Assembly (NCBI GenBank): GCA_040754375.1
Contig: JBFMCT010000003.1
Span: 1 to 64,000 of the forward strand
Length of the DNA stretch: 64,000 nucleotides
Source of the DNA: Actinomycetota bacterium
Lineage (GTDB): Bacteria; Actinomycetota; Acidimicrobiia; Acidimicrobiales; AC-14
Direction: 5' to 3'
Made by a program: the position numbers and the translations under genes. This document shows positions 1 through 64,000 of the stretch, one piece after another (position 1 is the first letter of the stretch; every line of letters starts with the position of its first letter). The notes beneath the pieces were generated by a model that did no database searches, was not told the DNA's origin, and saw nothing but the letters and a program-made list of their open reading frames with translations.

Positions 1-50
1 TGTGAGACGCTGACATGTTGGTGGTCCTCCTTCTCAACTCGGTTGGTTGA

Positions 51-383
51 CACCCCGAGCCTGCCTCACGGCAGGGACGAGGTGGAGGACCGCCACTCAA
101 GTTCTACGACGCTCGGGACAACCTCGCGATCCATCCAGACTCCTACAGCCAGCACTTCCAGCGGCTCGTCGATGCATCGAGCGTCCCTCGCATCAGGCCG
201 CACGACCTGAGGCACACGCACGCCACGATCCTCCTCAATGCCGGCGTGCCGGCGAAGGTCGTGAGCGAACGCCTCGGCCACGCCAACGTGGCGTTCACCA
301 TGAGCGTCTACCAGCACGTCCTCCCCGGCATGCAGGCCGACGCTGCCCACATCTTCGCCAAGGTCGTGTTCGGCGACAGCTGA
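51..383 (+). pseudogene. Tyrosine recombinase (phage integrase) C-terminal remnant
   Basis: The frame ending at the TGA at 381-383 reads as the catalytic C-terminus of a tyrosine recombinase. It contains HDLRHTHATILL (catalytic Arg and His box), then VSERLGHANV (second His) and SVYQHV with the nucleophilic Tyr. The frame is closed by a TGA at 48-50 and has no convincing start codon, so the N-terminal DNA-binding half and the first catalytic Arg are missing. About 110 codons remain of a protein usually 350-450 residues long. It lies at the edge of a metal-resistance block and probably marks an old integrative element. The upstream part could lie beyond the window if a frameshift rather than a deletion broke the gene. 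Confidence 0.8.
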
Positions 384-412
384 CGCTAAATCCGCGACCC
401 CGCGACCGCTGC

Positions 413-814
413 TTAGACGGGCCCTCGGCATGTCAGCGTCGGTAAAGCGCACGCCGCCACCGCATCATCGGCAGGCTTACGCTGAGCCGCGACGATGCGA
501 TCTCGAGAGGGATGTCCACACATCAGCGCTCCGACCACGACCGACATGGCGTGCAGCACGGCCGTCGCCAAGCTGATCCCGACCAGGATCGGATACGGCC
601 GATAGCGGCTCGCGAAGACGAACGCCATGAGTTGGCTGTTGTCGCCGAGCTCCCCGACGAAGATCACTCCGAAGCTCACAAGCAAGGCGAGCAAAGGGGT
701 CGTCCGGGTAGCTGCCCCGAGGAGTGGGGCTGCCTCGACCGGGCATCGACGTGCGATGCCGGTCGAAGGTCTGCTCCTGCTACCGAAGCAGGCCCGGGGA
801 CCGGCGCTCGTCAC
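413..814 (-). pseudogene. GDT1/TMEM165-family (UPF0016) cation transporter, half gene
   Basis: The middle of this reading frame reads LLALLVSFGVIFVGELGDNSQL and then a second hydrophobic stretch ending in SVVVGALM. This matches the first half of GDT1/UPF0016 proteins, which carry an E-x-G-D-K/R-S/T motif and move Mn2+ or Ca2+ across membranes. Family members have two such repeats in about 190-220 residues. Here only one repeat is present and the sequence after it is not hydrophobic, so the gene looks truncated or frameshifted. The usual K/R of the motif is N. The first ~40 codons are unlike the family; a TTG near 704 could be the real start. It is probably non-functional. Confidence 0.6.
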
Positions 815-1002
815 TCATGCCGACCGGCCCACGCTCGGCGAGCCTGCTGACCTGGTCGACCTCTTCCTCGGGAAGGAGGCCCGCTGCGACGTCATGGATG
901 TCCGCATGGGGCGCATGCCGCCGCTCGTGGCCATCGAGCGTGTTCCTGCGACTTGGCGCTCGTGACCCGTCGAGGCAGCGCCCACGTTCCTACTGATTGT
1001 CC

Positions 1003-2268
1003 TTACGTTGAGACGCCCGAGGTGGCCGCTGGTTCCGGAGCACGAACACTTCCCGTCGCCGGACCCGGGGCCAGCTCCGATCGGAAGGCCCCGAGCCCGA
1101 CGAGCGCCGCTACGACAGCCGCTGCGGCGAAGATCGTGAGCGCAGTTCCGAAGCCGAGCGGTAGCAGTGCCTGGAACACGAGGCTGCCTGTCCCCAAGCC
1201 CATGAAGAGCGTGAAGACGTTGAGCGCCATCGCTTGGCCACGGTTCGGGGACAGGTCGGTGACGATCCCCGCGAGAAGCGGCTGGGTGAGGTCGTAGCCC
1301 AAGGACAGCAATGCCACCGCGAACACGGCGAGTCCGACGGGGATGGACACCGCAAGGACGCCAGCTGCGATCGCAGCAACCGTGAGTCCCAGCGGTATGA
1401 GCCGCGCTCTGCCTCGCTCGTCAGCGAGGCGGCCGACCAGAGGGCCGAGGAGGAAGCCAGGGATCCCGTAGCCCAGTAGGGCGAAACCGATGCCTGCCTC
1501 GCTCAGCGCGTAACGGTCGACCAGGTAGACACCGAGCCAGGTGTAGATCCCTGCGTGTAGGACTGCGTTGAACAGCACGTACGCGTACGTCCGTCGGGCG
1601 CGTCGAGCTCGCAACAGCGCCAGGTAGCTCCGGGCGACCGCGCGGACTGGCCGAGGCTGAGCCGCTGGACGGTTGCCGAGAAGGCGGCGATGACGCCAGA
1701 GCACGGTCAGGACCCCGGCTCCCAACGCCGAGACGATGAGGTACAGGCCCCGCCACCCAACGGCCGGCTCGAGGAGCGCTCCAGCGCTGGAACCGACCGC
1801 GATCCCTCCCGCCATGGCGCCGAACACCCATCCGAGGGCGTGACCCCGTCGTTCGAAGGGAAACACGTCGCCGACCAGGGCCAAGGCGATCGGGACGATG
1901 CCGCTGGACCCGATGGCGATGAGCGCTCGTGCACCGAGGAAGCCGCCGGCGCTATCGGCAAGTGTCGCCAGGGCAGTCAGCGCCACGAAGGCGCTCATCG
2001 ACCCAAGGATCACCTGGCGTCGACCGACTCGGTCCGAGAGCGGTCCCCACACCAGCACCATGGCGCCGTACGGGATGAGATAGGCGGGCTCGATGAACCC
2101 CATGAAACGCGGAGTGACGTCGAAGATCTCGGCGAGGACGGGGATCAACGGCGCCACCATGAATGCCTGGAAGAACACCAGGAAGGTCGCCGCCGTGAGC
2201 ACGCGTAGGAGGCGACCAAGCTGCGCTGCTGGCAGTGCGTCCTGACGGCCGTCGCGGCTACCGATCAC
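1003..2268 (-). CDS. MFS transporter, 421 aa
   Basis: This is a 12-helix major facilitator superfamily transporter. After a short N-terminus (IGSRDGRQ) it alternates hydrophobic helices with the loop motif GPLSDRVGRRQVI between TM2 and TM3, the signature of MFS drug and metabolite exporters. A related GRLADERGRARLI loop follows in the second half. The open frame runs further upstream, but that part overlaps the ATPase gene. The GTG at 2268 starts 2 bases past the ATPase stop and is the sensible start. It is last in a copZ-like/ATPase/MFS operon and was probably acquired with it. Its substrate cannot be read from sequence; metal-linked efflux is inferred only from context. Confidence 0.85.
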   Translation of the reverse strand: MIGSRDGRQDALPAAQLGRLLRVLTAATFLVFFQAFMVAPLIPVLAEIFDVTPRFMGFIEPAYLIPYGAMVLVWGPLSDRVGRRQVILGSMSAFVALTALATLADSAGGFLGARALIAIGSSGIVPIALALVGDVFPFERRGHALGWVFGAMAGGIAVGSSAGALLEPAVGWRGLYLIVSALGAGVLTVLWRHRRLLGNRPAAQPRPVRAVARSYLALLRARRARRTYAYVLFNAVLHAGIYTWLGVYLVDRYALSEAGIGFALLGYGIPGFLLGPLVGRLADERGRARLIPLGLTVAAIAAGVLAVSIPVGLAVFAVALLSLGYDLTQPLLAGIVTDLSPNRGQAMALNVFTLFMGLGTGSLVFQALLPLGFGTALTIFAAAAVVAALVGLGAFRSELAPGPATGSVRAPEPAATSGVST

Positions 2269-2270
2269 TG

Positions 2271-4721
2271 TCAGGCCTCGGAGGCGGCGGGCCCGGTGCG
2301 GCCGACGCTGCCGATCGCCTGGAACAGCAACGATGGCCGCCCGCCGAGGGAGTTCACGAAGATCGTGGTGACCGAGAGCGCCATGGCGATCATCGCCCAA
2401 ACGGGCTGGACGAGCCCGGTCGCGGCGAGCGGGATGCCGATGCCGTTGAACACGAAGGCAAGGGCGACGTTCTGGCGCGTGCGGCGGTAGCTCGACCGGC
2501 TGATCTCCCGCGCGGTGAGCACGGCCGAGACGTCGTCGCGCAAGATGATGACGTCAGCCGACTCCACAGCGATGTCGGTGCCGCCGCCCATAGCGATGCC
2601 GACGTCGGCCTGCATCAGGGCGGGGGCGTCGTTGATGCCATCACCCACCATCGCCACTCGGTTGCCATCGGCTTGGAGGCGACGAACGATGTCGGCCTTC
2701 CCATCGGGCAGCACGGCGGCGTGGACGTCATCGATCCCCACGCGCTCGGCCACGGCGCGCGCTGTCTCGGCATTGTCCCCGGTGACCAGGATGGGCTCCA
2801 TGCCGACGGCCCGCATCCTCCGGACCGCCTCGGCGGCGTCGGGTCGGAGCTCGTCCCCGAGTGCGACAGCGCCGACGAACACGCCGTCGACGGCGACGGC
2901 CGCGACGGTGTGGCCGCCCCGCTCCAGCGGTTCAATGACGGCATCAATCTCGTTCCCTGTGACGTTCCGATCCGCGAGGAACTGCCGGCGGCCGACAAGC
3001 ACGTGACGACCGCCGATCGTCGCATCGACACCGAACCCGGTGACGGATTCGAAGTGCTCGGCGTCCGCGACGGGGAGGCCGCGAGACCGCGCGGCGTCGA
3101 CGATCGCCCGAGCCAACGGGTGTTGGGACGGGCTCTCGGCGGCGGCGGCTAGGGCGAGTAGGCCCTCGGCTGAGCCACCGGTGGCCGGCATGACTTCGCG
3201 CACGACAGGTCGGCCCTCGGTGAGGGTGCCCGTCTTGTCGAGCACGACCTTGCGAATCTCGCCGAAGGTCTGGAACGCCTCGCCTGTACGCATGATGACG
3301 CCTAGGTCGGCGGCTTCGCCGGCTGCTCGCACGATGGCGAGCGGTGCCGCGATCCCAACTGCGCACGGGTAGCCCATGACGAGCACGGAGATGCCGGCGA
3401 ACACGGCCCGGCGGACGTCGGGCTCTCCGTCGAGCAGCGCGGACGCGGCGAGCCAGGCGACAAGTGCACCGGCCGCGACCAATAGGACCGTAGGCGTGTA
3501 GACCCGCAGAACCCGGTCGACGAGGTGGAGGATGCCGGGCTTGAGCGCTCGGGCGTCCTCGACGTGGCGGACGACCTGGGACAAGAAGCTGTCCGCACCG
3601 ACGCGCACCACCCGCACGACCAAAGTGCCGTCACCATTGATCGACCCGCCGATCACCTCATCGCCGACGGAGCGTTCGACAGGCACGGGCTCGCCGGTCA
3701 CCAGCGCCAGATCGACGGCGGAGTGGCCGCTCTTCACCTGGCCGTCGACGGGGATTCGCTCGCCGGGCCGGATTCGGACGAGGTCGCCGAGCTGGACTTC
3801 TGCGATCGGGACGTCGCGCTCGCGCCCGTCGCGCACGACACGAGCCGTATCGGGTTGCAGGTCGAGCAGCTTCTTGACCGCCTGGCTCGACCGAGTCTTG
3901 ACCAGCAGGGACAGCCACTCCGAGAAGATGTGGTAGTTCGCGACCAGCACGCTCACCGCGAAGAACGGTGCCGTCGGGTAATCGTCGAGCACGCCGGTGA
4001 GGCCGACGATGCCGCCGACAATGCCGGCGAAGGCGCCGACCTCTAACAGGACGTGCTGGTTGAGGATCCCGCGCCGACCCGACTGGTACGCCATGCGCAG
4101 GATGTGGGGTGCCACGCCGAACACGACCGCGAGCGCCAGAGCACCGGTAATCCAGCCCGCCGCAGTCTCATCGATGGCCCCCGTGGCGCGGCCGGCGATC
4201 GCCAGGGCGGCAGGGGCGACGAGCGCGAACGCTCCGCCAAGCGCGCTGCCTCGGCCCGCGGGGCGCAGGATCGCGTAGGCAACCGGGACCATGAGCACCA
4301 CGACCGAGGCCGGCACGAGCACCGACCACACACCCGTCACGTTCGCTATGAGAGCGATCGCAGCCAGACTGGCGCCGGCTGCCACAAGGAGGCGCTGACC
4401 CTCGCGAACGAGGTCGGCCTCCTCTTCCTCGAAGGGCCGCAGCTTGCGCGGGTCGTAGAGGTCGTAGCCGATGTCGCGCAGGATGGTCAGGATGTCGGCC
4501 GGCGCGATGACCCTCGGGTCGTAGTCCACCAGCGCCTGCTCATGGGTGAGGCTCACCGCCACCTTGTCCACGCCAGCCTCGCGACCCAGCGCCTTCTCGA
4601 TCGTGCCGGTGCACAATGAGCAGTGGAGCCCAGCGATGCGCGCGCGGATGCGGGCGCGGCCCTCGAGGTGGCTCGGCTCCTCCGCCCAGAGCTGCTCCGT
4701 GTCCGGCGCAACGGTGCTCAT
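2271..4721 (-). CDS. P1B-type heavy-metal-translocating ATPase with YPC motif, 816 aa
   Basis: The protein pumps a transition-metal ion across the membrane using ATP. It begins with one HMA domain (GLHCSLC, Cys34 and Cys37), then transmembrane helices from about residue 108. Next come the actuator loop TGEP (342-345), the phosphorylation site DKTGT (Asp495), the SPSQHP nucleotide-binding His (534) and the hinge GDGIND (693-698). The metal-binding helix carries Tyr451-Pro-Cys453 where copper ATPases have CPC. The last helices have FN (758-759) and MALSV (780-784) rather than the YN and MxxSS typical of Cu(I) pumps. Metal specificity is therefore uncertain. The ATG overlaps the stop of the CopZ-like gene (ATGA), so the two are translationally coupled. 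Confidence 0.93.
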   Translation of the reverse strand: MSTVAPDTEQLWAEEPSHLEGRARIRARIAGLHCSLCTGTIEKALGREAGVDKVAVSLTHEQALVDYDPRVIAPADILTILRDIGYDLYDPRKLRPFEEEEADLVREGQRLLVAAGASLAAIALIANVTGVWSVLVPASVVVLMVPVAYAILRPAGRGSALGGAFALVAPAALAIAGRATGAIDETAAGWITGALALAVVFGVAPHILRMAYQSGRRGILNQHVLLEVGAFAGIVGGIVGLTGVLDDYPTAPFFAVSVLVANYHIFSEWLSLLVKTRSSQAVKKLLDLQPDTARVVRDGRERDVPIAEVQLGDLVRIRPGERIPVDGQVKSGHSAVDLALVTGEPVPVERSVGDEVIGGSINGDGTLVVRVVRVGADSFLSQVVRHVEDARALKPGILHLVDRVLRVYTPTVLLVAAGALVAWLAASALLDGEPDVRRAVFAGISVLVMGYPCAVGIAAPLAIVRAAGEAADLGVIMRTGEAFQTFGEIRKVVLDKTGTLTEGRPVVREVMPATGGSAEGLLALAAAAESPSQHPLARAIVDAARSRGLPVADAEHFESVTGFGVDATIGGRHVLVGRRQFLADRNVTGNEIDAVIEPLERGGHTVAAVAVDGVFVGAVALGDELRPDAAEAVRRMRAVGMEPILVTGDNAETARAVAERVGIDDVHAAVLPDGKADIVRRLQADGNRVAMVGDGINDAPALMQADVGIAMGGGTDIAVESADVIILRDDVSAVLTAREISRSSYRRTRQNVALAFVFNGIGIPLAATGLVQPVWAMIAMALSVTTIFVNSLGGRPSLLFQAIGSVGRTGPAASEA

Positions 4722-4939
4722 CGCTCGGCCGGGTCGGAGCGTTCATAGCCAGCGTCCGCCAGGCGGCTAGCGATCGTCTCGGCCGTGACGAGGGACGGGT
4801 CGTACTCGAGGCGGATCACGCCGCTTTGGTGGTCAGCCTGGACGCTCTGCACGCCGTCGAGGCGGCCGAGAACCGAGGAGATGCGCTGCTCGCATCCGGT
4901 GCAGTTCATCCCGGTCACGGTCAGGGAAAGCGGTGTCAT
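4718..4939 (-). CDS. HMA-domain metallochaperone, CopZ-like, 73 aa
   Basis: This small soluble protein is a single heavy-metal-associated domain: a beta strand, then VTGMNCTGC with both metal-binding cysteines, then the two helices and strands of a ferredoxin-like fold, ending in DAGYERSD. Such chaperones carry Cu(I) or a similar ion to the partner ATPase, whose gene overlaps the end of this one. I chose the ATG at 4939 rather than the longer frame to 4990, because GAGGAG lies 8 bases upstream of it and the longer frame would run into the regulator-binding palindrome. It is the first gene of the operon controlled from the divergent MerR promoter. Confidence 0.88.
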   Translation of the reverse strand: MTPLSLTVTGMNCTGCEQRISSVLGRLDGVQSVQADHQSGVIRLEYDPSLVTAETIASRLADAGYERSDPAER

Positions 4940-4974
4940 GCCATGCTCCTCATGGGGAGAGTGTGCTTGTCTGC

Positions 4975-5006
4975 ACGGTAGACCTTCCATCCGGATGGAA
5001 GGTCAA
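4975..5006 (-). promoter_or_regulatory. MerR-type promoter and 24-bp operator for the metal operon
   Basis: Positions 4981-5004 are a perfect 24-bp palindrome with half-sites GACCTTCC and GGAAGGTC, the form bound by CueR/ZntR-type regulators. On the minus strand TTGACC (5006-5001) is followed after 20 bases by TACCGT (4980-4975). This is the stretched spacer that MerR-family activators correct by twisting the DNA. A transcript starting near 4968 would give the CopZ-like gene a leader of about 30 bases. The MerR gene lies divergently at 5099, so one site can serve both genes. Confidence 0.87.
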
Positions 5007-5098
5007 GACTAGAGTGCGGCCTCATGGATGACACCGAGGCGACCCGGCACGAGCCGCCTACCCTTCCGCCTGAAGGGAATGTTGGAACGGAGACGCGG

Positions 5099-5515
5099 AT
5101 GCGGATCGGCGAGCTCGGCAAACGGCTGGCAGTGAACCCGAAGACCATCCGGTACTACGAGGGCATCGGCCTGCTCCCCCAACCCGAGCGCACGGCCTCC
5201 GGCTACCGCACCTACGACGAGGAGGACGTCGAGCGACTCACCTTCATCAAGGCCGCGCAACGGCTCGGCATCACGCTCGACGAGATCCGCGAGATCCTCG
5301 CCTTCCGGGAGAGGGGCGAACGACCGTGCAAGTACGTCCGTCGCGTGCTTCGCCGCGAAGTGGCCGAGATCGACCAGCGACTCGCCGACCTCACTGCCCT
5401 TCGGGACGAGCTCGTCGCACTCGAACGAATGGCCGACCAGCTTCCGGAGTCACGGCCTGGCACCTGTGGGCTGATCGATCATGTCCGCCAGCGGCAAGGC
5501 GCCCTGCCGACGTAG
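5099..5515 (+). CDS. MerR-family heavy-metal-responsive regulator, 138 aa
   Basis: This is a metal-sensing transcriptional activator. The N-terminus MRIGELGKRLAVNPKTIRYYE is the winged-helix DNA-binding domain, followed by GYRTYDEEDVERLTFI and a long dimerisation helix. Candidate metal ligands are the Cys in ERPCKYV at the start of the dimer helix and the Cys in PGTCGL near the end, similar in placement to MerR/ZntR. It lacks the paired C-terminal cysteines of CueR. The frame also allows an ATG at 5024. I prefer 5099 because family members begin at this motif and GGAG lies 6 bases before it. It is divergent from the chaperone/ATPase operon and should act at the palindrome between them. Confidence 0.9.
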   Translation: MRIGELGKRLAVNPKTIRYYEGIGLLPQPERTASGYRTYDEEDVERLTFIKAAQRLGITLDEIREILAFRERGERPCKYVRRVLRREVAEIDQRLADLTALRDELVALERMADQLPESRPGTCGLIDHVRQRQGALPT

Positions 5516-5530
5516 AGATCGGTCTCGAAC

Positions 5531-5935
5531 CTAGCCGGGTGCTTGCGGGTGGCCGCTGGCTTCGTCGAGCACCTCCGCGAGTAGAGCTTGGGCCCGGCGG
5601 TGGATCTCCTGATCGGGCCGATCTGTAGACCGACTTGCCGGACGGGTCGGTGAGGTCCCAGTCGAGGTCGCGGCGTGGCCGGGAACACCAGGCACGCTTC
5701 GCGGCAGCCCATCGTGAGATCACGTCAGCTCCACGTGCAGCCTCGTCGGTGAGCGGGTTCGGAAACTCCTTGCACACGTTCGGGCCCCGCTCGGTGAGGC
5801 ATCCGTGCGACGGCGGGGTTGGTGTCCTCGCCTAGTGCGGAGCCGGCCGATCGCATGACCACCCGTCTCCCGCGCCATGGCGGTCGAGCAGCACCCGCGC
5901 GACGACGTTGGTCACGGTGGTCGAGACCGTCCTCC
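5531..5935 (-). pseudogene. arsC: Arsenate reductase (LMW-phosphatase type) with several frameshifts
   Basis: Joining three frames on the minus strand rebuilds the C-terminal three quarters of a thioredoxin-type ArsC. In order they read VARVLLDRHGAG, VVMRSAGSALGEDTNPAV, EFPNPLTDEAARGADVI, TMGCREACLVFP, DLDWDLTDPSGKSV, and finally DQEIHRRAQALLAEVLDEA up to a TAG at 5531. The N-terminal P-loop with the catalytic Cys is not found. The gene is therefore both truncated and frameshifted and cannot make active enzyme. It lies between the MerR gene and the initiator tRNA gene and belongs to the same metal-resistance remnant. I recognise nothing in the rest of 5516-6088. Confidence 0.78.
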
Positions 5936-6088
5936 GCGGCGACGGCAACCGCGACGAACGCAGCCGCCAGCCGGACCCCCAGGGCGACAGCACGTGCCCA
6001 CCCTTCGTGGGCTGTCCCAGGTGTTCCCCACCGCCGGAGCTGCCACTCGTTAGACAACCCGTTAGACACAGCCCGTTTCGGACACCAG

Positions 6089-6122
6089 AGAGGCCCTCCC
6101 CGATTGATCGGAAAGGGCCTCT
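6089..6122 (-). terminator. Hairpin downstream of the tRNA gene
   Basis: A 9-bp perfect stem (AGAGGCCCT at 6089-6097 and AGGGCCTCT at 6114-6122) encloses a further CCGAT/ATCGG pairing in the loop. It lies 17 bases past the CCA end of the tRNA gene in its direction of transcription, as expected for a terminator. No clear T-run follows it. Confidence 0.6.
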
Positions 6123-6138
6123 GACCTGGGCTTCTCGT

Positions 6139-6215
<77 letters not shown>

Positions 6216-6242
6216 GCGGTTGTAGCCATGTTAGCACCGGCC

Positions 6243-9143
6243 TTAAGGGGTGGGGGTCAAGAGGCAGCGGCAGCCAGGGTGGGCGGGTGGGTGGACCTGG
6301 CCGGTGGGGTACTCCTCGCCCTTGAGCACGGTGCCGGCCAAGGTGTTGTCGTCGCAGTCGGGGCAAGGGGCGTCGTCGTCGACGACCCAGCGGAGGGTGG
6401 ACCCCGGCGGATAGGCGGCGTAGGCGCCCCGGGAGAACGCCAGCACGGCGTGGTGGCGCACCAGCGGTTCGATCTCCTGGATGCGCCACTGCCGGTAGAC
6501 CCCACTGACGGCATCGGAGGCCTCGGGCCCGTCGCCGTCGCCAGCGGCCTGAAGGGCTCGTTCGAGCCGGGCGTGCAGGGGACCGGCCAGGGCCTCGGCC
6601 AAGGCACGGGCCACGTCGGCACCGGCCGAGCCCGCCGAACGGGCCTCGCTGGCGCTGGGGTCGGCGAAGCGGACGCCGGCTCGTACCGCGTCCTCCACGA
6701 CGGCGGTCACTTCCTCGCGATAACGGGCAATCTGGTCAGCTAGGGCCGGCAACGCGGGCGCGGCCCCGGCCCTCCCGCCGCGGCGGAGGCGGTCGAGCAC
6801 CTCGTTCTGCTCGTCCTGCAGCGTCCTCTTGAGCTGCCGGCCGATGGCATCCTCGGCCGGTTCGAGCAGCTCATCGCGCCGGGAACGGGCGCGCTCGTCC
6901 ACGACGGAGGCCGGCGTGGGCCGCTCGCTGGCCTCGTTCGGGGTGGCGTCTGCGGCCGGCTCCCGCGGAACGGGGGCGGTGGCACTGGCGGCCCGGGCGT
7001 CGGCCCGGTCGGCCTTGATCTGGGCGAACAGGGCGTCCACCCGGTCAGCCTCGGGGGCGGTCGTCGCTCCGGAGGTACCGCTGGCCGACGGTCCCGCGGG
7101 CGTGGCGGTGGCCGGCGATGGCGCGGGCGCCGGCCGTACGGGCGGCGATGGCGCGGCCGTGGCGGTGGGGGACGGGGCCCCGGTGGACCTGGCCGTGATG
7201 CGGGGTGGGGGCGGCGGGACGGGCCGCGGCAGGATCGAGGGACGGGCGCGAGCCTCCGGCTCAGCGGTCCGGCCTGGGCCGCCGGCCAGAACAGTGAGGG
7301 TGCGCCCCGGACCTCCACCACCCGGGTCGCCACCCGGCTCTCCTCCGCCGGGACCGGTCGATCGCCCACCCAGGGCCGTGGGCGGCGTGACGACCGAGAG
7401 CGTCGGCCCACCCCGCTGGGAGATCGTGCTGTCGGCCGGGGATGTGGCGGCCAGCGCTCTGGCGGGCACGCCGGCGGCGCTCAGGCCACCGGGCTCGCGC
7501 CCTGCTGGTGCATCGGCCGTGAGCCCGGCGGCCGGGTCCCCGGCACCCGTGTTCCGAGGGGAGCCCCTGCCCGTCGGCCCTTCGGCTGGGTGCTCGGTAC
7601 CCGGGGCCGACGCCCGACCGCCTGCGGGCCATCCCGCTCCAGCCGGCTCGATGGACCGTGTCCCGGCGGGCGGGCCGGCGGGCGGGCCAGCGGGCGGGCC
7701 GGCGGGCGAGACGGGGGCCCCAGCGGCCGTCAACGCGAGCGACGACTGGGCGGCGTCATCGGTGTCCGCAGTGTTCGAGGTTGTGGCGGTGCCGGCGGAC
7801 GCGCCTTCAGGCGGGGGGGAGCCGGCCGGCCTGGACGTGCCCGGGCCCGACCCAGGGGTGCTCAGGGCGGGACCCGCGGGACCGGACGGGCCTGCTGCTG
7901 CGGACCCGGCCGCGGCGGCCGCTGTCGTGGCCGCGATGTGAGGGTGGGACGACCCGCCGGGGCCAGTCGTCCCGGCGGGGTCGGACCGCACCTGGTCGGT
8001 GGATGCCGCGGCCGCCGGGGGCCAAGCGGTGGCCGGGCGGGTTGGGGACGACGAGGGCGGGCGACTGGAGCGGGCCGGGAGCGGCGCGCCGGCGTCGCGG
8101 CCCCCCGCACCACCCGGCGACTGCGGCCCGGTGACCGGGTCGCGACCCCCCGCACCACCCGGCGACTGCGGCCCGGTGACGGGGTCGCGACCCCCCGCAC
8201 CACCCTGCGACTGCGCCGCGGTGACGGGGTCGCGGCCCGACGCACCGCCCGGCAACTGCGGCCCGGTGACGGGGTCGCGGCCCCCCGCACCGAGGGGCGA
8301 CGGCCCGGTGACGGTCCCGCGGCCGGCGGAGCGGCCCGGCGGCGCCGAGCCCGGCGGTGGGGGCGGTGGCGGCGGGGGCGGCTCGGGGGCACGGCGCTTG
8401 ACCTCGTCGGCGGCCAGGCGGGCCTCGACCTCGGCCATCTTCAGTTCCTGAGTGGCCTCGTCGAGGGTGCGGCGCACGAGGGCGTAGGCCGACAGGAGGC
8501 GTTCGCGGGCCGCCCTGAGCTGTTCGAGCTGCACCTCGGCCACGTGCCGGCGCCGGGCCAGGTCGGCCAGGACCCGCTCGCGCAGGGCCCGGGCTTCGGC
8601 CACCATGTCCCGGCCTCGCACCCGGGCGGCCTGCATCTCGGCCTCGGCGTCGGCCTTGGCCTGGTCACGCAGGGCCCGGGCGTCGGCCTCGGCCGCGTTG
8701 CGCAGCTTGGCCGTTACCGAGTCGACCTCGTCGACCCGCCGGGCCAGCAGGCTGTCGGCCTCCGACCGGGTGCGGCTGACCTGGGCCTCGGCGTCGCGGA
8801 CGAGCCGGGAGGCTTTCTCCTCGGCCTCCTCGCGGATGGCCATGGCCTGCTCGCGCGCCGCCGACAGAAGGCGGGCGGCGTGCTCCCCGAGGGCGTGGGT
8901 GAGCAGGTCCTCGTCGAGCTCGGGGTGGTCGGCCCGGGTCTGGACCTCGGCCAGCATCCGCCTCAGGTCGGCCTCCCGCTCGGCTGCACCGGCCAGCTCC
9001 TCGCTGACCCGCCGGAGGAACGACCGGACCTCGCCGGGGTCGTAGCCCCGGAAGGTCGAGGTGAACGTACGGGTCGCGACGTTGTCGGGCGTCACCACCG
9101 GCCCGGACGTGATTACCCGCTCGGGGTGCATACCGGACACCAT
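6243..9143 (-). CDS. DivIVA-like coiled-coil protein with phage MuF-like C-terminus, about 966 aa
   Basis: This is a three-part protein with no family match I know as a whole. Residues ~20-55 (RTFTSTFRGYDPGEVRSFL) match the DivIVA/Wag31 N-terminal domain that senses membrane curvature at cell poles. Residues ~60-250 are a long Ala/Glu/Arg coiled coil. About 250-700 is a low-complexity Pro/Gly/Ala linker with tandem repeats. The last ~200 residues are helical and end in APCPDC, GEEYP and HPPAHPGCRC. That is the Cys/His signature of Phage_Mu_F-type minor head proteins (Cys 927 and 930, His 955, Cys 958 and 960). It follows the FecR-like lipoprotein gene by about 50 bases. The start could instead be TTG 9149 or ATG 9131. 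Confidence 0.85.
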   Translation of the reverse strand: MVSGMHPERVITSGPVVTPDNVATRTFTSTFRGYDPGEVRSFLRRVSEELAGAAEREADLRRMLAEVQTRADHPELDEDLLTHALGEHAARLLSAAREQAMAIREEAEEKASRLVRDAEAQVSRTRSEADSLLARRVDEVDSVTAKLRNAAEADARALRDQAKADAEAEMQAARVRGRDMVAEARALRERVLADLARRRHVAEVQLEQLRAARERLLSAYALVRRTLDEATQELKMAEVEARLAADEVKRRAPEPPPPPPPPPPGSAPPGRSAGRGTVTGPSPLGAGGRDPVTGPQLPGGASGRDPVTAAQSQGGAGGRDPVTGPQSPGGAGGRDPVTGPQSPGGAGGRDAGAPLPARSSRPPSSSPTRPATAWPPAAAASTDQVRSDPAGTTGPGGSSHPHIAATTAAAAAGSAAAGPSGPAGPALSTPGSGPGTSRPAGSPPPEGASAGTATTSNTADTDDAAQSSLALTAAGAPVSPAGPPAGPPAGPPAGTRSIEPAGAGWPAGGRASAPGTEHPAEGPTGRGSPRNTGAGDPAAGLTADAPAGREPGGLSAAGVPARALAATSPADSTISQRGGPTLSVVTPPTALGGRSTGPGGGEPGGDPGGGGPGRTLTVLAGGPGRTAEPEARARPSILPRPVPPPPPRITARSTGAPSPTATAAPSPPVRPAPAPSPATATPAGPSASGTSGATTAPEADRVDALFAQIKADRADARAASATAPVPREPAADATPNEASERPTPASVVDERARSRRDELLEPAEDAIGRQLKRTLQDEQNEVLDRLRRGGRAGAAPALPALADQIARYREEVTAVVEDAVRAGVRFADPSASEARSAGSAGADVARALAEALAGPLHARLERALQAAGDGDGPEASDAVSGVYRQWRIQEIEPLVRHHAVLAFSRGAYAAYPPGSTLRWVVDDDAPCPDCDDNTLAGTVLKGEEYPTGQVHPPAHPGCRCLLTPTP
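7664..7709 (-). repeat. 12-bp tandem repeat coding for Gly-Pro-Pro-Ala
   Basis: Almost four copies of a 12-bp unit (GGCGGGCCGGCG and variants) lie head to tail inside the linker of the DivIVA/MuF-like gene. In frame they encode repeated Pro-Ala-Gly-Pro. The unit is a multiple of three, so copy-number change would preserve the reading frame. Confidence 0.75.
8091..8320 (-). repeat. 45-bp tandem repeat, about five copies, in the linker region
   Basis: About five head-to-tail copies of a 45-bp unit encode a 15-residue motif of the form DPVTGPQSPGGAGGR. The copies near 8100-8190 are nearly identical, while the outer ones have drifted. Neighbouring copies differ by whole units and keep the frame, so the linker length is probably variable between strains. 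Confidence 0.88.
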
Positions 9144-9192
9144 CGCCAAGAGCGTACGCCCGCGGCCCGCGAAATCGGTGGAGGGCCCGCCC

Positions 9193-10425
9193 TCAGCCCC
9201 CGAGGGAGCGCAGCAGGCCGCTCAGCGTGTCGACCACGACGTTGAGCGTGTCGTCGACGACGGGGAGCCCGAGGTCGATCGGCCCGCGGTCGGCTCCCGG
9301 CACACCGCCTCCCGGGGAGCCGCCTCCGGGCCCGCCTCCCGAGGACGGGGCCGTGGTGGCCGTCGTGGTCGTCGGTGGGCCGGCGGTGACGGTGGTCGGC
9401 GGCAGCGTGGTGGCCACGCCCGAGGGGGCCGTGGTCGGGGGGACGGGGCCCACCGACGGGGCCGGGCCGGCCAGCTCGCTGCCCGGGGGGGCGGCGTAGC
9501 GGGCGATGGCTGCGTCCACGCTGGCCAGTAGGGGGGCCCGGTCGACGGACTGGTCGAGGGCCACCAGCCCCCACGAGGCGCCGTCGGCGTGGAAGGCGAA
9601 GACATCGGCCCAGCGGGTCACGAAGTTGCCCCTCGTACCGGCGACGGCGATGGCCGCGCCGACGAGGACCTCGCCCCCGGGCTGGGCCGGGTCGATGAAC
9701 GTGTCGTCGAAGGGCTGTTCGGCCAGCCCGGGCAGCAGGCGGCGAAAGAAGGCCGCCGACGTGCCCTCGCCCGCGGACAGCTGGGCCGAGAACCCCCGGC
9801 TGAGCGCGGCCAACTGGTTGCCGAGGTCGACGGCGTCACCCAGGAACCGCTGGTCCCAGCGGTCCGAGGGCGACGGCGAGAGCGGCGTGGCCCGGGAGGG
9901 CAGCCCGGGCGCGGGGACGGTCACCTGGCGCAGGGCGGGCACGCTGACCGAACGGCCGTCGGACTCCACCCCGGCCGACCCGCGGTACACGGCCACCGAG
10001 ACCGCCAGCGACCGCGTGACCCTGGCCACCCCCGAGACGGTGACCACGGTCCGCCCCGCGTCCAGCATGGCCTCGGCGCCGTTGCTGGACACCAGCACGT
10101 CGCCCGTCAGCAGTTCGGCGCGGGGTTCGGTGCGTCCCGTCGAGGTGGTGGCGAACAGGAGGCGGAGCGACGTGCCGGTCTCGATCTCGACAGCCCGGTC
10201 GTCGCCCAGGCCCAGCAACCCCGTCCCCTCGACGAGACGGACCTCCTCGCCCGACCGCAACGTGCGCGCCCCCGTCACCGACACGAGATCACCCTCGAGG
10301 GTCGCCACCTCGGCCCGGCCGTCGACGGTCAGGCGCCCGGCGGCCCGGGGCTCCTCCCGGGTGCACGCCCCGAGCACGGTGGTCACCGACAGCGCCACCA
10401 CGACGACCGCCACCAACCTCCTCAC
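9193..10425 (-). CDS. Exported lipoprotein with FecR-like domain, 410 aa
   Basis: A signal peptide (MRRLVAVVVV onward) ends in the lipobox LGAC with Cys21, so the mature protein should be anchored outside the membrane. Residues ~35-175 repeat the strand pattern of FecR domains: a rising beta region with LRSGEEVRL, then ELLTGDVLVSSNG and VSGVARVTRSLAVSVAVYRG. A helical region of ~120 residues follows, then a Thr/Pro and Gly-rich tail. The GTG start overlaps the stop of the histidine kinase gene (GTGA), so kinase and lipoprotein are made together. FecR domains pass outside signals to membrane partners. A link to the kinase is my inference from that coupling. Confidence 0.82.
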   Translation of the reverse strand: MRRLVAVVVVALSVTTVLGACTREEPRAAGRLTVDGRAEVATLEGDLVSVTGARTLRSGEEVRLVEGTGLLGLGDDRAVEIETGTSLRLLFATTSTGRTEPRAELLTGDVLVSSNGAEAMLDAGRTVVTVSGVARVTRSLAVSVAVYRGSAGVESDGRSVSVPALRQVTVPAPGLPSRATPLSPSPSDRWDQRFLGDAVDLGNQLAALSRGFSAQLSAGEGTSAAFFRRLLPGLAEQPFDDTFIDPAQPGGEVLVGAAIAVAGTRGNFVTRWADVFAFHADGASWGLVALDQSVDRAPLLASVDAAIARYAAPPGSELAGPAPSVGPVPPTTAPSGVATTLPPTTVTAGPPTTTTATTAPSSGGGPGGGSPGGGVPGADRGPIDLGLPVVDDTLNVVVDTLSGLLRSLGG

Positions 10426-13034
10426 GATGCCCCCTTAGGAGCGCGAGGGCCGGCGGGCAGGACCATCGTGAAGGTGGACCCTTCGCCGGGCTCCGAGTCG
10501 CACGTGAGCTCGCCCTGGTGGGCGCGCACGATGCGGCGGACGAAGGCCAGGCCCAGGCCCAGCCCGCCGAACTCCCGGGTGGCCGAACCATCGGCCTGGG
10601 AGAAGTCGCCAAAGATCTCGGCCACCTTGTCCCTGGGGATGCCCACTCCCTGGTCGCGGACCGTCACCATGACCAGGGGCCCGGTGCCGTTGCCGGCCAC
10701 CGAGGCCGAGACGCTCACCTTGCCGCCTTCGGGCGAGTACTTGACGGCGTTGGCCACCAGCTCGTCCACCGAACGCTCGAGGAGCCGGCGGTCGCCCATT
10801 ATCGGGGGCAGGCCGCGGGCCACCCGGCGGGTGATCTCGTGGCGGGTGTCGACTTTGCCCTTCCACCTCTCGACGACCGTGCCCAGCACCTTGCCCATCT
10901 CCACCCGTTCGCTGCGGACCTGGAGGCGGGCGGCTTCGTCGGCGGCCACGCTCACCAGGAGGTCGACGACCCGCTCCAGCTCGTCGGCCCCGTCGATGAT
11001 CCGGTCGAGGAACTCCCGGGCCTGGGCCGCGGGCACGGCCCGGCTGCGGAGCAGCTCGGCGAAGCCCTTGATGGGTACCAGCGGCGTGCGCAGCTCGTGG
11101 CTGATGTTGGCCAGGAACTCGGTCTTCATGCGTTCCACCTGGCGCTCCCGGCGGACGTCGCGCAGGACGTAGACCCCGCCGCCCACCCGCCCGTCGGCCG
11201 CCCGCAGGCCGCCCGCGGACAGGGCCACCGGCACCTCGGCACCACCGGCCACCTTGACCACGGCGGCCGCCGACCAGGCCCCGGGTACGGGCTTGGAGAG
11301 CCGGCCCCCCAGGTCCTCGCCCTGCTCGGTCCGGATCGAGAGCACGTCGGCCAGCCGGTGGCCCACGACCTGGCCGGCGGCCACGTTGAACAGCTCCTCG
11401 GCGGCGTCGTTGAACGTCATCACCCGGCCACCGGCGTCGACGGCGATGAGCGCCTCGCCCATCCCCGACACGACGGCTTCCAAGCGGCCCCGCAACCGGG
11501 TCTCCTCCTCGGCCGTCTGGCGTAGCTCGGTGGCCAGGGACTCGATGGACCCGGCCATGGAGTCGAACGAGGAACCGAGCACACCCAGCTCGTCCTCGCT
11601 GGTGACGCTGGCCCGGGACGACAGGTCGCCTCGCTGGATCCCCTCGGCGGCGGCCGTGAGCCGGCGCAGCTTGGCCCCGATGCGCTCCCCCACGGCCACG
11701 GCCACGAAGAACGAGCCCAGAGCGGCCACCAGAGCGACGACAAAGAGCGTGCGGAAGAGGGAGTTGCGGGTGTTGTCGACGGTCGTCCGCAGGGTCGAGG
11801 TGACCACGGCCAGGACCCGGTCCTCGGTCGCCCCGGTGATGGCGACGGCCGCCAGGAAAGCGCGGTCGGTGACCAGCGAGGCCCGCCCGTCACCGGCCAG
11901 GGCAGCCAACGCCACCTCCCTCACCGGGCCTTCGTCGAACTGGTCGGGGGGGTGGGACGCGAGCACGCGGTCACGGTCCACGAGGGCCAGCGCGGTGGCC
12001 GTATCGGCCCCGAACCGGCCGGTGATGTACTGCACGTCGAGGGGTATGGCGGCCACCACCACGCCGATCAGGCGGTTGCCCTCGGGGCCACCCCGCAGCT
12101 CGACGGCGTGCGCCCCCACGACCAAAGCCTGGGTGCCGATCAGTTCGACCACCGAGGCGCTGCTGGGGCGGGGCCTGTCCTCCAAGACGGTGGACACGGC
12201 CTGGGACCCCGCCAGCCCGACGGCGTCCACCGCGGTGGTGTTGACCTCGGCCACCACCCGGCGCTGGTCGGTGACATACACCAGCGGAGCGTCACGGCCG
12301 CTGACCACCAAGTCGGCATCCACCAGGGAGCGCATCGAGCGCTCGACCTCGGGGCTGCGGACCGGGTCTTGGGAGAGCGGCGCCAGGCGCTCGGCGTCCA
12401 GGCTCAGGGCCACGAGCTTGGCGCTCGTGATGGCGTCGCGGTGGGCCGTCGCCTGGATGCTCTCGGCCTCGGCACGGGCGCGGGTGTCCACCCGGCGCAC
12501 GGCCTCGCGCTCCACGCTGCGGGCGATCACCACGCTCAGGGCCACCGACACGGCCAGCACGACCACCAGGAGAGTGGCCGCCGTGCTCACGGCCACCCGG
12601 GCGGGGATCGAGCGCCGGGCGGACACGACCAGGACGGCGCCCAGGCCCAGGGCACCGGCGGCCCTCGCCCAACTGGCGGCGATGTCGCTCTCCAGGGCGG
12701 TGGCCCCCTCGGCCGCGGCCAGCAGGCCCAGGGCGACCCACAGCACCCGGCGGGTGGAACGGTCGGCCCGCAGGCTCAGGTTGCCCAGGCCCAGCAGGAC
12801 GATGGCCACGCCCCTCGCCCCCACCAGCACCTGGTCGTCGGCCTCGGCCAGCAAGGAGCCGTGCATGAAGGCGGCGCCCGCCAGGGCCGTGAACCCGGCT
12901 GCCAAGGCGATGCGGCCCCGGGGACCAGCCCCGACCAGGGCCGGCCTCAGCAGGACCACCACGGCACCGGCCACCGCCACCAGGAACGTGGCGAACTCGA
13001 CGGCGAACCGCAGCTGGGTGGTGGCGTCAGGCAC
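10422..13034 (-). CDS. Membrane sensor histidine kinase (HAMP-PAS-HisKA-HATPase), 870 aa
   Basis: Five or six hydrophobic helices in the first ~170 residues are followed by a large external sensor domain (~175-430) and another helix (~435-455). Next come a HAMP linker (~456-505, KLRRLTAAAEGIQRGD) and a PAS domain near 530-600 (GEALIAVDAGGRVMTFNDAAEELF). The HisKA site is NISHELRTPL with His646, and the ATPase domain has VANAVKYS, DQGVGIP and GGLGLGL. All kinase motifs look intact. No response regulator gene is adjacent. The only coupled partner is the FecR-like lipoprotein, whose GTG overlaps this stop codon. The start is a GTG with no obvious ribosome site. Confidence 0.9.
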   Translation of the reverse strand: MPDATTQLRFAVEFATFLVAVAGAVVVLLRPALVGAGPRGRIALAAGFTALAGAAFMHGSLLAEADDQVLVGARGVAIVLLGLGNLSLRADRSTRRVLWVALGLLAAAEGATALESDIAASWARAAGALGLGAVLVVSARRSIPARVAVSTAATLLVVVLAVSVALSVVIARSVEREAVRRVDTRARAEAESIQATAHRDAITSAKLVALSLDAERLAPLSQDPVRSPEVERSMRSLVDADLVVSGRDAPLVYVTDQRRVVAEVNTTAVDAVGLAGSQAVSTVLEDRPRPSSASVVELIGTQALVVGAHAVELRGGPEGNRLIGVVVAAIPLDVQYITGRFGADTATALALVDRDRVLASHPPDQFDEGPVREVALAALAGDGRASLVTDRAFLAAVAITGATEDRVLAVVTSTLRTTVDNTRNSLFRTLFVVALVAALGSFFVAVAVGERIGAKLRRLTAAAEGIQRGDLSSRASVTSEDELGVLGSSFDSMAGSIESLATELRQTAEEETRLRGRLEAVVSGMGEALIAVDAGGRVMTFNDAAEELFNVAAGQVVGHRLADVLSIRTEQGEDLGGRLSKPVPGAWSAAAVVKVAGGAEVPVALSAGGLRAADGRVGGGVYVLRDVRRERQVERMKTEFLANISHELRTPLVPIKGFAELLRSRAVPAAQAREFLDRIIDGADELERVVDLLVSVAADEAARLQVRSERVEMGKVLGTVVERWKGKVDTRHEITRRVARGLPPIMGDRRLLERSVDELVANAVKYSPEGGKVSVSASVAGNGTGPLVMVTVRDQGVGIPRDKVAEIFGDFSQADGSATREFGGLGLGLAFVRRIVRAHQGELTCDSEPGEGSTFTMVLPAGPRAPKGAS

Positions 13035-13203
13035 GGGCTGTCACCCGCGAGGGCGCGTGCCAGCGCCCGCTGGCCCCGTGGTCAGCGCCATCACAGCTCC
13101 GGTCGCCTTGTCGGGGCGCGGGCTCACGGTTTGCTCTGCCCCCCGGTTCCACTTCCCGTGACTTATCGGCACGCGCCGCAGAGAACTTTAGGGGTACTTC
13201 GGA

Positions 13204-14589
13204 TTATTGCCCTGCACCCACCAGGGCGTAGTCCGAGGCGTTGCTCCCGGGCAGTCCGGCGAGGGCCGCCAGGGCCTCCTCGAACGTGCTGACGGCCACG
13301 ACCTTGAGGTTGCCGGCGTGGCGCCGAGCCTCGGCCTCGTTCTCTTTCGGGACCAGGAACAGCTCGGCGCCCGCCCGCTTCACGGTGACGACCTTCTGGG
13401 CCACCCCGCCGACGGGGCCCACGGCCCCGTCCGGGGACACGGCACCGGTCGCGGCCACCCGCGCCCCCCCGGTCAGCTCACCGGGCGTGAGGACGTCCAG
13501 GAGCTGCAACGCATAAGAGAGGCCGGCGGAGGGACCGACGACGTCGCCGGAGTCGATGCTGATGTCGAAGGGCAGCTCGACCTTCGTCGAGAGGCGCACG
13601 CCCAGCAGGGGGCGGCCGTCGTCCTCGGCCCGCGCCAGGGTGGCGCTCACGTCGGACACGGTCCCGCTGCGGTCGACCCGCATGACGATGGTCTGCCCCG
13701 GCTGGCGGGCACGGATGAGCTCGACGGCCTCGCTCGGGTTGCGGACGGGCTGACCGTCGATCCCCACGATCAGGTCCCCGGGCCGGAGCACGGCGGCCGC
13801 GGGCGAGCCCTCGGAGACCGACTCCACCACGGCGGCCACCCCGAGGTCGGTGAACCCCAGGCGTTCGAGGGCCAGCAGCTCGGCCGCCGTCTTCGAGTCG
13901 CTCATGGCCTCGATGTTGAGCTGGCGGAACTGCTCGGGCGGGATGTCTCCCCTGACCCGCTGCTCGGCGATCAGGTCGGTGTTGGGGTCGAGCAGGCCCA
14001 CGATGGCGTGGAGCAGGCTCACCCGCTCGCGCACGGCCACGGTGGCGTAGAGGACCTCGCCCTCGGCCGGGAACGTCTGGGTGCCCTCCACGGTGATGAC
14101 GTCGTTGACCAGGTAGGTCTCGCCCGGGCCCACGGTGTCGTAGGGGACGCGGATCAGACCGGCGGCGATGCCCGCGGCGGCCACCAGGGCGGCCAGCGAG
14201 GCGGCCACCACCGAGGCCAGGCTCGGCCTTCCCCTCCCCCGGCGGTCCGGTGGCGGCGGGGGCGCCCACGGAGGGCCGCCGGGGCCGGCCGGACCGCCGC
14301 CGGAAGGCGCCGGGGAGGGAGGGACCGGCCGGGGGGACGGCCACGGTGACGTCGAGGTCGGGGACGGCCTGTCACCCCAGGCCGTACGCAGGGGCGAGGC
14401 CCCGGGCTCCTCGCCGCCGTCGGGCCCCTCAGTGGCCGATTGACCCCCGCCAGGAATAGAAGGCCACGACGTGGGGTATGACCACGGCGGAGGCGCGCCA
14501 GCGGGGCCGCCGTTGGAAGATAAGCGAGGTTGCTCCTGGCCCTTGGGGCCCGGGGCACCTCCCGGTAGGATCGAGTCGCTTGTGTCCAC
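13204..14589 (-). CDS. Membrane-anchored PDZ and Lon-type protease, YlbL-like
   Basis: The conserved part begins with a transmembrane helix (VVAASLAALVAAAGIAAGL). Then comes an external domain starting VPYDTVGPGETYLV, a PDZ domain (GSPAAAVLRPGDLIVGIDGQPV) and a Lon/S16 protease domain with the catalytic pair Ser in VVGPSAGLSYAL and Lys in AQKVVTVKRAG, 45 residues apart. Similar secreted-side proteases degrade envelope proteins. Ahead of the helix the frame stays open through ~125 Pro/Gly/Ser-rich codons. I take the GTG at 14589 as the outer limit, although it overlaps the divergent gene by 8 bases. A GTG at 14211, just before the helix, is the main alternative. Confidence 0.8.
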   Translation of the reverse strand: MDTSDSILPGGAPGPKGQEQPRLSSNGGPAGAPPPWSYPTSWPSIPGGGQSATEGPDGGEEPGASPLRTAWGDRPSPTSTSPWPSPRPVPPSPAPSGGGPAGPGGPPWAPPPPPDRRGRGRPSLASVVAASLAALVAAAGIAAGLIRVPYDTVGPGETYLVNDVITVEGTQTFPAEGEVLYATVAVRERVSLLHAIVGLLDPNTDLIAEQRVRGDIPPEQFRQLNIEAMSDSKTAAELLALERLGFTDLGVAAVVESVSEGSPAAAVLRPGDLIVGIDGQPVRNPSEAVELIRARQPGQTIVMRVDRSGTVSDVSATLARAEDDGRPLLGVRLSTKVELPFDISIDSGDVVGPSAGLSYALQLLDVLTPGELTGGARVAATGAVSPDGAVGPVGGVAQKVVTVKRAGAELFLVPKENEAEARRHAGNLKVVAVSTFEEALAALAGLPGSNASDYALVGAGQ

Positions 14590-15037
14590 GTTCCTGGTGA
14601 CCCTCACCGTGGTCGTGTTGTCAATCGTCGGCGCCATCGCGGTGACCGTGAGGGACCCTGCACAGCCTGCCACGCTCCGGTCCTCTCGGCGGCGCGCCCC
14701 CGGCGGGAGCAGGCATGCCGGCCATCATGGCCGGCGCACCCGGGACCGTAGGATGCCGCCCGTGACGCGCCCGGCCCCCTCCCGAGGCCCCGACGGCCGG
14801 TCCTTCGGGCCCGGCCGTCCCGTACGCCCGTTGGCCGCCTCGGGGGGCGCCACCGCGCCGATGCCCCAGCTCACCGACCAGTGGGCGGCCGGCCCCGTCG
14901 GCATCAGCGTCTGGGGCCGTGTGCGTTCGGGCTTCGTCCTCACCGTCCTGCTGGCCGTCATCGGCACGCTGATGGCCGCGGCGGTGGCCGGAGCCGTCGT
15001 GTTGTTCGCGCTGGGCCTTCGCTCGGCCGTGTCCTGA
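14582..15037 (+). CDS. Two-helix membrane protein, unknown function, 151 aa
   Basis: The predicted protein starts with a hydrophobic helix (STFLVTLTVVVLSIVGAIAV). A basic Arg/Pro/Gly-rich cytoplasmic or external loop of ~85 residues follows, then a second hydrophobic segment (GFVLTVLLAVIGTLMAAAVAGAVVLF) near the end. I do not recognise a family. GTG 14582 is chosen because the first helix begins directly after it; the frame is open further upstream but has no hydrophobic start there. It is divergent from the PDZ-Lon protease gene and convergent with the sortase gene. Confidence 0.6.
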   Translation: MSTFLVTLTVVVLSIVGAIAVTVRDPAQPATLRSSRRRAPGGSRHAGHHGRRTRDRRMPPVTRPAPSRGPDGRSFGPGRPVRPLAASGGATAPMPQLTDQWAAGPVGISVWGRVRSGFVLTVLLAVIGTLMAAAVAGAVVLFALGLRSAVS

Positions 15038-15059
15038 GGCCTCCGCCGGCCCCGGTCGT

Positions 15060-15725
15060 TCAGGCGGTCTCGGTCTCGGGCACCGACGAAACGAAACCCA
15101 GGCGCACGACATAGCGCTGGGCCTCGGACCCAGGGGGGTGACAGGCGTAGAGGGTCGCCGTCTTCTCATGGGTCTGGTTGGCGATCCACACCGCCTCGGG
15201 CCAGACGACGAAGCTGTCGGTGACCTGGTAGGTGCTGCGCACCCCGTCGACCCGGAAGACGACCTCGTCGCCCGGCGCCAGCTCGTCGACCCGCCGGAAG
15301 GGCTGGGAGTGGGTTGACCGGTGGCCGGCGACCACTGCGTTGCCCCGCTCGCCAGGAGTGGCCGAGCCCGTCCAGTGACTGGGGCCGAGGTCGATGTTGT
15401 GGAGGGTGACGCCCTGGTACATGCGGTGCACGAGCCCGATCTTGGGGATCTCGATGGTCCCGTACTCGACCACCGGCTCGGGGGCGTAGGAGTCGCGGGG
15501 GATCACCACCGGGATGGGGAGCGGCTGGTAAGGGACCGCGGTGGTGGCCGGGGTGTGGCCGAGGGGCTCGGCGCCCCGGGCCACCGTGGTCGAGGGACCG
15601 GGCCCGGCCCGGCGGGCATCGCCGCCCGCGCCACAGGCGGGAGCGGCCACGGCCAGGACCACGGCGGCCAGCAGGGCGGGGACGGCGCGGCCCGGGCGTC
15701 GACCGGCCGGCCACGGTTCGCGCAC
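15060..15725 (-). CDS. Sortase, class E-like, 221 aa
   Basis: Sortases cut a C-terminal sorting signal on exported proteins and join them to the cell wall or to pilin. An N-terminal hydrophobic segment (ALLAAVVLAVAAPACG, which could also act as a lipobox) is followed by a Pro/Thr-rich spacer. The beta-barrel domain has IEIPKIGLVHRMYQGV, the catalytic His in VVAGHRSTH, the catalytic Cys in TLYACHPPGSEAQRYVVR and the paired Arg. The YACHPPGS form resembles class E and related actinobacterial enzymes. I chose GTG 15725 because GAGGAG lies upstream and the longer frame to 15839 would overlap the divergent start codon. No sorting-signal substrate is visible nearby. Confidence 0.87.
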   Translation of the reverse strand: MREPWPAGRRPGRAVPALLAAVVLAVAAPACGAGGDARRAGPGPSTTVARGAEPLGHTPATTAVPYQPLPIPVVIPRDSYAPEPVVEYGTIEIPKIGLVHRMYQGVTLHNIDLGPSHWTGSATPGERGNAVVAGHRSTHSQPFRRVDELAPGDEVVFRVDGVRSTYQVTDSFVVWPEAVWIANQTHEKTATLYACHPPGSEAQRYVVRLGFVSSVPETETA

Positions 15726-15837
15726 AGGCTTCGGGGCTCCTCGGGTGCCGTCCCGCACACCGCCAGCTTGGCACACGCCCCTTGGCGGGCCACGGCGCGC
15801 AGGCGGCCGCGGAACCGGCGCGTACGCTCTCGTGGCC

Positions 15838-16428
15838 ATGTCCGAGGCTGCCGACCGCCGCCGAGCCGCCGCCGTGGCTGGTCACCACGGCGATGAACCC
15901 ACGGCCCGGCGCCTGCTGGCCGACCCCGATGCCGCCGTACGCCAGAGCGCGCTAGGTGCCCTGGTCCGCCTGGGGGCCGCCACGGCCGCCGACGTCGCCG
16001 GGGCGCTGGCCGACGCCGACCCCGGGGCCCGGCGCCGGGCGTGCGCGGCCGCCATCGCCTTGGACGACCTCCAGGGGCGGCTCGTAGAACTGCTCGCTGA
16101 CGACGACGGCAGCGTCGTCGAAGCGGCCGCCTGGGCGCTGGGTGAGCGGGGGGAGGCGGCCTCCGCCGCCGTCCCGGCCCTCGCGGCCGTTGCCGCGTCG
16201 CACACTGACCCCCTGTGCCGGGAGGCGGCCGTGGCCGCTCTGGGCGCCATAGGGTCCCCTGAGGGGCTGCCCGCCATCCTGGCGGCCACCGGCGACCGGC
16301 CCGCGGTCCGGCGCCGGGCGGTCATCGCACTGGCCCCGTTCGACGGTCCCGAGGTCGAGGCCGCGCTGGCCGCGGCCCGCTCCGACCGGGACTGGCAGGT
16401 GCGCCAGGCCGCCGAAGACCTCAGCTGA
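15838..16428 (+). CDS. HEAT-repeat protein, 196 aa
   Basis: The sequence is a row of alpha-helical repeats of ~30 residues (DPDAAVRQSALGALVRLG, DADPGARRRACAAAIAL, DDGSVVEAAAWALGERG, DPLCREAAVAALGAIG, DRPAVRRRAVIALAPF, DRDWQVRQAAEDL). Each carries the Asp/Arg/Ala pattern of HEAT or PBS-lyase-type repeats. These scaffolds bind other proteins and have no catalytic residues. The ATG at 15838 opens the first repeat; the longer frame upstream is antisense to the sortase. The partner is unknown. Confidence 0.8.
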   Translation: MSEAADRRRAAAVAGHHGDEPTARRLLADPDAAVRQSALGALVRLGAATAADVAGALADADPGARRRACAAAIALDDLQGRLVELLADDDGSVVEAAAWALGERGEAASAAVPALAAVAASHTDPLCREAAVAALGAIGSPEGLPAILAATGDRPAVRRRAVIALAPFDGPEVEAALAAARSDRDWQVRQAAEDLS

Positions 16429-16434
16429 CCCCGG

Positions 16435-17442
16435 TCAGCGCCCCTCGGCCCCCATGAACAGCGACTTCAGCGACTCGAAAGCCTCCAGGCACTTGCCGGC
16501 CCCGAGCACGACGCATTCGAGAGGGGCGTCCACCAGGTGGACGGGCAGGGCCGTCTCCTCGGCCAGCCGCCGGTCGAGGCCGGCCAGCATCCCGCCGCCC
16601 CCGACCAGGTGGATGCCCTGGGCGATGAGGTCCTGGGCCAGCTCGGGCGGGGCCATGCCCAGGCAGTCGACCACCGAGTCGACGATGGCCCGCACCTGCT
16701 CGTCGATGGCCTCACGGATCTCCTCGGGCGACAGGATGGCCGTCTTGGGCAGCCCGCTCATGAGGTCGCGGCCCCGGACCTCGGCCTTGACCTCGTCGTC
16801 CATCACGGCCGCCGACCCGATGGCCAGCTTGATCTCCTCGGCCGTGCGCTCACCGATGGCCATCCCGTACTCGCGGCGCACGTAGGCCTGGATCGAGGCG
16901 TCGATGTCGAACGAGCCGATGCGGATGGCCCGCAAGGCCACGATCCCCCCGAGCGAGATCATGGCCGTCTCGGTCGTACCGCCACCGATGTCGACGACCA
17001 TGTTGCCCAGGGGCTCGTGGATGGGCAGGCCGGCGCCGATGGCGGCCGCCATGGGCTGGGCCACCAGCTGGGCGTCGGCCGCGCCGGCTTGGCGGGCGGC
17101 CTCCTTCACGGCCCGGCGCTCCACCTCGGTGATGGCCGAGGGAACGCACAGGAGCACCCGGGGCCGCTGGAAGCGCGACAGGCCGGCCCGCTGGAGCAGG
17201 AGGCGGATCATCCGCTGGGTGATGTCGAAGTCGGTGATGGCGCCCTTGCGGAGCGGGCGGACGGCCTGGATGTAGCCGGGGGTACGACCGATCATCTGCC
17301 ACGCCTGGTGGCCCATGGCCAGCACGTCGTGGGTCTGGACGTTGAGGGCGATGACTGTGGGCTCGTTGAGGACGATCCCGCGGCCCTTGGCGTAGACCAG
17401 GGTGTTGGCCGTCCCCAAGTCGATGGCCAGGTCTCTAGCCAT
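16435..17442 (-). CDS. mreB: Rod-shape determining actin homologue MreB, 335 aa
   Basis: MreB polymerises under the membrane and guides lateral wall synthesis. The protein begins DLAIDLGTANTLVYAKGRGIVLNEP (phosphate-1 loop), has VVDIGGGTTETAMISLGG (phosphate-2) and ends with GIHLVGGGGMLAGLDRRLAEE in the adenosine motif. Length and motif order are those of full MreB. No mreC or mreD follows; the next gene downstream in its orientation is on the opposite strand. A small membrane protein and MoaE lie just upstream on the same strand, so this copy is outside the classical mreBCD operon and may be an MreB-like paralogue. Confidence 0.92.
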   Translation of the reverse strand: MARDLAIDLGTANTLVYAKGRGIVLNEPTVIALNVQTHDVLAMGHQAWQMIGRTPGYIQAVRPLRKGAITDFDITQRMIRLLLQRAGLSRFQRPRVLLCVPSAITEVERRAVKEAARQAGAADAQLVAQPMAAAIGAGLPIHEPLGNMVVDIGGGTTETAMISLGGIVALRAIRIGSFDIDASIQAYVRREYGMAIGERTAEEIKLAIGSAAVMDDEVKAEVRGRDLMSGLPKTAILSPEEIREAIDEQVRAIVDSVVDCLGMAPPELAQDLIAQGIHLVGGGGMLAGLDRRLAEETALPVHLVDAPLECVVLGAGKCLEAFESLKSLFMGAEGR

Positions 17443-17489
17443 GGAGGCCGCTGACGCTCAGGCCCGGCGGCGGGCCGGGGGCCGGCCGG

Positions 17490-17705
17490 CTAACCAGCGT
17501 CGTGCCCTCGGGGAAGGCGCCCGCGCGGCGCCCCCCGCCGGCGGGGCGGGTCGAGGGGCGCTTCGGGCGAGAGCGCGTGAAGCTCACGCTCGAACTCACG
17601 TATGTGGGCCTCCATCGAACGTGGGCCGCGGTCGCGCAACCACAGCAGGAGCGCCCCGATGAGGCTCAGCAGCAGGAACGCCAGGAGGAACACGAGGCTG
17701 CCCAC
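17490..17705 (-). CDS. Small single-pass membrane protein, 71 aa
   Basis: One strong N-terminal membrane helix (SLVFLLAFLLLSLIGALLLWL) is followed by a charged helical tail (EAHIREFERELHAL) and a basic Pro/Arg end. It lies 9 bases after moaE and 47 bases before mreB on the same strand, so it is probably co-transcribed with both. I do not recognise a family. Codon use matches its neighbours. Confidence 0.6.
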   Translation of the reverse strand: MGSLVFLLAFLLLSLIGALLLWLRDRGPRSMEAHIREFERELHALSPEAPLDPPRRRGAPRGRLPRGHDAG

Positions 17706-17713
17706 GTCCGCCC

Positions 17714-18193
17714 TCAGCTCCCCGTGCCCGACAGCTCGCTCACAGGGTGGTCACAGCGCGACCAGTCCTCCCCTTCCGACCACCGCTCGCGCTTCCAAAT
17801 GGGCACGGTCGACTTTACGGTGTCGATGCCGAAGCGGGCCGCTTCGAAGGCGTCGTCGCGGTGGGGAGCCGACACCACCACGACCACCGAGACCTCGCCC
17901 ACGACCATGGTGCCCGAGCGGTGGAGAAGCACTACCCGCCGGACGTGGGGCCAGCGCCGGTGGATCTCGGCCGCGATCGCGGCCAGCTTGGGCCCCACTT
18001 CCTCGTCATAGGCTTCGTAGTGGAGCTGGCTCACACCGCTGCGACCTTCGGCGTGATCGCGCACCGTGCCACAGAACAACACGACCGCCCCGCTGGCGGG
18101 ATGGGCGACGAAACTCAGCGCCTCGGCCACGGGGAGAACCTGATCGGTCAGACCGACCCAATCAGGACCGCGCGCGTCAGCCGACTGTCCCAT
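17714..18193 (-). CDS. moaE: Molybdopterin synthase catalytic subunit MoaE
   Basis: MoaE transfers sulfur from thiocarboxylated MoaD to precursor Z to build molybdopterin. The sequence has GAVVLFCGTVRDHAEGRSGVSQLHYEAYDEE, RVVLLHRSGTMVVGEVSVVV and VKSTVPIWKRERWSEGEDW, with the lysines expected in the active site. Length is typical. The ATG at 18193 gives the usual short N-terminus; ten more codons are open upstream. No moaD or other cofactor gene lies close by. Confidence 0.9.
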   Translation of the reverse strand: MGQSADARGPDWVGLTDQVLPVAEALSFVAHPASGAVVLFCGTVRDHAEGRSGVSQLHYEAYDEEVGPKLAAIAAEIHRRWPHVRRVVLLHRSGTMVVGEVSVVVVVSAPHRDDAFEAARFGIDTVKSTVPIWKRERWSEGEDWSRCDHPVSELSGTGS

Positions 18194-18294
18194 TGTCGCA
18201 ATGCTACCGACTTGTCCCCCCAAGACCGTTATCCCGGAGCCACAAGGGCGGGGGCGCGGCCTTCGCGGGAGGGCCCGCCGGTAAGCTCGGGGAC

Positions 18295-19482
18295 ATGGAG
18301 TTCGTCGAGTCGGACGACGGACCGCCCTTCCGTCGGCCGCCGGCGCTTGACGACCGGGTATGGCGCCACCCGTCCGAGCTGGAGTTCGCGGCCCCCACAG
18401 GCCCCAGAACCGTCACCCACCGCACCGTCTGGGCGGTGGCCATCGCGGCTGCCATCGGGGCCAGCCTCCTCTCGACGGGCCTCCTCATCGGGCTGGGTGC
18501 GGTGCGCACCGGCGAGCAGGCGGCCGAGCGCACGGTGACGACCGTAGGGGCGGCCACCCCGGTCACGGCCGTGGAGCAGGTGGTGGCCATCGCCGAGCGG
18601 GCCCGGCCGGGGATCGTCCAGATCAGGGCCAACCGGGCCGGGTCGGGGGTCAGCGGGTCAGGGGTGATCTTCCGTGAGGACGGCCACCTGTTGACCAACG
18701 CCCACGTGGTCGACAGCGCGACGGCCATCACCGCCGTCCTGGCCAGCGGCCGGGAGCTTCCGGCCCGGGTCGTGGGGGCCGACCCCGATACCGACACGGC
18801 CGTCCTGAAGATCGACGGAGGCCCGTTCGCCACCACCGAGCTGGGCACGGCCGCCTCTTTGAAGGTCGGCCAGCTGGCCGTGGCCATGGGCTCGCCCCTG
18901 GCGCTGGCCGGGGGCCCGTCGGTCACGGTCGGGGTCGTCAGCGCCCTCCACCGCACGGTCCGCACGCGGGGCGGCACCGTCACCCTCCACGACATGATCC
19001 AGACCGACGCCCCCATCTCGCCCGGTTCGTCCGGTGGCGCCCTGCTCGACGGGAGCGGGCGGGTCATCGGGATCACGACGGCCGTGGCGGTCAGCGACGT
19101 GGGGCCCGAGGGGCTCGGCTTCGCCACCCCCATCGACGTGGCCCGCACGGTGGCCGACGAGATCATCGCCACCGGCCGGGCGACCCATCCCTGGCTCGGC
19201 ATATCGGGCATCGACCTCGACGGGGCCACGGCCCACGACCTCAACCTCGACGGCGCGGCCCGCATCGTCACCGTGGTCGACGGTGGCCCCGCGGCCCTCG
19301 CGGGCATCCAGGAGGGTGACCTGGTCGTCGGTCTGGGCGGACGACCGGTCAAGTCGATGGGCACGCTGGTGGTGGCCCTCCGCCAGCACCGCCCCGGCGA
19401 CCTGGTGGCCGTGGAAGTGATCCGCGACGGCCACAAGACCGTCCTCAACGTGGTCCTGATCGAGCGGACCGACGCCGACTGA
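18295..19482 (+). CDS. HtrA/DegP-type serine protease with PDZ domain, 395 aa
   Basis: This is a membrane-anchored envelope protease. A cytoplasmic N-terminus of ~45 residues leads into one helix (WAVAIAAAIGASLLSTGLLIGL). The trypsin-like domain follows with His137 (LTNAHVV), Asp167 (DPDTDTAVLK) and Ser246 (SPGSSGGAL) as catalytic triad. The C-terminus is one PDZ domain (VDGGPAALAGIQEGDLVVGLGGRPV). In other actinobacteria a related gene often lies in the sigE-rseA cluster; here it is 15 kb away and divergent from moaE. ATG 18295 is chosen because the longer frame is antisense to moaE. Confidence 0.93.
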   Translation: MEFVESDDGPPFRRPPALDDRVWRHPSELEFAAPTGPRTVTHRTVWAVAIAAAIGASLLSTGLLIGLGAVRTGEQAAERTVTTVGAATPVTAVEQVVAIAERARPGIVQIRANRAGSGVSGSGVIFREDGHLLTNAHVVDSATAITAVLASGRELPARVVGADPDTDTAVLKIDGGPFATTELGTAASLKVGQLAVAMGSPLALAGGPSVTVGVVSALHRTVRTRGGTVTLHDMIQTDAPISPGSSGGALLDGSGRVIGITTAVAVSDVGPEGLGFATPIDVARTVADEIIATGRATHPWLGISGIDLDGATAHDLNLDGAARIVTVVDGGPAALAGIQEGDLVVGLGGRPVKSMGTLVVALRQHRPGDLVAVEVIRDGHKTVLNVVLIERTDAD

Positions 19483-19540
19483 CCCCGGGGGCGGCCGGCC
19501 CCGGGACGGTTCCGGTGGTCGGTGGGCCTACGATGATGTG

Positions 19541-20716
19541 ATGAGCGGCTCGGGCCCACCCGAAGGCAACCCTTTCGAGGGGTTCCCCCTCTTCGGCGAC
19601 CTGGCCCGCATGTTCGCCAGCCAGGGACCGGTCAACTGGGACGTGGCCCGCCAGATGTCCATGTGGATCGCGACCGAGGGCCGGGCCCAGGGCAACGTCG
19701 AGCCCATGGAGCGCATCCGCCTCGAGGAACTGGCCCGGGTGGCCGACCTGCGGGTGGCCGACGCCACCGGCCTGCCCACCTCGATCGCCGGCGGCGTGCT
19801 GTCGGTCCTGCCCGTGAGCCGGGGCGACTGGGCCCTGCACAGCCTCGAGTCCTACCGGCCCGTCCTCGAACGCCTGGCCGCTGCCCTGGGCCGTGACAAG
19901 GGCGACGACGAGCCGGGCCCCGACCCGACGCTGGCGTTCATGGGGGACATCACCAAGGTCCTCAGGCCCGTCATGCTGGGCCTGCAGTCGGGCGTGATGC
20001 TCGGCCACCTGGCCCGCCACAGCTTCGGGCAGTACGACCTGCCCCTCCCCCGCCGGCCCGCCGACCAGTTGCTGGTCAACCCGGCCAACATGGACGCCTT
20101 CGCCTCCGAGTGGGACCTACCCCGCGACGACCTGCGCATGCTCGTCTGCCTCAACGAGATCACCTTTCACGCCGTCCTGGGGCGCCAGCACGTGCGCGCC
20201 CGGCTCCTGGGCCTGCTCGACGACTTCGTGAGCCGCTTCCAGGTCGACGTCGACGCCGTCGAGGCCAGCTTCGGCGACCTCGACCTCAACGACCCCAACG
20301 CCCTCCAGAAGGCCCTGGGCAGCCCCGAGACCCTGCTCGGGGTCGTCCAGTCACCCGAACAGGAGGCCGTGCGGGAGCGGATCGAGGTGCTGCTCACGGC
20401 CGTGGTCGGCTACGTCGACCACATCGTCGAGACCGTAGGTCAGCCTTTGATCGGGTCCTACGGCCGGCTCATGGAGGCCGTGCGCCGCCGCCGGGCCGAT
20501 GCCACCGACGGCGAGCGCTTCGCGGCCCGCCTGCTCGGCCTGGAGCTGGGCCGCGCCCAGTACGAACGGGGCACGGCGTTCGTGCGGGGCGTGGTCGAAC
20601 GGGCCGGCGACCCCGGCCTGCGCCGCCTGTGGGAGTCCGAGCGCGAGTTGCCAACCTCGGCCGAGCTCGACGCCCCGGGCCTGTGGCTGGCCCGCATCGA
20701 CCTGCCCGACGACTGA
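19541..20716 (+). CDS. DUF2342-type zincin-like protein with NExxH motif, 391 aa
   Basis: The sequence follows the DUF2342 / putative hydrolase family of actinobacteria: NWDVARQMSMWIATEG near the start, then PRRPADQLLVNPANMDAFA, and a zincin-type helix at LRMLVCLNEITFHAVL. In family members this helix reads H-E-x-x-H; here it is N-E-I-T-F-H, so one expected zinc ligand is replaced. The rest is intact, ending with a helical region (RLLGLELGRAQYERGTAFVRGV). It may be a non-catalytic member. It follows the HtrA gene by 58 bases on the same strand. The ATG at 19541 is preceded by an in-frame GTG one codon earlier. Confidence 0.78.
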   Translation: MSGSGPPEGNPFEGFPLFGDLARMFASQGPVNWDVARQMSMWIATEGRAQGNVEPMERIRLEELARVADLRVADATGLPTSIAGGVLSVLPVSRGDWALHSLESYRPVLERLAAALGRDKGDDEPGPDPTLAFMGDITKVLRPVMLGLQSGVMLGHLARHSFGQYDLPLPRRPADQLLVNPANMDAFASEWDLPRDDLRMLVCLNEITFHAVLGRQHVRARLLGLLDDFVSRFQVDVDAVEASFGDLDLNDPNALQKALGSPETLLGVVQSPEQEAVRERIEVLLTAVVGYVDHIVETVGQPLIGSYGRLMEAVRRRRADATDGERFAARLLGLELGRAQYERGTAFVRGVVERAGDPGLRRLWESERELPTSAELDAPGLWLARIDLPDD

Positions 20717-20769
20717 AGCCGGCCTGTGGGGAGCACGACCCGGTGCCTCCACGGGGCGCCGCCGTGTGT

Positions 20770-21195
20770 CTACCCCGGCGAGTAGTCCCGCAGGCAGGAC
20801 AGGAAGGCAAGCAGATCAGGCGGCCCATCCCGGGCGATGGCGTGCACCCGAACGGGGTCGAGCCGCTCATAGCCGTGCACCAAGAGGTTGCGGAAGCCGG
20901 CCGCCCGACCCAGTCGCGCAGCGAGCTCAGGCACCAAGATGCCGGCCTCCGCGAGGCGTTGGAACGCCTCGGCGTAGGTCGAGGGGCTGCCTAAGCCCGC
21001 TCTCACGCAGGTCGACACGGCGAGGTCGAACACCACCTGGATGGCCTGCCAAAGGTGAAGTACGACGGTGTCGGTCGTCGCCGTCATCGGCCGAAGCTCG
21101 GCCGGGTCGTCGGGCAGGTAAGCCGCGACCCGGTCGAGGTGCCGAACAACCGATCCGGCGCGCTCGGCCAGAAGGTCCGGATCGACCCCCTTCAT
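20770..21195 (-). CDS. hepT: HEPN-domain toxin, HepT-like, 141 aa
   Basis: HepT proteins are RNases of HEPN/MNT toxin-antitoxin systems. The all-helical sequence ends in FRNLLVHGYERLD, which contains the R-x4-H-x-Y active-site motif. The Tyr is the residue the antitoxin modifies with AMP in studied pairs. ATG 21195 overlaps the stop of the nucleotidyltransferase gene (ATGA), giving coupled expression. The frame runs a further 19 codons upstream inside that gene, without support. Confidence 0.9.
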   Translation of the reverse strand: MKGVDPDLLAERAGSVVRHLDRVAAYLPDDPAELRPMTATTDTVVLHLWQAIQVVFDLAVSTCVRAGLGSPSTYAEAFQRLAEAGILVPELAARLGRAAGFRNLLVHGYERLDPVRVHAIARDGPPDLLAFLSCLRDYSPG

Positions 21196-21578
21196 CCCAG
21201 TGCCGCCAGTAAGTCGTGGTGCGCGGCCCGCAGGACGGGCTCGACATCGCACCAGAACAAGGTCGCTTCGAGCTGAAAACGCCCCAGCTCGCCGGACCGC
21301 CGCTCGAACAACGCGATGCCGTCGCGGGCAGCCCGGAACCGGAGCAGCGCGCTGGCCGAGGCCAAGTCGACCAGGTCCACACGATCGGAGCCGACGGCCG
21401 ACGTCACGAGCGCACCGATGGCACCGACGTCCGCGGCTGGGCCGGCGAGAAATCCGACGTCCCAGTCCGAGCAGTCGGACGCGTCGCCGCGGGCCCTCGA
21501 CCCGTGAAGGACGACCAGCCGGACGTCGTCCAGCACCGCACTGGCGCTGAGATGGCGAGCCAGCTCGTCGGGGCTCAT
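21192..21578 (-). CDS. mntA: Minimal nucleotidyltransferase antitoxin, MntA-like, 128 aa
   Basis: The sequence carries HGSRARGDASDCSDWDVGF, the G-S-x10-D-x-D motif of DNA polymerase beta-type nucleotidyltransferases, with a third acidic site in DRVDLVDLASAS. In HEPN/MNT pairs this protein neutralises HepT by adding AMP to its Tyr. The gene comes first and overlaps hepT by the ATGA junction. The ATG at 21578 is chosen; a TTG three codons earlier is also open. Confidence 0.9.
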   Translation of the reverse strand: MSPDELARHLSASAVLDDVRLVVLHGSRARGDASDCSDWDVGFLAGPAADVGAIGALVTSAVGSDRVDLVDLASASALLRFRAARDGIALFERRSGELGRFQLEATLFWCDVEPVLRAAHHDLLAALG

Positions 21579-21634
21579 GGCGCCCAAGCTACCGTCCGAG
21601 GGCGGCCGTCCTTGGCCCGGACTGACCTCGCCAT

Positions 21635-21690
21635 GATCAGACGAGATCGCCGGGATCAGACGATGTCGCCTGGTGTCAGACCACGTCGCG
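21635..21690. repeat. Three imperfect ~19-20-bp tandem repeats
   Basis: Three units starting at 21635, 21654 and 21674 share the form GATCAGACGANNTCGCC. They fill the gap between mntA and the following MFS gene, and the third runs into the MFS stop codon. They could be an operator array for the toxin-antitoxin promoter or a simple duplication; the sequence does not decide. Confidence 0.6.
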
Positions 21691-23040
21691 GCGGTGTGTC
21701 GCGGCCAGGCCGCCGACGTAGGTGGTGAAGGCGGCGGCCGAAGCCACCGCGATGAGGTCCATCCCGGTGCTGGCCGACAGCGTCAGGACCACGGGGACAG
21801 CCGCCCCCACGACCCACACGAGCTGGAACCGGGTCTCGAACCGGGCGAACGTGCGGCCCCGCACAGCGTCGGGAGCGTCGCGCTGCACGATGCTGTCGAA
21901 GGCCAGCTTGCCGGCCCCGGCGGCCAGGCCGAGGACCGCGGCCAGGGCGGCGATCGCCCCCAGGCCGCCCGCCCGGGCGGCGAAGAAGGCCGTGACCGTG
22001 ACCAGGGCCAGAGCCCCGAGCAGGATCCGTTCCTCGCGCAGGTGGCGGCGCAGCCACGGGGCGACGGCCGCGCCCGCGAAGTTGCCGACGACGCTGGTGG
22101 CCAGGACCGCCCCGAACCACCACGCCGGGGCGTCCTCGCGCCGGAAGGCGAAGGCCACCAGGAAGGTCATCAGCCCGACCACGGCTCGCAGCACGGCCAT
22201 GGCCGTGACCGACAGGCGGATGCTGGCCGAGTGCAACTCGGCCTTGGCCACCGGCGACTCGGCGATCGGTTCGTGGGACTTCGGGGGCCGGGCGATGCGG
22301 GCGGCCGCGAAAGCAGCCGCCACGAACGCGACGGCGGCCAGGCGCAGCGCCCACGGGCTGCCCAGGAAGCCGATCCGCAAGATGGCGATGCCGGGTAGGG
22401 CGACGACGAACCCGGTGACGGCCGACAGCACGGCCAGCCGGGAGTTGGCCTCCACCAGCTCGGAGTTGTCGGCCACGGTGGCCGGCACCAGGGCACTCTT
22501 GGTGATCATGTGCGCCTTGGCCAGCACCAGCAGGGCGAACGCCTCGGGGAAGACCCACGCGCTGTCCACGTGGGTGGCCATCGACAGGCACACGGCGGCC
22601 CGGCTCACGGCCGCCAGGATCAGCATCGTGCGCCGCCCGCCCCGGCTGCGGTCGAGGGCCGGGCCCAGCAGTGGTGCGATGATCGCGAACGGGGCCATGG
22701 TCAGCAGCAGGTAGGCGGCCACCCGGCCCCTGGCGGCCGACGGGGAGATCGAGAAGAACAGCGAGCCGGCCAGGGCCAGGGTGATCAGCGTGTCCCCGGC
22801 CACCGAGAGGCAGTGCGTCACCGCCAACCGGGAGAACGGCGACTGCTCGCGCGGGCCGGGGCGGGGCGGGGTGCGCAGTGGCTGCCAGCCGCCCCCCGGG
22901 CCGGCCGGGCCGGCCGGACCACCCCCAGCCAGACCACCCCCGTCCGCTCGCCCCGGCCCAGGCCCGGAGCCGGGACGAGGGGGGCGGCGGGCGGGGCCGG
23001 GACTGGCCCGGCCGTCGGCCGGCGGGGGTTTGCGGGGCAT
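21676..23040 (-). CDS. MFS transporter with Pro/Gly-rich N-terminus, 454 aa
   Basis: About 65 residues of Pro/Gly/Arg-rich cytoplasmic sequence precede a 12-helix transporter core starting SRLAVTHCLSVAGDTLITLALAGSLFF. The GPALDRSRGGRRTML loop between helices corresponds to the MFS TM2-TM3 motif, and later loops are short and charged (RLRRHLREERIL). The substrate is unknown. The ATG at 23040 is used because the 55 codons upstream look like antisense of the neighbouring region. It lies ~100 bases downstream of ppx on the same strand, possibly co-transcribed. Confidence 0.8.
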   Translation of the reverse strand: MPRKPPPADGRASPGPARRPPRPGSGPGPGRADGGGLAGGGPAGPAGPGGGWQPLRTPPRPGPREQSPFSRLAVTHCLSVAGDTLITLALAGSLFFSISPSAARGRVAAYLLLTMAPFAIIAPLLGPALDRSRGGRRTMLILAAVSRAAVCLSMATHVDSAWVFPEAFALLVLAKAHMITKSALVPATVADNSELVEANSRLAVLSAVTGFVVALPGIAILRIGFLGSPWALRLAAVAFVAAAFAAARIARPPKSHEPIAESPVAKAELHSASIRLSVTAMAVLRAVVGLMTFLVAFAFRREDAPAWWFGAVLATSVVGNFAGAAVAPWLRRHLREERILLGALALVTVTAFFAARAGGLGAIAALAAVLGLAAGAGKLAFDSIVQRDAPDAVRGRTFARFETRFQLVWVVGAAVPVVLTLSASTGMDLIAVASAAAFTTYVGGLAATHRRDVV

Positions 23041-23137
23041 GCGAGCCCTCAGGCCGGCGCCGGCCCGACGGCGGGCCGCGACCCAGGGCTCGACATCGCG
23101 CAATCGTAGGACGGGCCGGGGCCGCCCCGACGCAGCC

Positions 23138-24667
23138 TCAGCCGGCCAGGACCTCCAGGCGGCGGTCGAACAGCTTCTCGAACAGCTCCCGCTTGCGCCG
23201 GGCACCCCAGATGTCGACGTCCACGTCGGCCGAGGACTCCACCGACAGCTTGACCCTGCTCCCGTTGAGATCGGCGCGCACCACCTCCACGCCGCCCGAG
23301 CGGCTTCGGTCCAGGCCGTCGGCCAGGCGCAGCAGGGCGGCCAGCTTGGGAACCGTCTGCTGCCACTCGGGACTGAGCGAGGCCAGCGGTTCCCTGGACA
23401 CCCGGGGGTCGCTGCCCCGGTGGAACCGGCCTAGGGCGGCCAGGGCGGCCACCTCCTCGGGGGAGAAACCCCGGAGGCGGCCGTGCTGGATCAGGTAGGC
23501 GGTGTGCTTGTGGTGGGACTCGTTGGACACGTGGGCGCCGATGTCGTGCAGGAGGCCGGCGTGTTCGAGGACCTCCCGGTCGGCCGGGCCAAGGCCGTGC
23601 AGGGCCAGGGTCTGGTCGAAGAGGTCCACGGCCAGCCGGGCCACCTGGCGGCTGTGGACCTCGTCCCAGTTGCACCGGCGGGCCAGCTCCAGCACCGAGG
23701 CCCGGCGGATGGCACGCGGGTCGCCGCTCCACTCGGCGGCGTCGTGGTGGCCTATGGCATCGAGCACGATCCCTTCCCGCAGCGCCCACTCGCAGACGGT
23801 GATCTCCTCGAAGCCGAACAGCTCCATGGCCGTGAGCAGGAAGATCGTGCCCGTGGGGATGATGTCGGCCCGCCCGGCGTCCAACCCGGGCAGCCGCCCC
23901 CGAGCGGCGGCGGGCATCGAGAGGATCTGCTCGTGCAGCACCGTGGCCTCGTCGCGGGTGAAGCTCAGCTGGTTCACCGACACCGGGACGGTGCCCGACC
24001 GCCGGGCGGCCGCCATCCGGGCCAGGGTGGCCAGGGTGCCGCTGGTGCCGATGACCATGGACGGCTGCCGGGGGGCCACCTCGGCAGCCAGGGGGGCCAG
24101 GCCGGCCGTGTAGCGCTCGCGCAACCGGCGCACGTCGCCGGCCGACGGCGGGTCGCCTCTGACCAGCTCGGCCGTCAGGCGGGCCACCCCCAGCTTCACG
24201 CTCTGGGACCACTGCAGGCCCTGGCGGTCACCGACCATGACCTCCAGGCTCCCGCCTCCGAGGTCGAAGGCCAGGGCCGGCCCGGGGTCGATCACGATGC
24301 TGGCCCGCACGGCCTCGAAGATGAGCCGGGCCTCCTCGGTGCCCGAGATCACCCGGACCTCCACCCCGGCCTCGGCCCGGATGCGGTCGACCAGCTCGGC
24401 GCCGTTGTCGGCCTCGCGGATGGCGCTGGTGGCGAAGGCCACGATCTCGTCCGAGCCGGCCGTCTCGGCCAATGACCTGAACCGGGCCACGGTGGCCACC
24501 GCCCGGCGGGCGTCGGCCTCGGGCACTCGGCCCTCCCGGGCGACCCCGTCACCAAGGCGCAGCATCTCCTTCTCCTTGGCCAGGGGAGCGAACGTGCCGT
24601 CCGCGTGGGCGTCAACCACCAGGAGGTGGAAGGAGTTCGTGCCGAGGTCCAGAGCGGCGATCCGCAT
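23138..24667 (-). CDS. ppx: Exopolyphosphatase / guanosine pentaphosphatase, 509 aa
   Basis: Ppx/GppA enzymes release phosphate from polyphosphate chains or convert pppGpp to ppGpp. The N-terminus MRIAALDLGTNSFHLLVVD is the first phosphate loop, followed by AFATSAIREADNG, SGTEEARLIFEAV and FDLGGGSLEVMVGD. The C-terminal half is an HD-type helical domain with GLLHDIGAHVSNESHHKHTAYL, as in the long form of the family. ATG 24667 places the start directly at the conserved motif. The gene lies beside SixA, Nudix, CHAD and Ppk, so its setting supports polyphosphate turnover. Confidence 0.93.
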   Translation of the reverse strand: MRIAALDLGTNSFHLLVVDAHADGTFAPLAKEKEMLRLGDGVAREGRVPEADARRAVATVARFRSLAETAGSDEIVAFATSAIREADNGAELVDRIRAEAGVEVRVISGTEEARLIFEAVRASIVIDPGPALAFDLGGGSLEVMVGDRQGLQWSQSVKLGVARLTAELVRGDPPSAGDVRRLRERYTAGLAPLAAEVAPRQPSMVIGTSGTLATLARMAAARRSGTVPVSVNQLSFTRDEATVLHEQILSMPAAARGRLPGLDAGRADIIPTGTIFLLTAMELFGFEEITVCEWALREGIVLDAIGHHDAAEWSGDPRAIRRASVLELARRCNWDEVHSRQVARLAVDLFDQTLALHGLGPADREVLEHAGLLHDIGAHVSNESHHKHTAYLIQHGRLRGFSPEEVAALAALGRFHRGSDPRVSREPLASLSPEWQQTVPKLAALLRLADGLDRSRSGGVEVVRADLNGSRVKLSVESSADVDVDIWGARRKRELFEKLFDRRLEVLAG

Positions 24668-24708
24668 CTCGTCAGAAGTTAGGCGCTTGCAGCCCCGGAT
24701 CGACAACT

Positions 24709-24780
24709 GCGAGCCGGGCGGGGATAGGGGAGCACGGCGCAGCCGTGCGTCGGGGGCGCAGCACCCGAGGCAACCGGGCG
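24709..24780 (-). repeat. Copy B of a structured intergenic repeat
   Basis: Read on the minus strand, this gap between sixA and ppx matches the element at 33168-33223 almost base for base across ~55 bases. Both contain GACGCACGGCTGCGCCGTGC, which folds into a hairpin, next to a second G/C hairpin (imperfect here, GTGCTGCGCCCCC). The match continues as ATCCCCGCCCGGCTCGC. Both copies also end in AAGCGCCTA, here read on the minus strand around 24676-24690. Confidence 0.85.
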
Positions 24781-25257
24781 CTACGCGGGAGGGGGGAGGT
24801 AGACCCCCCGTACGAACCGGTCGTCAGGCCCGAGGTCGAGGGCCCAGGTCGACCCCTTGGCGCACTTCATCCCCCTGTCCCCCTCCAGGCGCAAGCCGTC
24901 GGCCTGCTGGAGGTGGTAGAGCAGCGAGGGGATCACGTCGCCGTGCGAGCACAGCACCCCCGGCCCCCGGGCCGCCACCTCCCGGGCCAGGTCGGCGGCG
25001 GCCGCCGCCCAGGCTCCTTCGGCGAGGGCGTCGTGCTCTTCCACCTTCAACCCCAGCCGGCCGGCCAGCACCTCGACCGTCTGGACACAGCGTACGAACG
25101 GGCTGGACAGCACCCGGACGGCCCCGCTCCCGGCCAGCAGGTCGGCCAGGGCAACGGCCTGGGCCTGGCCCTTGGGGCTCAGGGGCCGGAGGTGGTCGTC
25201 GGGCGACCAGTCCCGACGGTCGCCGGCCTTGGCGTGGCGGACGAGGTAGAGGGCCAT
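24781..25257 (-). CDS. sixA: Histidine phosphatase, SixA-like, 158 aa
   Basis: The protein starts MALYLVRHAKAGDRRDW with the RHG/RHA catalytic box of the histidine phosphatase superfamily. It has LSSPFVRCVQTVEVLAG (second Arg) and VLCSHGDVIPSLLYHL (second His). SixA proteins remove phosphate from protein histidines. In mycobacterial MutT1 a SixA-like domain is fused behind a Nudix domain; here the Nudix gene lies 58 bases upstream on the same strand, so the two may do the same job as separate proteins. Confidence 0.88.
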   Translation of the reverse strand: MALYLVRHAKAGDRRDWSPDDHLRPLSPKGQAQAVALADLLAGSGAVRVLSSPFVRCVQTVEVLAGRLGLKVEEHDALAEGAWAAAAADLAREVAARGPGVLCSHGDVIPSLLYHLQQADGLRLEGDRGMKCAKGSTWALDLGPDDRFVRGVYLPPPA

Positions 25258-25315
25258 TGCCGCCAGAGTAAGCCCACGGCCAGGGCTGCGTTCCCCATAA
25301 CAGGGGCGACGGGAC

Positions 25316-25729
25316 CTACTCCGGCACAGCCTCGTAGAGGGAGTCGATCACCTCCCGGTCGCGGTCGTAGGTCAGCGCCGCCCGGGCCGCCGGCAGGCTG
25401 ATCCAGCGCAGGCGGTCCACCTCGGCATTGGCGTGGAACTGGCCTTCGCCGGGCCTCATGGCCCAGTAGCGGACCGTCTTGGGCCGGCCCTGGGCGTCGA
25501 CGTAGTGACTGGTGGCCAGCTCCGTTCCCAGCTCGCAGTGCAGTCCGGTCTCCTCCCACACCTCACGCAGGGCGCCGGCGCGGTCGTCCTCCCCGGCCGC
25601 CAGCTTGCCCTTGGGGAGGGTCCAGTCGTCGTAACGGGGGCGGTGCACCAGCAGCACCTCGACGCCGCCTCCGGGCCCCCGCCGCCACACCACGCCGCCC
25701 GCGGCCCGGACCGTCCGGCCCGGGTTCAT
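25316..25729 (-). CDS. Nudix hydrolase, MutT1-like, 137 aa
   Basis: This is a Nudix pyrophosphohydrolase. The box is GKLAAGEDDRAGALREVWEETGL, matching G-x5-E-x7-R-E-U-x-E-E-x-G-U without change. WTLPKGKL just before it is typical of MutT1 and of diadenosine-polyphosphate hydrolases. ATG 25729 overlaps the CHAD gene stop (ATGA). The longer open frame upstream lies inside that gene and is not used. Likely substrates are oxidised nucleotides or ApnA; the polyphosphate setting favours a phosphate-chain substrate, but this is inference. Confidence 0.88.
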   Translation of the reverse strand: MNPGRTVRAAGGVVWRRGPGGGVEVLLVHRPRYDDWTLPKGKLAAGEDDRAGALREVWEETGLHCELGTELATSHYVDAQGRPKTVRYWAMRPGEGQFHANAEVDRLRWISLPAARAALTYDRDREVIDSLYEAVPE

Positions 25730-27252
25730 CGCGGAGGCAGCCAGGCCCGCAGCTTCGGCTTGTCGGCCTTGACCCACGCCGCCCGCCACTGCCTCCGGCA
25801 CCGGGCGGCGTCGGCTCGCTCGAGGGCGATCAGCTCGCCCAGGGCCAGGGCCTGGGTCACGTCGGCGCCGTCGACGGCGTGGCGCAGCCACTGCTCGGCC
25901 ACGATGGCGTCGTTGTGGTCACCGAGGACGCCTTGCACCCCGGCCATGGCTGTCGCGAACCGGCGGGCGGGCTTGCCCATGGCGGGCACCACCGCCTCGG
26001 CCGCGTAACGCGCCCGCTTGGACAGAATGCGCACGGCGTGCAGGTCGTCGTCGGGCGGCGCCGGAGGCAGGGCGCGCACGGCCTTGCGCAGCTTCCGCCA
26101 CGACGTGGCCACCAGCGCCGGGAGCATTTCGTGGGCCGGCTCGGCAGCCACCTCCTCGACCAGGACCGGGGCCTGGGCGGCGGCCACCAGCCGGTCGAGC
26201 AGGATCACGTAGCGGGGTGAGGCCATGGCTTCGAGAAGCCGGGTGCGGGCCACCTCCCTCTCGTCGGCCAACCTGCGCAGCACCGGCGCGAAACCGGCGG
26301 CATCGACCTCAGGCAGGTCGGCAGCCTGCTTGCGGAGGCGTTCGCCCAGCACGTCAGCGTCGCGCACTCCGCCCAGCAGGTCGGCGAACCAGCTCAGCTC
26401 CTCCCGGAGGGGCTCGGCCCAGTCGGGGTCGAGCAGGGGCCGGAAGGTGCGTAGGTCGGACCGCAGCCGCCGGGTCCCGACCCGCGCCTGGTGGACGTCC
26501 TCGGGGTCGTCGCCCAGACGCACGCCGGCGTCGTGCACGAGCACACGGACGACCGAGCCGGCGATGGCCGCCTTGACCACCTCGCCGGCCGTCGGACGGT
26601 CACCCAGGCGGTCGACCCGCACCTCGGGCGGGGCCGCAGCCCGCGCCCCCAGGGCCCGGACCACCTTGGGGGTGGGGTCGGGCGCCCCGGCACCGGCCCC
26701 CCGCAGCCGGGCCACCACGTCGTGCAGCAACCCGTTGGGCGCCCGCCCGTCGATCTCGGCCTCGACCTCGCGGAAGCGGGCGGCCACCCGCCGGCCCTCC
26801 AGCACAGTCACCTCGTCGTCGACGATCTCGGCCAGGCGGTGGCCTTCTTCGTCGCGCAGGGCAAAGCCCCGGCGCCGGGTCCGCAGGCGGGCCACGACCA
26901 CCAGGGGCGAAGTTCTCAGGAAGGCCCTGACCAGGTCGCTGACCGCGGGCGGCGGGCTGCCCGGTCCTCCCGGCACGGGCACCTCCCGGCGGACGAGGGC
27001 GGGCCCGTCCTCCCCCTCGGGCAGCTTCACCGTCCACCCCCCGCCTCCGTCGCCGCCCCGGAAGCGCACGGTCACCCCCCAGCGAGCCAGGCGCAGGTCG
27101 GCGGTGTCGTAATAGACGGCGTCGAGCGTGCGAGGGGTCAGGGCCTCGGTGACCACCCCTTCGGCCAGGCCGTCGAACGAAGGGAGCGTGAACCCGGCGA
27201 AGGCCGCCAGCTTGACCTCCCGCTCGGTGGCCCCCCGGCGGCCGTCAGCCAC
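25726..27252 (-). CDS. CYTH and CHAD domain protein, 508 aa
   Basis: The N-terminal ~200 residues are a CYTH triphosphate-tunnel domain (TEREVKLAAF, with ExExK reduced to EREVK; then AVYYDTADLRLARWGVTVRFRG and WTVKLPE). The C-terminal ~280 residues are a CHAD helical domain with paired His/Arg motifs (DDPEDVHQARVGTRRLRSDLRTFRPLL and DLHAVRILSKRARYAAE). CHAD domains bind polyphosphate. The GTG at 27252 overlaps the last codons of ppk, and the stop overlaps the Nudix start. It is therefore the middle gene of a ppk-CHAD-Nudix coupled set and probably acts on or with polyphosphate. Confidence 0.92.
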   Translation of the reverse strand: MADGRRGATEREVKLAAFAGFTLPSFDGLAEGVVTEALTPRTLDAVYYDTADLRLARWGVTVRFRGGDGGGGWTVKLPEGEDGPALVRREVPVPGGPGSPPPAVSDLVRAFLRTSPLVVVARLRTRRRGFALRDEEGHRLAEIVDDEVTVLEGRRVAARFREVEAEIDGRAPNGLLHDVVARLRGAGAGAPDPTPKVVRALGARAAAPPEVRVDRLGDRPTAGEVVKAAIAGSVVRVLVHDAGVRLGDDPEDVHQARVGTRRLRSDLRTFRPLLDPDWAEPLREELSWFADLLGGVRDADVLGERLRKQAADLPEVDAAGFAPVLRRLADEREVARTRLLEAMASPRYVILLDRLVAAAQAPVLVEEVAAEPAHEMLPALVATSWRKLRKAVRALPPAPPDDDLHAVRILSKRARYAAEAVVPAMGKPARRFATAMAGVQGVLGDHNDAIVAEQWLRHAVDGADVTQALALGELIALERADAARCRRQWRAAWVKADKPKLRAWLPPR

Positions 27253-29371
27253 GGGGCTCGGGGGACCGCCGGCGGCGGGCCCGCTCGTAGGCCAGCTCCT
27301 GGAGGCGCACATGGGAGCTGAGGCCGACCACTGTCTCCACCTTCTCCCACCGGCCGTCGCCGTCGAGCCGCCAGGCCAACACGTCGTCGGCCAGGTTGAC
27401 GTCGAGGATCTCCTGGAGGCGGGCCTTCAGCTCGGGCCGCTCGATGGGAGCTACCGCCTCGACGCGACGGTCGAGGTTGCGGGGCATGAGGTCGGCGGAG
27501 CCGATGAAGAAGCGGCGGTCGTCCCGGGGCCCGAAGGCGAAGATCCGTGAGTGCTCGAGGAACCGGCCGACGAGCGACCGCACCCGGATGTTGTCGGACA
27601 GCCCGGGGACCCCGGGCCGCAGGCAGCACGTGCTGCGCACGATCAGGTCGATGTCGACCCCGGCCTGTGACGCTCGGTAGAGGGCCTCGATCACCGTCGA
27701 GTCGACCAGGTTGTTCATCTTCATGACGATGCGCCCGGCTTGTCCGGCCTCGATCTCGCCCTCGATCAGTTCGAGGATGCCCGACCGTAGGGTCACCGGG
27801 GCCACCAGCAACTTGCGGTACTCGACCTGGCGGCTGTAGCCCGTGAGGTAGTTGAACAGGTCGGTCAGGTCGGCGCCGAGGTCGGGGTCGGCCGACAGCA
27901 AGCCGATGTCCTCGTAGATGCGGGCCGTCTTGGAGTTGTAGTTGCCCGTGCCCACGTGGCAGTAGCGGCGGATGCAGTCGGGCTCGTCCCGCACGACCAG
28001 GGCCGTCTTGGTGTGGGTCTTCAGCCCGACCAGCCCGTACACGACGTGGACACCGGCTTCCTCCAGGGCCTTGGCCCAGGTGATGTTGGCTTCCTCGTCG
28101 AAGCGGGCCTTGAGCTCGACCAGGGCGGCCACCTGCTTGCCCAGCTCAGCCGCCCGGATCAGGGCCTTGACGATCGGGCTGTCGCCCGAGGTTCGGTAGA
28201 GGGTCTGCTTGATGGCCAGCACGTGGGGGTCGGTGGACGCCTGCTCGATGAACGCCTCCACCGAGCTGGCGAACGAGTCGTAGGGGTGCTGCACCAAGAC
28301 GTCCTGGTCACGGATCGTGGCCAGCAGGTCGACGGCTGCGCCCTCGGCGTCGACCAGGCGGGGCTGGGTGACGCCCACCCACAGGTCGTCCTTCAGCTCG
28401 GGGCGGTCGAGGTCGTGCACGGCCATGAGCCCCCCCAGCTGCAGGGGGCCGTCGACCACGTAGACGTCGTCGGGCCCCAGCTCGAGCTCACGCATGAGCA
28501 GCTCGCAGACCTCGGCCGACATGCGGCTGTCGACCTCTAGGCGAACCGCCTCGCCGAACCGGCGGCGCCGCAGCTCGACCTCGATGGCGGCCAGCAGGTC
28601 GTCGGCCTCGCCCTCCTCCAGGGACAGGTCGGCGTTGCGGGTCACCCGGAAGGCGTAATGCTCCTCGATCTCCATCCCCGGGAAGAGCACAGCCAGCCGG
28701 GCGGCGATCACCTGCTCCAAGGCCACGAAGCGCTCGCCGTCGGGGGTGACGATGAACCGGGGGAGCGACGGGGGGACCTTGAGCCGGGCGAACCGGCGCT
28801 CGCCCGTGCTCGGGTCAACCACGTTGACCGCCAGGTTGAGCGACAAGTTGCTGATGTAAGGGAACGGGTGGCCGGGGTCGACGGCCAGGGGCGTGAGGAC
28901 GGGGAAGATGCGCTCCTCGAAGACCCGCTCGAGGTAGGCCCGGTCGTCGTCTTCGAGGGTGCCCCAGTCGGACAGGACGATCCCGGCGGCGGCCAGGCCC
29001 GGGGCCACCCCGCCCAGGAAGGTCGAGCACATGCGGTCCACGAGGTCGACGACCGCTCCCCGGATGACCCTGAGCTGCTCACTGGGCGTGAGGCCATCGG
29101 GGGAGGTGGGAACGAGGCCGGCGGCCACCTGGCCCTTGAGGGCCGCCACCCGCACCTGGAAGAACTCGTCGAGGTGCTCGCTGACGATGGCCAGGAACTT
29201 GGCCCGCTCCAGCAGGGGCTGGGCCGGGTCTTCGGCGATGGACAACACCCGCGCGCAGTAGTCCAGGAAGGACAGCTCGCGGTTGAAGAAGCGGCTCGTG
29301 CCCTCGGGCTCCCCGGCGGGCACCGGGACGGCGGCCTGGCTCGCTGGCTCACGTTCGAGGTCGACGCCCAT
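27245..29371 (-). CDS. ppk: Polyphosphate kinase 1, 708 aa
   Basis: Ppk1 builds polyphosphate from ATP at the membrane. The four-domain layout is visible: FFNRELSFLDYCARVL at the N-terminus, the head domain, then two phospholipase-D-like domains. The second half has KARFDEEANITWAKALEEAGVHVVYGLVGLKTHTK, holding the autophosphorylated His. Further on are HVGTGNYNSKTARIYEDIGLL and ending motifs FFIGSADLMPRNLDRRVE. Length is normal. ATG 29371 gives a typical start; 23 more codons are open upstream. It opens the operon ppk / CYTH-CHAD / Nudix / sixA / ppx, and is divergent from a PadR-type regulator. Confidence 0.95.
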   Translation of the reverse strand: MGVDLEREPASQAAVPVPAGEPEGTSRFFNRELSFLDYCARVLSIAEDPAQPLLERAKFLAIVSEHLDEFFQVRVAALKGQVAAGLVPTSPDGLTPSEQLRVIRGAVVDLVDRMCSTFLGGVAPGLAAAGIVLSDWGTLEDDDRAYLERVFEERIFPVLTPLAVDPGHPFPYISNLSLNLAVNVVDPSTGERRFARLKVPPSLPRFIVTPDGERFVALEQVIAARLAVLFPGMEIEEHYAFRVTRNADLSLEEGEADDLLAAIEVELRRRRFGEAVRLEVDSRMSAEVCELLMRELELGPDDVYVVDGPLQLGGLMAVHDLDRPELKDDLWVGVTQPRLVDAEGAAVDLLATIRDQDVLVQHPYDSFASSVEAFIEQASTDPHVLAIKQTLYRTSGDSPIVKALIRAAELGKQVAALVELKARFDEEANITWAKALEEAGVHVVYGLVGLKTHTKTALVVRDEPDCIRRYCHVGTGNYNSKTARIYEDIGLLSADPDLGADLTDLFNYLTGYSRQVEYRKLLVAPVTLRSGILELIEGEIEAGQAGRIVMKMNNLVDSTVIEALYRASQAGVDIDLIVRSTCCLRPGVPGLSDNIRVRSLVGRFLEHSRIFAFGPRDDRRFFIGSADLMPRNLDRRVEAVAPIERPELKARLQEILDVNLADDVLAWRLDGDGRWEKVETVVGLSSHVRLQELAYERARRRRSPEPRG

Positions 29372-29416
29372 CGGTCTGAGAGTAGTTCGCAGACCCGGGG
29401 CCCGGGGCCCGGTAAC

Positions 29417-29452
29417 AGGCGCGAAACCCTGGCGTCGCACAGGGTTCGCCTG
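29417..29452. promoter_or_regulatory. Inverted repeat between ppk and the padR-like gene
   Basis: The 122-base divergent gap holds a near-perfect dyad: GCGAAACCCTG at 29421-29431 faces CAGGGTTCGC at 29440-29449, extended outside by CAGGC and CCTG. It could be a regulator site controlling ppk, the PadR-like gene or both. It does not have the ATGT-N8-ACAT form known for several PadR proteins. Confidence 0.5.
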
Positions 29453-29493
29453 CCGGCCGCCGGGCCGTAACCCACCGTCCCTAAGGTCGGACC

Positions 29494-29865
29494 ATGATCA
29501 GGCCACACCCATCCCGAGAGCTACCCAAGCACTACCTTCAGGCCGCACTGCTCATGCTCATTGAGGACCAGCCGGCCTATGGCTACAACCTGCGCGACCA
29601 ACTCGGCGCACTGGGCGTCGAGCAGCACGACTGGGGCCAGCTCTACCGCACCTTGCGGGGCCTCGAGAAGCGGGGGCTCGTCCTGTCCTGCTGGGAGACC
29701 TCGGAGGCCGGGCCGTCCCGGCGGACCTACCACGTCACCGACAAGGGCCGCACGCAGTTGGCCCTGTGGGCCGGGGGCATGGCCGCCGCCCAGCCCTTCG
29801 TGGCCACGTTCCTCGCGCGTTACGGGGCCGACGGCGAGATGGCGTCGGCCGCCGAGTCCGCCTGA
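29494..29865 (+). CDS. PadR-family transcriptional regulator, 123 aa
   Basis: The sequence RELPKHYLQAALLMLIEDQPAYGYNLRDQL is the start of a PadR winged helix. It is followed by the recognition part DWGQLYRTLRGLEKRGLVLSCWE and the wing GPSRRTYHVTDKGRTQLALW. The short C-terminal dimer helix makes it a small PadR-s2-type protein. It is divergent from ppk, and an inverted repeat between them is a candidate operator. Its last 46 bases overlap the end of the convergent response-regulator gene. Confidence 0.9.
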   Translation: MIRPHPSRELPKHYLQAALLMLIEDQPAYGYNLRDQLGALGVEQHDWGQLYRTLRGLEKRGLVLSCWETSEAGPSRRTYHVTDKGRTQLALWAGGMAAAQPFVATFLARYGADGEMASAAESA

Positions 29866-30572
29866 GGGCGGGCGGGCGCCGCCTCGTACTTGTAACCCAA
29901 GCCCCGGATGGTGGTGATCCGGGTGGGCGCCGACGGGTCGTCCTCGATCTTGGCCCTCAGGCGCTTCACGTGCACGTCGAGCGTCTTGGTGTCGCCCACG
30001 TAGTCGTGGCCCCAGACCCGGTCGATGAGCGTGTCGCGGGTCAGCACCCGCCCGGCGTTCTCCAAGAGCAGCTCGAGGAGCTCGAACTCCTTGAGCGGGA
30101 GGCTCACGGGGTTGCCGCGGACCGATACCTCGTGGCGGGCCGGGTCGAGCACGACGTCGCCCACCGCCAGCACGGGGCCCTCGGTCGGCTCCTCGGGGCG
30201 GGGCGCCCGGCGCAGCGCAGCCCGCATGCGGGCAACCAGTTCCCGCAGCCGGTAGGGCTTGGGCACGTAGTCGTCGGCCCCCACCTCCAGGCCGACCACG
30301 GTGTCGATCTCGGAGGTCTTGGCCGACACCATGATGATCGGCACCTTGGAGCGGGCGCGCACCTCACGGCACACGTCGAGGCCCGAGACCCGGGGGAGCA
30401 TCACATCGAGGAGCAGGACGTCGGGCTTCACGGCGTCGAACAGGACCAGGGCCTCCGCCCCGTCGCGGGCCACGACCACCCGGAAGCCCTCCCGCTTGAG
30501 CCCCACGGTGAGGGCGTCGACGAACGACTCCTCGTCCTCCACGACCAGCACGGTGATCTCGGGATCGCCCAT
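29820..30572 (-). CDS. regX3: Response regulator, RegX3/PhoB type, 250 aa
   Basis: The receiver domain has DE in VVEDEESF, the phosphorylated Asp56 (VLLLDVMLP) and Lys105 (DDYVPKPYRLREL). It is followed by an OmpR-type winged helix (LPLKEFELLELLLENAGRVLTRDTLIDRVWGHDYVGDTKTLDVHVKRLRAKIE). It pairs with the kinase gene 14 bases upstream. In actinobacteria this pair senses phosphate limitation and binds GTTCAC-type direct repeats, which occur here upstream of pstS and of this pair. The C-terminal coding end overlaps the padR-like gene on the other strand. Confidence 0.92.
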   Translation of the reverse strand: MGDPEITVLVVEDEESFVDALTVGLKREGFRVVVARDGAEALVLFDAVKPDVLLLDVMLPRVSGLDVCREVRARSKVPIIMVSAKTSEIDTVVGLEVGADDYVPKPYRLRELVARMRAALRRAPRPEEPTEGPVLAVGDVVLDPARHEVSVRGNPVSLPLKEFELLELLLENAGRVLTRDTLIDRVWGHDYVGDTKTLDVHVKRLRAKIEDDPSAPTRITTIRGLGYKYEAAPARPQADSAADAISPSAP

Positions 30573-30586
30573 AGCCTGTTCCTCCC

Positions 30587-31849
30587 TTACCCGGCTTTGG
30601 CCGACTGGCCTTGCAGGAGGGCGGCCGGGCCTGTGGGCAGTCGCAGCGTGAAGGTCGAACCTTCCCCTTCGGCCGACTCCACCTTGATGTCGCCCCCGTG
30701 GTTATTGGCCACATGGCGGGCGATGGCCAGGCCGAGGCCGGTCCCTCCCGTGTCTCGGCCCCGGGCCCGGTCGACCCGGTAGAAGCGCTCGAATATCCGC
30801 TCCAGGTCCTGGTCGGGGATGCCGATCCCGTGGTCGCGCACCCGCAGTTCCAGCCAGTGGCCGTCGGTGCGTCCCCCCACCTCGACGGTCGAACCCCGGT
30901 CGGAGTACTTCACGGCGTTCTCCATGAGGTTGTAGAGGGCCGACACCAACTGGCGGCGGTCCCCGAGCACGGTGAGGGTGTGCGGCGGCTCACCGATGCG
31001 GATGCGGATGCCCCGCTGCTCGGCCGCCACCCGCACCCGTTCGGCCGCTTGGGCTACGACCAAGTGAACGGCCACGGGCTCACGGGTCGGGGTCTCCTCG
31101 GACTCGATGCGGCTGAGATCGAGCAGGTCGTCCATGATGCGGGCCACCCGCTGGGCCTCGGCCTGGATGCGTGACGCCAAGCGGCTGACGACCTCGGGGT
31201 CGTCCTCACCGGCCACCGTCTCGGCCAGCAGCCCCAGGGCGCCGACCGGGGTCTTCAGCTCGTGGCTGATGTTGGAGACGAAGTCCCGCCGCACCGCCTC
31301 GAGGCGCACCTTCTCCGACACGTCCTCGATCACGGCCATGGCCCCGATGCCCCGCCAGTCCGACTCCAGCGACCGCACCCGGATCTCGAGGGTCTTGCGA
31401 GGAGGCCCGTAGAGCTCCAGCGACTCCGACACCTCGTGGCCCTCCACGGCACTTTTGAGGAGGCGGGTGACGGCCTCCTGGGCCAAGACCTCGGGCTGGC
31501 CCGACCCGAGGAACTGCTCGGCGGCCGAGTTGCGGTACACGACCTCGCCCTGCTCGTTACACACGACGATGCCCTCGGGCACCATGCCCAGGGCCAGCTC
31601 CATCCGGTCACGGCCCTGGCGGGCCTCGTCGGCCCGGCTCATAGATGCCCCGGCGGTGCGCTCCAGGCGGGCCAGAGACCTCTCGATGCCGCCCCGGCCC
31701 TCGAGCTCCAGGCCCTCGTCGCCCATGCGGGCGCTCAAGGCCAGCACCCGCCGCACCGTGGCCCGCCGGGACCGCCGGGCCAGGACCAGGAACCCGACGA
31801 CCACCACCGCCGCGGCGACCACCGCCACGGTCGGGATCGTCAGCTCCAT
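30587..31849 (-). CDS. senX3: Sensor histidine kinase, SenX3/PhoR type, 420 aa
   Basis: One N-terminal helix ([18 protein letters not shown]) is followed by a linker and a PAS domain ([29 protein letters not shown]). The HisKA site is [13 protein letters not shown] with His196, and the ATPase domain has [18 protein letters not shown] and GGTGLGLAI. It lacks the large external sensor of many kinases, as SenX3 does; it may sense phosphate state through the Pst-PhoU complex. It is transcribed with the response regulator downstream and probably with the PstS-like gene upstream. ATG 31849 is preferred over a GTG three codons earlier. Confidence 0.92.
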
Positions 31850-31932
31850 CGGGCCCACGATACGGGGGCGGCGGTGCGCCGGCGCGCCACCGGGGGCACC
31901 GGAGGCCCGGTCCCGCCCCGACTTTGCCGGGC

Positions 31933-31954
31933 GTTCACCCCGAGTTCACCTACT
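31933..31954 (+). promoter_or_regulatory. Two-unit PHO-box-like repeat upstream of the kinase gene
   Basis: GTTCACCCCGA and GTTCACCTACT lie head to tail with an 11-base period, the spacing of PhoP/RegX3 PHO boxes. The site is in the 115-base gap between the PstS-like gene and senX3, but the GTTCAC strand is opposite to both genes. It may support phosphate-dependent autoregulation of the kinase pair. Confidence 0.55.
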
Positions 31955-31964
31955 GCCGGCCCGC

Positions 31965-33086
31965 CTACTCCTCGGGGCCTTCTGGGTCTTCGACCTCCAG
32001 CGGACGGTCGACCGCGGCCAGCGCCGTACCCGCGAACTGGCGGGGCACGGGGCCATAACCCAGGGGCTCGGCGTAGCGCTGGCCCTCCGTCAGGGCCCAC
32101 GAGACGAAGTGGCGTAAGGCGTCCGTTCGGGCGGGATCGGGCCCCGTCCTCTGGTAGACGACGTAGGTGAGGGTGGACAGGGGATAGGCCCCCGGGGCCT
32201 CGGGCGTGAACAGCAGGGTGGCAGCCAGCGAGGCGGGCCGCAGCGTCGCACCGGCCATTGCCGCGTTCACCGCCGCGGGTGTGGGCTGCAGGTAGCGGCC
32301 CGATCGGTTGCCTAGGGACGCCACCGGGGCCGAGGCGGCGCGGGCATAGGCCAGGGGCGCGTAACCGATGGCGCCGGCAGTGGCGCCCACGGCCGCGACG
32401 ACGGCCGCCGGGCCGGCCGCCCCCTGGCCCCGGGGGAACGGGGGCGTGGCCGACGAGCCCAGCGCCCATCCCCCGGGCGCGGCCGCCTGCAGGTAGGAGG
32501 TGAACACCTCCGTCGTCCCGGACGCCTCGGCGGGGAACACGACCCCGATGGCGAGGCTGGGCAGGCGAGCAGCCGGGTTGTCGGCCCGTATGGCGGGGTC
32601 GTCCCACCGCTGGGCCCGTCCGGAGAAGATGGCACCCACGGTGTCGGGGGACAGCCGTAGTTCGGGCACCCCCGGGAGGTTGTAGGGCAAGGCGATGGCG
32701 CTGGTGGCCCACGGGACGTGGACGACCTCCTCGCGCCCACCGAGCTCGTCCTCCTCGGCCACCGTGAGCGGAACGTCGGTGGCCAGGAAGTCGGGACCGG
32801 GGGCTCCGAACCGAGAGGCCGCCGCCACGGGCACGAGGGGCTCGAAGGCGACCGAGACGGCGGGGGCCACCAGGCGGTAGTCGGAGGCCCACGCCTGCAC
32901 GAGGGGTTCGACCAGTGACGAACCGACCCCGGCCAGGGCGGCCACGTCGTCGGCCCCGACGGGCCGCACCGGCCCTTCGAGGACCGACGGGGTGACCTCG
33001 GGGCCACCGTCCAGGCACGCCCCGGCAAGCACGGCTAGAAGAGCCAGCAGGACGGCCATCGCCCGCGTCCGGACAGGACGGCGCAC
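31965..33086 (-). CDS. PstS-like phosphate-binding lipoprotein, 373 aa
   Basis: A signal peptide ends in the lipobox LAGAC (Cys24). The mature part has the PstS phosphate-binding pattern: GVGSSLVEPLVQAWA, the PLTVAEEDELGG loop, YNLPGVPELRLSPDTVGAIFSGRAQRWDDPAI and VVFPAEASGTTEVFTSYLQ. It is divergent in sequence from the PstS at 40.1 kb and stands without pstCAB. Placement directly upstream of senX3-regX3 on the same strand suggests a sensing or accessory role, though supply to the shared Pst transporter is possible. The GTG at 33086 is used; an ATG nine codons later is an alternative. Confidence 0.85.
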   Translation of the reverse strand: MRRPVRTRAMAVLLALLAVLAGACLDGGPEVTPSVLEGPVRPVGADDVAALAGVGSSLVEPLVQAWASDYRLVAPAVSVAFEPLVPVAAASRFGAPGPDFLATDVPLTVAEEDELGGREEVVHVPWATSAIALPYNLPGVPELRLSPDTVGAIFSGRAQRWDDPAIRADNPAARLPSLAIGVVFPAEASGTTEVFTSYLQAAAPGGWALGSSATPPFPRGQGAAGPAAVVAAVGATAGAIGYAPLAYARAASAPVASLGNRSGRYLQPTPAAVNAAMAGATLRPASLAATLLFTPEAPGAYPLSTLTYVVYQRTGPDPARTDALRHFVSWALTEGQRYAEPLGYGPVPRQFAGTALAAVDRPLEVEDPEGPEE

Positions 33087-33147
33087 CGCGTCAGCGCCTA
33101 TCTGTCCCCGGGGGGCGGGGACCCGCCCGGGCTCACGAGGCGCGCAG

Positions 33148-33302
33148 GCCGGGCAAGCGCCTAGTTACCTCGGGGGCTGCGCCCCCGACGCACGGCTGCG
33201 CCGTGCTCCCCCATCCCCGCCCGGCTCGCTGGCGCTCGCGCGGTCGGAGGCGCTTGCCGTCAACAACAGGCTGTCGACCCGTCGGGCCGGGCAAGCGCCT
33301 AG
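33148..33302 (+). repeat. 17-bp direct repeats flanking copy A of the structured element
   Basis: The 17-base sequence GCCGGGCAAGCGCCTAG occurs at 33148-33164 and again at 33286-33302. It encloses 121 bases that hold the structured element at 33168-33223. The second copy contains the stop codon of the neighbouring small gene. An inverted partial copy (GGCGCTTGCC) lies between them. Confidence 0.8.
33168..33223 (+). repeat. Copy A of a structured intergenic repeat
   Basis: About 55 bases match the minus strand of 24709-24780 with very few differences. Two hairpins are packed together: GGGGGCTGCGCCCCC and GCACGGCTGCGCCGTGC. Neither copy has an open frame. The near identity of two unlinked intergenic copies, both bounded by AAGCGCCTA-type ends, points to a dispersed repeat family. 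Confidence 0.85.
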
Positions 33303-33589
33303 ACCGTCCCATCGTCGAGGTCGTCGTCAGGCACGCCTAAGTCCCAGTCGAGGAGCAGGACCTCACGCTCGGCGTCTCGTACGACCCGCTCCCGGTTCCG
33401 CCGGAACTGGGGGTCGTGGGGCGGCAACAGGAGGAGGCGGGCCAGCGCCCGCTGCCGGAACTCCTCGATCACGTTGCGGTCCCCGAAGCTGGAGACGACG
33501 TCCCAGTGGGGGGCCACCGGCCCGAGGTAGACGATGCGGACGTGGCCCCTGGGGGGCTGCTGTTCGGTTTCTTCTGCGGTGTCGGCCAT
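33299..33589 (-). CDS. Conserved-looking hypothetical protein, 96 aa
   Basis: The ATG at 33589 gives a soluble, acidic protein with a core GHVRIVYLGPVAPHWDVVSSFGD, then IEEFRQRALARLLLLPPHDPQFRRNRERVVRD and an acidic tail. No signal peptide, helix or known motif is visible. Codon use matches neighbours, so I think it is real, but I cannot assign a function. The stop codon lies in the 17-bp direct repeat. It is divergent from the WhiB gene. Confidence 0.55.
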   Translation of the reverse strand: MADTAEETEQQPPRGHVRIVYLGPVAPHWDVVSSFGDRNVIEEFRQRALARLLLLPPHDPQFRRNRERVVRDAEREVLLLDWDLGVPDDDLDDGTV

Positions 33590-33770
33590 GGCAGGCCCGA
33601 GGCTACTTCCTCGTGCCCGGGCCGGAAGCCGATCCGGGCACACCCTCGCCTACGTAGGAACAGACGAACGTGATTGCTCATGACGTTGCCGGGTAACGCT
33701 CAGGAGAAACACAGGGAACCGGACGAAGGTTGCCACCGTTGATGTACGTGGGGGCCAGCAAGGAGGTCCA

Positions 33771-34019
33771 ATGGACACGGAATGGATGGCGGAAGGCAAC
33801 TGCCGGCGCGAGCCGCCCTCTGTCTTCTTTCCCAGCGACGGGGTGGGGGTCGAAGTGGCCCGCCGCATCTGCGCGACCTGTCCCGTGAAGCTCCCGTGCC
33901 TGGAGTACGCGCTGGCCAACGGTATCGACCACGGCGTCTGGGGCGGCGCTTCCGAGCGCGAACGCCGGCGCATCGCCCGGCGCCGCCGCCTCGAGCGCGC
34001 CGGCCTCGTCGCCCGCTGA
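33771..34019 (+). CDS. WhiB-family iron-sulfur regulator, 82 aa
   Basis: Wbl proteins bind a 4Fe-4S cluster and the major sigma factor. Four conserved cysteines are present: Cys11, then Cys34 and Cys37 (CATC), then Cys43. They are followed by the GVWGG turn (55-59) and a basic C-terminus (ERERRRIARRRRLERAG) for DNA contact. A strong ribosome site AAGGAGGTCC sits just before the ATG at 33771. It stands alone and ends before a long palindrome likely to stop transcription. Confidence 0.95.
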   Translation: MDTEWMAEGNCRREPPSVFFPSDGVGVEVARRICATCPVKLPCLEYALANGIDHGVWGGASERERRRIARRRRLERAGLVAR

Positions 34020-34075
34020 ACGCCCCCAAGACCCCCACCGCCCCCACCGCCCTGAACCGCCCTGAACCGCCCCTG

Positions 34076-34126
34076 AAACCTGCGCGGGAATCGTGGGCGT
34101 TTTGCCCACGATTCCCGCGCAGGTTT
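34076..34126. terminator. 23-bp perfect palindrome, likely bidirectional terminator
   Basis: Arms 34076-34098 and 34104-34126 are perfect inverted copies of 23 bases around a 5-base loop (GTTTT). Each arm starts with AAACC on its outer side, giving T residues on the exit of the opposite strand. The element lies between the convergent whiB and RseB-like genes, exactly where a two-way terminator is expected. Its length and perfection are unusual for this window. Confidence 0.8.
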
Positions 34127-34163
34127 CGCGTGGTTTCGCGTGGTTTCCCGTGGTTTCCCGTGG
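34121..34163. repeat. 10-bp tandem repeat beside the palindrome
   Basis: Four copies of a 10-base unit, TGGTTTCGCG changing to TGGTTTCCCG, run from the palindrome's right arm to the stop of the RseB-like gene. On the other side of the hairpin a CCGCCCTGAA repeat occurs twice. Both look like slippage products around the hairpin. Confidence 0.75.
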
Positions 34164-34165
34164 GG

Positions 34166-35230
34166 TCAGGCCGCGAAGGGCTGGACCAGGGCCCGGCAGA
34201 CCTGGCGGAGGCGGCGCAGGAACGGTGACGGCGAGCCGGCCAAGGGCAACGAGGCTGCAGCCGGGAGCAACTGGGCCAGGGGGGCGTCGCTCAGCGCCGT
34301 GTGGACGGTGCCGCCACCTTCCCAGGTGACGATGTGGCCGCCGGCCCACGCCAGGTGCGAGCCGCGGTGGTCCCCGACAACCACCGGGTCGCCCGCCGGG
34401 CCCTTGCCCCGGTCGAGCCGGCCCGGCTGCTGGAAGACCGAGAGGTCGTAGAGGCCGTCGCTGTACACCACCTGGGCGACGCCGCCGCGCTTGTACACGC
34501 CCACCAGCCGGTAACCGCCGGCCAGCGTGGCGGGGGCTGAGACGCTCGAGGGCACCTTGGTGGCGGGCACCACCTCGGGGGCGGCGTCGAACACCCGGGT
34601 GGGCACGGTGGGCACCGTCGCCTCCCCGATCGTCAGCGTCTCGAACTCGACGACCCGCGTGGGTGACGGCCCGCCCGCGAACTGCTCGCGCCGCAACAGC
34701 AGACCGGTCTCGTCGTCGAGTGACAGCCGCTCGAGCAGCACTCCCCCGTGGCGGACCTCGACGACTCGGGTCGAACGGCCCACCACCGGCTCCCCGCCGT
34801 AAGAAGTGAGCTGGTACTTCGTCCTGAGGGCGGGCCGGCCCGCAGGTGCGCTGCCGGGCGGCGAGAGCAGGTCCCACCGGCCGCCGGCGTGTTCGACCAG
34901 GCGGGCCCCCTCGGAGGCCAGCACCTGGTTGCCACCCCTGACCAGCACCGCGCCGTCGCCGCCTTGCACCAACAGGGATTCGCTGTGGCGCCGGTCTCCC
35001 TCGCTCCAGGTCACCCGAAGGGCGCCGACGAAGGCCACCTCGGCGGCCGCCTGGCCGGCGGCCTGGAGGGGCTGCTCGTCGAAGCCCGCCGGGGGAGCGG
35101 TCGAACCGGCAGTCAGGGGCGACGCGACGGTGACGGAGGCCACCACCGCCACCACTGCCCCCACCGCGGCCGCCAACGGGACGCGGGCTACCGCGACGCG
35201 GGCCGGGGGCCGCCGGGGCGGCGTTGTCAC
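34166..35230 (-). CDS. RseB/MucB-like sigma-factor regulatory protein, 354 aa
   Basis: A short basic N-terminus leads into one helix (VPLAAAVGAVVAVVASVTVA), so the rest is outside the membrane. Residues ~55-200 match the N-terminal lipid-sensing fold of MucB/RseB (VAFVGALRVTWSEGDRRHSESLLVQGGDGAVLVRGG, then RLSLDDETGLLLRREQFAGG). A C-terminal domain follows with GYRLVGVYKRGGVAQVVYSDGLYDLSVFQ. RseB proteins shield an anti-sigma factor from proteolysis. The GTG at 35230 overlaps the anti-sigma gene stop (GTGA); the longer frame upstream is out of phase with that gene and is rejected. Confidence 0.85.
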   Translation of the reverse strand: MTTPPRRPPARVAVARVPLAAAVGAVVAVVASVTVASPLTAGSTAPPAGFDEQPLQAAGQAAAEVAFVGALRVTWSEGDRRHSESLLVQGGDGAVLVRGGNQVLASEGARLVEHAGGRWDLLSPPGSAPAGRPALRTKYQLTSYGGEPVVGRSTRVVEVRHGGVLLERLSLDDETGLLLRREQFAGGPSPTRVVEFETLTIGEATVPTVPTRVFDAAPEVVPATKVPSSVSAPATLAGGYRLVGVYKRGGVAQVVYSDGLYDLSVFQQPGRLDRGKGPAGDPVVVGDHRGSHLAWAGGHIVTWEGGGTVHTALSDAPLAQLLPAAASLPLAGSPSPFLRRLRQVCRALVQPFAA

Positions 35231-35691
35231 CGGCTGAAGGTCACGGGGACGCCGATGGGCGCCAGGCCGCTGAGGGGGTCGCTGCCCAGGGATGCACCGG
35301 TGACGTGGGCTTCCACGAAATGGCTGACGGGCGTGGTGACGGGCGGCTCCGAGGGCGAGGCCAGGCCCAGCAGCACCACGGCGGCGGCTGCGCTGGCCGC
35401 GAAGGCAGCCACGCCCACCCGGGGCGACGACCACGGCCAGCGAGCCGTTCCCAGGCCCCGCCGCTCGTCGCCCAGCAGGCGTTCGTAGAAGCCGAACGGG
35501 GGCTCGACGGGGGGCAGGCCGCGCACCCAGGCCCGTACCCGGCGGACCGACTCCAGTTCCAGCGCACAGTCGTGGCACGCCTCCAGGTGGCGCCTGGCGC
35601 CGGCGTCGGCCCCCGGGGACAGCTCGCCGTCGAGCAGGCCCGAGAGCAGGTCGCCCAGGTGGTCAGGCCCATCGGTACCACCGGCCGTCAC
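35227..35691 (-). CDS. rseA: Zinc-binding anti-sigma factor, RseA-like, 154 aa
   Basis: The N-terminal domain has RRHLEACHDCALELESVRRV, the H-x3-C-x2-C zinc motif of ZAS anti-sigma factors, preceded by LSGLLDGELSP. A central helix (VGVAAFAASAAAAVVLLGLA) anchors it in the membrane, with a short external tail. It should hold the ECF sigma factor encoded just upstream, whose stop overlaps its GTG start (GTGA). The RseB-like protein downstream likely contacts its external part. Confidence 0.9.
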   Translation of the reverse strand: MTAGGTDGPDHLGDLLSGLLDGELSPGADAGARRHLEACHDCALELESVRRVRAWVRGLPPVEPPFGFYERLLGDERRGLGTARWPWSSPRVGVAAFAASAAAAVVLLGLASPSEPPVTTPVSHFVEAHVTGASLGSDPLSGLAPIGVPVTFSR

Positions 35692-36188
35692 GCCAGGGCC
35701 TCCCTCAGCAGGGCCCGGGCACGGTGCAGGCGGCTGCGCACCGTTCCCACGGGAACGTCCAGGGTGTCGCTGATCTCCTGGTAGCTGAGGCCGACGACGT
35801 CAGACAGCACGAGGGTGGCCCGGTAGCCGGGAGGCAGGGCCCGTACGGCCTCCTGCACGTCTTCGGGCAGGGCCTCGGAGGCCAGCACGACGTCGGCCGC
35901 GGGCGATGGCGGCGTGACCCGCTCCGGCTGGTCGGGCAGGGGCTCGGCCGGCCGGCGCCGGCGGCGGCGGGCATCGTCGAGGAAGGCGTTGGTGGTGATG
36001 CGGCTCAACCAGCCCTCCATGGAGCCGGGCCGGTAGGTCTTGAGGCCCTTGTGCACCCGGAGCAGCACCTCCTGCACGAGATCCTTGGCGTCGTCGTCGT
36101 TGCCGGTGAGGCGGTAAGCCACCGTGTAGAGGAACCGCCCGTACTTACGGGCGATCTCCTCCCAGGATGGGACCTCCTCCCCGGTCAT
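35688..36188 (-). CDS. sigE: ECF sigma factor, SigE-like, 166 aa
   Basis: Region 2 is clear (FLYTVAYRLTGNDDDAKDLVQEVLLRVHKGLKTYRPGSMEGWLSRITTNAFLDDARRR) and region 4 follows (EALPEDVQEAVRALPPGYRATLVLSDVVGLSYQEISDTLDVPVGTVRSRLHRARALLREAL). It lacks other sigma regions, as expected for group 4. Together with the overlapping anti-sigma gene and a nearby Tat gene, the arrangement resembles the mycobacterial sigE-rseA-htrA-tatB locus, which responds to envelope stress. Here htrA is replaced by an RseB-like gene and the Tat gene is upstream. Confidence 0.93.
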   Translation of the reverse strand: MTGEEVPSWEEIARKYGRFLYTVAYRLTGNDDDAKDLVQEVLLRVHKGLKTYRPGSMEGWLSRITTNAFLDDARRRRRRPAEPLPDQPERVTPPSPAADVVLASEALPEDVQEAVRALPPGYRATLVLSDVVGLSYQEISDTLDVPVGTVRSRLHRARALLREALA

Positions 36189-36276
36189 AGGAACGACGGC
36201 GGCCGCCGCCCGGTTCCCGGGACCGACGGCAAGGTCCCGGACGCCACCGGGCAGATAGGCCCCCAGTGCTCCGCCC

Positions 36277-36552
36277 TCAGGCTGTAGGGGGCTGGTCCTT
36301 GCGGGCCTTGGCCTCGCGCTCGGCCAGCATGGCGTCGAGCTCGGCCTTGGTCATGGTGACCTTCTCGTCCGGGTCGGGCTGGTCGGCGGCCGCGCCGTCG
36401 TCGCCGTCGCGAGCGCCCTCGCTGACGCCCTTCTTGAACTCCTTGGACGCCTGGCCCACCGAGCGGGCCAGCTTCGGCAACTTCGTGGACCCGAACAGCA
36501 GGAGGATCACGACGAGCAGGATGATCAGCTCTGGGGCTCCGATGCTTCCCAT
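36277..36552 (-). CDS. tatA: Twin-arginine translocase subunit TatA/TatB, 91 aa
   Basis: The protein starts with one membrane helix (APELIILLVVILLLFGSTKL) followed by the amphipathic helix PKLARSVGQASKEFKKG and a charged tail. FG-x2-KLP-x-LARS-x-G and EFKKG are typical of TatA. The tail of ~45 residues with a predicted helix (MTKAELDAMLAEREAKARK) is longer than minimal TatA and slightly TatB-like. No tatC is in the window. Confidence 0.9.
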   Translation of the reverse strand: MGSIGAPELIILLVVILLLFGSTKLPKLARSVGQASKEFKKGVSEGARDGDDGAAADQPDPDEKVTMTKAELDAMLAEREAKARKDQPPTA

Positions 36553-36635
36553 GGTCCTCCCAGGCTACAGGCCCCGGCCGTGATGCCGAGGTCGTCTTCG
36601 GCTCACAGGCCGTTCCGGCCCCAGGCTGGGCACCG

Positions 36636-37295
36636 TCATCGGACCTCGGCGGCCAGCGCTCCCGGGTCCCCAGTCAGAAGGTAAGCGACCCTCTCGCCCA
36701 CGATCACCGCGTGGTCGGCGATCCGCTCGAAGTGACGGCCGGCCGAGTGGGCGTAGAGCACGAGCCCGCTCGCCCCGGGCGAGCCCTGGTCGAGCAGGTG
36801 GCGCACCAGCCGCCGGTAGCAGTCGTCCAGCACGTCGTCGCGCGCCTTGAGCTGGCGGGCCCTCACCAAGTCCTGGCCCGTCCAGGCCCGTCGCGACTGC
36901 ACCAGCAACTCGATGGACAGGTCGGCCATGCGACCCAGCAGGGTGAGGCTGTGGGGCTCCCGTTCCCACTCGGCGATGGCCACCTTGGCCACCGAGACGG
37001 CCCGGTCGCCCGTCTTCTCGTAGTCGGAGATGACCCGCAGCACAGCCATGAGGAACCGCAGGTCGTGGGCCACGGGGGCCTGCTGGGCCACGAGCTGGTA
37101 AGCCCTCTCCTCGAGGGCCACGAAGAGCCGGTCGATCTCGTCGTCGCCGGCGATGACCCTCTCGGCCAGCTCGGGCCGGTCCCCAACGAGGGCGGCGGCG
37201 GAATCTCTCACTGCGTCCTCGGCCATCCCGCCCAGCGCCCCGACGTCGACCCGCAGGGCATCGAGGGCCTCGTCGAAGTGGGCCCGGCCGCTCAA
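36636..37295 (-). CDS. phoU: Phosphate transport regulator PhoU, 219 aa
   Basis: Two repeats of three-helix bundles carry the metal-binding pattern of PhoU ([62 protein letters not shown], then [22 protein letters not shown]). PhoU links Pst activity to the sensor kinase and limits phosphate uptake. The frame runs far upstream over pstB, but the TTG at 37295 overlaps the pstB stop (TTGA) and starts the protein where the family does. It is last in the pst operon. Confidence 0.92.
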
Positions 37296-38203
37296 CCGAA
37301 CCGGCCGGTGACGTAGCTCTCCGTGCGCTCGTCGGCCGGCCCGGTGAAGATCTTGTTCGTACGGTCGTACTCCACCAGGATCCCTGTGCGGGTGTCGGAC
37401 TTCTCGTTCACCTCGGCCGTGAAGAAAGCCGTCATGTCGCTGACCCGGGCCGCCTGCTGCATGTTGTGGGTCACGATCACGATCGTGTACTCGTCTTTGA
37501 GCTCCTGCATGAGGTCCTCGATGCGGACGGTGGCGATGGGGTCCAGAGCCGAGCAGGGCTCGTCCATGAGGATCACCTCGGGCTCGGTGGCGATGGCCCG
37601 GGCGATGCACAGCCGCTGCTGCTGGCCGCCCGACAGCGAGGTGGCGGGCACCTTCAGGCGATCTTTGACCTCGTCCCACAGGGCGGCCTTGCGCAGGCAG
37701 CGCTCGACCAGCTCGTCGAGGCCCTTTCGCTGGCCGCTGATGCGGGGCCCGAAGGCGACGTTGTCGAAGATCGACTTGGGGAACGGGTTGGGCCGCTGGA
37801 ACACCATCCCGATCCGCCGCCGGACCTCGACGGGGTCGACCGCGGGGGCGTAGAGGTCCTCACCGTGGTAGGTGACCTTGCCTTCGACCCGAGCCCCGGG
37901 GATCATGTCGTTCATGCGGTTGAGGCACCGCAGCAGCGTCGTCTTGCCGCAACCCGAGGGGCCGATGAAGGCCGTGATCTTGCCCTTCGGGACCGTGAGG
38001 TTCACGTCACGAAGGGCGCGGAACGACCCGTAATACACGTCGAGCCCCGAGACTTCGAAGACGACCGCCTCTTCCTTCGAGGCATCCGCCGGGGCCGGGC
38101 CGGGGGCGGGCACAGCCACGTCGGGCTTGCGCACGGCTACATCGAGGGGTGCTTCACTACTCATCTCGTCCTCGTCCCCCTGCTCCTCGGCCTCCAACGT
38201 CAC
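37292..38203 (-). CDS. pstB: Phosphate ABC transporter ATPase PstB, 303 aa
   Basis: After ~45 residues of acidic/Pro-rich extension, the ABC ATPase core follows: Walker [11 protein letters not shown]-loop [16 protein letters not shown], signature LSGGQQQR, Walker [14 protein letters not shown] and the H-loop [20 protein letters not shown] and TAFF are specific for PstB. The extra N-terminus is longer than in E. coli PstB; an ATG at residue 14 is an alternative start. A 51-base gap separates it from pstA. Confidence 0.95.
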
Positions 38204-38254
38204 TCCTCGCTCCTAGCCCGCGGCCGTCGATCCCAAGACTGCCTAACGTAGGTG

Positions 38255-39172
38255 TCATCGCTTCGTCGAGAACCTCGACGAGATGAGCCGCCCGAGGACC
38301 GTCAACACCAGGACCAGCACGATCAGGGTGAGGGCCGCGCCCCAGGCCCGGTCCTGGGCGGGCAGGAACGGCTGCTGGGCGTTGGCGAAGATCTGGGTCG
38401 ACAGCGCGGTGTTGACACCCTCGAAGAGGCTGAGATTGAGGGTCCTGGCCGCCCCGATGGTGAACAGCAGAGGCGCCGTCTCCCCAGCGGCCCGGGCGAT
38501 GGCCAGCAGCGCGCCGCTGGTGATCCCGGGCAGGGCCGCGGGCAGCACGACCGTCAGGATCGTGCGCGAACGGGTGGCCCCCAGCGCCGCGCTCCCCTCC
38601 CGAAGATCGTTGGGCACGAGCTTGAGCATGGCCTCGGTGGAGCGGATGACGATGGGCAGCATCAGGGCGCCCAGGGCCATGGCCCCGGCGAAGCCCGACT
38701 GACCGAAGGTGATGACCCACACCGTGTAGATGAACAGGCCCATGACGATGGACGGGACCCCGGCCATCACATCGCTGAGGAAGCGGACAGCCGCAGCGAA
38801 CCGCGACCCCTTGCCGTACTCGTTGACATAGACGGCCGCGAAGACCCCCAGGGGTATCGCCATGGCGGCCGCGCCGAGGGTGATCAGGAGCGTCCCCACG
38901 ATCGCCGGGCCCATTCCCGGGCCCGGCCGGCGAGAGCTGACGGGGATGTCCCTGGTCAAGAACGGGACGTCGACGATCGCCCCGCCTTTGCGGATGACGT
39001 ACATCAGCACGAGCCCCAGGGGCACGGCGGCGATGACCACCGCCCCGCAGATCAGCAAGGTCGCCAGCCGGTTGCGGTAGCGCCGACCGGCCGAAAGGGT
39101 CGATACGAGCCTCGCCCCGAGCCCAGGGGCCAGAGGTGCCCCGGGTGCGGGCCGGGTGCCGGTGGCGGTCAT
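38255..39172 (-). CDS. pstA: Phosphate ABC transporter permease PstA, 305 aa
   Basis: Six membrane helices are seen, with the permease EAA loop as VPNDLREGSAALGATRSRTILTVVLPAALPGITSGALLAIARAAGETAPLLFT, whose coupling helix contacts PstB. MAIPLGVFAAVYVNEYGK is characteristic of PstA. The long frame continues upstream through pstC, but ATG 39172 overlaps the pstC stop (ATGA) and gives a normal length. Confidence 0.94.
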   Translation of the reverse strand: MTATGTRPAPGAPLAPGLGARLVSTLSAGRRYRNRLATLLICGAVVIAAVPLGLVLMYVIRKGGAIVDVPFLTRDIPVSSRRPGPGMGPAIVGTLLITLGAAAMAIPLGVFAAVYVNEYGKGSRFAAAVRFLSDVMAGVPSIVMGLFIYTVWVITFGQSGFAGAMALGALMLPIVIRSTEAMLKLVPNDLREGSAALGATRSRTILTVVLPAALPGITSGALLAIARAAGETAPLLFTIGAARTLNLSLFEGVNTALSTQIFANAQQPFLPAQDRAWGAALTLIVLVLVLTVLGRLISSRFSTKR

Positions 39173-40137
39173 CGCAGGCCTGCCAGACGGGCCTCCTGGC
39201 GGGCCACGATGGCTCGGGCGATCAGGTTGACGACGATGGTCATGAGGAACAGCAGCACCCCCAGACCGATGAGCGCCGAGCGGTGTAGACCGCCGGCCTC
39301 CCCGAACTGGTTGGCGATGACGGCCGCCATGGCGTCGCCGCTGCCGAAGATCCGGGCCGTGAGCTGGGGGCTCGACCCGATGACCAGGGCGGCCGCGATC
39401 GTCTCCCCCATGGCCCGGCCCAGGCCCAGCATGACGCCCCCGATGACCCCGTCGCGGCTGTGGGGGAACACCGCCCCTCGGATCATCTCCCACCGCGTCG
39501 ACCCCAGGGCCCAGGCCGCCTCCTTGAGGCTGCGGGGGACGGTGTCGAACACCTCGCGGCTGATCGAGGTGACGATCGGGGTGATCATCAGGGCGAGGAT
39601 CATCCCGGCCGTGAACAGGCTCTTGCCGTTGACCGGCCCCGAGAAGATCCCGCCCACCAGTGGTACGGGGGCCAGCACCCGGGAGACGTCGTCGTAGAAG
39701 CTCACGATGACCGGGGCCACCACCAGCAGGCCCCACAGACCGAACACCACCGAGGGGATGGCGGCCAGCAGGTCGATCAGGTAGACGACGGGCTGGCGCA
39801 GCCACCGGGGGGCGATCACCGACACGAACAGGGCGATCCCGATGCTGACAGGCACGGCCAGGGCCAGCGCGATGAGCGAGATGAGCATGGTCCCGCTGAT
39901 GAAGGCCAGGGCCCCGTAGATGTCCTGAGAGGGGGCCCAGCGGGAGGAGGTCACGAAGCTGACCCCCTCCGCGCTCAGGGCCGGCCAGGCCCGGTTCGTC
40001 ATCGTGAAGGCGATGAGTGCCAGCACCACGAAGACGGCCGCCCCGCTCAGCCAGCTCCCGAGGTGGAACGCCCGGTCCGCCAGGCGCCGGCGGTTGCCGA
40101 GGAGGCTGGCCCGGGGCGGGAGCCGAGTGGCCGTCAT
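39169..40137 (-). CDS. pstC: Phosphate ABC transporter permease PstC, 322 aa
   Basis: The protein has six helices, the N-terminal FVVLALIAFTMTNRAWPAL segment and the PstC-type external loop. Its EAA motif is VPRSLKEAAWALGSTRWEMIRGAVFPHSRDGVIGGVMLGLGRAMGETIAAALVIGSSP. The start ATG overlaps the pstS stop (ATGA) and its stop overlaps pstA, so pstS-pstC-pstA are made as a coupled set. Confidence 0.94.
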   Translation of the reverse strand: MTATRLPPRASLLGNRRRLADRAFHLGSWLSGAAVFVVLALIAFTMTNRAWPALSAEGVSFVTSSRWAPSQDIYGALAFISGTMLISLIALALAVPVSIGIALFVSVIAPRWLRQPVVYLIDLLAAIPSVVFGLWGLLVVAPVIVSFYDDVSRVLAPVPLVGGIFSGPVNGKSLFTAGMILALMITPIVTSISREVFDTVPRSLKEAAWALGSTRWEMIRGAVFPHSRDGVIGGVMLGLGRAMGETIAAALVIGSSPQLTARIFGSGDAMAAVIANQFGEAGGLHRSALIGLGVLLFLMTIVVNLIARAIVARQEARLAGLR

Positions 40138-41234
40138 GGGGCCGGGACGACGATCTCGTTCACTTTCTGCAGTGCCTTCTGCTGGAGGCTCACGGGCAGG
40201 CGAGCGTAGTCAACGTCCTCGGCCAGCTCCTGGCCCTCGGTCAGCATGAAGGTCAGGAAGCCCTTGAGGGCCTCGCCCTTGGCCCGGTCGGTCTGGTTCT
40301 TGTAGACGAGGACCCACGTCGGGGCTGAGATCGGGTAGGAGGTGGCCCCGTCGGCGTTCAGCGGGTTGTACGTGAGGTCGGCATTGACCGGCACCCCGTC
40401 GAGGGCCGCCGAGGTCGCAGCCAGGGTCGGTGTCACCGGCTGGCCCGCCTTGTTTATGACCGAGGCGAACTTGAGCCCGCTGGCCTTGGCGTCGGCCAGG
40501 TCGACGTAACCGATGGCGCCGTTGGTGGACTGCACGATCTGGGCCACGCCGGTGTTGCCGTTGCCCGCCTGGGTGTCCGTGGGCCACTCGACGGTGGAGC
40601 CCGAGCCCCTGGTCCAGACGTTGGGCGCGGCGGCCGCCAGGTACTTGGTGAAGTTCTCGGTGGTACCGGAGCCGTCGGAGCGGTGGGCTACCACGATGGG
40701 GGTCGAAGGCAGCGACACACCCGCGTTGGTGGCCGCGATGGCGGGGTCGTTCCACACGGTGACTTGACGCTGGAAGATCCTGGCGATCGTGTCGGCGTTG
40801 AGGGACAAGCGGTCGACCCCGCTCAGGTTGTAGGAGACGGTGATGGGGGCCACGACAGTGGGGAAGTACAAGAACTCACCTTTGTACTTGGGGACGTCGT
40901 CCGCCCTCACCAGGCCGTCGCTGCCTGCGAAGTCGACGACACCGTCCTGCAGGTTCTGGCGCCCGGTGCCCGATCCGCCGCCCGCGTAGTTGACGGTGAC
41001 CGCCGGCTGGGCGTCCTTGAAGGCCAGGATCACCTCCTCGTAGAAGGCCCGCGGGAAGGTGGCACCCGAGCCGTTGAGGGTGGCCGCCGCCAGCTGCACC
41101 TGAGATGGCCCGCCCCCGCCCGTGCCGCCCGAGCCCGCGTCGCCACCGCCGCTGTCGCCGCAGGCCGCCGCGACCAGCCCCAGGCAGACGATGAGCGCCG
41201 GGGCCGCCAACCAACCATGTAACCGTCGCTTCAC
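40134..41234 (-). CDS. pstS: Phosphate-binding lipoprotein PstS, 366 aa
   Basis: A signal peptide ends in the lipobox VAAAC. A Gly/Ser-rich spacer leads to the binding domain: LNGSGATFPRAFYEEVILAF, NYAGGGSGTGRQNL, FAGSDGLVRADD and AHRSDGSGTTENFTKYL, all standard phosphate contacts. The GTG at 41234 has GAGAGG about 10 bases before it; the frame allows 8 more codons upstream. It is first in pstSCAB-phoU and follows a five-unit PHO-box array. Confidence 0.95.
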   Translation of the reverse strand: MKRRLHGWLAAPALIVCLGLVAAACGDSGGGDAGSGGTGGGGPSQVQLAAATLNGSGATFPRAFYEEVILAFKDAQPAVTVNYAGGGSGTGRQNLQDGVVDFAGSDGLVRADDVPKYKGEFLYFPTVVAPITVSYNLSGVDRLSLNADTIARIFQRQVTVWNDPAIAATNAGVSLPSTPIVVAHRSDGSGTTENFTKYLAAAAPNVWTRGSGSTVEWPTDTQAGNGNTGVAQIVQSTNGAIGYVDLADAKASGLKFASVINKAGQPVTPTLAATSAALDGVPVNADLTYNPLNADGATSYPISAPTWVLVYKNQTDRAKGEALKGFLTFMLTEGQELAEDVDYARLPVSLQQKALQKVNEIVVPAP

Positions 41235-41305
41235 TTGTGCCACCTCTCCGAGGGCCAAGGGGCCCGATCGCGCCGGGACATCCGATCGCTCCCCAAGGTA
41301 GGGAC

Positions 41306-41360
41306 CGCCCGTGAACGACCCCGGTACGTCAGGTGAACGCCGGTTGAACGGCGGGCGAAC
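41306..41360 (-). promoter_or_regulatory. PHO-box array of five 11-bp units upstream of pstS
   Basis: On the minus strand five consecutive 11-base units run GTTCGCCCGCC, GTTCAACCGGC, GTTCACCTGAC, GTACCGGGGTC and GTTCACGGGCG. Four begin GTTC and the phase is exact. This is the direct-repeat form bound by actinobacterial PhoP/RegX3 regulators. The array ends ~70 bases before the pstS start codon, in the correct orientation. It may also affect the divergent ftcD-like gene. Confidence 0.85.
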
Positions 41361-41425
41361 GGTTCGGGCGCCGGCGTGGGGCCCGGGGCCGGCGTGGGGC
41401 CCGGGGCCGACGTGGTGCAGGCTTG

Positions 41426-42313
41426 ATGGCCATGGCCAGAGCCCCCGCGCTGCTCGAGTGCGTGATCAACGTGAGCGAGGGTGCCGACGGCGCCGTCATC
41501 GACGCTTTGGTGGCCGCCGCCCAGCCCTGCCTGCTCGACGTGCACAGCGACCCCCACCACCACCGCTCGGTGCTGACCCTGGGCGGGCCAGGGCCGGAGG
41601 TCGAGGAGGCGGCCCGGGCGGTCACGACTGCGGCCGTGGGGCTCATCGACCTGGGCCTCCACGTCGGCGCCCACCCTCGGCTGGGCTCGGTCGACGTCGT
41701 GCCGTTCGTGCCCCTGGCCGGGGCAACATTGGCCGACGCCGTCGCCGCCCGGGACCGGTTCGCGGCCTGGGCCGGCCGCAAGCTGGGGGTCCCGTGCTTC
41801 GTCTACGGGCCCGAAAGAGGCCTCCCCGAGGTGAGGAGGCTGGCCTGGTCGGCAATCACGCCGTCGGCCGGGCCGGCCGTGGCCCATCCCCGGGCGGGGG
41901 CCATCTGCGTGGGGGCACGGCCCGTACTGGTGGCCTACAACCTCTGGCTGGCCCCGTCTGCAACCCTGGCCACTGCCCGGTCGATCGCCGCCGACCTGCG
42001 GTCACCGACGGTTAGGTCCCTGGGCCTCGACCTCGGGGGCCGGGCCCAGGTGTCCTGCAACCTCGTCGAGCCGGCGTCGACCGGCCCGGGCGACGTGTAC
42101 GACTTCGTGGCCGCCCGAGCCCCGGTGGAGCGGGCCGAACTGGTCGGGTTGGTCCCCGCGTCAGTGCTCGAGGCCGTGCCCCCGGCCCGCTGGGCCGAGC
42201 TCGACCTCGACGCCGACCGGACGATCGAGCACCGCCTGGCCGTCAGGCCGAGGCGGCCGGGCGCCGGGTCAGGGAACGCTGGCGGCGCAGGCGGCGCCGC
42301 TCCCGTTCGCTGA
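41426..42313 (+). CDS. Glutamate formimidoyltransferase (FtcD N-domain type), 295 aa
   Basis: This enzyme moves a formimino group from N-formiminoglutamate to tetrahydrofolate in histidine breakdown. The sequence opens LLECVINVSEGADGAVIDAL and has LHVGAHPRLGSVDVVPFVPL with the catalytic His, followed by CFVYGPERGLPEVRRLAW and VSCNLVEPASTGPGDVYDFV. It lacks the cyclodeaminase domain. No other hut gene is near. Its last ~70 bases overlap the convergent whiB gene, and the ending (Gly/Ala/Arg-rich) looks like read-through into antisense sequence. It is divergent from pstS. Confidence 0.88.
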   Translation: MAMARAPALLECVINVSEGADGAVIDALVAAAQPCLLDVHSDPHHHRSVLTLGGPGPEVEEAARAVTTAAVGLIDLGLHVGAHPRLGSVDVVPFVPLAGATLADAVAARDRFAAWAGRKLGVPCFVYGPERGLPEVRRLAWSAITPSAGPAVAHPRAGAICVGARPVLVAYNLWLAPSATLATARSIAADLRSPTVRSLGLDLGGRAQVSCNLVEPASTGPGDVYDFVAARAPVERAELVGLVPASVLEAVPPARWAELDLDADRTIEHRLAVRPRRPGAGSGNAGGAGGAAPVR

Positions 42314-42536
42314 GCCCGCCCCAGATGCCGAACTTCTCCCCGTTGACGAGGGCGTACTCCAAGCAGTCCTGCTGCACCACGCAAGCCCGGCACACCGCCT
42401 TGGCCTCGCGCGTCGACATGCCCCGCTCCGGGAAGAACAGGTCTGGATCGACTCCGAGGCAGTTGGCCTGAACTTGCCAGCTCCGGTCACCGACGTCGAA
42501 ACGGTGGCCCCGCCGCCCGCTCGCTGCTACCTCCAT
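42243..42536 (-). CDS. WhiB-family iron-sulfur regulator, WhiB2-like, 97 aa
   Basis: Four cluster cysteines are in place (Cys26, then Cys49 and Cys52 as CRAC, then Cys58), followed by the GIWGG turn and the basic tail ERERRRLRRQRSL. NCLGVDPDLFFPERGMSTREAKAVC is typical of the WhiB2/WhiB1 group linked to division and growth control. GGGGAGG lies 7 bases before the ATG at 42536, which decides the start; ~35 codons of open frame upstream are ignored. The 3' end overlaps the ftcD-like gene by 71 bases. Confidence 0.94.
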   Translation of the reverse strand: MEVAASGRRGHRFDVGDRSWQVQANCLGVDPDLFFPERGMSTREAKAVCRACVVQQDCLEYALVNGEKFGIWGGLSERERRRLRRQRSLTRRPAASA

Positions 42537-42643
42537 CGGTGGGCCTCCCCTCATGTGATTGGCACCGATGTAATTACAACTGTGTGAGATCATTGCCCCG
42601 CAGGGGCCCCGCGCGCAACCCGTAAGTCGGAAAATGGCCACTT

Positions 42644-43144
42644 ATGCGTCTCGAAGCAGCCCGAACTGACATAACCCGAGAAGCGGTCGACGCCGTCGTG
42701 AACGCCGCCAACGAGGCCCTGGCCGGCGGTGGCGGGGTCGACGGGGCCATCCACCGGGCCGCCGGGTGGGTGGAGATGGCCGAGGCCTGCCGCCGGCTGG
42801 GGGGCTGTGCCACGGGCGACGCCAAGCCCACCCCCGGCTTCGCGCTGGCCGCCCGCTGGGTCATCCACACCGTCGGCCCCGTCTACCGGGGTGGGCACGA
42901 GGGCGAGGCCGAGCTACTGGCGTCCTGCTACCGCCGCTGCCTGGAGGTGGCCGACGAGCTGGGTGCCCGGTCGGTGGCCTTCCCGGCCATCTCGACGGGC
43001 GTCTACGGATACCCGGCCGACGAGGCGGCCACCATCGCCGTCCTCACCCTGGCGGCCACGCCCACCGAGGTCGAGCTCGTCCGCCTGGTCGCCTTCGACG
43101 AACGCACGCTCTCGCTCTACGAGGCTCGGCTGGGCACCCTATGA
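42644..43144 (+). CDS. Macro-domain protein (ADP-ribose hydrolase type), 166 aa
   Basis: The sequence has [26 protein letters not shown], the ADP-ribose-binding and catalytic motif of MacroD/YmdB-type enzymes. [11 protein letters not shown] and [21 protein letters not shown] follow, the second phosphate loop. It removes ADP-ribose from proteins or O-acetyl-ADP-ribose in studied relatives. The gene stands alone, divergent from whiB, and overlaps the end of the VWA gene by 6 bases. Confidence 0.93.
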
Positions 43145-45142
43145 GGCCGGGCGGCGCCTGAGCGTCGGGCGGTTGTCGAGGAAGTCGAGCAGAACGTAGC
43201 TGCCGAGGCTGCCCGGTGTGGTCACGAACACCCGGCCCCGGTTCACAGCCGCCACCTGGCGGACGAACGCCTCCAGCCGCTCGGTGGCGTCGAGCAGGAA
43301 GGTGTTGATGCGGATCCCCTCGGCCGTGCAGCGCAGGACCTCAGCCATGGTCGCCTCCAGGGTCTGGCGCGCCGGCGGGTAGTGGAAGAAGACGTCGCCC
43401 CCGGGCCTGGTGTGGGCCGTCGGCTCGCCGTCGGTGACCAGCAGCACCTGGCGGGTACCGCCGCGGTGGGCCAGCATCCGGCGGGCCAGTTGGAGGGCGT
43501 GCTGGACATTCGTGCCGTACACGAAGTCCCACGACACCTCGGGCAGGTCCTGGGGGCGCAGCTCCCGGGCCACCTCGCTGAAGACCACCAGGCCCAGGTA
43601 GTCCTGGGGGAACCGGGACGAGATCAAGGCGTGCAGGGCCATAGCCGTCTTCTTGGCGGCCAGGAAGTTGTCGCCCATGGGCATCGACAGCGACAGGTCG
43701 AGCAGCAGGACCGTCGACGTGCGGGTCAGGGCCTCGGTGCGGGCCACCTCGAAGTCCTCGGGACGGAGGCCGACGGGCACACCCGGCCCGGCCCGGGCCA
43801 CGGCGTTGCGCACGGTGCGCTCGATGTCGAGCTCGAAGCGGTCGCCGTACTCGTAGGGCTTGGTCTCGTAGGTGGCCTCGTGGCCCGCGCCCGCCCGGTC
43901 GACGGCGTGGCCCCCGAAGCGGTCGGGCGCCAGGCCGGCGAAGAGGTCGGCCAGGGCCTTCTGGCCCAGCCTCCGCATCCCGTGGGGGGTGAGCTCGGAG
44001 CGCCCCTCCTTGCGGGCCACCAGTCCGGCTTCCTCCAGTGCCCGCCCCAGGGCGGCCAGGCGGTCGAGGTCGGCGGCCGCGTCCGCGCCCAGCAGCGCGC
44101 GGGCGGCGTCGAGGTCGACCTCGGAGAGCTGGGCGGGGGTGGCCGCGTTGACCAGGAGGTTCTCGAGTTGGTCGAGCCGGCTCAGCTCGCCCATGAGCGC
44201 GGCCGCCTCGGTCATCGACAGGGGGTCGTCGCCCTCGAAGCCATATCCCTGGCCCCACCCCATCTGCGGGAAGGCGGCCTGGAGGTTGCGGCCCAACTGG
44301 TCTACCTGCCAGCGCAGGTCGACGTCGTCGAGGAGCTGGTCGGAGAGGGCCTGGAGCTGGGCCCGCTGCTCGGGTGACATCGAGCCGAGGAGCGACTGCA
44401 TGGCCGCCATCTGGCGGGCCATCTGCTCCAGCAGCTCGTCGAGGGAACGGGGGTGCCCGGGGAAGAAGTCGCCGTAGCGGTCCATGAACGCCTCGAAGTC
44501 GGGCTCCTCACCCCGGGCCCGCTGGTCGAGCATGCGGTTGAGGGCGGCCAGCATGTCCTTGAAACGGGCCATGTCCTCGGCCGACATGGCCTGCATGGCC
44601 CCGGCCATCTCGTTGAACCGGCTAGCCAGCAGCTGCCGTCGCAGGCGGTCGAGGAGCCGCTCGAAGCGGGCCTCGGCGGGCGCCGACGTGAACTGGTAGC
44701 GCCTGAGGGCGTCCACCTGGCCGGCCAGGTCGGCGGGCAGCAGGTCGAGCTCCAGGCGGCGCTCGGCCGCGGCCGCCTCCCCGTTCTCGCGCCGGCGGCT
44801 GTCACCCGAGGCCCGGGCTTGGCGTTCGGCGTCATCGACCGCCAGCCGCTCCTCGTCGACGATGTCCCGCAGCTCACGGGCGATCTCTTCGTAGACGCCG
44901 CCCAGGTCGTAGCGCTCGAGGGTGCTCCGGCGGCGCTCGCGCAGCCGTTCGAGCAGGTCCCGCAGGCCCTGGACGTGGCGCCCGTCGTGCTCGAACCCGC
45001 CCTGGAGCAGGCGGCGCAGGGCGGCGTTCACGTCGCCGTGGTAGAGCAAGTCGTCGGCCACCGCGTCCAGCACGTCCTGGCCGGCGAGCGCGGGCACGGC
45101 CTGGGTGCCGTCCCAGCGCGAGTAGCGGTGCCGGCCGCCCAT
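43139..45142 (-). CDS. VWA-domain protein partner of a MoxR-type ATPase, 667 aa
   Basis: The first ~450 residues are mostly charged helices, including a Met-rich part ([27 protein letters not shown]), with no known enzyme motif. The C-terminal ~190 residues are a von Willebrand A domain with the metal site D482-x-S-x-S486 ([11 protein letters not shown]), [11 protein letters not shown] and [12 protein letters not shown]. It follows the AAA+ ATPase by 9 bases. Such pairs act like magnesium chelatase I/D subunits to remodel a client protein; the client is unknown. Confidence 0.87.
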
Positions 45143-45151
45143 CTACAGCCC

Positions 45152-46552
45152 CTAGCCCCGGCCCCGGTAGGTCGCCCGCCCGGCCACCGCGTCCTTGTTC
45201 AGCCGGCGGCTGAGGTGGAGGCCCTCGAGCACCAGCTCAACGGCCGAGGCCACCGCACCCGGGCTCTCGCCCTCCACCAGACCCGCGACGGCCCCCCGGA
45301 GCTGAGGGAAGCGGGCCAGGACCTTCTGGTACTCGGGCGAGGCCACGTCCTCTCCCACCTCGACCGTGGCGCCGCCCTCGAAGTCCGACGTGACAGTTCC
45401 GAGCCCGACCACCCGCTGGCGGAAGACGGCGTGCACCGCCGAGCTGACCAGCTTGGCGATCACGTCGTCGGCCTCGGTCCCGTCGAAGGTCTCGATCTCC
45501 AGCTTGCCGGCCGTGGACGCCACCACTGCCCCAAGGTCGCTGACCCGGGGCACGGCCACGGCCTCGCCCAGCCGCAGCGCCCGGCGCACGGCGTTGGCCA
45601 CCATCGTCTCGAAGTTGGCCACCGACAGGCGCACCGAGACCCCCGAACGCTGGTTGACGTTGGGGTGGCGCCTGGCCTGCTGGCTGATCGTGGCCACGAT
45701 CTCGGCCATGAAGCCGGGCACCTCGACCCGAGGGCCGCCCCCGCCCGTGGCCGGTGCCCGCCACTCCTGGTGGACGACGGCCAGTTCGGTGGCCGAGTCG
45801 GGCGGGTAGTGGGTGCGGACCTGGCTGCCGAAGCGGTCCTTGAGAGGCGTGATGATGCGGCCCCGGTTGGTGTAGTCCTCGGGGTTGGCCGACGCCACCA
45901 GCAGGACGTCGAGGGGCAGGCGCACCTTGTAGCCCCGCACCTGGACATCGCGCTCCTCCAGCACGTTGAGCAGGCCCACCTGGATGCGCTCGCTCAGGTC
46001 GGGTAGCTCGTTGATGGCGAAGATCCCCCGGTTGGTACGGGGCACCAGGCCGTAGTGGAGGGTGAGCTCGTCGGACAGGTAGCGGCCCTCGGCCACCCGG
46101 ATGGGGTCGACCTCGCCGATCAGATCGGCGATGGACGTGTCGGGGGTGGCCAGCTTCTCGCCGAACCGCTGCTGGCGCCCGACCCACTCGACGGGGGCCT
46201 CGTCGCCCAGTTCGGCCACGACGTCGCGGGCGTAGCGCGACACCGGGTGATAGGGGTCGTCGTTGATCTCCGAGCCGGCGACCACCGGCACCTCCTCGTC
46301 GAGCAGCTCGACCAGGGCGCGGATGATGCGGGTCTTGGCCTGGCCCCGCTCGCCCAGCAGGATCACGTCGTGGCCCGCCAGCAGGGCGTTCTCCAACTGG
46401 GGCAGCACGGTGTCGTCGAAGCCGAGCACGCCGCTGACCAGGGGCTCACGGGCGGCCACCCGGCGGGCGACGTTGCGCCGCACCTCCTCTTTGACGGGCA
46501 CCGACTGCCAGCCCGAGCGCCGCAGCTCGCCGAGGGTCGTGGGGCGCGACAT
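45152..46552 (-). CDS. MoxR/ChlI-type AAA+ ATPase, 466 aa
   Basis: Walker A is GERGQAKT (67-74). The Walker B position reads GIFAINELPDLSERIQVGLLNVLEERDVQVRG, with the helix-2 insertion typical of magnesium-chelatase-like and MoxR ATPases. Sensor 1 is LLVASANPEDYTNRGRIITPLKDRFGSQVRTHYP. It is the motor partner of the VWA protein that follows. ATG 46552 is preferred to a GTG three codons earlier. Function is likely protein remodelling or metal insertion. Confidence 0.88.
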   Translation of the reverse strand: MSRPTTLGELRRSGWQSVPVKEEVRRNVARRVAAREPLVSGVLGFDDTVLPQLENALLAGHDVILLGERGQAKTRIIRALVELLDEEVPVVAGSEINDDPYHPVSRYARDVVAELGDEAPVEWVGRQQRFGEKLATPDTSIADLIGEVDPIRVAEGRYLSDELTLHYGLVPRTNRGIFAINELPDLSERIQVGLLNVLEERDVQVRGYKVRLPLDVLLVASANPEDYTNRGRIITPLKDRFGSQVRTHYPPDSATELAVVHQEWRAPATGGGGPRVEVPGFMAEIVATISQQARRHPNVNQRSGVSVRLSVANFETMVANAVRRALRLGEAVAVPRVSDLGAVVASTAGKLEIETFDGTEADDVIAKLVSSAVHAVFRQRVVGLGTVTSDFEGGATVEVGEDVASPEYQKVLARFPQLRGAVAGLVEGESPGAVASAVELVLEGLHLSRRLNKDAVAGRATYRGRG

Positions 46553-46608
46553 GGCGATCACCGTACCGGCCGCCTCCTGGTTGTGGTCCCCGCCTACTGT
46601 GGCGGGCC

Positions 46609-47373
46609 GTGGAAAGGGCCCTCGCCTACGTGATCGGCGTGATCCTGCTGTGTGACCTCGCGGTGGTCGGCGTCCACCTGCTCGACGAACGCACCTCGCT
46701 GGTCAGCGGCGTGCCGGCCGTCGAGCGCCGGGGCCCGGACGAGGTCGAGGTCGTGCCCGGCGAGGGCCAGGCGTTCGTACGGGGCACGGCCGAGCGGGTG
46801 GTCGCCGAGCAGGCCCAGGTCCAAGCCCTCAAGACGCCCCTTACCATCACCGCCGTCGAACGGGGCGAGGGCCGCCTGGAGATCGAGCAGGCGATCGTGG
46901 GGGGCCGCCGGGTGACGATCTCGTGGGACGGGGGCACTCCCCTGCCCCTGTCCGGCGGGGGCGAACTGGTGCTGGGGGCCACCTACGTCGAGGTCGGGCC
47001 CGAGGGGGTCATGTACCGCCTCGACGGCGCCCCCCGGCGGTTCACCGCCGGCACCTACACCGCGGGCGCGGCCGTGGGGGTCGGGGAGGCAGGCATCGCC
47101 GCCCCCCGCGACAGCGTGCGCTTCACGGCCGACGACCAGACCGTGCTGGTGTCCCGGGGAGGCGTGGTCGTACGTCGCGACCCGGCACCCCTCGACCTGC
47201 TCGGGCCGGGAGCCGTCCTGGTCGAGGGCTCGCTCGACGTCCAGTGGCCCGACCGGCGCCAGGAGGTGACCAGAGTGACGTTCGACGGGGGCCCGTACCG
47301 CGTGACCGTGACACCAGGCGGTGGGCGTACGAGCATCGACGCCATCTTCCAGGGCCGGCTCGACATCGCCTGA
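46609..47373 (+). CDS. Membrane-anchored beta-rich protein, unknown, 254 aa
   Basis: An N-terminal helix (ALAYVIGVILLCDLAVVGVHLL) is followed by a beta-strand-rich external region of short alternating strands (VEVVPGEGQAFVRGTAERVVAE, RVTISWDGGTPLPLSGGGELVLGATYVEVG, DQTVLVSRGGVVVRRDPAP). I do not recognise a family. The Gly-rich strand pattern resembles small carbohydrate- or peptide-binding folds. The GTG at 46609 opens the helix. It is divergent from the AAA+ gene and 44 bases upstream of the Fur-family gene. Confidence 0.65.
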   Translation: MERALAYVIGVILLCDLAVVGVHLLDERTSLVSGVPAVERRGPDEVEVVPGEGQAFVRGTAERVVAEQAQVQALKTPLTITAVERGEGRLEIEQAIVGGRRVTISWDGGTPLPLSGGGELVLGATYVEVGPEGVMYRLDGAPRRFTAGTYTAGAAVGVGEAGIAAPRDSVRFTADDQTVLVSRGGVVVRRDPAPLDLLGPGAVLVEGSLDVQWPDRRQEVTRVTFDGGPYRVTVTPGGGRTSIDAIFQGRLDIA

Positions 47374-47417
47374 GGCCCGGCCCGGCACTCGCCCCGGCCC
47401 CGGTAGGCTGGCTCGCC

Positions 47418-47867
47418 GTGCCGTCCGACCTCCAGACCACCGAGCTGCATGACACCGCCACCACTCGCCTGCGCACTGTCCACCAGCGCTACACGCCCGG
47501 GCGCCAGGCCCTCGTCGACGTGCTGGCCGCGGCCGGGCGGCCGCTGTCGATACCCGAGATCCTGGCCACCGGCTCGTCGGTGCCCCAGAGCTCGGTGTAC
47601 CGCAACCTCACGGTGCTGGAGCAGGCCGGGGTGGTGCGCAAAGTCCAAGGTGGTGACGAGTTCTCCCGGTTCGAGCTGGCCGAGGAGCTGACCAGCCATC
47701 ACCACCACCTCGTGTGCCAGTCGTGCGGGTCGGTCGACGACTACACCGTGCCCCCCCGCTTCGAGCGCACCATGGCCAAGGCCATCGACGAAGTGGCGGC
47801 CCGGACCGGCTTCCGTACCGACTTCCACCGCCTCGACCTCGTAGGCACCTGCTCACGCTGCGCCTGA
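47418..47867 (+). CDS. Fur-family metalloregulator, 149 aa
   Basis: The winged helix is TPGRQALVDVLAAAGRPLSIPEIL, SVPQSSVYRNLTVLEQAGVVRKV. The dimer domain has HHHHLVCQSCG, with the His-rich and first CxxC zinc site, and the protein ends TCSRCA with the second CxxC. Both structural-zinc cysteine pairs are present. Whether it senses iron or zinc cannot be settled. It ends 16 bases before sdhA on the same strand, so it is probably co-transcribed with sdhAB. The GTG at 47418 is the first start after the previous gene. Confidence 0.9.
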   Translation: MPSDLQTTELHDTATTRLRTVHQRYTPGRQALVDVLAAAGRPLSIPEILATGSSVPQSSVYRNLTVLEQAGVVRKVQGGDEFSRFELAEELTSHHHHLVCQSCGSVDDYTVPPRFERTMAKAIDEVAARTGFRTDFHRLDLVGTCSRCA

Positions 47868-47883
47868 GCGGGAGGACCTGGCT

Positions 47884-49641
47884 GTGAGCGGAGGGCCCCC
47901 CACAGTCCACCACCACAGCTACGACGCCGTCATCGTCGGCGCCGGAGGCGCGGGCCTGCGGGCCGCCATCGAGTGCGCCGGGCGCTGCCGCACGGCCGTG
48001 ATCACCAAGCTCTACCCCACTCGCTCGCACACCGGCGCGGCCCAGGGCGGCATGTGCGCGGCCCTGGCCAACGTCGAGGAGGACTCCTGGGAGTGGCACG
48101 CCTTCGACACGGTGAAGGGCGGTGACTACCTCGTCGACCAGCCGGCGGCCGAGATCATGTGCCGCGAGGCGGTCGACGCCGTGATCGAACTGGAGCACTT
48201 CGGCCTGCCCTTCAACCGCACGGCCGACGGGCGCATCGACCAGCGCCGCTTCGGAGGCCACACCCGCAACCACGGCGAGGCGCCCGTGCGCCGGGCCTGC
48301 TACGCGGCCGACCGTACGGGCCACATGATCCTGCAGACCCTCTACCAGCAGTGCCTGGCCCGGGGCGTCGACTTCCACGACGAGCTCCAGGTGCTCGACC
48401 TGGCCTTCGGGAGCGGCGGTGAAGTGGCCGCGGTGGTGGCCTACGAGCAGGCCACCGGCGACCTGCACGTGTTCGCCACCCGGGGGGTACTTTTCGCCAC
48501 CGGCGGGTTCGGGAAGATGTTCAAGGTCTCGTCCAACGCCCACACCCTGACGGGCGACGGCCCCGCCCTGCTCCTGCGCCACGGCCTGCCCTTGGAGGAC
48601 ATGGAGTTCTTCCAGTTCCACCCCACCGGGATCCACAAGCTCGGCATCCTCCTGTCGGAGGCGGCCCGGGGCGAGGGCGGCATCCTGCGTAACGCCGAAG
48701 GCGAGCGGTTCATGGAGCGCTACGCCCCCACCGTGAAAGACCTGGCGCCGCGCGACATGGTCAGCCGGGCCATGCTCACCGAGGTCCGCCAGGGCCGGGG
48801 GTGTGGCGAGGACAAGGACTACCTCCACCTCGACCTCACCCACCTGCCGCCCGAGCAGATCGACGCCAAGCTGCCCGACATAGCCGAGTTCGTCCGCACT
48901 TACCAGGGCCTCGAACCGAAGACCGACCTCGTGCCCATCCAGCCGACGGCCCACTACGCCATGGGCGGGATCCCCACCAACGTCCACGCCGAGGTCGTGC
49001 GGGACGCGGCCGGAACCGTCGTCCCCGGCCTGTTCGCAGCCGGGGAGTGCGCGTGCGTGTCGGTGCACGGGGCCAACCGCCTGGGCACCAACTCCTTGCT
49101 CGACATCGTCGTGTTCGGCCGGCGAGGGGGAGCCCGGATGGCCGAGTTCGTGGCCGGCGCGGCCCAGCCGGAGGTACCCGACGACACCGCCGGACCGGTG
49201 GCGGCCACCATCGAGCGCCTCAAGGCGTCGAGCGGCCCCGAGAAGGTGGCCGACGTGCGCTCCGCCCTCCAGGCCGAGATGACCGACAAGGCCTCGGTGT
49301 TCCGCACCGGGGAGTCGCTGACGGCCGCCCTGGCGACTATCGAAGGCCTGCGCCACCGCTACCGCGACGTAGCCATCGACGACAAGGGCGACCGCTACAA
49401 CTACGACCTCACCGAAGCCCTCGAGCTGGGCTTCCTGCTCGACCTGGCCGAGACCGTGGTGGTGGCTGCCCTGGCCCGCACCGAGAGCCGGGGGGCCCAC
49501 TTCCGCGACGACCACCCCAACCGCGACGACGCCCACTGGATGCGCCACTCGCTCGTCTCGAGGGGCCCGGACGGCCGCCTGTCCCTCGCTTACCGGCCTG
49601 TCGAAGGCGGCCAGTACCAGCCGATGGAACGGAAGTACTGA
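47884..49641 (+). CDS. sdhA: Succinate dehydrogenase flavoprotein subunit SdhA, 585 aa
   Basis: SdhA oxidises succinate to fumarate in the TCA cycle and passes electrons to SdhB. Features are VIVGAGGAGLRAAIECA (FAD-binding), SHTGAAQGGMCAAL with the His that links FAD covalently, FFQFHPTG, RGEGGILRNAEGERFMERY and QPTAHYAMGGIPTNVHAEV, with catalytic Arg/His in LAPRDMVSRAM. Length and motif order are complete. A GTG start is used. The sdhB gene follows by 5 bases; no sdhC or sdhD lies beside them. Confidence 0.95.
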   Translation: MSGGPPTVHHHSYDAVIVGAGGAGLRAAIECAGRCRTAVITKLYPTRSHTGAAQGGMCAALANVEEDSWEWHAFDTVKGGDYLVDQPAAEIMCREAVDAVIELEHFGLPFNRTADGRIDQRRFGGHTRNHGEAPVRRACYAADRTGHMILQTLYQQCLARGVDFHDELQVLDLAFGSGGEVAAVVAYEQATGDLHVFATRGVLFATGGFGKMFKVSSNAHTLTGDGPALLLRHGLPLEDMEFFQFHPTGIHKLGILLSEAARGEGGILRNAEGERFMERYAPTVKDLAPRDMVSRAMLTEVRQGRGCGEDKDYLHLDLTHLPPEQIDAKLPDIAEFVRTYQGLEPKTDLVPIQPTAHYAMGGIPTNVHAEVVRDAAGTVVPGLFAAGECACVSVHGANRLGTNSLLDIVVFGRRGGARMAEFVAGAAQPEVPDDTAGPVAATIERLKASSGPEKVADVRSALQAEMTDKASVFRTGESLTAALATIEGLRHRYRDVAIDDKGDRYNYDLTEALELGFLLDLAETVVVAALARTESRGAHFRDDHPNRDDAHWMRHSLVSRGPDGRLSLAYRPVEGGQYQPMERKY

Positions 49642-49646
49642 GCCCC

Positions 49647-50354
49647 GTGAAGGTCGCGGTCAACCTGCGCGTCCTGCGCTTCGACCCCGAGGTGGACAAG
49701 GCCCCCCATTGGGAGTCCTACGCGCTGGAGATGGACGACGGTGACCGGGTGCTCGACGCCCTCCACGAGGTGCGCTGGCACCACGACGGCACCTTGGCCT
49801 TCCGCCGGTCGTGTGCCCACGGGGTGTGCGGCTCCGACGCCATGGTGGTCAACGGCCGCAACCGGCTGGCCTGCATCCTGCTCATCCGCGACGTCGGGCC
49901 CGACATCACCGTCGAGCCCATGCGGGGCCTGCCCGTGGTCAAGGACCTGGTCGTCGACATGAGCACCTTCTTCGAGCAGTACCGCTCGGTGCAGCCCTGG
50001 CTCAAGGCCGACCCGCCACCCCCGGGGAGCCGCGAGCGCCTCCAGTCCCCCGAGGAACGGGCCCGGTTCGACGACACCACCAAGTGCATCCTGTGCGCGG
50101 CGTGCACGACGTCGTGCCCGGTGTTCTGGACCAACGAGCAGTTCGTGGGGCCGGCCGCCATCGTCAACGCCCACCGGTTCGTGTTCGACTCTCGCGACCA
50201 GGCCAAGAGCGAGCGCCTGGCCGGGCTCGGAGGCCGGGACGGGGCGTGGGGCTGCCGCACGGCGTTCAACTGCACCGAGGCCTGCCCCCGCCACATCAAG
50301 GTCACCCAGGCCATCGAGGAGGTCCGGCGGGAGACGCTGCGCGGCGGCGATTGA
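49647..50354 (+). CDS. sdhB: Succinate dehydrogenase iron-sulfur subunit SdhB, 235 aa
   Basis: The N-terminal ferredoxin domain holds the 2Fe-2S site (RRSCAHGVCGSDAMVVNGRNRLAC). The C-terminal domain has CILCAACTTSCPVFW for the 4Fe-4S cluster and CRTAFNCTEACPRHI for the 3Fe-4S cluster. All cluster cysteines are present. The GTG 5 bases after sdhA starts the protein (VKVAVNLRVLRF); the longer frame upstream is antisense or out-of-phase with sdhA. The membrane subunits must be encoded elsewhere. Confidence 0.95.
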   Translation: MKVAVNLRVLRFDPEVDKAPHWESYALEMDDGDRVLDALHEVRWHHDGTLAFRRSCAHGVCGSDAMVVNGRNRLACILLIRDVGPDITVEPMRGLPVVKDLVVDMSTFFEQYRSVQPWLKADPPPPGSRERLQSPEERARFDDTTKCILCAACTTSCPVFWTNEQFVGPAAIVNAHRFVFDSRDQAKSERLAGLGGRDGAWGCRTAFNCTEACPRHIKVTQAIEEVRRETLRGGD

Positions 50355-50451
50355 AAAAGGGGACTGGGCCGGCGGGGTCGAACCTGTTGGGCCAGGGAGG
50401 GGGCTGGGGCCCGGGGCAGTTCGGGCACGGGGAAACAGCCTGTAATCGAAC

Positions 50452-51483
50452 GTGCTCATATCAATCGAAGAGGACCGCGACGCCCGCCGGGACGCGGTCT
50501 CGGTCCAGCGCCACCTGCCCCCGAGGCCGTCCCGGCCCGGGGTGCGGGCCCTGCCCACCGGCCACCTGCGCCTGTGGGCCGCGGCCACCGTCCTCACGCT
50601 GGTGGCCTCCACGGTGGCCATGTCGCGGATCGGGTTGCTGGGCTTCGCCCTCGGCCTGGGGCCGGGCCGGGTAGCGGCCGAGGCCGAGGCCGCCACCGTC
50701 GAGCTGCCGCCCAGCCTGCCCTTTGGCAAGGGCATGTGGATGTGGCAGCCCGACAAGTCCGACGGGGGCGACGTGGGGGCCATCGTGGCCCGGGCCCGGG
50801 AGGTGGGCCTGACCCACATCTACGTCCGCACCGGGTCGTCGTGGAACGGGTTCTACGCCGGCCCGTTCCTCGACCAGGTGCTCCCCGCGGCCCACGCGGC
50901 CGGTATCCGGGTCTACGGGTGGGACTTCCCGCGGCTCATCGACACCGGCGCCGACGTGGCCCGGGCGGCCGAGGCCATCAACTACCGCACGCCCGACGGC
51001 CACCGCATCGACGGCTTCTCGGCCGACATCGAGACCCGATCCGAGGGCACCCACATCAATGCGGCGGCGGCCACGGCCTACGGCGACGGCCTGCGGGAGG
51101 TGGCCGGGGAGGGCTACCCGCTGATCGCCACCGTGCCCCGCCCGTCGAACTGGACCAAGGCCATCTTCCCCTACGCCGAGGTCGTGGCCCGCTTCGACGC
51201 CATCGCCCCCATGGTCTACTGGCTCAACCGCCAGCCCGACACCGACGTGGCCGGGGCCATGGCCGACCTGGCCCAGTTCGGCAAGCCCATCTTCCCGGTG
51301 GGCCAGGCCTACGACGGTGCCCCCGAAGGCGGCCGCCCCGGCGTGCCTCCGCCCGACGAGCTCCAGCGGTTCATGCGCACGGCCCACGAGCACGGGGCCC
51401 AAGGCGTGTCGTTCTGGTCTTGGCAGGCGGCCGACCAGCGGGCCTGGGACACCATCCGCGACGCCCCCGAGTTCAGCCGCTGA
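50452..51483 (+). CDS. Exported TIM-barrel glycosidase-like protein, 343 aa
   Basis: A ~42-residue basic N-terminus leads to one helix (LWAAATVLTLVASTVAMSRI), so the domain is outside. From residue ~90 the sequence reads as a beta/alpha barrel of the glycoside-hydrolase-like type: GKGMWMWQPDKSDGGD, VGLTHIYVRTGSSWNGFYAG, GIRVYGWDFPRL, IDGFSADIETR with acidic residues at a catalytic position, APMVYWLNRQP and GAQGVSFWSWQAAD. Substrate is unknown; cell-wall or exopolysaccharide action is a guess. The last 11 bases overlap the convergent gene. Confidence 0.75.
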   Translation: MLISIEEDRDARRDAVSVQRHLPPRPSRPGVRALPTGHLRLWAAATVLTLVASTVAMSRIGLLGFALGLGPGRVAAEAEAATVELPPSLPFGKGMWMWQPDKSDGGDVGAIVARAREVGLTHIYVRTGSSWNGFYAGPFLDQVLPAAHAAGIRVYGWDFPRLIDTGADVARAAEAINYRTPDGHRIDGFSADIETRSEGTHINAAAATAYGDGLREVAGEGYPLIATVPRPSNWTKAIFPYAEVVARFDAIAPMVYWLNRQPDTDVAGAMADLAQFGKPIFPVGQAYDGAPEGGRPGVPPPDELQRFMRTAHEHGAQGVSFWSWQAADQRAWDTIRDAPEFSR

Positions 51484-52225
51484 GCTTCTCGAACCAGGCC
51501 AGACCGCCCCCCGGGGCCCGGCACAGGGCCCGCGCCAGCCGGGCCGTCCGCCCGCCCGGCCCGGGCACCAGGACGGGCGCCTGGTAGAGCGGCTCGGGCC
51601 ACTCGACCATCCCCCGCCCGTCCAGCCGCACGAGCGCTTCACCTGGGCCGCCAGGACCAGAGCCTTGCCACCAGTCCCGCTCGCCCCACCGGTGGGCCCG
51701 CCGGCCCGTGCCGTCCACGGCTAGCCGCTCCCGGCCGACGAGGACCTCACCGTGGACGGCGCACGCCTGGCCGTAGGACCCGGGACCGTCCACCTCGGGC
51801 TCGGGCGCGTCGGGCTCCCAGCCCAGGTCGAACCCGAGCGGTAGCGGCAGGCCCCGCTCGTCGCCCACCGCGTCCTGCGGGTCGTCGAAGGCGACCGCGA
51901 AGGCCTCCAGGCCGACGCTCCAATGCTCGAACGGTTGCTCGCAGTACGCCTCGGCCCACAGCCCCGGGGCCCTGATCTCCAGGCCGGGAGGCCGGGGCGG
52001 GTCGACGTCGTGCTCGCGCACCAGCACGTAGGGCCGGCCCTGGCCCACCACCGCGGCCCACCACCACGCTCGCCCGTCGGCCGGCCGCACGGCCAGGCGG
52101 GCATAACCGGCCAGCAGGCCGTCGGCGGCCACGAAGTCGAACGACCACGACTCCTCCCAGTGGGGGCCGGGCCCGGGCGGGTGGGGGGCTTCGTCGATCG
52201 CGTCCAACACGGTATGGGCCATCAT
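51473..52225 (-). CDS. CrtC/AttH-like lipocalin-fold protein, unknown, 250 aa
   Basis: The protein has no signal peptide. The C-terminal half contains YGQACAVHGEVLVGRERLAVDGTGRRAHRWGERDWWQGS, the GxGxRxHxWGxRDW pattern of CrtC/AttH-type two-lipocalin proteins, which includes carotenoid hydratases and many proteins of unknown role. The N-terminal half is beta-rich (ESWSFDFVAADGLLAGYARLAVRP). No carotenoid genes are near, so no function can be assigned. The first codons are two Met; the gene is divergent from the J-domain gene by 8 bases. Confidence 0.7.
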   Translation of the reverse strand: MMAHTVLDAIDEAPHPPGPGPHWEESWSFDFVAADGLLAGYARLAVRPADGRAWWWAAVVGQGRPYVLVREHDVDPPRPPGLEIRAPGLWAEAYCEQPFEHWSVGLEAFAVAFDDPQDAVGDERGLPLPLGFDLGWEPDAPEPEVDGPGSYGQACAVHGEVLVGRERLAVDGTGRRAHRWGERDWWQGSGPGGPGEALVRLDGRGMVEWPEPLYQAPVLVPGPGGRTARLARALCRAPGGGLAWFEKLSG

Positions 52226-52233
52226 GGTCGGCG

Positions 52234-52752
52234 ATGCGGACCCACTACGAAAAGCTGGGCGTGGCTCCCCACGCCAGCCATGACGAGGTCCGCCGGGCCT
52301 ACCGCCGCCTGGCCCAGCGCCACCACCCGGACGCCAACCCCGGGGCCGAGCCCGAGGCCCGGGCCCAGATGGCGGCCATCAACGCCGCCTGGGCCGTGCT
52401 CGGGGACCCCGACAAGCGCCGGGCCTACGACCGGGCCATCGGCACGACCCCCCGCCCGCAGTACTGGTCACCGGACGGGGACGGCGGCGAGGGCGACGGC
52501 GACTGGTCCGACCCGCTGGCCCACCTGCACGAGGACGACGTCCCCGCCCGCAAGTCACGGCCGTCCGATGTCCTGATCGGGATACCCGTGCTGCTGTTCG
52601 TGGTCGTGCTGGCCATGTTCAGCTTCAGCCTCATGTCCCAGTCCGAGGGCCTGCGCACGGCCTCGCTCATGATGGCCCCGGTCACCCTGGGATCGTTCGT
52701 GGCCGCCCCGCTGTTCATGATGCTGCGCTCGCGGGGCCGCGACGACCGCTGA
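52234..52752 (+). CDS. J-domain membrane protein, 172 aa
   Basis: Residues 1-70 are a DnaJ domain (HYEKLGVAPHASHDEVRRAYRRLAQRHHPDANP, with the HPD motif that stimulates DnaK). An acidic linker follows. Two membrane helices form the end (VLIGIPVLLFVVVLAMFSFSLM and ASLMMAPVTLGSFVAAPLFMML). The G/F and zinc domains of full DnaJ are absent. It probably recruits DnaK to the membrane. It is divergent from the CrtC/AttH-like gene. I see no gene in the 268 bases that follow. Confidence 0.88.
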   Translation: MRTHYEKLGVAPHASHDEVRRAYRRLAQRHHPDANPGAEPEARAQMAAINAAWAVLGDPDKRRAYDRAIGTTPRPQYWSPDGDGGEGDGDWSDPLAHLHEDDVPARKSRPSDVLIGIPVLLFVVVLAMFSFSLMSQSEGLRTASLMMAPVTLGSFVAAPLFMMLRSRGRDDR

Positions 52753-53020
52753 GGACGCCTCCCAACCCCCAGCACGTGGCTTCCATCGACAGGGCCCGGG
52801 TGGACGGCTACCGGCGGGCGCCTCAGGGTGGGGCGACTTCGACCGTGACGAGTGGGGGGACCCGGGAGGGATGGTCACCGCGCTGAGCGTCGAGATGATG
52901 CGTGCCCAGGCCGCCGAGGAAGCCCAAGGCGGTGAACGACCGTGGTGAGATGAGACGAACGTCTGCTGCTTGGACCACCCAGAGTGGGGACGGCGCCTGG
53001 TGCTCGTCCTCACCCGTGGT

Positions 53021-53968
53021 TCAGCCGGCCAGCGCGACGGCCTCCTGCTGCTTGGCCCGCACGGCCTCGGCGGCCGCCCGCAGGGCGGCCAGCTCGTCGT
53101 CGGCCAGGTCGAGCTCGACGACCTTGGAGACCCCCGACGGCCCGAGCACGACGGGCACCCCGAGGTACACGCCGGAGATGCCGTACTGGCCGTCGAGCCA
53201 TGCGCTGACCGGGAGCATCTCGCCCTCGCCTGTCACCACGGCCCGCACCATGGCCTCGGCGGCCGCGGCCGGCGCGAAGTAGGCCGAACCGGTCTTGAGC
53301 AACCCGACGACCTCGGCCCCGCCGTCGCGGGTGCGGGCCACGGCCGCGTCGATGGCGGCTGCGTCGAGCACGTCGGCCAGCCGCTTGCCCCCCACCCAGG
53401 CCAGCGACGGCACGGGCACCATCGTGTCGCCGTGGGACCCCAGGGTCATGGCCTTCACCTCGGCCGGCTCCACCCCGGCGGCCTCGGCCAGGAAGTGGCG
53501 GAACCGGGCGGTGTCGAGCACCCCGGCCTGGCCCATCACCTGGCCACGGGGCAGGCCGGACACCTCAGCGGCCAGGGCGGTCATCTCGTCGAGGGGGTTG
53601 GTCACCACGATGATCACCGCCTCGGGGGCCACCTCCACCAGCCGGCGGGTGACCTCGGCCACGATCCCGGCGTTGGTCTCCAGCAGGTCGGAACGGCTCA
53701 TGCCCGGCTTGCGGGGGACCCCGGCCGTGATGACGGCCACGTCGGAGCCGGCCGCCTCCTCGTAGCGGTTGGTACCGACGACCCGGGTGCGGAACCCGGT
53801 GATGGGCCGGGCCTGCATGAGGTCGAGGGCCAAGCCCTGGGGCCGTCCCTCGACCACGTCGGTGAGCACGACCTCGGAGGCATACCCGGCCTCGGCCACC
53901 CGCTGGGCCAGGGTCGAGCCGTAGAAGCCCGCCCCCACGACCGTCACCTTCACCGCCCCGGCGCTCAC
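53021..53968 (-). CDS. mdh: Malate dehydrogenase, 315 aa
   Basis: This enzyme makes oxaloacetate from malate. The sequence starts [20 protein letters not shown] (NAD loop) and has [24 protein letters not shown], with the Arg pair of malate-specific enzymes. [26 protein letters not shown] and [10 protein letters not shown] follow, with the catalytic His. It belongs to the lactate-dehydrogenase-like malate dehydrogenase group. The GTG at 53968 overlaps the icd stop (GTGA), so the two TCA enzymes are coupled; a GTG at 53953 is an alternative. Confidence 0.93.
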
Positions 53969-55164
53969 AGGCGCTCGATGATGGCCGCCGCCAGCTCCGA
54001 CGTGCGGACCTCGGTCGCCCCCTGGGTGAGGCGTGCGAAGTCGTAGGTCACTATCCCGTCGCCGATGGTGGCTTCCAGCGCCCGCACGATCTCGTCGGCC
54101 GCCTGCTGCCAGCCCATGTGCTCGAGCATCAGCACCCCCGACAGCAAGAGCGACCCGGGGTTGACCTTGTCCTGGCCGGCGTAGCGGGGCGCCGTGCCGT
54201 GGGTCGCCTCGAAGACGCCGTGGCCCGTCACGTAGTTGATGTTCCCCCCCGGGGCGATGCCGATCCCCCCGACCTGGGCGGCCAACGCGTCGGACGCGTA
54301 GTCCCCGTTGAGGTTCGTGGTGGCGATCACGTCGAACTCGTCGGGCCTGGTCAGCACCTGCTGGAGGAAGATGTCGGCGATGGTGTCCTTCACCAGGACC
54401 CGGTCGCCGGGCTGGCCCCCGCAGTCGTCCCACGAGACGGCCTGGCCCGCGAACTCCTCGGCCGCCACTTCGTAGCCCCAGCGGCGGAACGCCCCTTCGG
54501 TGAACTTCTGGATGTTGCCCTTGTGGACCAGGGTCACCGACTTTCGGCCCCGGTCGACCGCATAGTTCAGCGCGGCCCTGACGAGGCGCTTCGACCCGGT
54601 GACCGAGATCGGCTTGAGCCCGATCCCCGAGTCCTCCCGCACCTGCCAGCCGAGCTCGTCGCGCACGAACTCGATCAGCCGCCGGGCCTCGGGCGTGCCC
54701 TGCTCGACCTCCATCCCGGCGTACACGTCCTCGGTGTTCTCCCGGAAGATCACCATGTCGACCTTCTCGGGGTGGAGCACGGGCGAGGGCACGCCCTTGA
54801 ACCACCGCACTGGGCGCAGGCACACGTAGAGGTCGAGGAGCTGGCGCAGGGCCACGTTGAGCGAGCGGATCCCGCCCCCCACCGGGGTCGTCAGAGGCCC
54901 CTTGATCCCCACGACGTGCTCGCGAAAAGCCGTCACCGTCGCCTCGGGAAGCCAGTCGCCGGTCTCATCGAAGGCCTGCTGGCCGGCCAGCACGGGCATC
55001 CACGCGATCTGCTTGCCGTGGCGGGCCACGGCCGCGTCGATTACCGCCTGGGTGGCCGGCCAGATGTCGACCCCGATCCCGTCGCCCCGGATGTAGGGGA
55101 CGATGGGCTCGTCGGGCACGCTCAGCCGGCCGTCACCATCGACCGTGATCTTCTCAGGAGCCAT
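53965..55164 (-). CDS. icd: Isocitrate dehydrogenase (NADP type), 399 aa
   Basis: The enzyme converts isocitrate to 2-oxoglutarate. Motifs of the homodimeric bacterial type are present: [26 protein letters not shown] (with the phosphorylatable Ser of E. coli Icd), [56 protein letters not shown] and [23 protein letters not shown]. The Arg-Tyr in TAPRYAG and Arg in TYDFARL suit NADP. It is the first gene of the icd-mdh pair. Confidence 0.95.
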
Positions 55165-55371
55165 CCCGGCAGGTTAGTGAGACCCCCGGGGGCCCATCCC
55201 CCGGATGCCGGCGCAGACCATGGTCCACCGCACGAACGGACTCGGTCCAGGGGACGACCAGCTCACTAACCAACTAAACAATTATTGGATTGGTTGACGG
55301 GCCCATCTCGCGCTGATATCCTCTGACCCAGTAAGTTCTCTTATGGGCGGTTCTCTGATGGGCGGTTCTGT

Positions 55372-56295
55372 GTGAAGGGTTGGCGCCCGCTCCCTCCCGC
55401 CCATTTCGATCGGTCGGATATCGCCGTAGCAGCACATCGGCGTGTCAGCCGGGCTGTTCTCCTCGCAGTCACGCTGATTGCACTCGGTGTCTGTTCAATC
55501 TTGGTACATCGCTCTATCGGCGGGGGGCTGACTCTGGCGGCACAGGATGGGCGTTCCGCTCCTTCAGCGGGAGCTGCTGATCGATTGGGATGCGGGTCCG
55601 AACTGCCGGTGACCATCGCAGTCCCGTCCGGCTTCTCGGGTCCACTCATCGGACCTAGTCCGGATGGATCACGTGAGCCGGCAGATTCGCAACTCGTGAT
55701 CAACTGGATCTCAACTACCGGCAGCATGGAAGCCAGGTGGCCCGCGGATCCCGGTACGCCCACTCTCCCGGCCTCACAATCCACTCGTGCAATATCTCGG
55801 GCCTCAGTTCCTGAATCACTTCCTGGAAGGTCCATGGCTCAGGTGATCATTTCACTTGACGAGCTACGCACGTCCTGTCGTAACCTCCAAGTGAACCTTT
55901 TCGACACCAGCCCTGAGCGTCTCGCGCGGTTGCTCGGCCAGATCGAGCGTAGACCGTTGGAGAGCGGCATCGCCTTGGTCATGGCATCGGAGCACCGCGA
56001 GGAGCCGCCTCCCGTCGCGCTTTGCACGACCCCGCCTGGAGTTGCGCCGCCTCCGAACCTCTCAGGCCGGCCATCTGATCCTCCGGTGTACTCATCACCT
56101 CAGGAGGCTCTGCACTCCTTCCTTGAGGACAGACAACACCTTCTTCGGTTCGGCTACACGGAGATCCATCTCCCGGACAGGTCCATCGTCTACGGCGTCA
56201 CGGCTCCGTCATCACCACGCTTCGTCACTGTTATCCGGGTAGTTGAGGAGGCCGATCGGTGGGCCGTCGCGGAGTGGGAGGCCAGTGGGTGTTGA
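55372..56295 (+). CDS. Single-helix membrane protein, unknown, 307 aa
   Basis: A basic N-terminus precedes one helix (AVLLAVTLIALGVCSILVHRS). The external part is Ser/Pro-rich with no motif I know, ending in a more ordered part (PQEALHSFLEDRQHLLRFGYTEIHLPDRSIVYGVT, then VTVIRVVEEADRWAVAEWEASGC). Codon use is clearly less GC-rich than in neighbours. It is the first gene of a low-GC patch and looks acquired. It overlaps the next gene by 7 bases. The GTG start follows a short duplicated GGGCGGTTCT segment. Confidence 0.6.
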   Translation: MKGWRPLPPAHFDRSDIAVAAHRRVSRAVLLAVTLIALGVCSILVHRSIGGGLTLAAQDGRSAPSAGAADRLGCGSELPVTIAVPSGFSGPLIGPSPDGSREPADSQLVINWISTTGSMEARWPADPGTPTLPASQSTRAISRASVPESLPGRSMAQVIISLDELRTSCRNLQVNLFDTSPERLARLLGQIERRPLESGIALVMASEHREEPPPVALCTTPPGVAPPPNLSGRPSDPPVYSSPQEALHSFLEDRQHLLRFGYTEIHLPDRSIVYGVTAPSSPRFVTVIRVVEEADRWAVAEWEASGC

Positions 56296-56735
56296 GCACA
56301 TCAACCTGCCATAAGAAGCTACCCCAAAGGCGGTTCGCGAAGACTTCAGCGTTTGCCGTAGCGATGCTGTTTGCAGCATGTCTCCATACTGCTAGGCTCC
56401 CCTCGGCCGAAGCTACCTGTCACTATTCGGTCGGCCCGCTCACCGTCCACTCCGTGTACTTCGGCACGACGGTCGCCACTGAGTCGGTGTGGTATAGCGG
56501 AACATGTGACTGGGATAACTTCTATGCAGGTGGCATCTATGATCCCGTGACTGACGGAAGTTGTGCCTACGTCTGGTACTACGACTCCGGGTACTCGGCG
56601 ACGCAGGGTTACTCTTGCACGACGAATGGTTGGTCGTACTACTCCTACACCGATGTGAACAGTAACTACTACGTCAATTTTGACCTAGGAACCACTTATC
56701 ACTACGACTGCTGCTACACAAATGAGGGCTTCTGA
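56289..56735 (+). CDS. Small secreted Tyr/Ser/Cys-rich protein, unknown, 148 aa
   Basis: A signal peptide is likely (RRFAKTSAFAVAMLFAACLHTARLPSAEA). The mature part is extremely rich in Tyr, Ser, Asp and Thr (YSGTCDWDNFYAGGIYDPV, CAYVWYYDSGYSATQGYSC, SYTDVNSNYY, YHYDCCYTNEGF) with several Cys that could form disulfides. No family is recognised. The start GTG at 56289 overlaps the previous stop. Base composition is the lowest in the window, supporting recent transfer. Confidence 0.6.
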   Translation: MLSTSTCHKKLPQRRFAKTSAFAVAMLFAACLHTARLPSAEATCHYSVGPLTVHSVYFGTTVATESVWYSGTCDWDNFYAGGIYDPVTDGSCAYVWYYDSGYSATQGYSCTTNGWSYYSYTDVNSNYYVNFDLGTTYHYDCCYTNEGF

Positions 56736-56806
56736 TGACATGAAGGAGCGCACCCGGTCCCGCCACAGACCCCTGGTGGGTGCGCACCAACCGGCCGAGC
56801 ACCGCC

Positions 56807-56855
56807 GGTGATGAGCTTCGTTCGCATCATGGTGCATCACCTTTAGTGGTATTCT
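56807..56855 (+). promoter_or_regulatory. Inverted repeat and -10-like site before vapB
   Basis: GGTGATG at 56807-56813 and CATCACC at 56835-56841 form a 7-bp inverted pair. TATTCT at 56850-56855 fits a -10 box, only 7 bases before the vapB ATG, so the transcript could be leaderless. VapBC complexes usually bind such dyads to control their own operon. No clear -35 is seen. Confidence 0.45.
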
Positions 56856-56862
56856 GGTTGCC

Positions 56863-57111
56863 ATGATGGTATCGATTGATCGGGCTGGCCGGGTGGTCAT
56901 CCCCAAGTCGGTGCGAGACCGGCTCGCCCTGGACGCGGGAACGGAGCTGGAGCTCCAGGTGGAGGGCGAGACGATCCGCATCGAGCGTCGATCAGGGGGC
57001 GGTAGGGCGCTGGAGTGGGTGGAGGGACGCCCGGTGTTCCGACGGTTGCCCGGCCAGCAACCCCTCACCGATGCCGACGTGCAGGGCCTGCGCGATGCCG
57101 ACCAGCGCTGA
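56863..57111 (+). CDS. vapB: VapB-type AbrB-fold antitoxin, 82 aa
   Basis: The N-terminus MVSIDRAGRVVIPKSVRDRLALDAGTELELQVEGETIRIER is a SpoVT/AbrB swapped-hairpin DNA-binding domain. The C-terminal tail (FRRLPGQQPLTDADVQGLRDADQR) would fit into the toxin's active groove. It precedes and overlaps the PIN-domain toxin gene by 17 bases, as typical for vapBC modules. Confidence 0.92.
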   Translation: MMVSIDRAGRVVIPKSVRDRLALDAGTELELQVEGETIRIERRSGGGRALEWVEGRPVFRRLPGQQPLTDADVQGLRDADQR

Positions 57112-57526
57112 GGCCGGGGCGGGATGGGCTGTCGACACCAGCGTCGCCGTCGCCTACCTGGACGAGGCGCATGCGGCCCACGAGGACTGCGTCCGAGCGG
57201 TCGCCCGCCGGTCGCCGGTCCTGGCCGGCCATGCCGCTTTCGAGTGCTATTCAGTCCTTACGCGATTGCCCGGCTCGGCTCAGGTCAGCGGGCTGGATGC
57301 AGCCCGGGCCCTCAACGCTGCCTTCGGTGAGCCCTGCTGGCTCGCAGCCGAGGAGCAGGCCGAGCTGCTCGGGGCCCTGGCCACACGAGGCGTGCGGGGC
57401 GGCTCCACCTACGACGCTCTCGTCGGCGAGGCCGCTCGACGCCGAGGGCGCACGCTCCTCACCCGCGACCGGCGGGCGGCGCGCACCTACGACTTGCTCG
57501 GGGCGGCGCATGAGTTCGTCGAGTGA
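57095..57526 (+). CDS. vapC: VapC-type PIN-domain ribonuclease toxin, 143 aa
   Basis: The protein begins AVDTSVAVAYLDEAHAAHEDC, holding the first Asp of the PIN active site. It continues AGHAAFECYSVLTRLP (Glu), STYDALVGEAARRRG (Asp) and LLTRDRRAARTYDLLG (last Asp), so the metal site looks complete. PIN toxins cut specific tRNA or rRNA. The ATG at 57095 lies inside the antitoxin gene's end, giving coupling. The gene ends 9 bases from the convergent metF. Confidence 0.92.
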   Translation: MPTSAEAGAGWAVDTSVAVAYLDEAHAAHEDCVRAVARRSPVLAGHAAFECYSVLTRLPGSAQVSGLDAARALNAAFGEPCWLAAEEQAELLGALATRGVRGGSTYDALVGEAARRRGRTLLTRDRRAARTYDLLGAAHEFVE

Positions 57527-57535
57527 CGTGCCGGT

Positions 57536-58399
57536 TCAGCCGGGCGTGAGGCCCAAGTTGGCGTAGATCTCTCGGGTCGCGGTGGATCGGTTGAGCGTGT
57601 AGAAGTGAAGGCCGGGGGCACCGGTGTCGAGCAGGTCGCGGCACAGCTCGGTGGCCATGACAATGCCCTCGGCCCGCACCGCCTCGGGGTCGTCCCCGGC
57701 CGACTCCAGGCGGGCCACCACCTCGGGTGGCACTTCGGAGCCCGAGAGCTGGGCCATGCGCTGGACGGCCTTGAGGTTGGTGATGGGCATGATGCCGGGC
57801 AGGACGGGCTTGCGCACGCCCCGCTGGGCCAGGTCGTCGACCAGCCCGGCGTAGTCGTCGAGGCGGAAGAACAGCTGGGTGATGGCGAAGTCGGCCGCCT
57901 CCAGCTTCTCGGCCAGGCGGTCACGGTCGAAGGCCCGGTCGCCGCCCGAGGCCGGGTGCAGCTCGGGATGGGCGGCCACCCCGATGGAGAAGCCCCCGAT
58001 GGCCCGGGCCAGCTCGACCAGCTCGATGGCGTGCTTGAGCTCGCCTACGCCCGGTTCGCTGTCGGGGGGCGGGTCGCCGCCCAGGGCCAGCACGTTCTCC
58101 AGTCCCGCCTTGCGGAAGTTCACCAGGATCTCGGCCAGGTCGAGCCGGGTGTGGACCACACAGGTCAGGTGGGCCATGGGAGTCAGCGTGGTGGTGCGCA
58201 GCATGCCCGCCACCAGGTCGTGGGTGCGCTGGCGCGACGCGGCCCCGCCCCGGTAGGTGACCGACACGAACGACGGGTCGAGGGGCTCCAGGTCGCGCAG
58301 GGTCCTCACCAGGACGGCCTGCTCCTCGTCGTTGCGGGGGGGGAAGAACTCGAACGAGTACGTCCTGCCCGCCATCAGCAGGTCGGCGATGCGAGTCAT
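57536..58399 (-). CDS. metF: Methylenetetrahydrofolate reductase MetF, 287 aa
   Basis: MetF makes 5-methyl-THF for methionine synthesis. The barrel starts [51 protein letters not shown], with the conserved FFPP and catalytic Glu. [36 protein letters not shown] and FYTLNRS follow. ATG 58399 overlaps the folD stop (ATGA). No cobalamin or SAM riboswitch fold is seen upstream. Confidence 0.94.
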
Positions 58400-59268
58400 C
58401 GGCGCACTCCCGTGGCCGCCCGGGCCTCGGCCAGCTCGACGGCGTTGCGCAACAACATGGCACGCGTCATCGGCCCCACACCGCCCACCCGGGGCGTGAT
58501 CCATCCGGCCACATCAGCCACGGCATCCTCCACGTCGCTCAGCACCTTGCGCCCGTCCATGGTCACGCCCGCCCCCACGACCGCCGCCCCTGGTTTCACC
58601 CAGTCGCGCTTGACCAGGCCGGGCGAGCCGGCCGCGGCCACCAGGATGTCGGCCTGGCGGGTGTAATAGGCCAGGTCTGCCACCCCCGTGTGCACGACCG
58701 TGACCGCCGCGTTGGCGTGGGGCCGCTTCAGGGCCAGCAGGTTGGCCAGGGGGCGGCCGATGGTCAACCCCCGCCCGATGATCACCACGTGGCGGCCCTC
58801 GATGGGCACGCCATGGCGCACCAGCAGCTCGCAGATCCCGGCCGGGGTGCACGGGACCGTGCCCTGGGCACCCTGCACGAGCTTGCCCAGGTTGACGGGG
58901 TGGAGCCCGTCGACGTCCTTGGCCGGGTCGACGGCCAGCAGGGTGGCCTGCTCGTCGAGGTGGCGGGGCAGGGGCGTCTGCACGAGGAACCCGTCGACGG
59001 CCGGGTCGGCGTTGTAGCGGTCGATCACCTCGGCCAGTTGCTCGGCCGGGGCGTCGGCCGCCAAGTGCTCACCGAAAGAGGCGATGCCCACCTCGGCGCA
59101 GTCCTGGTGCTTGAGGCGGACGTAGGCCGCGCTGGCCTGGTTGTCGCCCACCAGGACGGTGCCCAGCCCGGGCCTGACGCCGACCTCGACCAGCGCGGCC
59201 ACTCGGGCTGCCAGCTCGGAGCGGATCGCGGCGGCCACGGCCGAACCGTCGAGCAGCTCGGCCCCCAT
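58396..59268 (-). CDS. folD: Methylenetetrahydrofolate dehydrogenase/cyclohydrolase FolD, 290 aa
   Basis: FolD is bifunctional, linking 5,10-methylene-THF and 10-formyl-THF. The catalytic part has [18 protein letters not shown] with the Tyr and Lys of the active site. Then come [28 protein letters not shown] and [11 protein letters not shown], followed by the NADP loop [17 protein letters not shown] and [22 protein letters not shown] 59268 touches the purH stop (TGATG), so expression is coupled. Confidence 0.95.
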
Positions 59269-60791
59269 CAGTGGCGGAACTGGCGCTCGCCCGTGAACAC
59301 CAGGGCGATGCCGTGCTCGTCGGCCGCGGCGATGACCTCGGCGTCGCGGACGCTCCCACCCGGCTCGATAACGGCCGCCACCCCGGCCGCGGCCACGGCG
59401 TCGAGGCCGTCGCGGAAGGGGAAGAAGGCGTCGCTGGCGCACGCCCCGCCCTTGGCCCGGCCGGCCGCCTTGCGCACGGCTATCTCACCGGGGTCGACCC
59501 GGTTCTGCTGGCCGGCCCCGATGCCCACGGCCATGCCGTCGGCCGCCAGCACGATGGCGTTGGACTTCACGTGGGCACACACCCGCCACGCCAGTTCGAG
59601 GTCGACCCATTGGTCGGGGGTCGGCCGGGCCTTGGACACGACCTGCCAGGCGTCGCGGCCGGCCCCGAACCGGTAGGGCTGTTGCACCAACCAGCCGTCG
59701 CCCACCGGGCGCAGGTGGAGGCCCTCGGCCGGCGGGGCGGGCGCAGCCAGCAGGCGGGTGTTCTTGCGCTTGGCCGCCAGCAGGGCGACGGCCCCGTCCG
59801 ACCACTGGGGGGCGATCACCACGTCGGCCTTGGGGTTGGCCGCCATCTCGGCCGCCAGCTCCTCGTCGACCGCCCGGGTCAGGGCCACGATCCCGCCGAA
59901 AGCCGACATGGGGTCGCACTCGAAGGCCCGCTCGTAAGCCACGGCGACGGCATCGGCCACCGCCACCCCGCACGGGTTGGCGTGCTTGATGATGGTCGCC
60001 ACCGGGCGGTCGCCCAAGCCGGCGGCCAGGTCGTGGGCCAACCGCCAGGCGGCGTCGGCGTCGACGACGTTCAGGTAGGACAGCTCCATCCCCCCGAGCT
60101 GGCGGACCGACGACCAGAAGTCGTCGGGCCTCCCCATGGCCCGGTAACGGGCCCCGGCCTGGTGGGGGTTCTCGCCGTAGCGCAGCTCGCCGGCCCGCTC
60201 CAGGGCTAGGTGCAGGGTGGGCGGCAGCGGTTCCTCGTGGGTGGGGGCGGGCGTGAGCCACGTGGCGATGGCCGCGTCGTAGGCCGCCGTATGTGCAAAG
60301 GCGGCCCGGGCCAGGCGCCGGCGGGTGGCCGCCGGCAAGGCCCCGGCGGCCCGCAGTTCGTCGAGGACTGGCCCGTAGTCGGCGGGGTCGACCACCACGG
60401 CCACGTGGGCGTGGTTCTTGGCCGCGGCCCGGACCATCGTGGGTCCACCCACGTCGATGGTCTCGATCCCGGGCCGAGCCACGAACGGGTACAGGTTGCA
60501 TACGACCAAGTCGATGGCCCCGATCCCGTGGGCCTCCAGGTCGGCCAGGTGGGACGGCTTGGAACGGTCGGCCAGGATGCCGCCGGCGATGGCCGGGTGG
60601 AGGGTCTTCACCCGGCCATCGAGCATCTCGGGGCTGCCCGTGACGTCCTCCACGGCGGTAACGGGCAGGCCCGCGTCGACCAGCGCGGAGGCCGTGCCAC
60701 CGCTGGCCACCAACTCCCAACCGAGGTCGTGAAGCCCGCGGGCCAGGTCGTCGAGCCCGGTCTTGTCCCACACCGACAGCAGCGCCCTCAC
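59268..60791 (-). CDS. purH: Bifunctional AICAR transformylase/IMP cyclohydrolase PurH, 507 aa
   Basis: PurH carries out the last two steps to IMP. The cyclohydrolase domain starts [32 protein letters not shown] and has [16 protein letters not shown] and [18 protein letters not shown]. The transformylase domain has [61 protein letters not shown] and [14 protein letters not shown]. Full length and intact. The GTG overlaps the purN stop (GTGA). It uses 10-formyl-THF, which FolD next door supplies. Confidence 0.96.
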
Positions 60792-61354
60792 CGAGCCTCC
60801 TCCATGTCCTCGACGAACCGCCTGATGGTCTCGGGGTACAGCCGGTGCTCGACCACCTTGATGCGCTCGTGCAGGGTCTCGACGGTATCGCCGGGCATGA
60901 CGGCCACCGCCTCCTGGGCCAGTATCGGCCCCGAGTCGACGTCGACGGTGGCCACGTGCACGGTCACCCCCGTCACCTTGACACCGGCGGCCAGGGCCTC
61001 CTCCACGGCGTGCCAGCCCGGGAAGGCGGGCAGTAGGGCGGGGTGGGTGTTGAGCACCCGCCCGGGCCAGGCGTCGTGGACCTGCTTGGACAGGATCGTG
61101 CCGAAGCCGGCCATCACCACCACGTCGACGTCATGGGCCTCCAGAGCCTCCACCACCCGCTCGGTATAGGAGTCACGGTCGAACCCCGGGCCGAAGCTGT
61201 CGCGCCGCACGACCACGCTGGGCAGGCCGTGGGCGGCGGCCACCTCGGTGGAACGGCAGGGCCGGTCGACGACCACCACGACCACCGGCAGCCCGGCGGC
61301 GAGGATCGCCTCCAGGTTGGTGCCGCTGCCTGATGCCAGTACCCCGATCCTCAC
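60788..61354 (-). CDS. purN: Phosphoribosylglycinamide formyltransferase PurN, 188 aa
   Basis: PurN adds a formyl group from 10-formyl-THF to GAR in purine synthesis. Motifs are RIGVLASGSGTNLEAIL, VVMAGFGTILSKQVHDAWPGRVLNTHPALLPAFPGWHAVEEALAAGVKVTGVTVHVATVDVDSGPILAQ, with the catalytic Asn-His and Asp. The GTG at 61354 begins at the conserved motif; the longer frame upstream is rejected. It leads the coupled operon purN-purH-folD-metF. Confidence 0.95.
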   Translation of the reverse strand: MRIGVLASGSGTNLEAILAAGLPVVVVVVDRPCRSTEVAAAHGLPSVVVRRDSFGPGFDRDSYTERVVEALEAHDVDVVVMAGFGTILSKQVHDAWPGRVLNTHPALLPAFPGWHAVEEALAAGVKVTGVTVHVATVDVDSGPILAQEAVAVMPGDTVETLHERIKVVEHRLYPETIRRFVEDMEEAR

Positions 61355-61459
61355 GGTCGTGAAGGCACCGTACCAGTGCGGCGGCGCAGGACAGGGCCGC
61401 TTTCCCGTTCGGCTCCGACGTGCTCTACTGATGCCCGCGACCTGGGACTTGGGGGGAAC

Positions 61460-61903
61460 GTGGACCTGAGCAAACTCACCAAGGGCGAGAAGATCGTCCT
61501 CGCCACCGGGGTGCTCCTGGTCCTCGACCTGCTGTTCCTGCCCTGGCACAGGGTCGAGCTCGGCCCGGTCCTGGGCGTCAACCTCCCCTCTATCGACATC
61601 AAAGCGGTGGAGGCGCCCAACGGCGGCTACGCGGTGATCGCCGTGATCCTGTCCCTGGTGATGGCCGCCCAGATCGTGGCGGCCAAGTTCACGGCAGCCA
61701 AGCTGCCCACGCCCCCCGTGCCGTGGCCCCAGGTCCACCTCTACGCCGGCTTCGCGGTCGCCGGCTTGGTCGTGCTCAAGCTCCTGGTCGAGACCACCGC
61801 TCTCGGCCCCGGCGCCTGGCTGGGCGTCCTGCTGGCCGGCGGCGTGGCCTACGGCGGCTTCACCATCAGCAAGGAACCGAGGACGTCTCCAGGCGTCGTA
61901 TGA
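61460..61903 (+). CDS. Four-helix membrane protein, unknown, 147 aa
   Basis: A short N-terminus (DLSKLTKGEKIVLATG) leads into about four membrane helices: VLLVLDLLFLPWHRV, GGYAVIAVILSLVMAAQIVAA, VHLYAGFAVAGLVVLKLLVE and GAWLGVLLAGGVAYGGF. I do not recognise a family beyond small integral membrane proteins. GTG 61460 follows a purine-rich GGGGGGAA site. It is divergent from purN and convergent with sucD. Confidence 0.65.
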   Translation: MDLSKLTKGEKIVLATGVLLVLDLLFLPWHRVELGPVLGVNLPSIDIKAVEAPNGGYAVIAVILSLVMAAQIVAAKFTAAKLPTPPVPWPQVHLYAGFAVAGLVVLKLLVETTALGPGAWLGVLLAGGVAYGGFTISKEPRTSPGVV

Positions 61904-61918
61904 CCTCGGTCGGCGGGC

Positions 61919-62803
61919 TTACCCGGAACCGAGCACCTCGGCCATGCGCCGGCCCAGGTCGGACGGGCTGGCGACCACGTGGGCGCCGGCCTGGCGCAGA
62001 GCCTCGACCTTGGGGGCTGCCCCACCCGACCCGCCCGACACGATGGCGCCGGCGTGGCCCATGCGCCGGCCCGGTGGGGCGGTGAGACCGGCCACGTAGG
62101 CCACGACCGGCTTGCTCATCGACTCGGAGATGAAGCGGGCGGCCCGCTCCTCTTCGTCCCCGCCGATCTCGCCGATGAGGATGACGGCCTCGGTCTCGGG
62201 GTCGTCCTCGAACGCTTCCAGGCAGTCGACGAACCGGGTGCCGGGGAACGGGTCACCCCCGATGCCCACGCACGTCGTCTGGCCGATGCCCTGGCGGGTC
62301 AGCTCCTGGAGGGCCTGGTAGGTGAGCGTGCCCGAGCGCGACACGATGCCCACCGGCCCCCCGGCGGTGGCGATCTCGCCCGGTGTGATGCCCAGGTTGG
62401 CCCGGCCCGGCGAGATCACGCCCGGGCAGTTGGGCCCGACGAGGCGGGTGGCGGGCAACTCGGTGGCCAGGCGATCGACCAGCCGTAGCTCGTCGTGGAG
62501 GGGGATGCCCTCGGTTATGCACACCACCAGCCCGATCCCCGCCTCGGCCGCTTCCAGCACGGCCGCGGCCGCCATGCGGGCGGGCACGAAGACGAGCGAA
62601 GCCGAGGCGCCGGTCTCGGTCACCGCTTCGGACACCCGGTCGAAGACGGGGATGCCCTCGACGTCGGTCCCGCCCTTGCCGGGGGTGACCCCGGCCACGA
62701 CCTGGGTGCCGTAGTCGCGGTTGCGCAGGCCGTGAAAGCGGCCTTGGCTGCCGGTCAGCCCCTGGACGACGACCTTGGTGTGCTCGTCGACGAAGATGCT
62801 CAT
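61919..62803 (-). CDS. sucD: Succinyl-CoA synthetase alpha subunit SucD, 294 aa
   Basis: SucD carries the active-site phosphohistidine in [17 protein letters not shown]. The CoA-binding fold starts [35 protein letters not shown] and holds [11 protein letters not shown] and [12 protein letters not shown]. It makes succinate from succinyl-CoA with NTP formation in the TCA cycle. ATG 62803 comes 1 base after the sucC stop, so the two subunits are coupled. Confidence 0.96.
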
Positions 62804-62804
62804 G

Positions 62805-63971
62805 TCATCGACCACCACCGGCCTGGCTTGCACCGGCCGCCAGTTCGACGGCTGCCTGGGCGGCGTCGAGCATCGTGGGACGGGAGACGAGCCGGGGCGA
62901 CTCGTGACCAGCCAGCAGGGCCCGGCCCTCCTCGGCGTTGGTGCCGTCCAAACGGACGACGATGGGGCTGCGCAGCTCGACCCGGTCCAGGGCGTCGATG
63001 ATCCCCCGGGCCACCTCGTCGCAGCGGGTGATCCCGCCGAAGATGTTGACCAGCACGGCCTGCACCCGGTCGTCGCTGTCGACCACCTCCAGGGCGGCGG
63101 CGATCACGTCGGCGCTGGCACCGCCGCCCACGTCGAGGAAGTTGGCGGCCGACCCCCCCACCTGGTCGACGACGTCGAGGGTGCTCAGCACCAGGCCGGC
63201 CCCGTTGCCGATCACCCCCACCGTGCCGTCGAGGCCCACGTAGTTGAGCCCCCGCTCCCGGGCCCGCCGCTCGCGCTCGTCGTGCCACTCGGCGGTGGCC
63301 CAGCCGTCCCACTCGGGGTGGCGGAAGCGGGCGCTGCCATCCAGGGTGACCTTGGCGTCGAGCGCCACCAGACGGCGGTCGGCGGTCACGGCCAGGGGGT
63401 TGACCTCGACCAGCTCGGCGTCGCCCTCGGTCAACGCCCCGAACAAGGCCACCAGCATGTCGGCCGCCTGGTCCCCGACATCAGCCGCCAGCCCGGCGGC
63501 GTCGACGATCGCCTGGGCGTGGTCCCGGCTCAGCCCCGTCGAAGCGCTCACCCGCTCACGCACGATCGCTTCGGGCTCCGCGGCCGCCACCTCCTCGATG
63601 TCGACCCCCCCTCGGGCCGACAGCAGCACCAAGTAGCAGCGATTGCCACGGTCGACGGTCAGCGAGGCGTAGTACTCCTCGGCGGGCACCGTCCCCCGCT
63701 CGACCCAGACCCGGTGGACGGTGTGACCCTTGATGTCCATGCCCAATATGGACCCGGCGTGGGTCGCCAGCTCGTCGGGGTCGTGGGCCACCTTGATCCC
63801 CCCTGCCTTGCCGCGGCCCCCGGTGCGGACCTGGGCCTTGACGGCCACCGGGTAACCCAGGCGGGCCGCCTTGGCCAACGCCTCCTCCACGGTATCGGCC
63901 ACCCCGCCCGAGGGGACCTCGACGCCGTGGCGAGCCAGGAACTGCTTGCCCTGGTACTCGAACAGGTCCAT
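62805..63971 (-). CDS. sucC: Succinyl-CoA synthetase beta subunit SucC, 388 aa
   Basis: The ATP-grasp domain begins [22 protein letters not shown] and has [42 protein letters not shown] and the C-terminal domain [35 protein letters not shown] and [13 protein letters not shown]. All look intact and full length. It begins 29 bases from the window's end, so its promoter is outside. It forms the sucCD operon with the next gene. Confidence 0.96.
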
Positions 63972-64000
63972 GAGTCAGCCCGCTCCGCCGGGCGGCGATG

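Follow-up and report, generated by a model that had tools for sequence, protein, structure and literature searches.

The window analysed here is a stretch of 64,000 nucleotides of DNA from an Actinomycetota bacterium. In its operon an HMA chaperone gene, a pump gene and an MFS transporter gene follow one another in that order, with a MerR-family gene divergent from them. The features of the locus are as follows:

5024 to 5515, plus strand: MerR-family metal regulator, divergent, with a possible start at 5099.
4982 to 5003, no strand: candidate operator, perfect over 22 bp, ACCTTCC-N8-GGAAGGT; the full dyad is ACCTTCCATCCGGATGGAAGGT.
4718 to 4990, minus strand: free HMA metallochaperone (CopZ-like), first gene of the operon, with an ATGA overlap with the pump start.
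2271 to 4721, minus strand: P1B-type ATPase of the YPC group, an open reading frame of 816 aa with intact catalytic motifs and one N-terminal HMA domain (CSLC).
4182 to 4331, minus strand: insertion in the pump, residues 131-180, predicted to form two membrane helices (131-155 and 157-180).
3363 to 3371, minus strand: Y451-P452-C453 in place of CPC, at a break between predicted helices 436-449 and 453-472.
2445 to 2450, minus strand: F758-N759 in place of YN.
2370 to 2384, minus strand: M780-A-L-S783-V784 in place of MxxSS.
1003 to 2268, minus strand: MFS transporter, third gene of the operon, with a likely GTG start at 2268, two bases past the pump stop.

A sequence-only reading of this DNA had pointed to the YPC, FN and MALSV residues of the pump, its HMA domain, the chaperone and the operator, and all of these are present at the positions listed; the continuation of the operon into the MFS gene and the insertion at about residues 131-180 are new here. 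Elsewhere in the window, a tRNA-Met lies at 6139-6215 (minus strand), and a 968-aa frame at 6243-9149 (minus strand) starts with a DivIVA domain (PF05103), is rich in Pro and Gly over a long middle part and ends in a tail that contains Cys. A frame of only 133 aa at 413-814 (minus strand) matches a GDT1/TMEM165-type transporter (PF01169); it looks truncated, and by eye three downstream frames do not continue the match.

By its motifs and HMA domain, the pump is a P1B-type ATPase. It exceeds the cut-offs of PF00122, PF00702 and PF00403, the last matching at residues 28-87, where the N-terminal HMA domain carries CSLC, and a C-terminal HMA domain is absent. The motifs D495-T499 (DKTGT), T342-E344 (TGE), H534-P535 (HP) and G693-P700 (GDGINDAP) are invariant in a 22-row alignment. 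Structure searches with the whole pump as the query returned known P-type ATPases, and a fold search aligned it with the AfCopA E1 structure at 40% identity over 616 columns. The pump also exceeds the cut-off of the TIGR01511 copper model (453 vs 397 bits), which favours a copper or silver exporter, namely an additional CopA whose Cu(I) site is rebuilt on one Cys, Tyr, Asn and Met and which works in parallel to the canonical pump. Such an exporter is possible; it draws further support from the CPC pump (L001) and the CPH pump (L004) of the same genome, which lie close together on a different contig (G000:C24), and is weakened by a score that passes the cadmium-model cut-off as well (377 vs 313.5 bits).

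To place the pump among its relatives, 42 YPC proteins were gathered, the window's among them. A scan of 296 genomes of the same phylum gave ten matching places in nine other genomes at 55-64% identity, the remainder being at 44% or below, and YPC is present in all ten (the tenth being L040). A scan of named genomes yielded at least 13 further YPC members among the matches listed: three from Actinomycetota, eight or nine proteobacterial, one of which is assigned to Myxococcota, and one from a Methanonatronarchaeales archaeon. Among plasmids, 38 records fell under 1e-120, and YPC was found in 19 of the 19 examined. One and the same search supplied the named YPC loci and, as controls, the CPC loci L060-L126; both sets are lower bounds, and the controls are rich in Bacillota.

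A first tree, midpoint rooted and built without the motif columns, took in 38 of the 42 YPC rows (four short or broken ones were left out) and 47 of the 91 CPC rows. The 38 usable YPC rows form one clade (SH-aLRT 100) adjoining the CPC P1B-1 copper pumps, and a branch with a support of 100 separates the window pump and the YPC rows from 23 ZntA-like rows. The YPC clade is on the copper side of the P1B tree, another point in favour of copper or silver, and the window pump is not in the P1B-2 (ZntA/CadA) group. This position outside the ZntA-like half of the tree argues against the export of a different soft or borderline ion (a Pb, Cd, Zn, Au, Sb or Bi species), which we regard as improbable. 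In a second tree, containing 20 YPC rows and the CPH pump of the window genome, the YPC clade received 100/100 and the CPH pump fell outside it; no clear sister group of the clade emerges there. The window pump has neither the CPC (sixth helix) nor the CPH motif by which P1B-1 and P1B-3/CopB pumps are recognised, and it also departs from the P1B-1 signatures YN of helix 7 and MxxSS of helix 8. We rejected the idea that its odd residues are peculiar to this single gene or due to a sequencing error, since the residue changes are clade-wide. The phylogeny that the sequence-only reading had proposed as a check thus puts the pump in a clade defined by YPC and not in a characterised Cu(I) subgroup, and we found no characterised member of the clade. 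Compared with P1B-1, P1B-2 and CPH types, the window gene is placed by its sequence in a distinct and widespread branch of metal pumps that occurs in bacteria and archaea and has been little studied.

The residues along the metal path are given here in the numbering of AfCopA, for which M158, E205, D336, C380, C382, Y682, N683, M711, S714 and S715 are discussed in a published study (PMC9433437). Counts refer to readable rows. The 42 YPC proteins were selected on that motif and the 91 main controls on CPC plus MxxSS, so that selection partly accounts for C380Y and for what the controls show at 380 and 715; it does not bear on the other positions. Met158 is Gln in 39 of 39 YPC proteins (Met in 90 of 90 controls), Glu189 is a non-acid in 39 of 39 (Ala in 31), and Glu205 is Ser (37) or Ala (2) in 39, compared with Glu in 89 of 90 controls. 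Cys380 is Tyr in 42 of 42, by selection. Tyr682 is Phe in 40 of 40, giving FN for YN (Tyr in 91 of 91 controls, all with YN), and Ser715, the second Ser of MxxSS, is lost in 40 of 40 (Val in 37, Ile in 2, Leu in 1). Two histidines appear, at Asp159 in 37 of 39 and at Leu198 in 39 of 39, the latter also in 12 of 90 controls. Retained are Asp336 (40 of 41), Cys382 (42 of 42) and Asn683, Met711 and Ser714 (40 of 40). The HMA columns read CS(L/F)C in 39 of 39 proteins, and the column of residue 60 of the window pump holds His without exception, also in 39 of 39 (36 of 37 in a looser motif search).

As judged from these alignments, six copper-path residues (M158, E189, E205, C380, Y682 and S715) change together, and positions 159 and 198 become His. 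Since replacing M4-M6 residues of AfCopA by Ala abolishes the Cu-ATPase activity, according to the same study (PMC9433437), the changes in the YPC proteins would not be a small drift of the copper site, and their clade-wide occurrence at six Cu(I)-path positions speaks against a copper or silver exporter. The two entry-site histidines would suit another soft or borderline ion, whereas in the YPC alignment the last two helices have acquired no charged residue that is fixed across the clade, which weighs against such an ion. The sequence-only reading had seen a copper- or soft-metal look with a different metal or oxidation state as a possibility; what stands of the first part is a soft-metal-type system in general, and the coordinated change of the path makes a different substrate plausible.

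The insertion separates a part of the clade from the rest. The window pump has 131 residues between the end of the HMA domain (residue 90) and N221; this linker measures 128-131 residues in 18 YPC members and 79-88 in the 21 other readable ones (three were unreadable), and none of 115 other pumps has a linker above 111. In the window's subclade the insertion amounts to about 48 residues and is hydrophobic, and in the tree the 17 rows with a long linker coincide exactly with a single subclade (support 87). CopA has two helices in the corresponding stretch. An AlphaFold2 model (13 sequences, mean pLDDT 77) shows helices at 96-125, 131-155, 157-180 and 185-203 in the linker, and the window subclade is accordingly modelled with two extra membrane helices, ten instead of eight. 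Among the literature matches listed, we noticed no report of ten-helix P1B pumps.

The MFS gene of the window is of the same kind as those in Pseudomonadota cassettes (366 bits to the Nitrobacter MFS). In a neighbourhood scan with queries taken from YPC loci, score limits set after seeing the matches, unequal flanks and near-duplicates counted separately (L133/L140, L127/L139 and L130/L131), a cassette MFS was present at 10 of 43 YPC loci vs 0 of 67 CPC loci. At nine of these ten loci the pump is of the long-linker kind; at the tenth, L140, it is broken, and the cassette is nearly identical to that of L133. A role of the MFS as a metal transporter, judged from its residues, is no more than possible: there is no conserved Cys in 10 aligned MFS proteins. 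As a separate observation, the YPC pump gene seems broken on two Cupriavidus plasmids (L140 and L141), beside mer genes.

The window regulator has Cys at the places of CueR Ser77 and Cys120 and none at that of Cys112, and by these residues it would not be a Cu(I) sensor of the CueR type (Ser77, Cys112, Cys120). Its best model is CadR-PbrR (107 bits, below cut-off), and the Nitrobacter regulator scores 120.7 bits with a Zn-responsive model, also below cut-off; both scores lean towards export of another soft or borderline ion. In the neighbourhood scan described above, a MerR gene lies within 3.5 kb at 32 of 43 YPC loci vs 3 of 67 CPC loci, and Cys occupies the CueR-77 place in 32 of 36 YPC-linked regulators. 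Cys77 was considered as proof of a divalent-metal or mercury sensor and abandoned, since it is carried by 3 of 3 CPC-linked regulators as well and by the L198 regulator, which lies beside a CPC CopA (PPCAHV).

On the minus strand, the operator region reads TTGACC, a 20-bp spacer and TACCGT, promoter hexamers recognised by eye; a sigma-70 pattern scan of 4900-5100, which allows just 16-18 nt spacers, gave no promoter. The operator pattern with up to two mismatches has 2 sites in the window vs 0.21 expected in shuffles, and with up to one mismatch allowed the 3.51-Mb genome as a whole contains just two sites, and no site of the reversed control pattern. The second genomic site is flanked on one side by a MerR paralogue, identical at 69 of 128 residues, and on the other by a thioredoxin-like gene of 91 aa (PF13192). 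Relatives of the thioredoxin-like protein were detected with phmmer at 10 YPC loci, one at 67.5 bits and nine weakly at 18-24 bits, and at no CPC locus, and in two loci the protein shares one reading frame with MerR. From the second operator site, the relatives at YPC loci and the one-frame cases together, the thioredoxin-like protein probably belongs to the system and its regulon. The frames at L199 4217-5083 and L057 4488-5189, which join MerR to a CxxC thioredoxin-like domain and have a CC pair near the end, are possible sensor-redox fusions.

Sites that resemble the operator in 12-14 of the 14 arm bases are found close to the cassettes of L037, L038, L039, L040, L043, L044, L047 and the Deinococcus plasmid L134, on a simple-shuffle null of mostly 10-11 (12 in 3 of 60, 14 in 1 of 60). 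The best score is only 11 at L041, L042, L048 and L051, and the 12 of L045 falls inside the pump gene. Operator searches of 12 other YPC genomes gave matches with up to one mismatch in 10; the reversed control also matches in 7 of the 12, and therefore only MerR-adjacent sites were followed. The same class of operator is found near an ordinary CPC CopA in the genomes of two relatives, in one of them with merA 2.2 kb beyond, and this proximity to CopA is consistent with a copper or silver exporter.

Co-occurring genes bear on the substrate from another side. MerA over the cut-off was found in 10 of 13 YPC genomes vs 5 of 66 CPC genomes (2 of 36 plus 3 of 30) at E <= 1e-140, a limit that could miss a MerA barely over the cut-off; of the 67-member CPC set, the first 36, which omitted mostly Bacillota, were searched and then the other 30, with L101 left out. 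For the first 36 CPC genomes alone, the difference has a p of 2e-6. Two comparisons over the first 49 genomes gave no clear difference, namely copper oxidase (TIGR01480; 2 of 13 YPC vs 5 of 36 CPC) and the arsenite exporter Acr3 (TIGR00832; 7 of 13 vs 14 of 36); this lack of enrichment of the copper oxidase family counts against copper or silver. Within Pseudomonadota, by our own sorting of titles, MerA is present in 7 of 8 YPC vs 2 of 8 CPC genomes (p 0.04). In the window's phylum the figures are 4 of 10 YPC genomes vs about 21 of 282 others, assuming that all ten YPC genomes are among the 292, and three of these four MerA-positive genomes belong to one MerA-rich family. The window genome itself has no MerA over the cut-off (best 333.7 bits vs 454.45).

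Strict mer genes lie within 6 kb of the pump at 13 of 43 YPC loci (3 of 24 off plasmids) vs 0 of 67 CPC loci in the neighbourhood scan, a linkage that plasmid loci overstate, as plasmid islands gather many metal genes. On four of six haloarchaeal plasmids (Haloarcula, Halobacterium, DL31 and Natrinema) merA is about one to three genes from the pump, and the other two have no merA close to it. MerT and a MerP-like gene follow in the Afipia and Nitrobacter cassettes, and CcdA/thioredoxin genes occur in some YPC cassettes; such neighbours would also fit a pump that loads or imports metal, a very unlikely role in our view, MerR-operator control being what one would expect of detoxification. Some other YPC cassettes sit among copper genes, as a copper or silver exporter would predict, and one Deinococcus operator is followed by a protein whose annotation is four-helix-bundle copper-binding and whose match to the Csp1 model stays below cut-off. 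At L045 8256-13654 (L015 is the same pump), the open frame of the YPC pump runs on to 12302, and after it come genes for a nickel transporter of the NicO type (PF03824) and a regulator of the FUR family (PF01475). DUF7482 (PF24298) genes lie just 3' of YPC pumps at L043 10376-11221 (actinobacterial) and L134 7820-8377 (Deinococcus plasmid). No P1B gene is annotated at 130-180 kb of C. metallidurans pMOL30.

The fold, HMA domain, catalytic motifs, equivalents of D336, C382, N683, M711 and S714 and side of the tree are shared with P1B-1 pumps (E. coli CopA, A. fulgidus CopA, SilP). The differences from them are YPC, FN and MxxSV, the loss of the entry Met and Glu and of Glu189, the gain of two His, the insertion in the window subclade and MerR rather than CsoR neighbours. 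CueR-CopA and ZntR-ZntA systems consist of a MerR-family regulator, a long-spacer operator, a P1B pump and an HMA chaperone, and the window system resembles them in all four; it differs in a regulator with Cys77 like ZntR and without Cys112, in the MFS of the operon and in the thioredoxin-like gene at the only other operator of the genome. With mer systems it shares MerR-type control and, near some relatives, MerA, MerT, MerP or MerB. It differs from them in lacking MerA in the window genome and in an ATP-driven pump, which to our knowledge is not a standard mer component.

A published class table runs from P1B-1 to P1B-7, the last of unknown substrate (PMC7558416). Among the matches listed in a search with most subscription journals outside its coverage, we found no literature report of the clade, the residue set, the insertion or the mercury link; as far as found, YPC has already been printed for two single proteins, CopAL6 and S. 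solfataricus CopA. CopAL6, a metagenomic protein with an HMA domain at both ends, lowered the Cu resistance of an E. coli copA mutant (PMC11082258), which does not fit a copper or silver exporter. It also raised the Cu content of E. coli lacking copA to the highest value, and its authors propose loading or import (PMC11082258). That observation favours loading or import by the window pump too, against which stand the description of P1B pumps as all exporters in another paper (PMC10654040) and the presumptive nature of the membership of CopAL6 in the YPC clade. CopAL6 shares YPC with the window pump and differs in its C-terminal HMA domain; the clade members L013 and L014 are CopAL6-like in that, by eye, another CxxC region follows their last helix. 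YPC is also reported for the CopA of S. solfataricus, a protein tested for Cu resistance (PMC4541151), and YPC alone is therefore weak evidence for a different metal. This report is in tension with a second paper, in which both S. metallicus CopA proteins read CPCALGLA and their cop2 locus shares about 90% identity with S. solfataricus (PMC3595675).

Taken together, the parts, the clade, the residue changes, the operator and the gene association, all established at the level of sequence, lead us to propose, at somewhat under an even chance, that the window encodes an efflux system, induced by metal, for a soft and thiophilic metal ion. The most likely substrate would be Hg(II) or an organomercurial, a choice that we make tentatively; Cu(I)/Ag(I) comes close behind, mercury being slightly favoured over copper. 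In the proposed mechanism, the MerR-family activator would sit on the 22-bp operator, and metal binding would turn on the chaperone, the pump and the MFS together. The HMA chaperone and the CSLC domain of the pump would pass the ion to a membrane site made up of a single cysteine, C453, with Tyr451, Asn759, Met780 and Ser783. At the entry site, where the Met and Glu of CopA are gone, Gln222-His223, His264 and the retained Asp402 would serve instead. ATP-driven E1/E2 cycling would then export the ion, and the thioredoxin-like protein, probably part of the regulon, may keep thiols or the metal reduced.

On the scale of the family, a further and rather doubtful proposal is that an unnamed P1B subfamily of bacteria and haloarchaea, often plasmid-borne, evolved from copper pumps into dedicated Hg(II)/organomercurial exporters with a one-cysteine, tyrosine-containing site, and that one branch, including the window's, gained two helices and took on an MFS protein as partner. 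A 'copper' label assigned automatically to genes of this kind is thus without proof. Since the sorting of P1B pumps by metal relies on a few membrane residues, a clade in which six such residues have changed in concert, together with the co-occurrence of mercuric reductase, would be a naturally occurring test of how these pumps encode their choice of metal. The plasmids of Nitrobacter hamburgensis, Afipia carboxidovorans and Haloarcula marismortui are named carriers in which the substrate may be tested directly.
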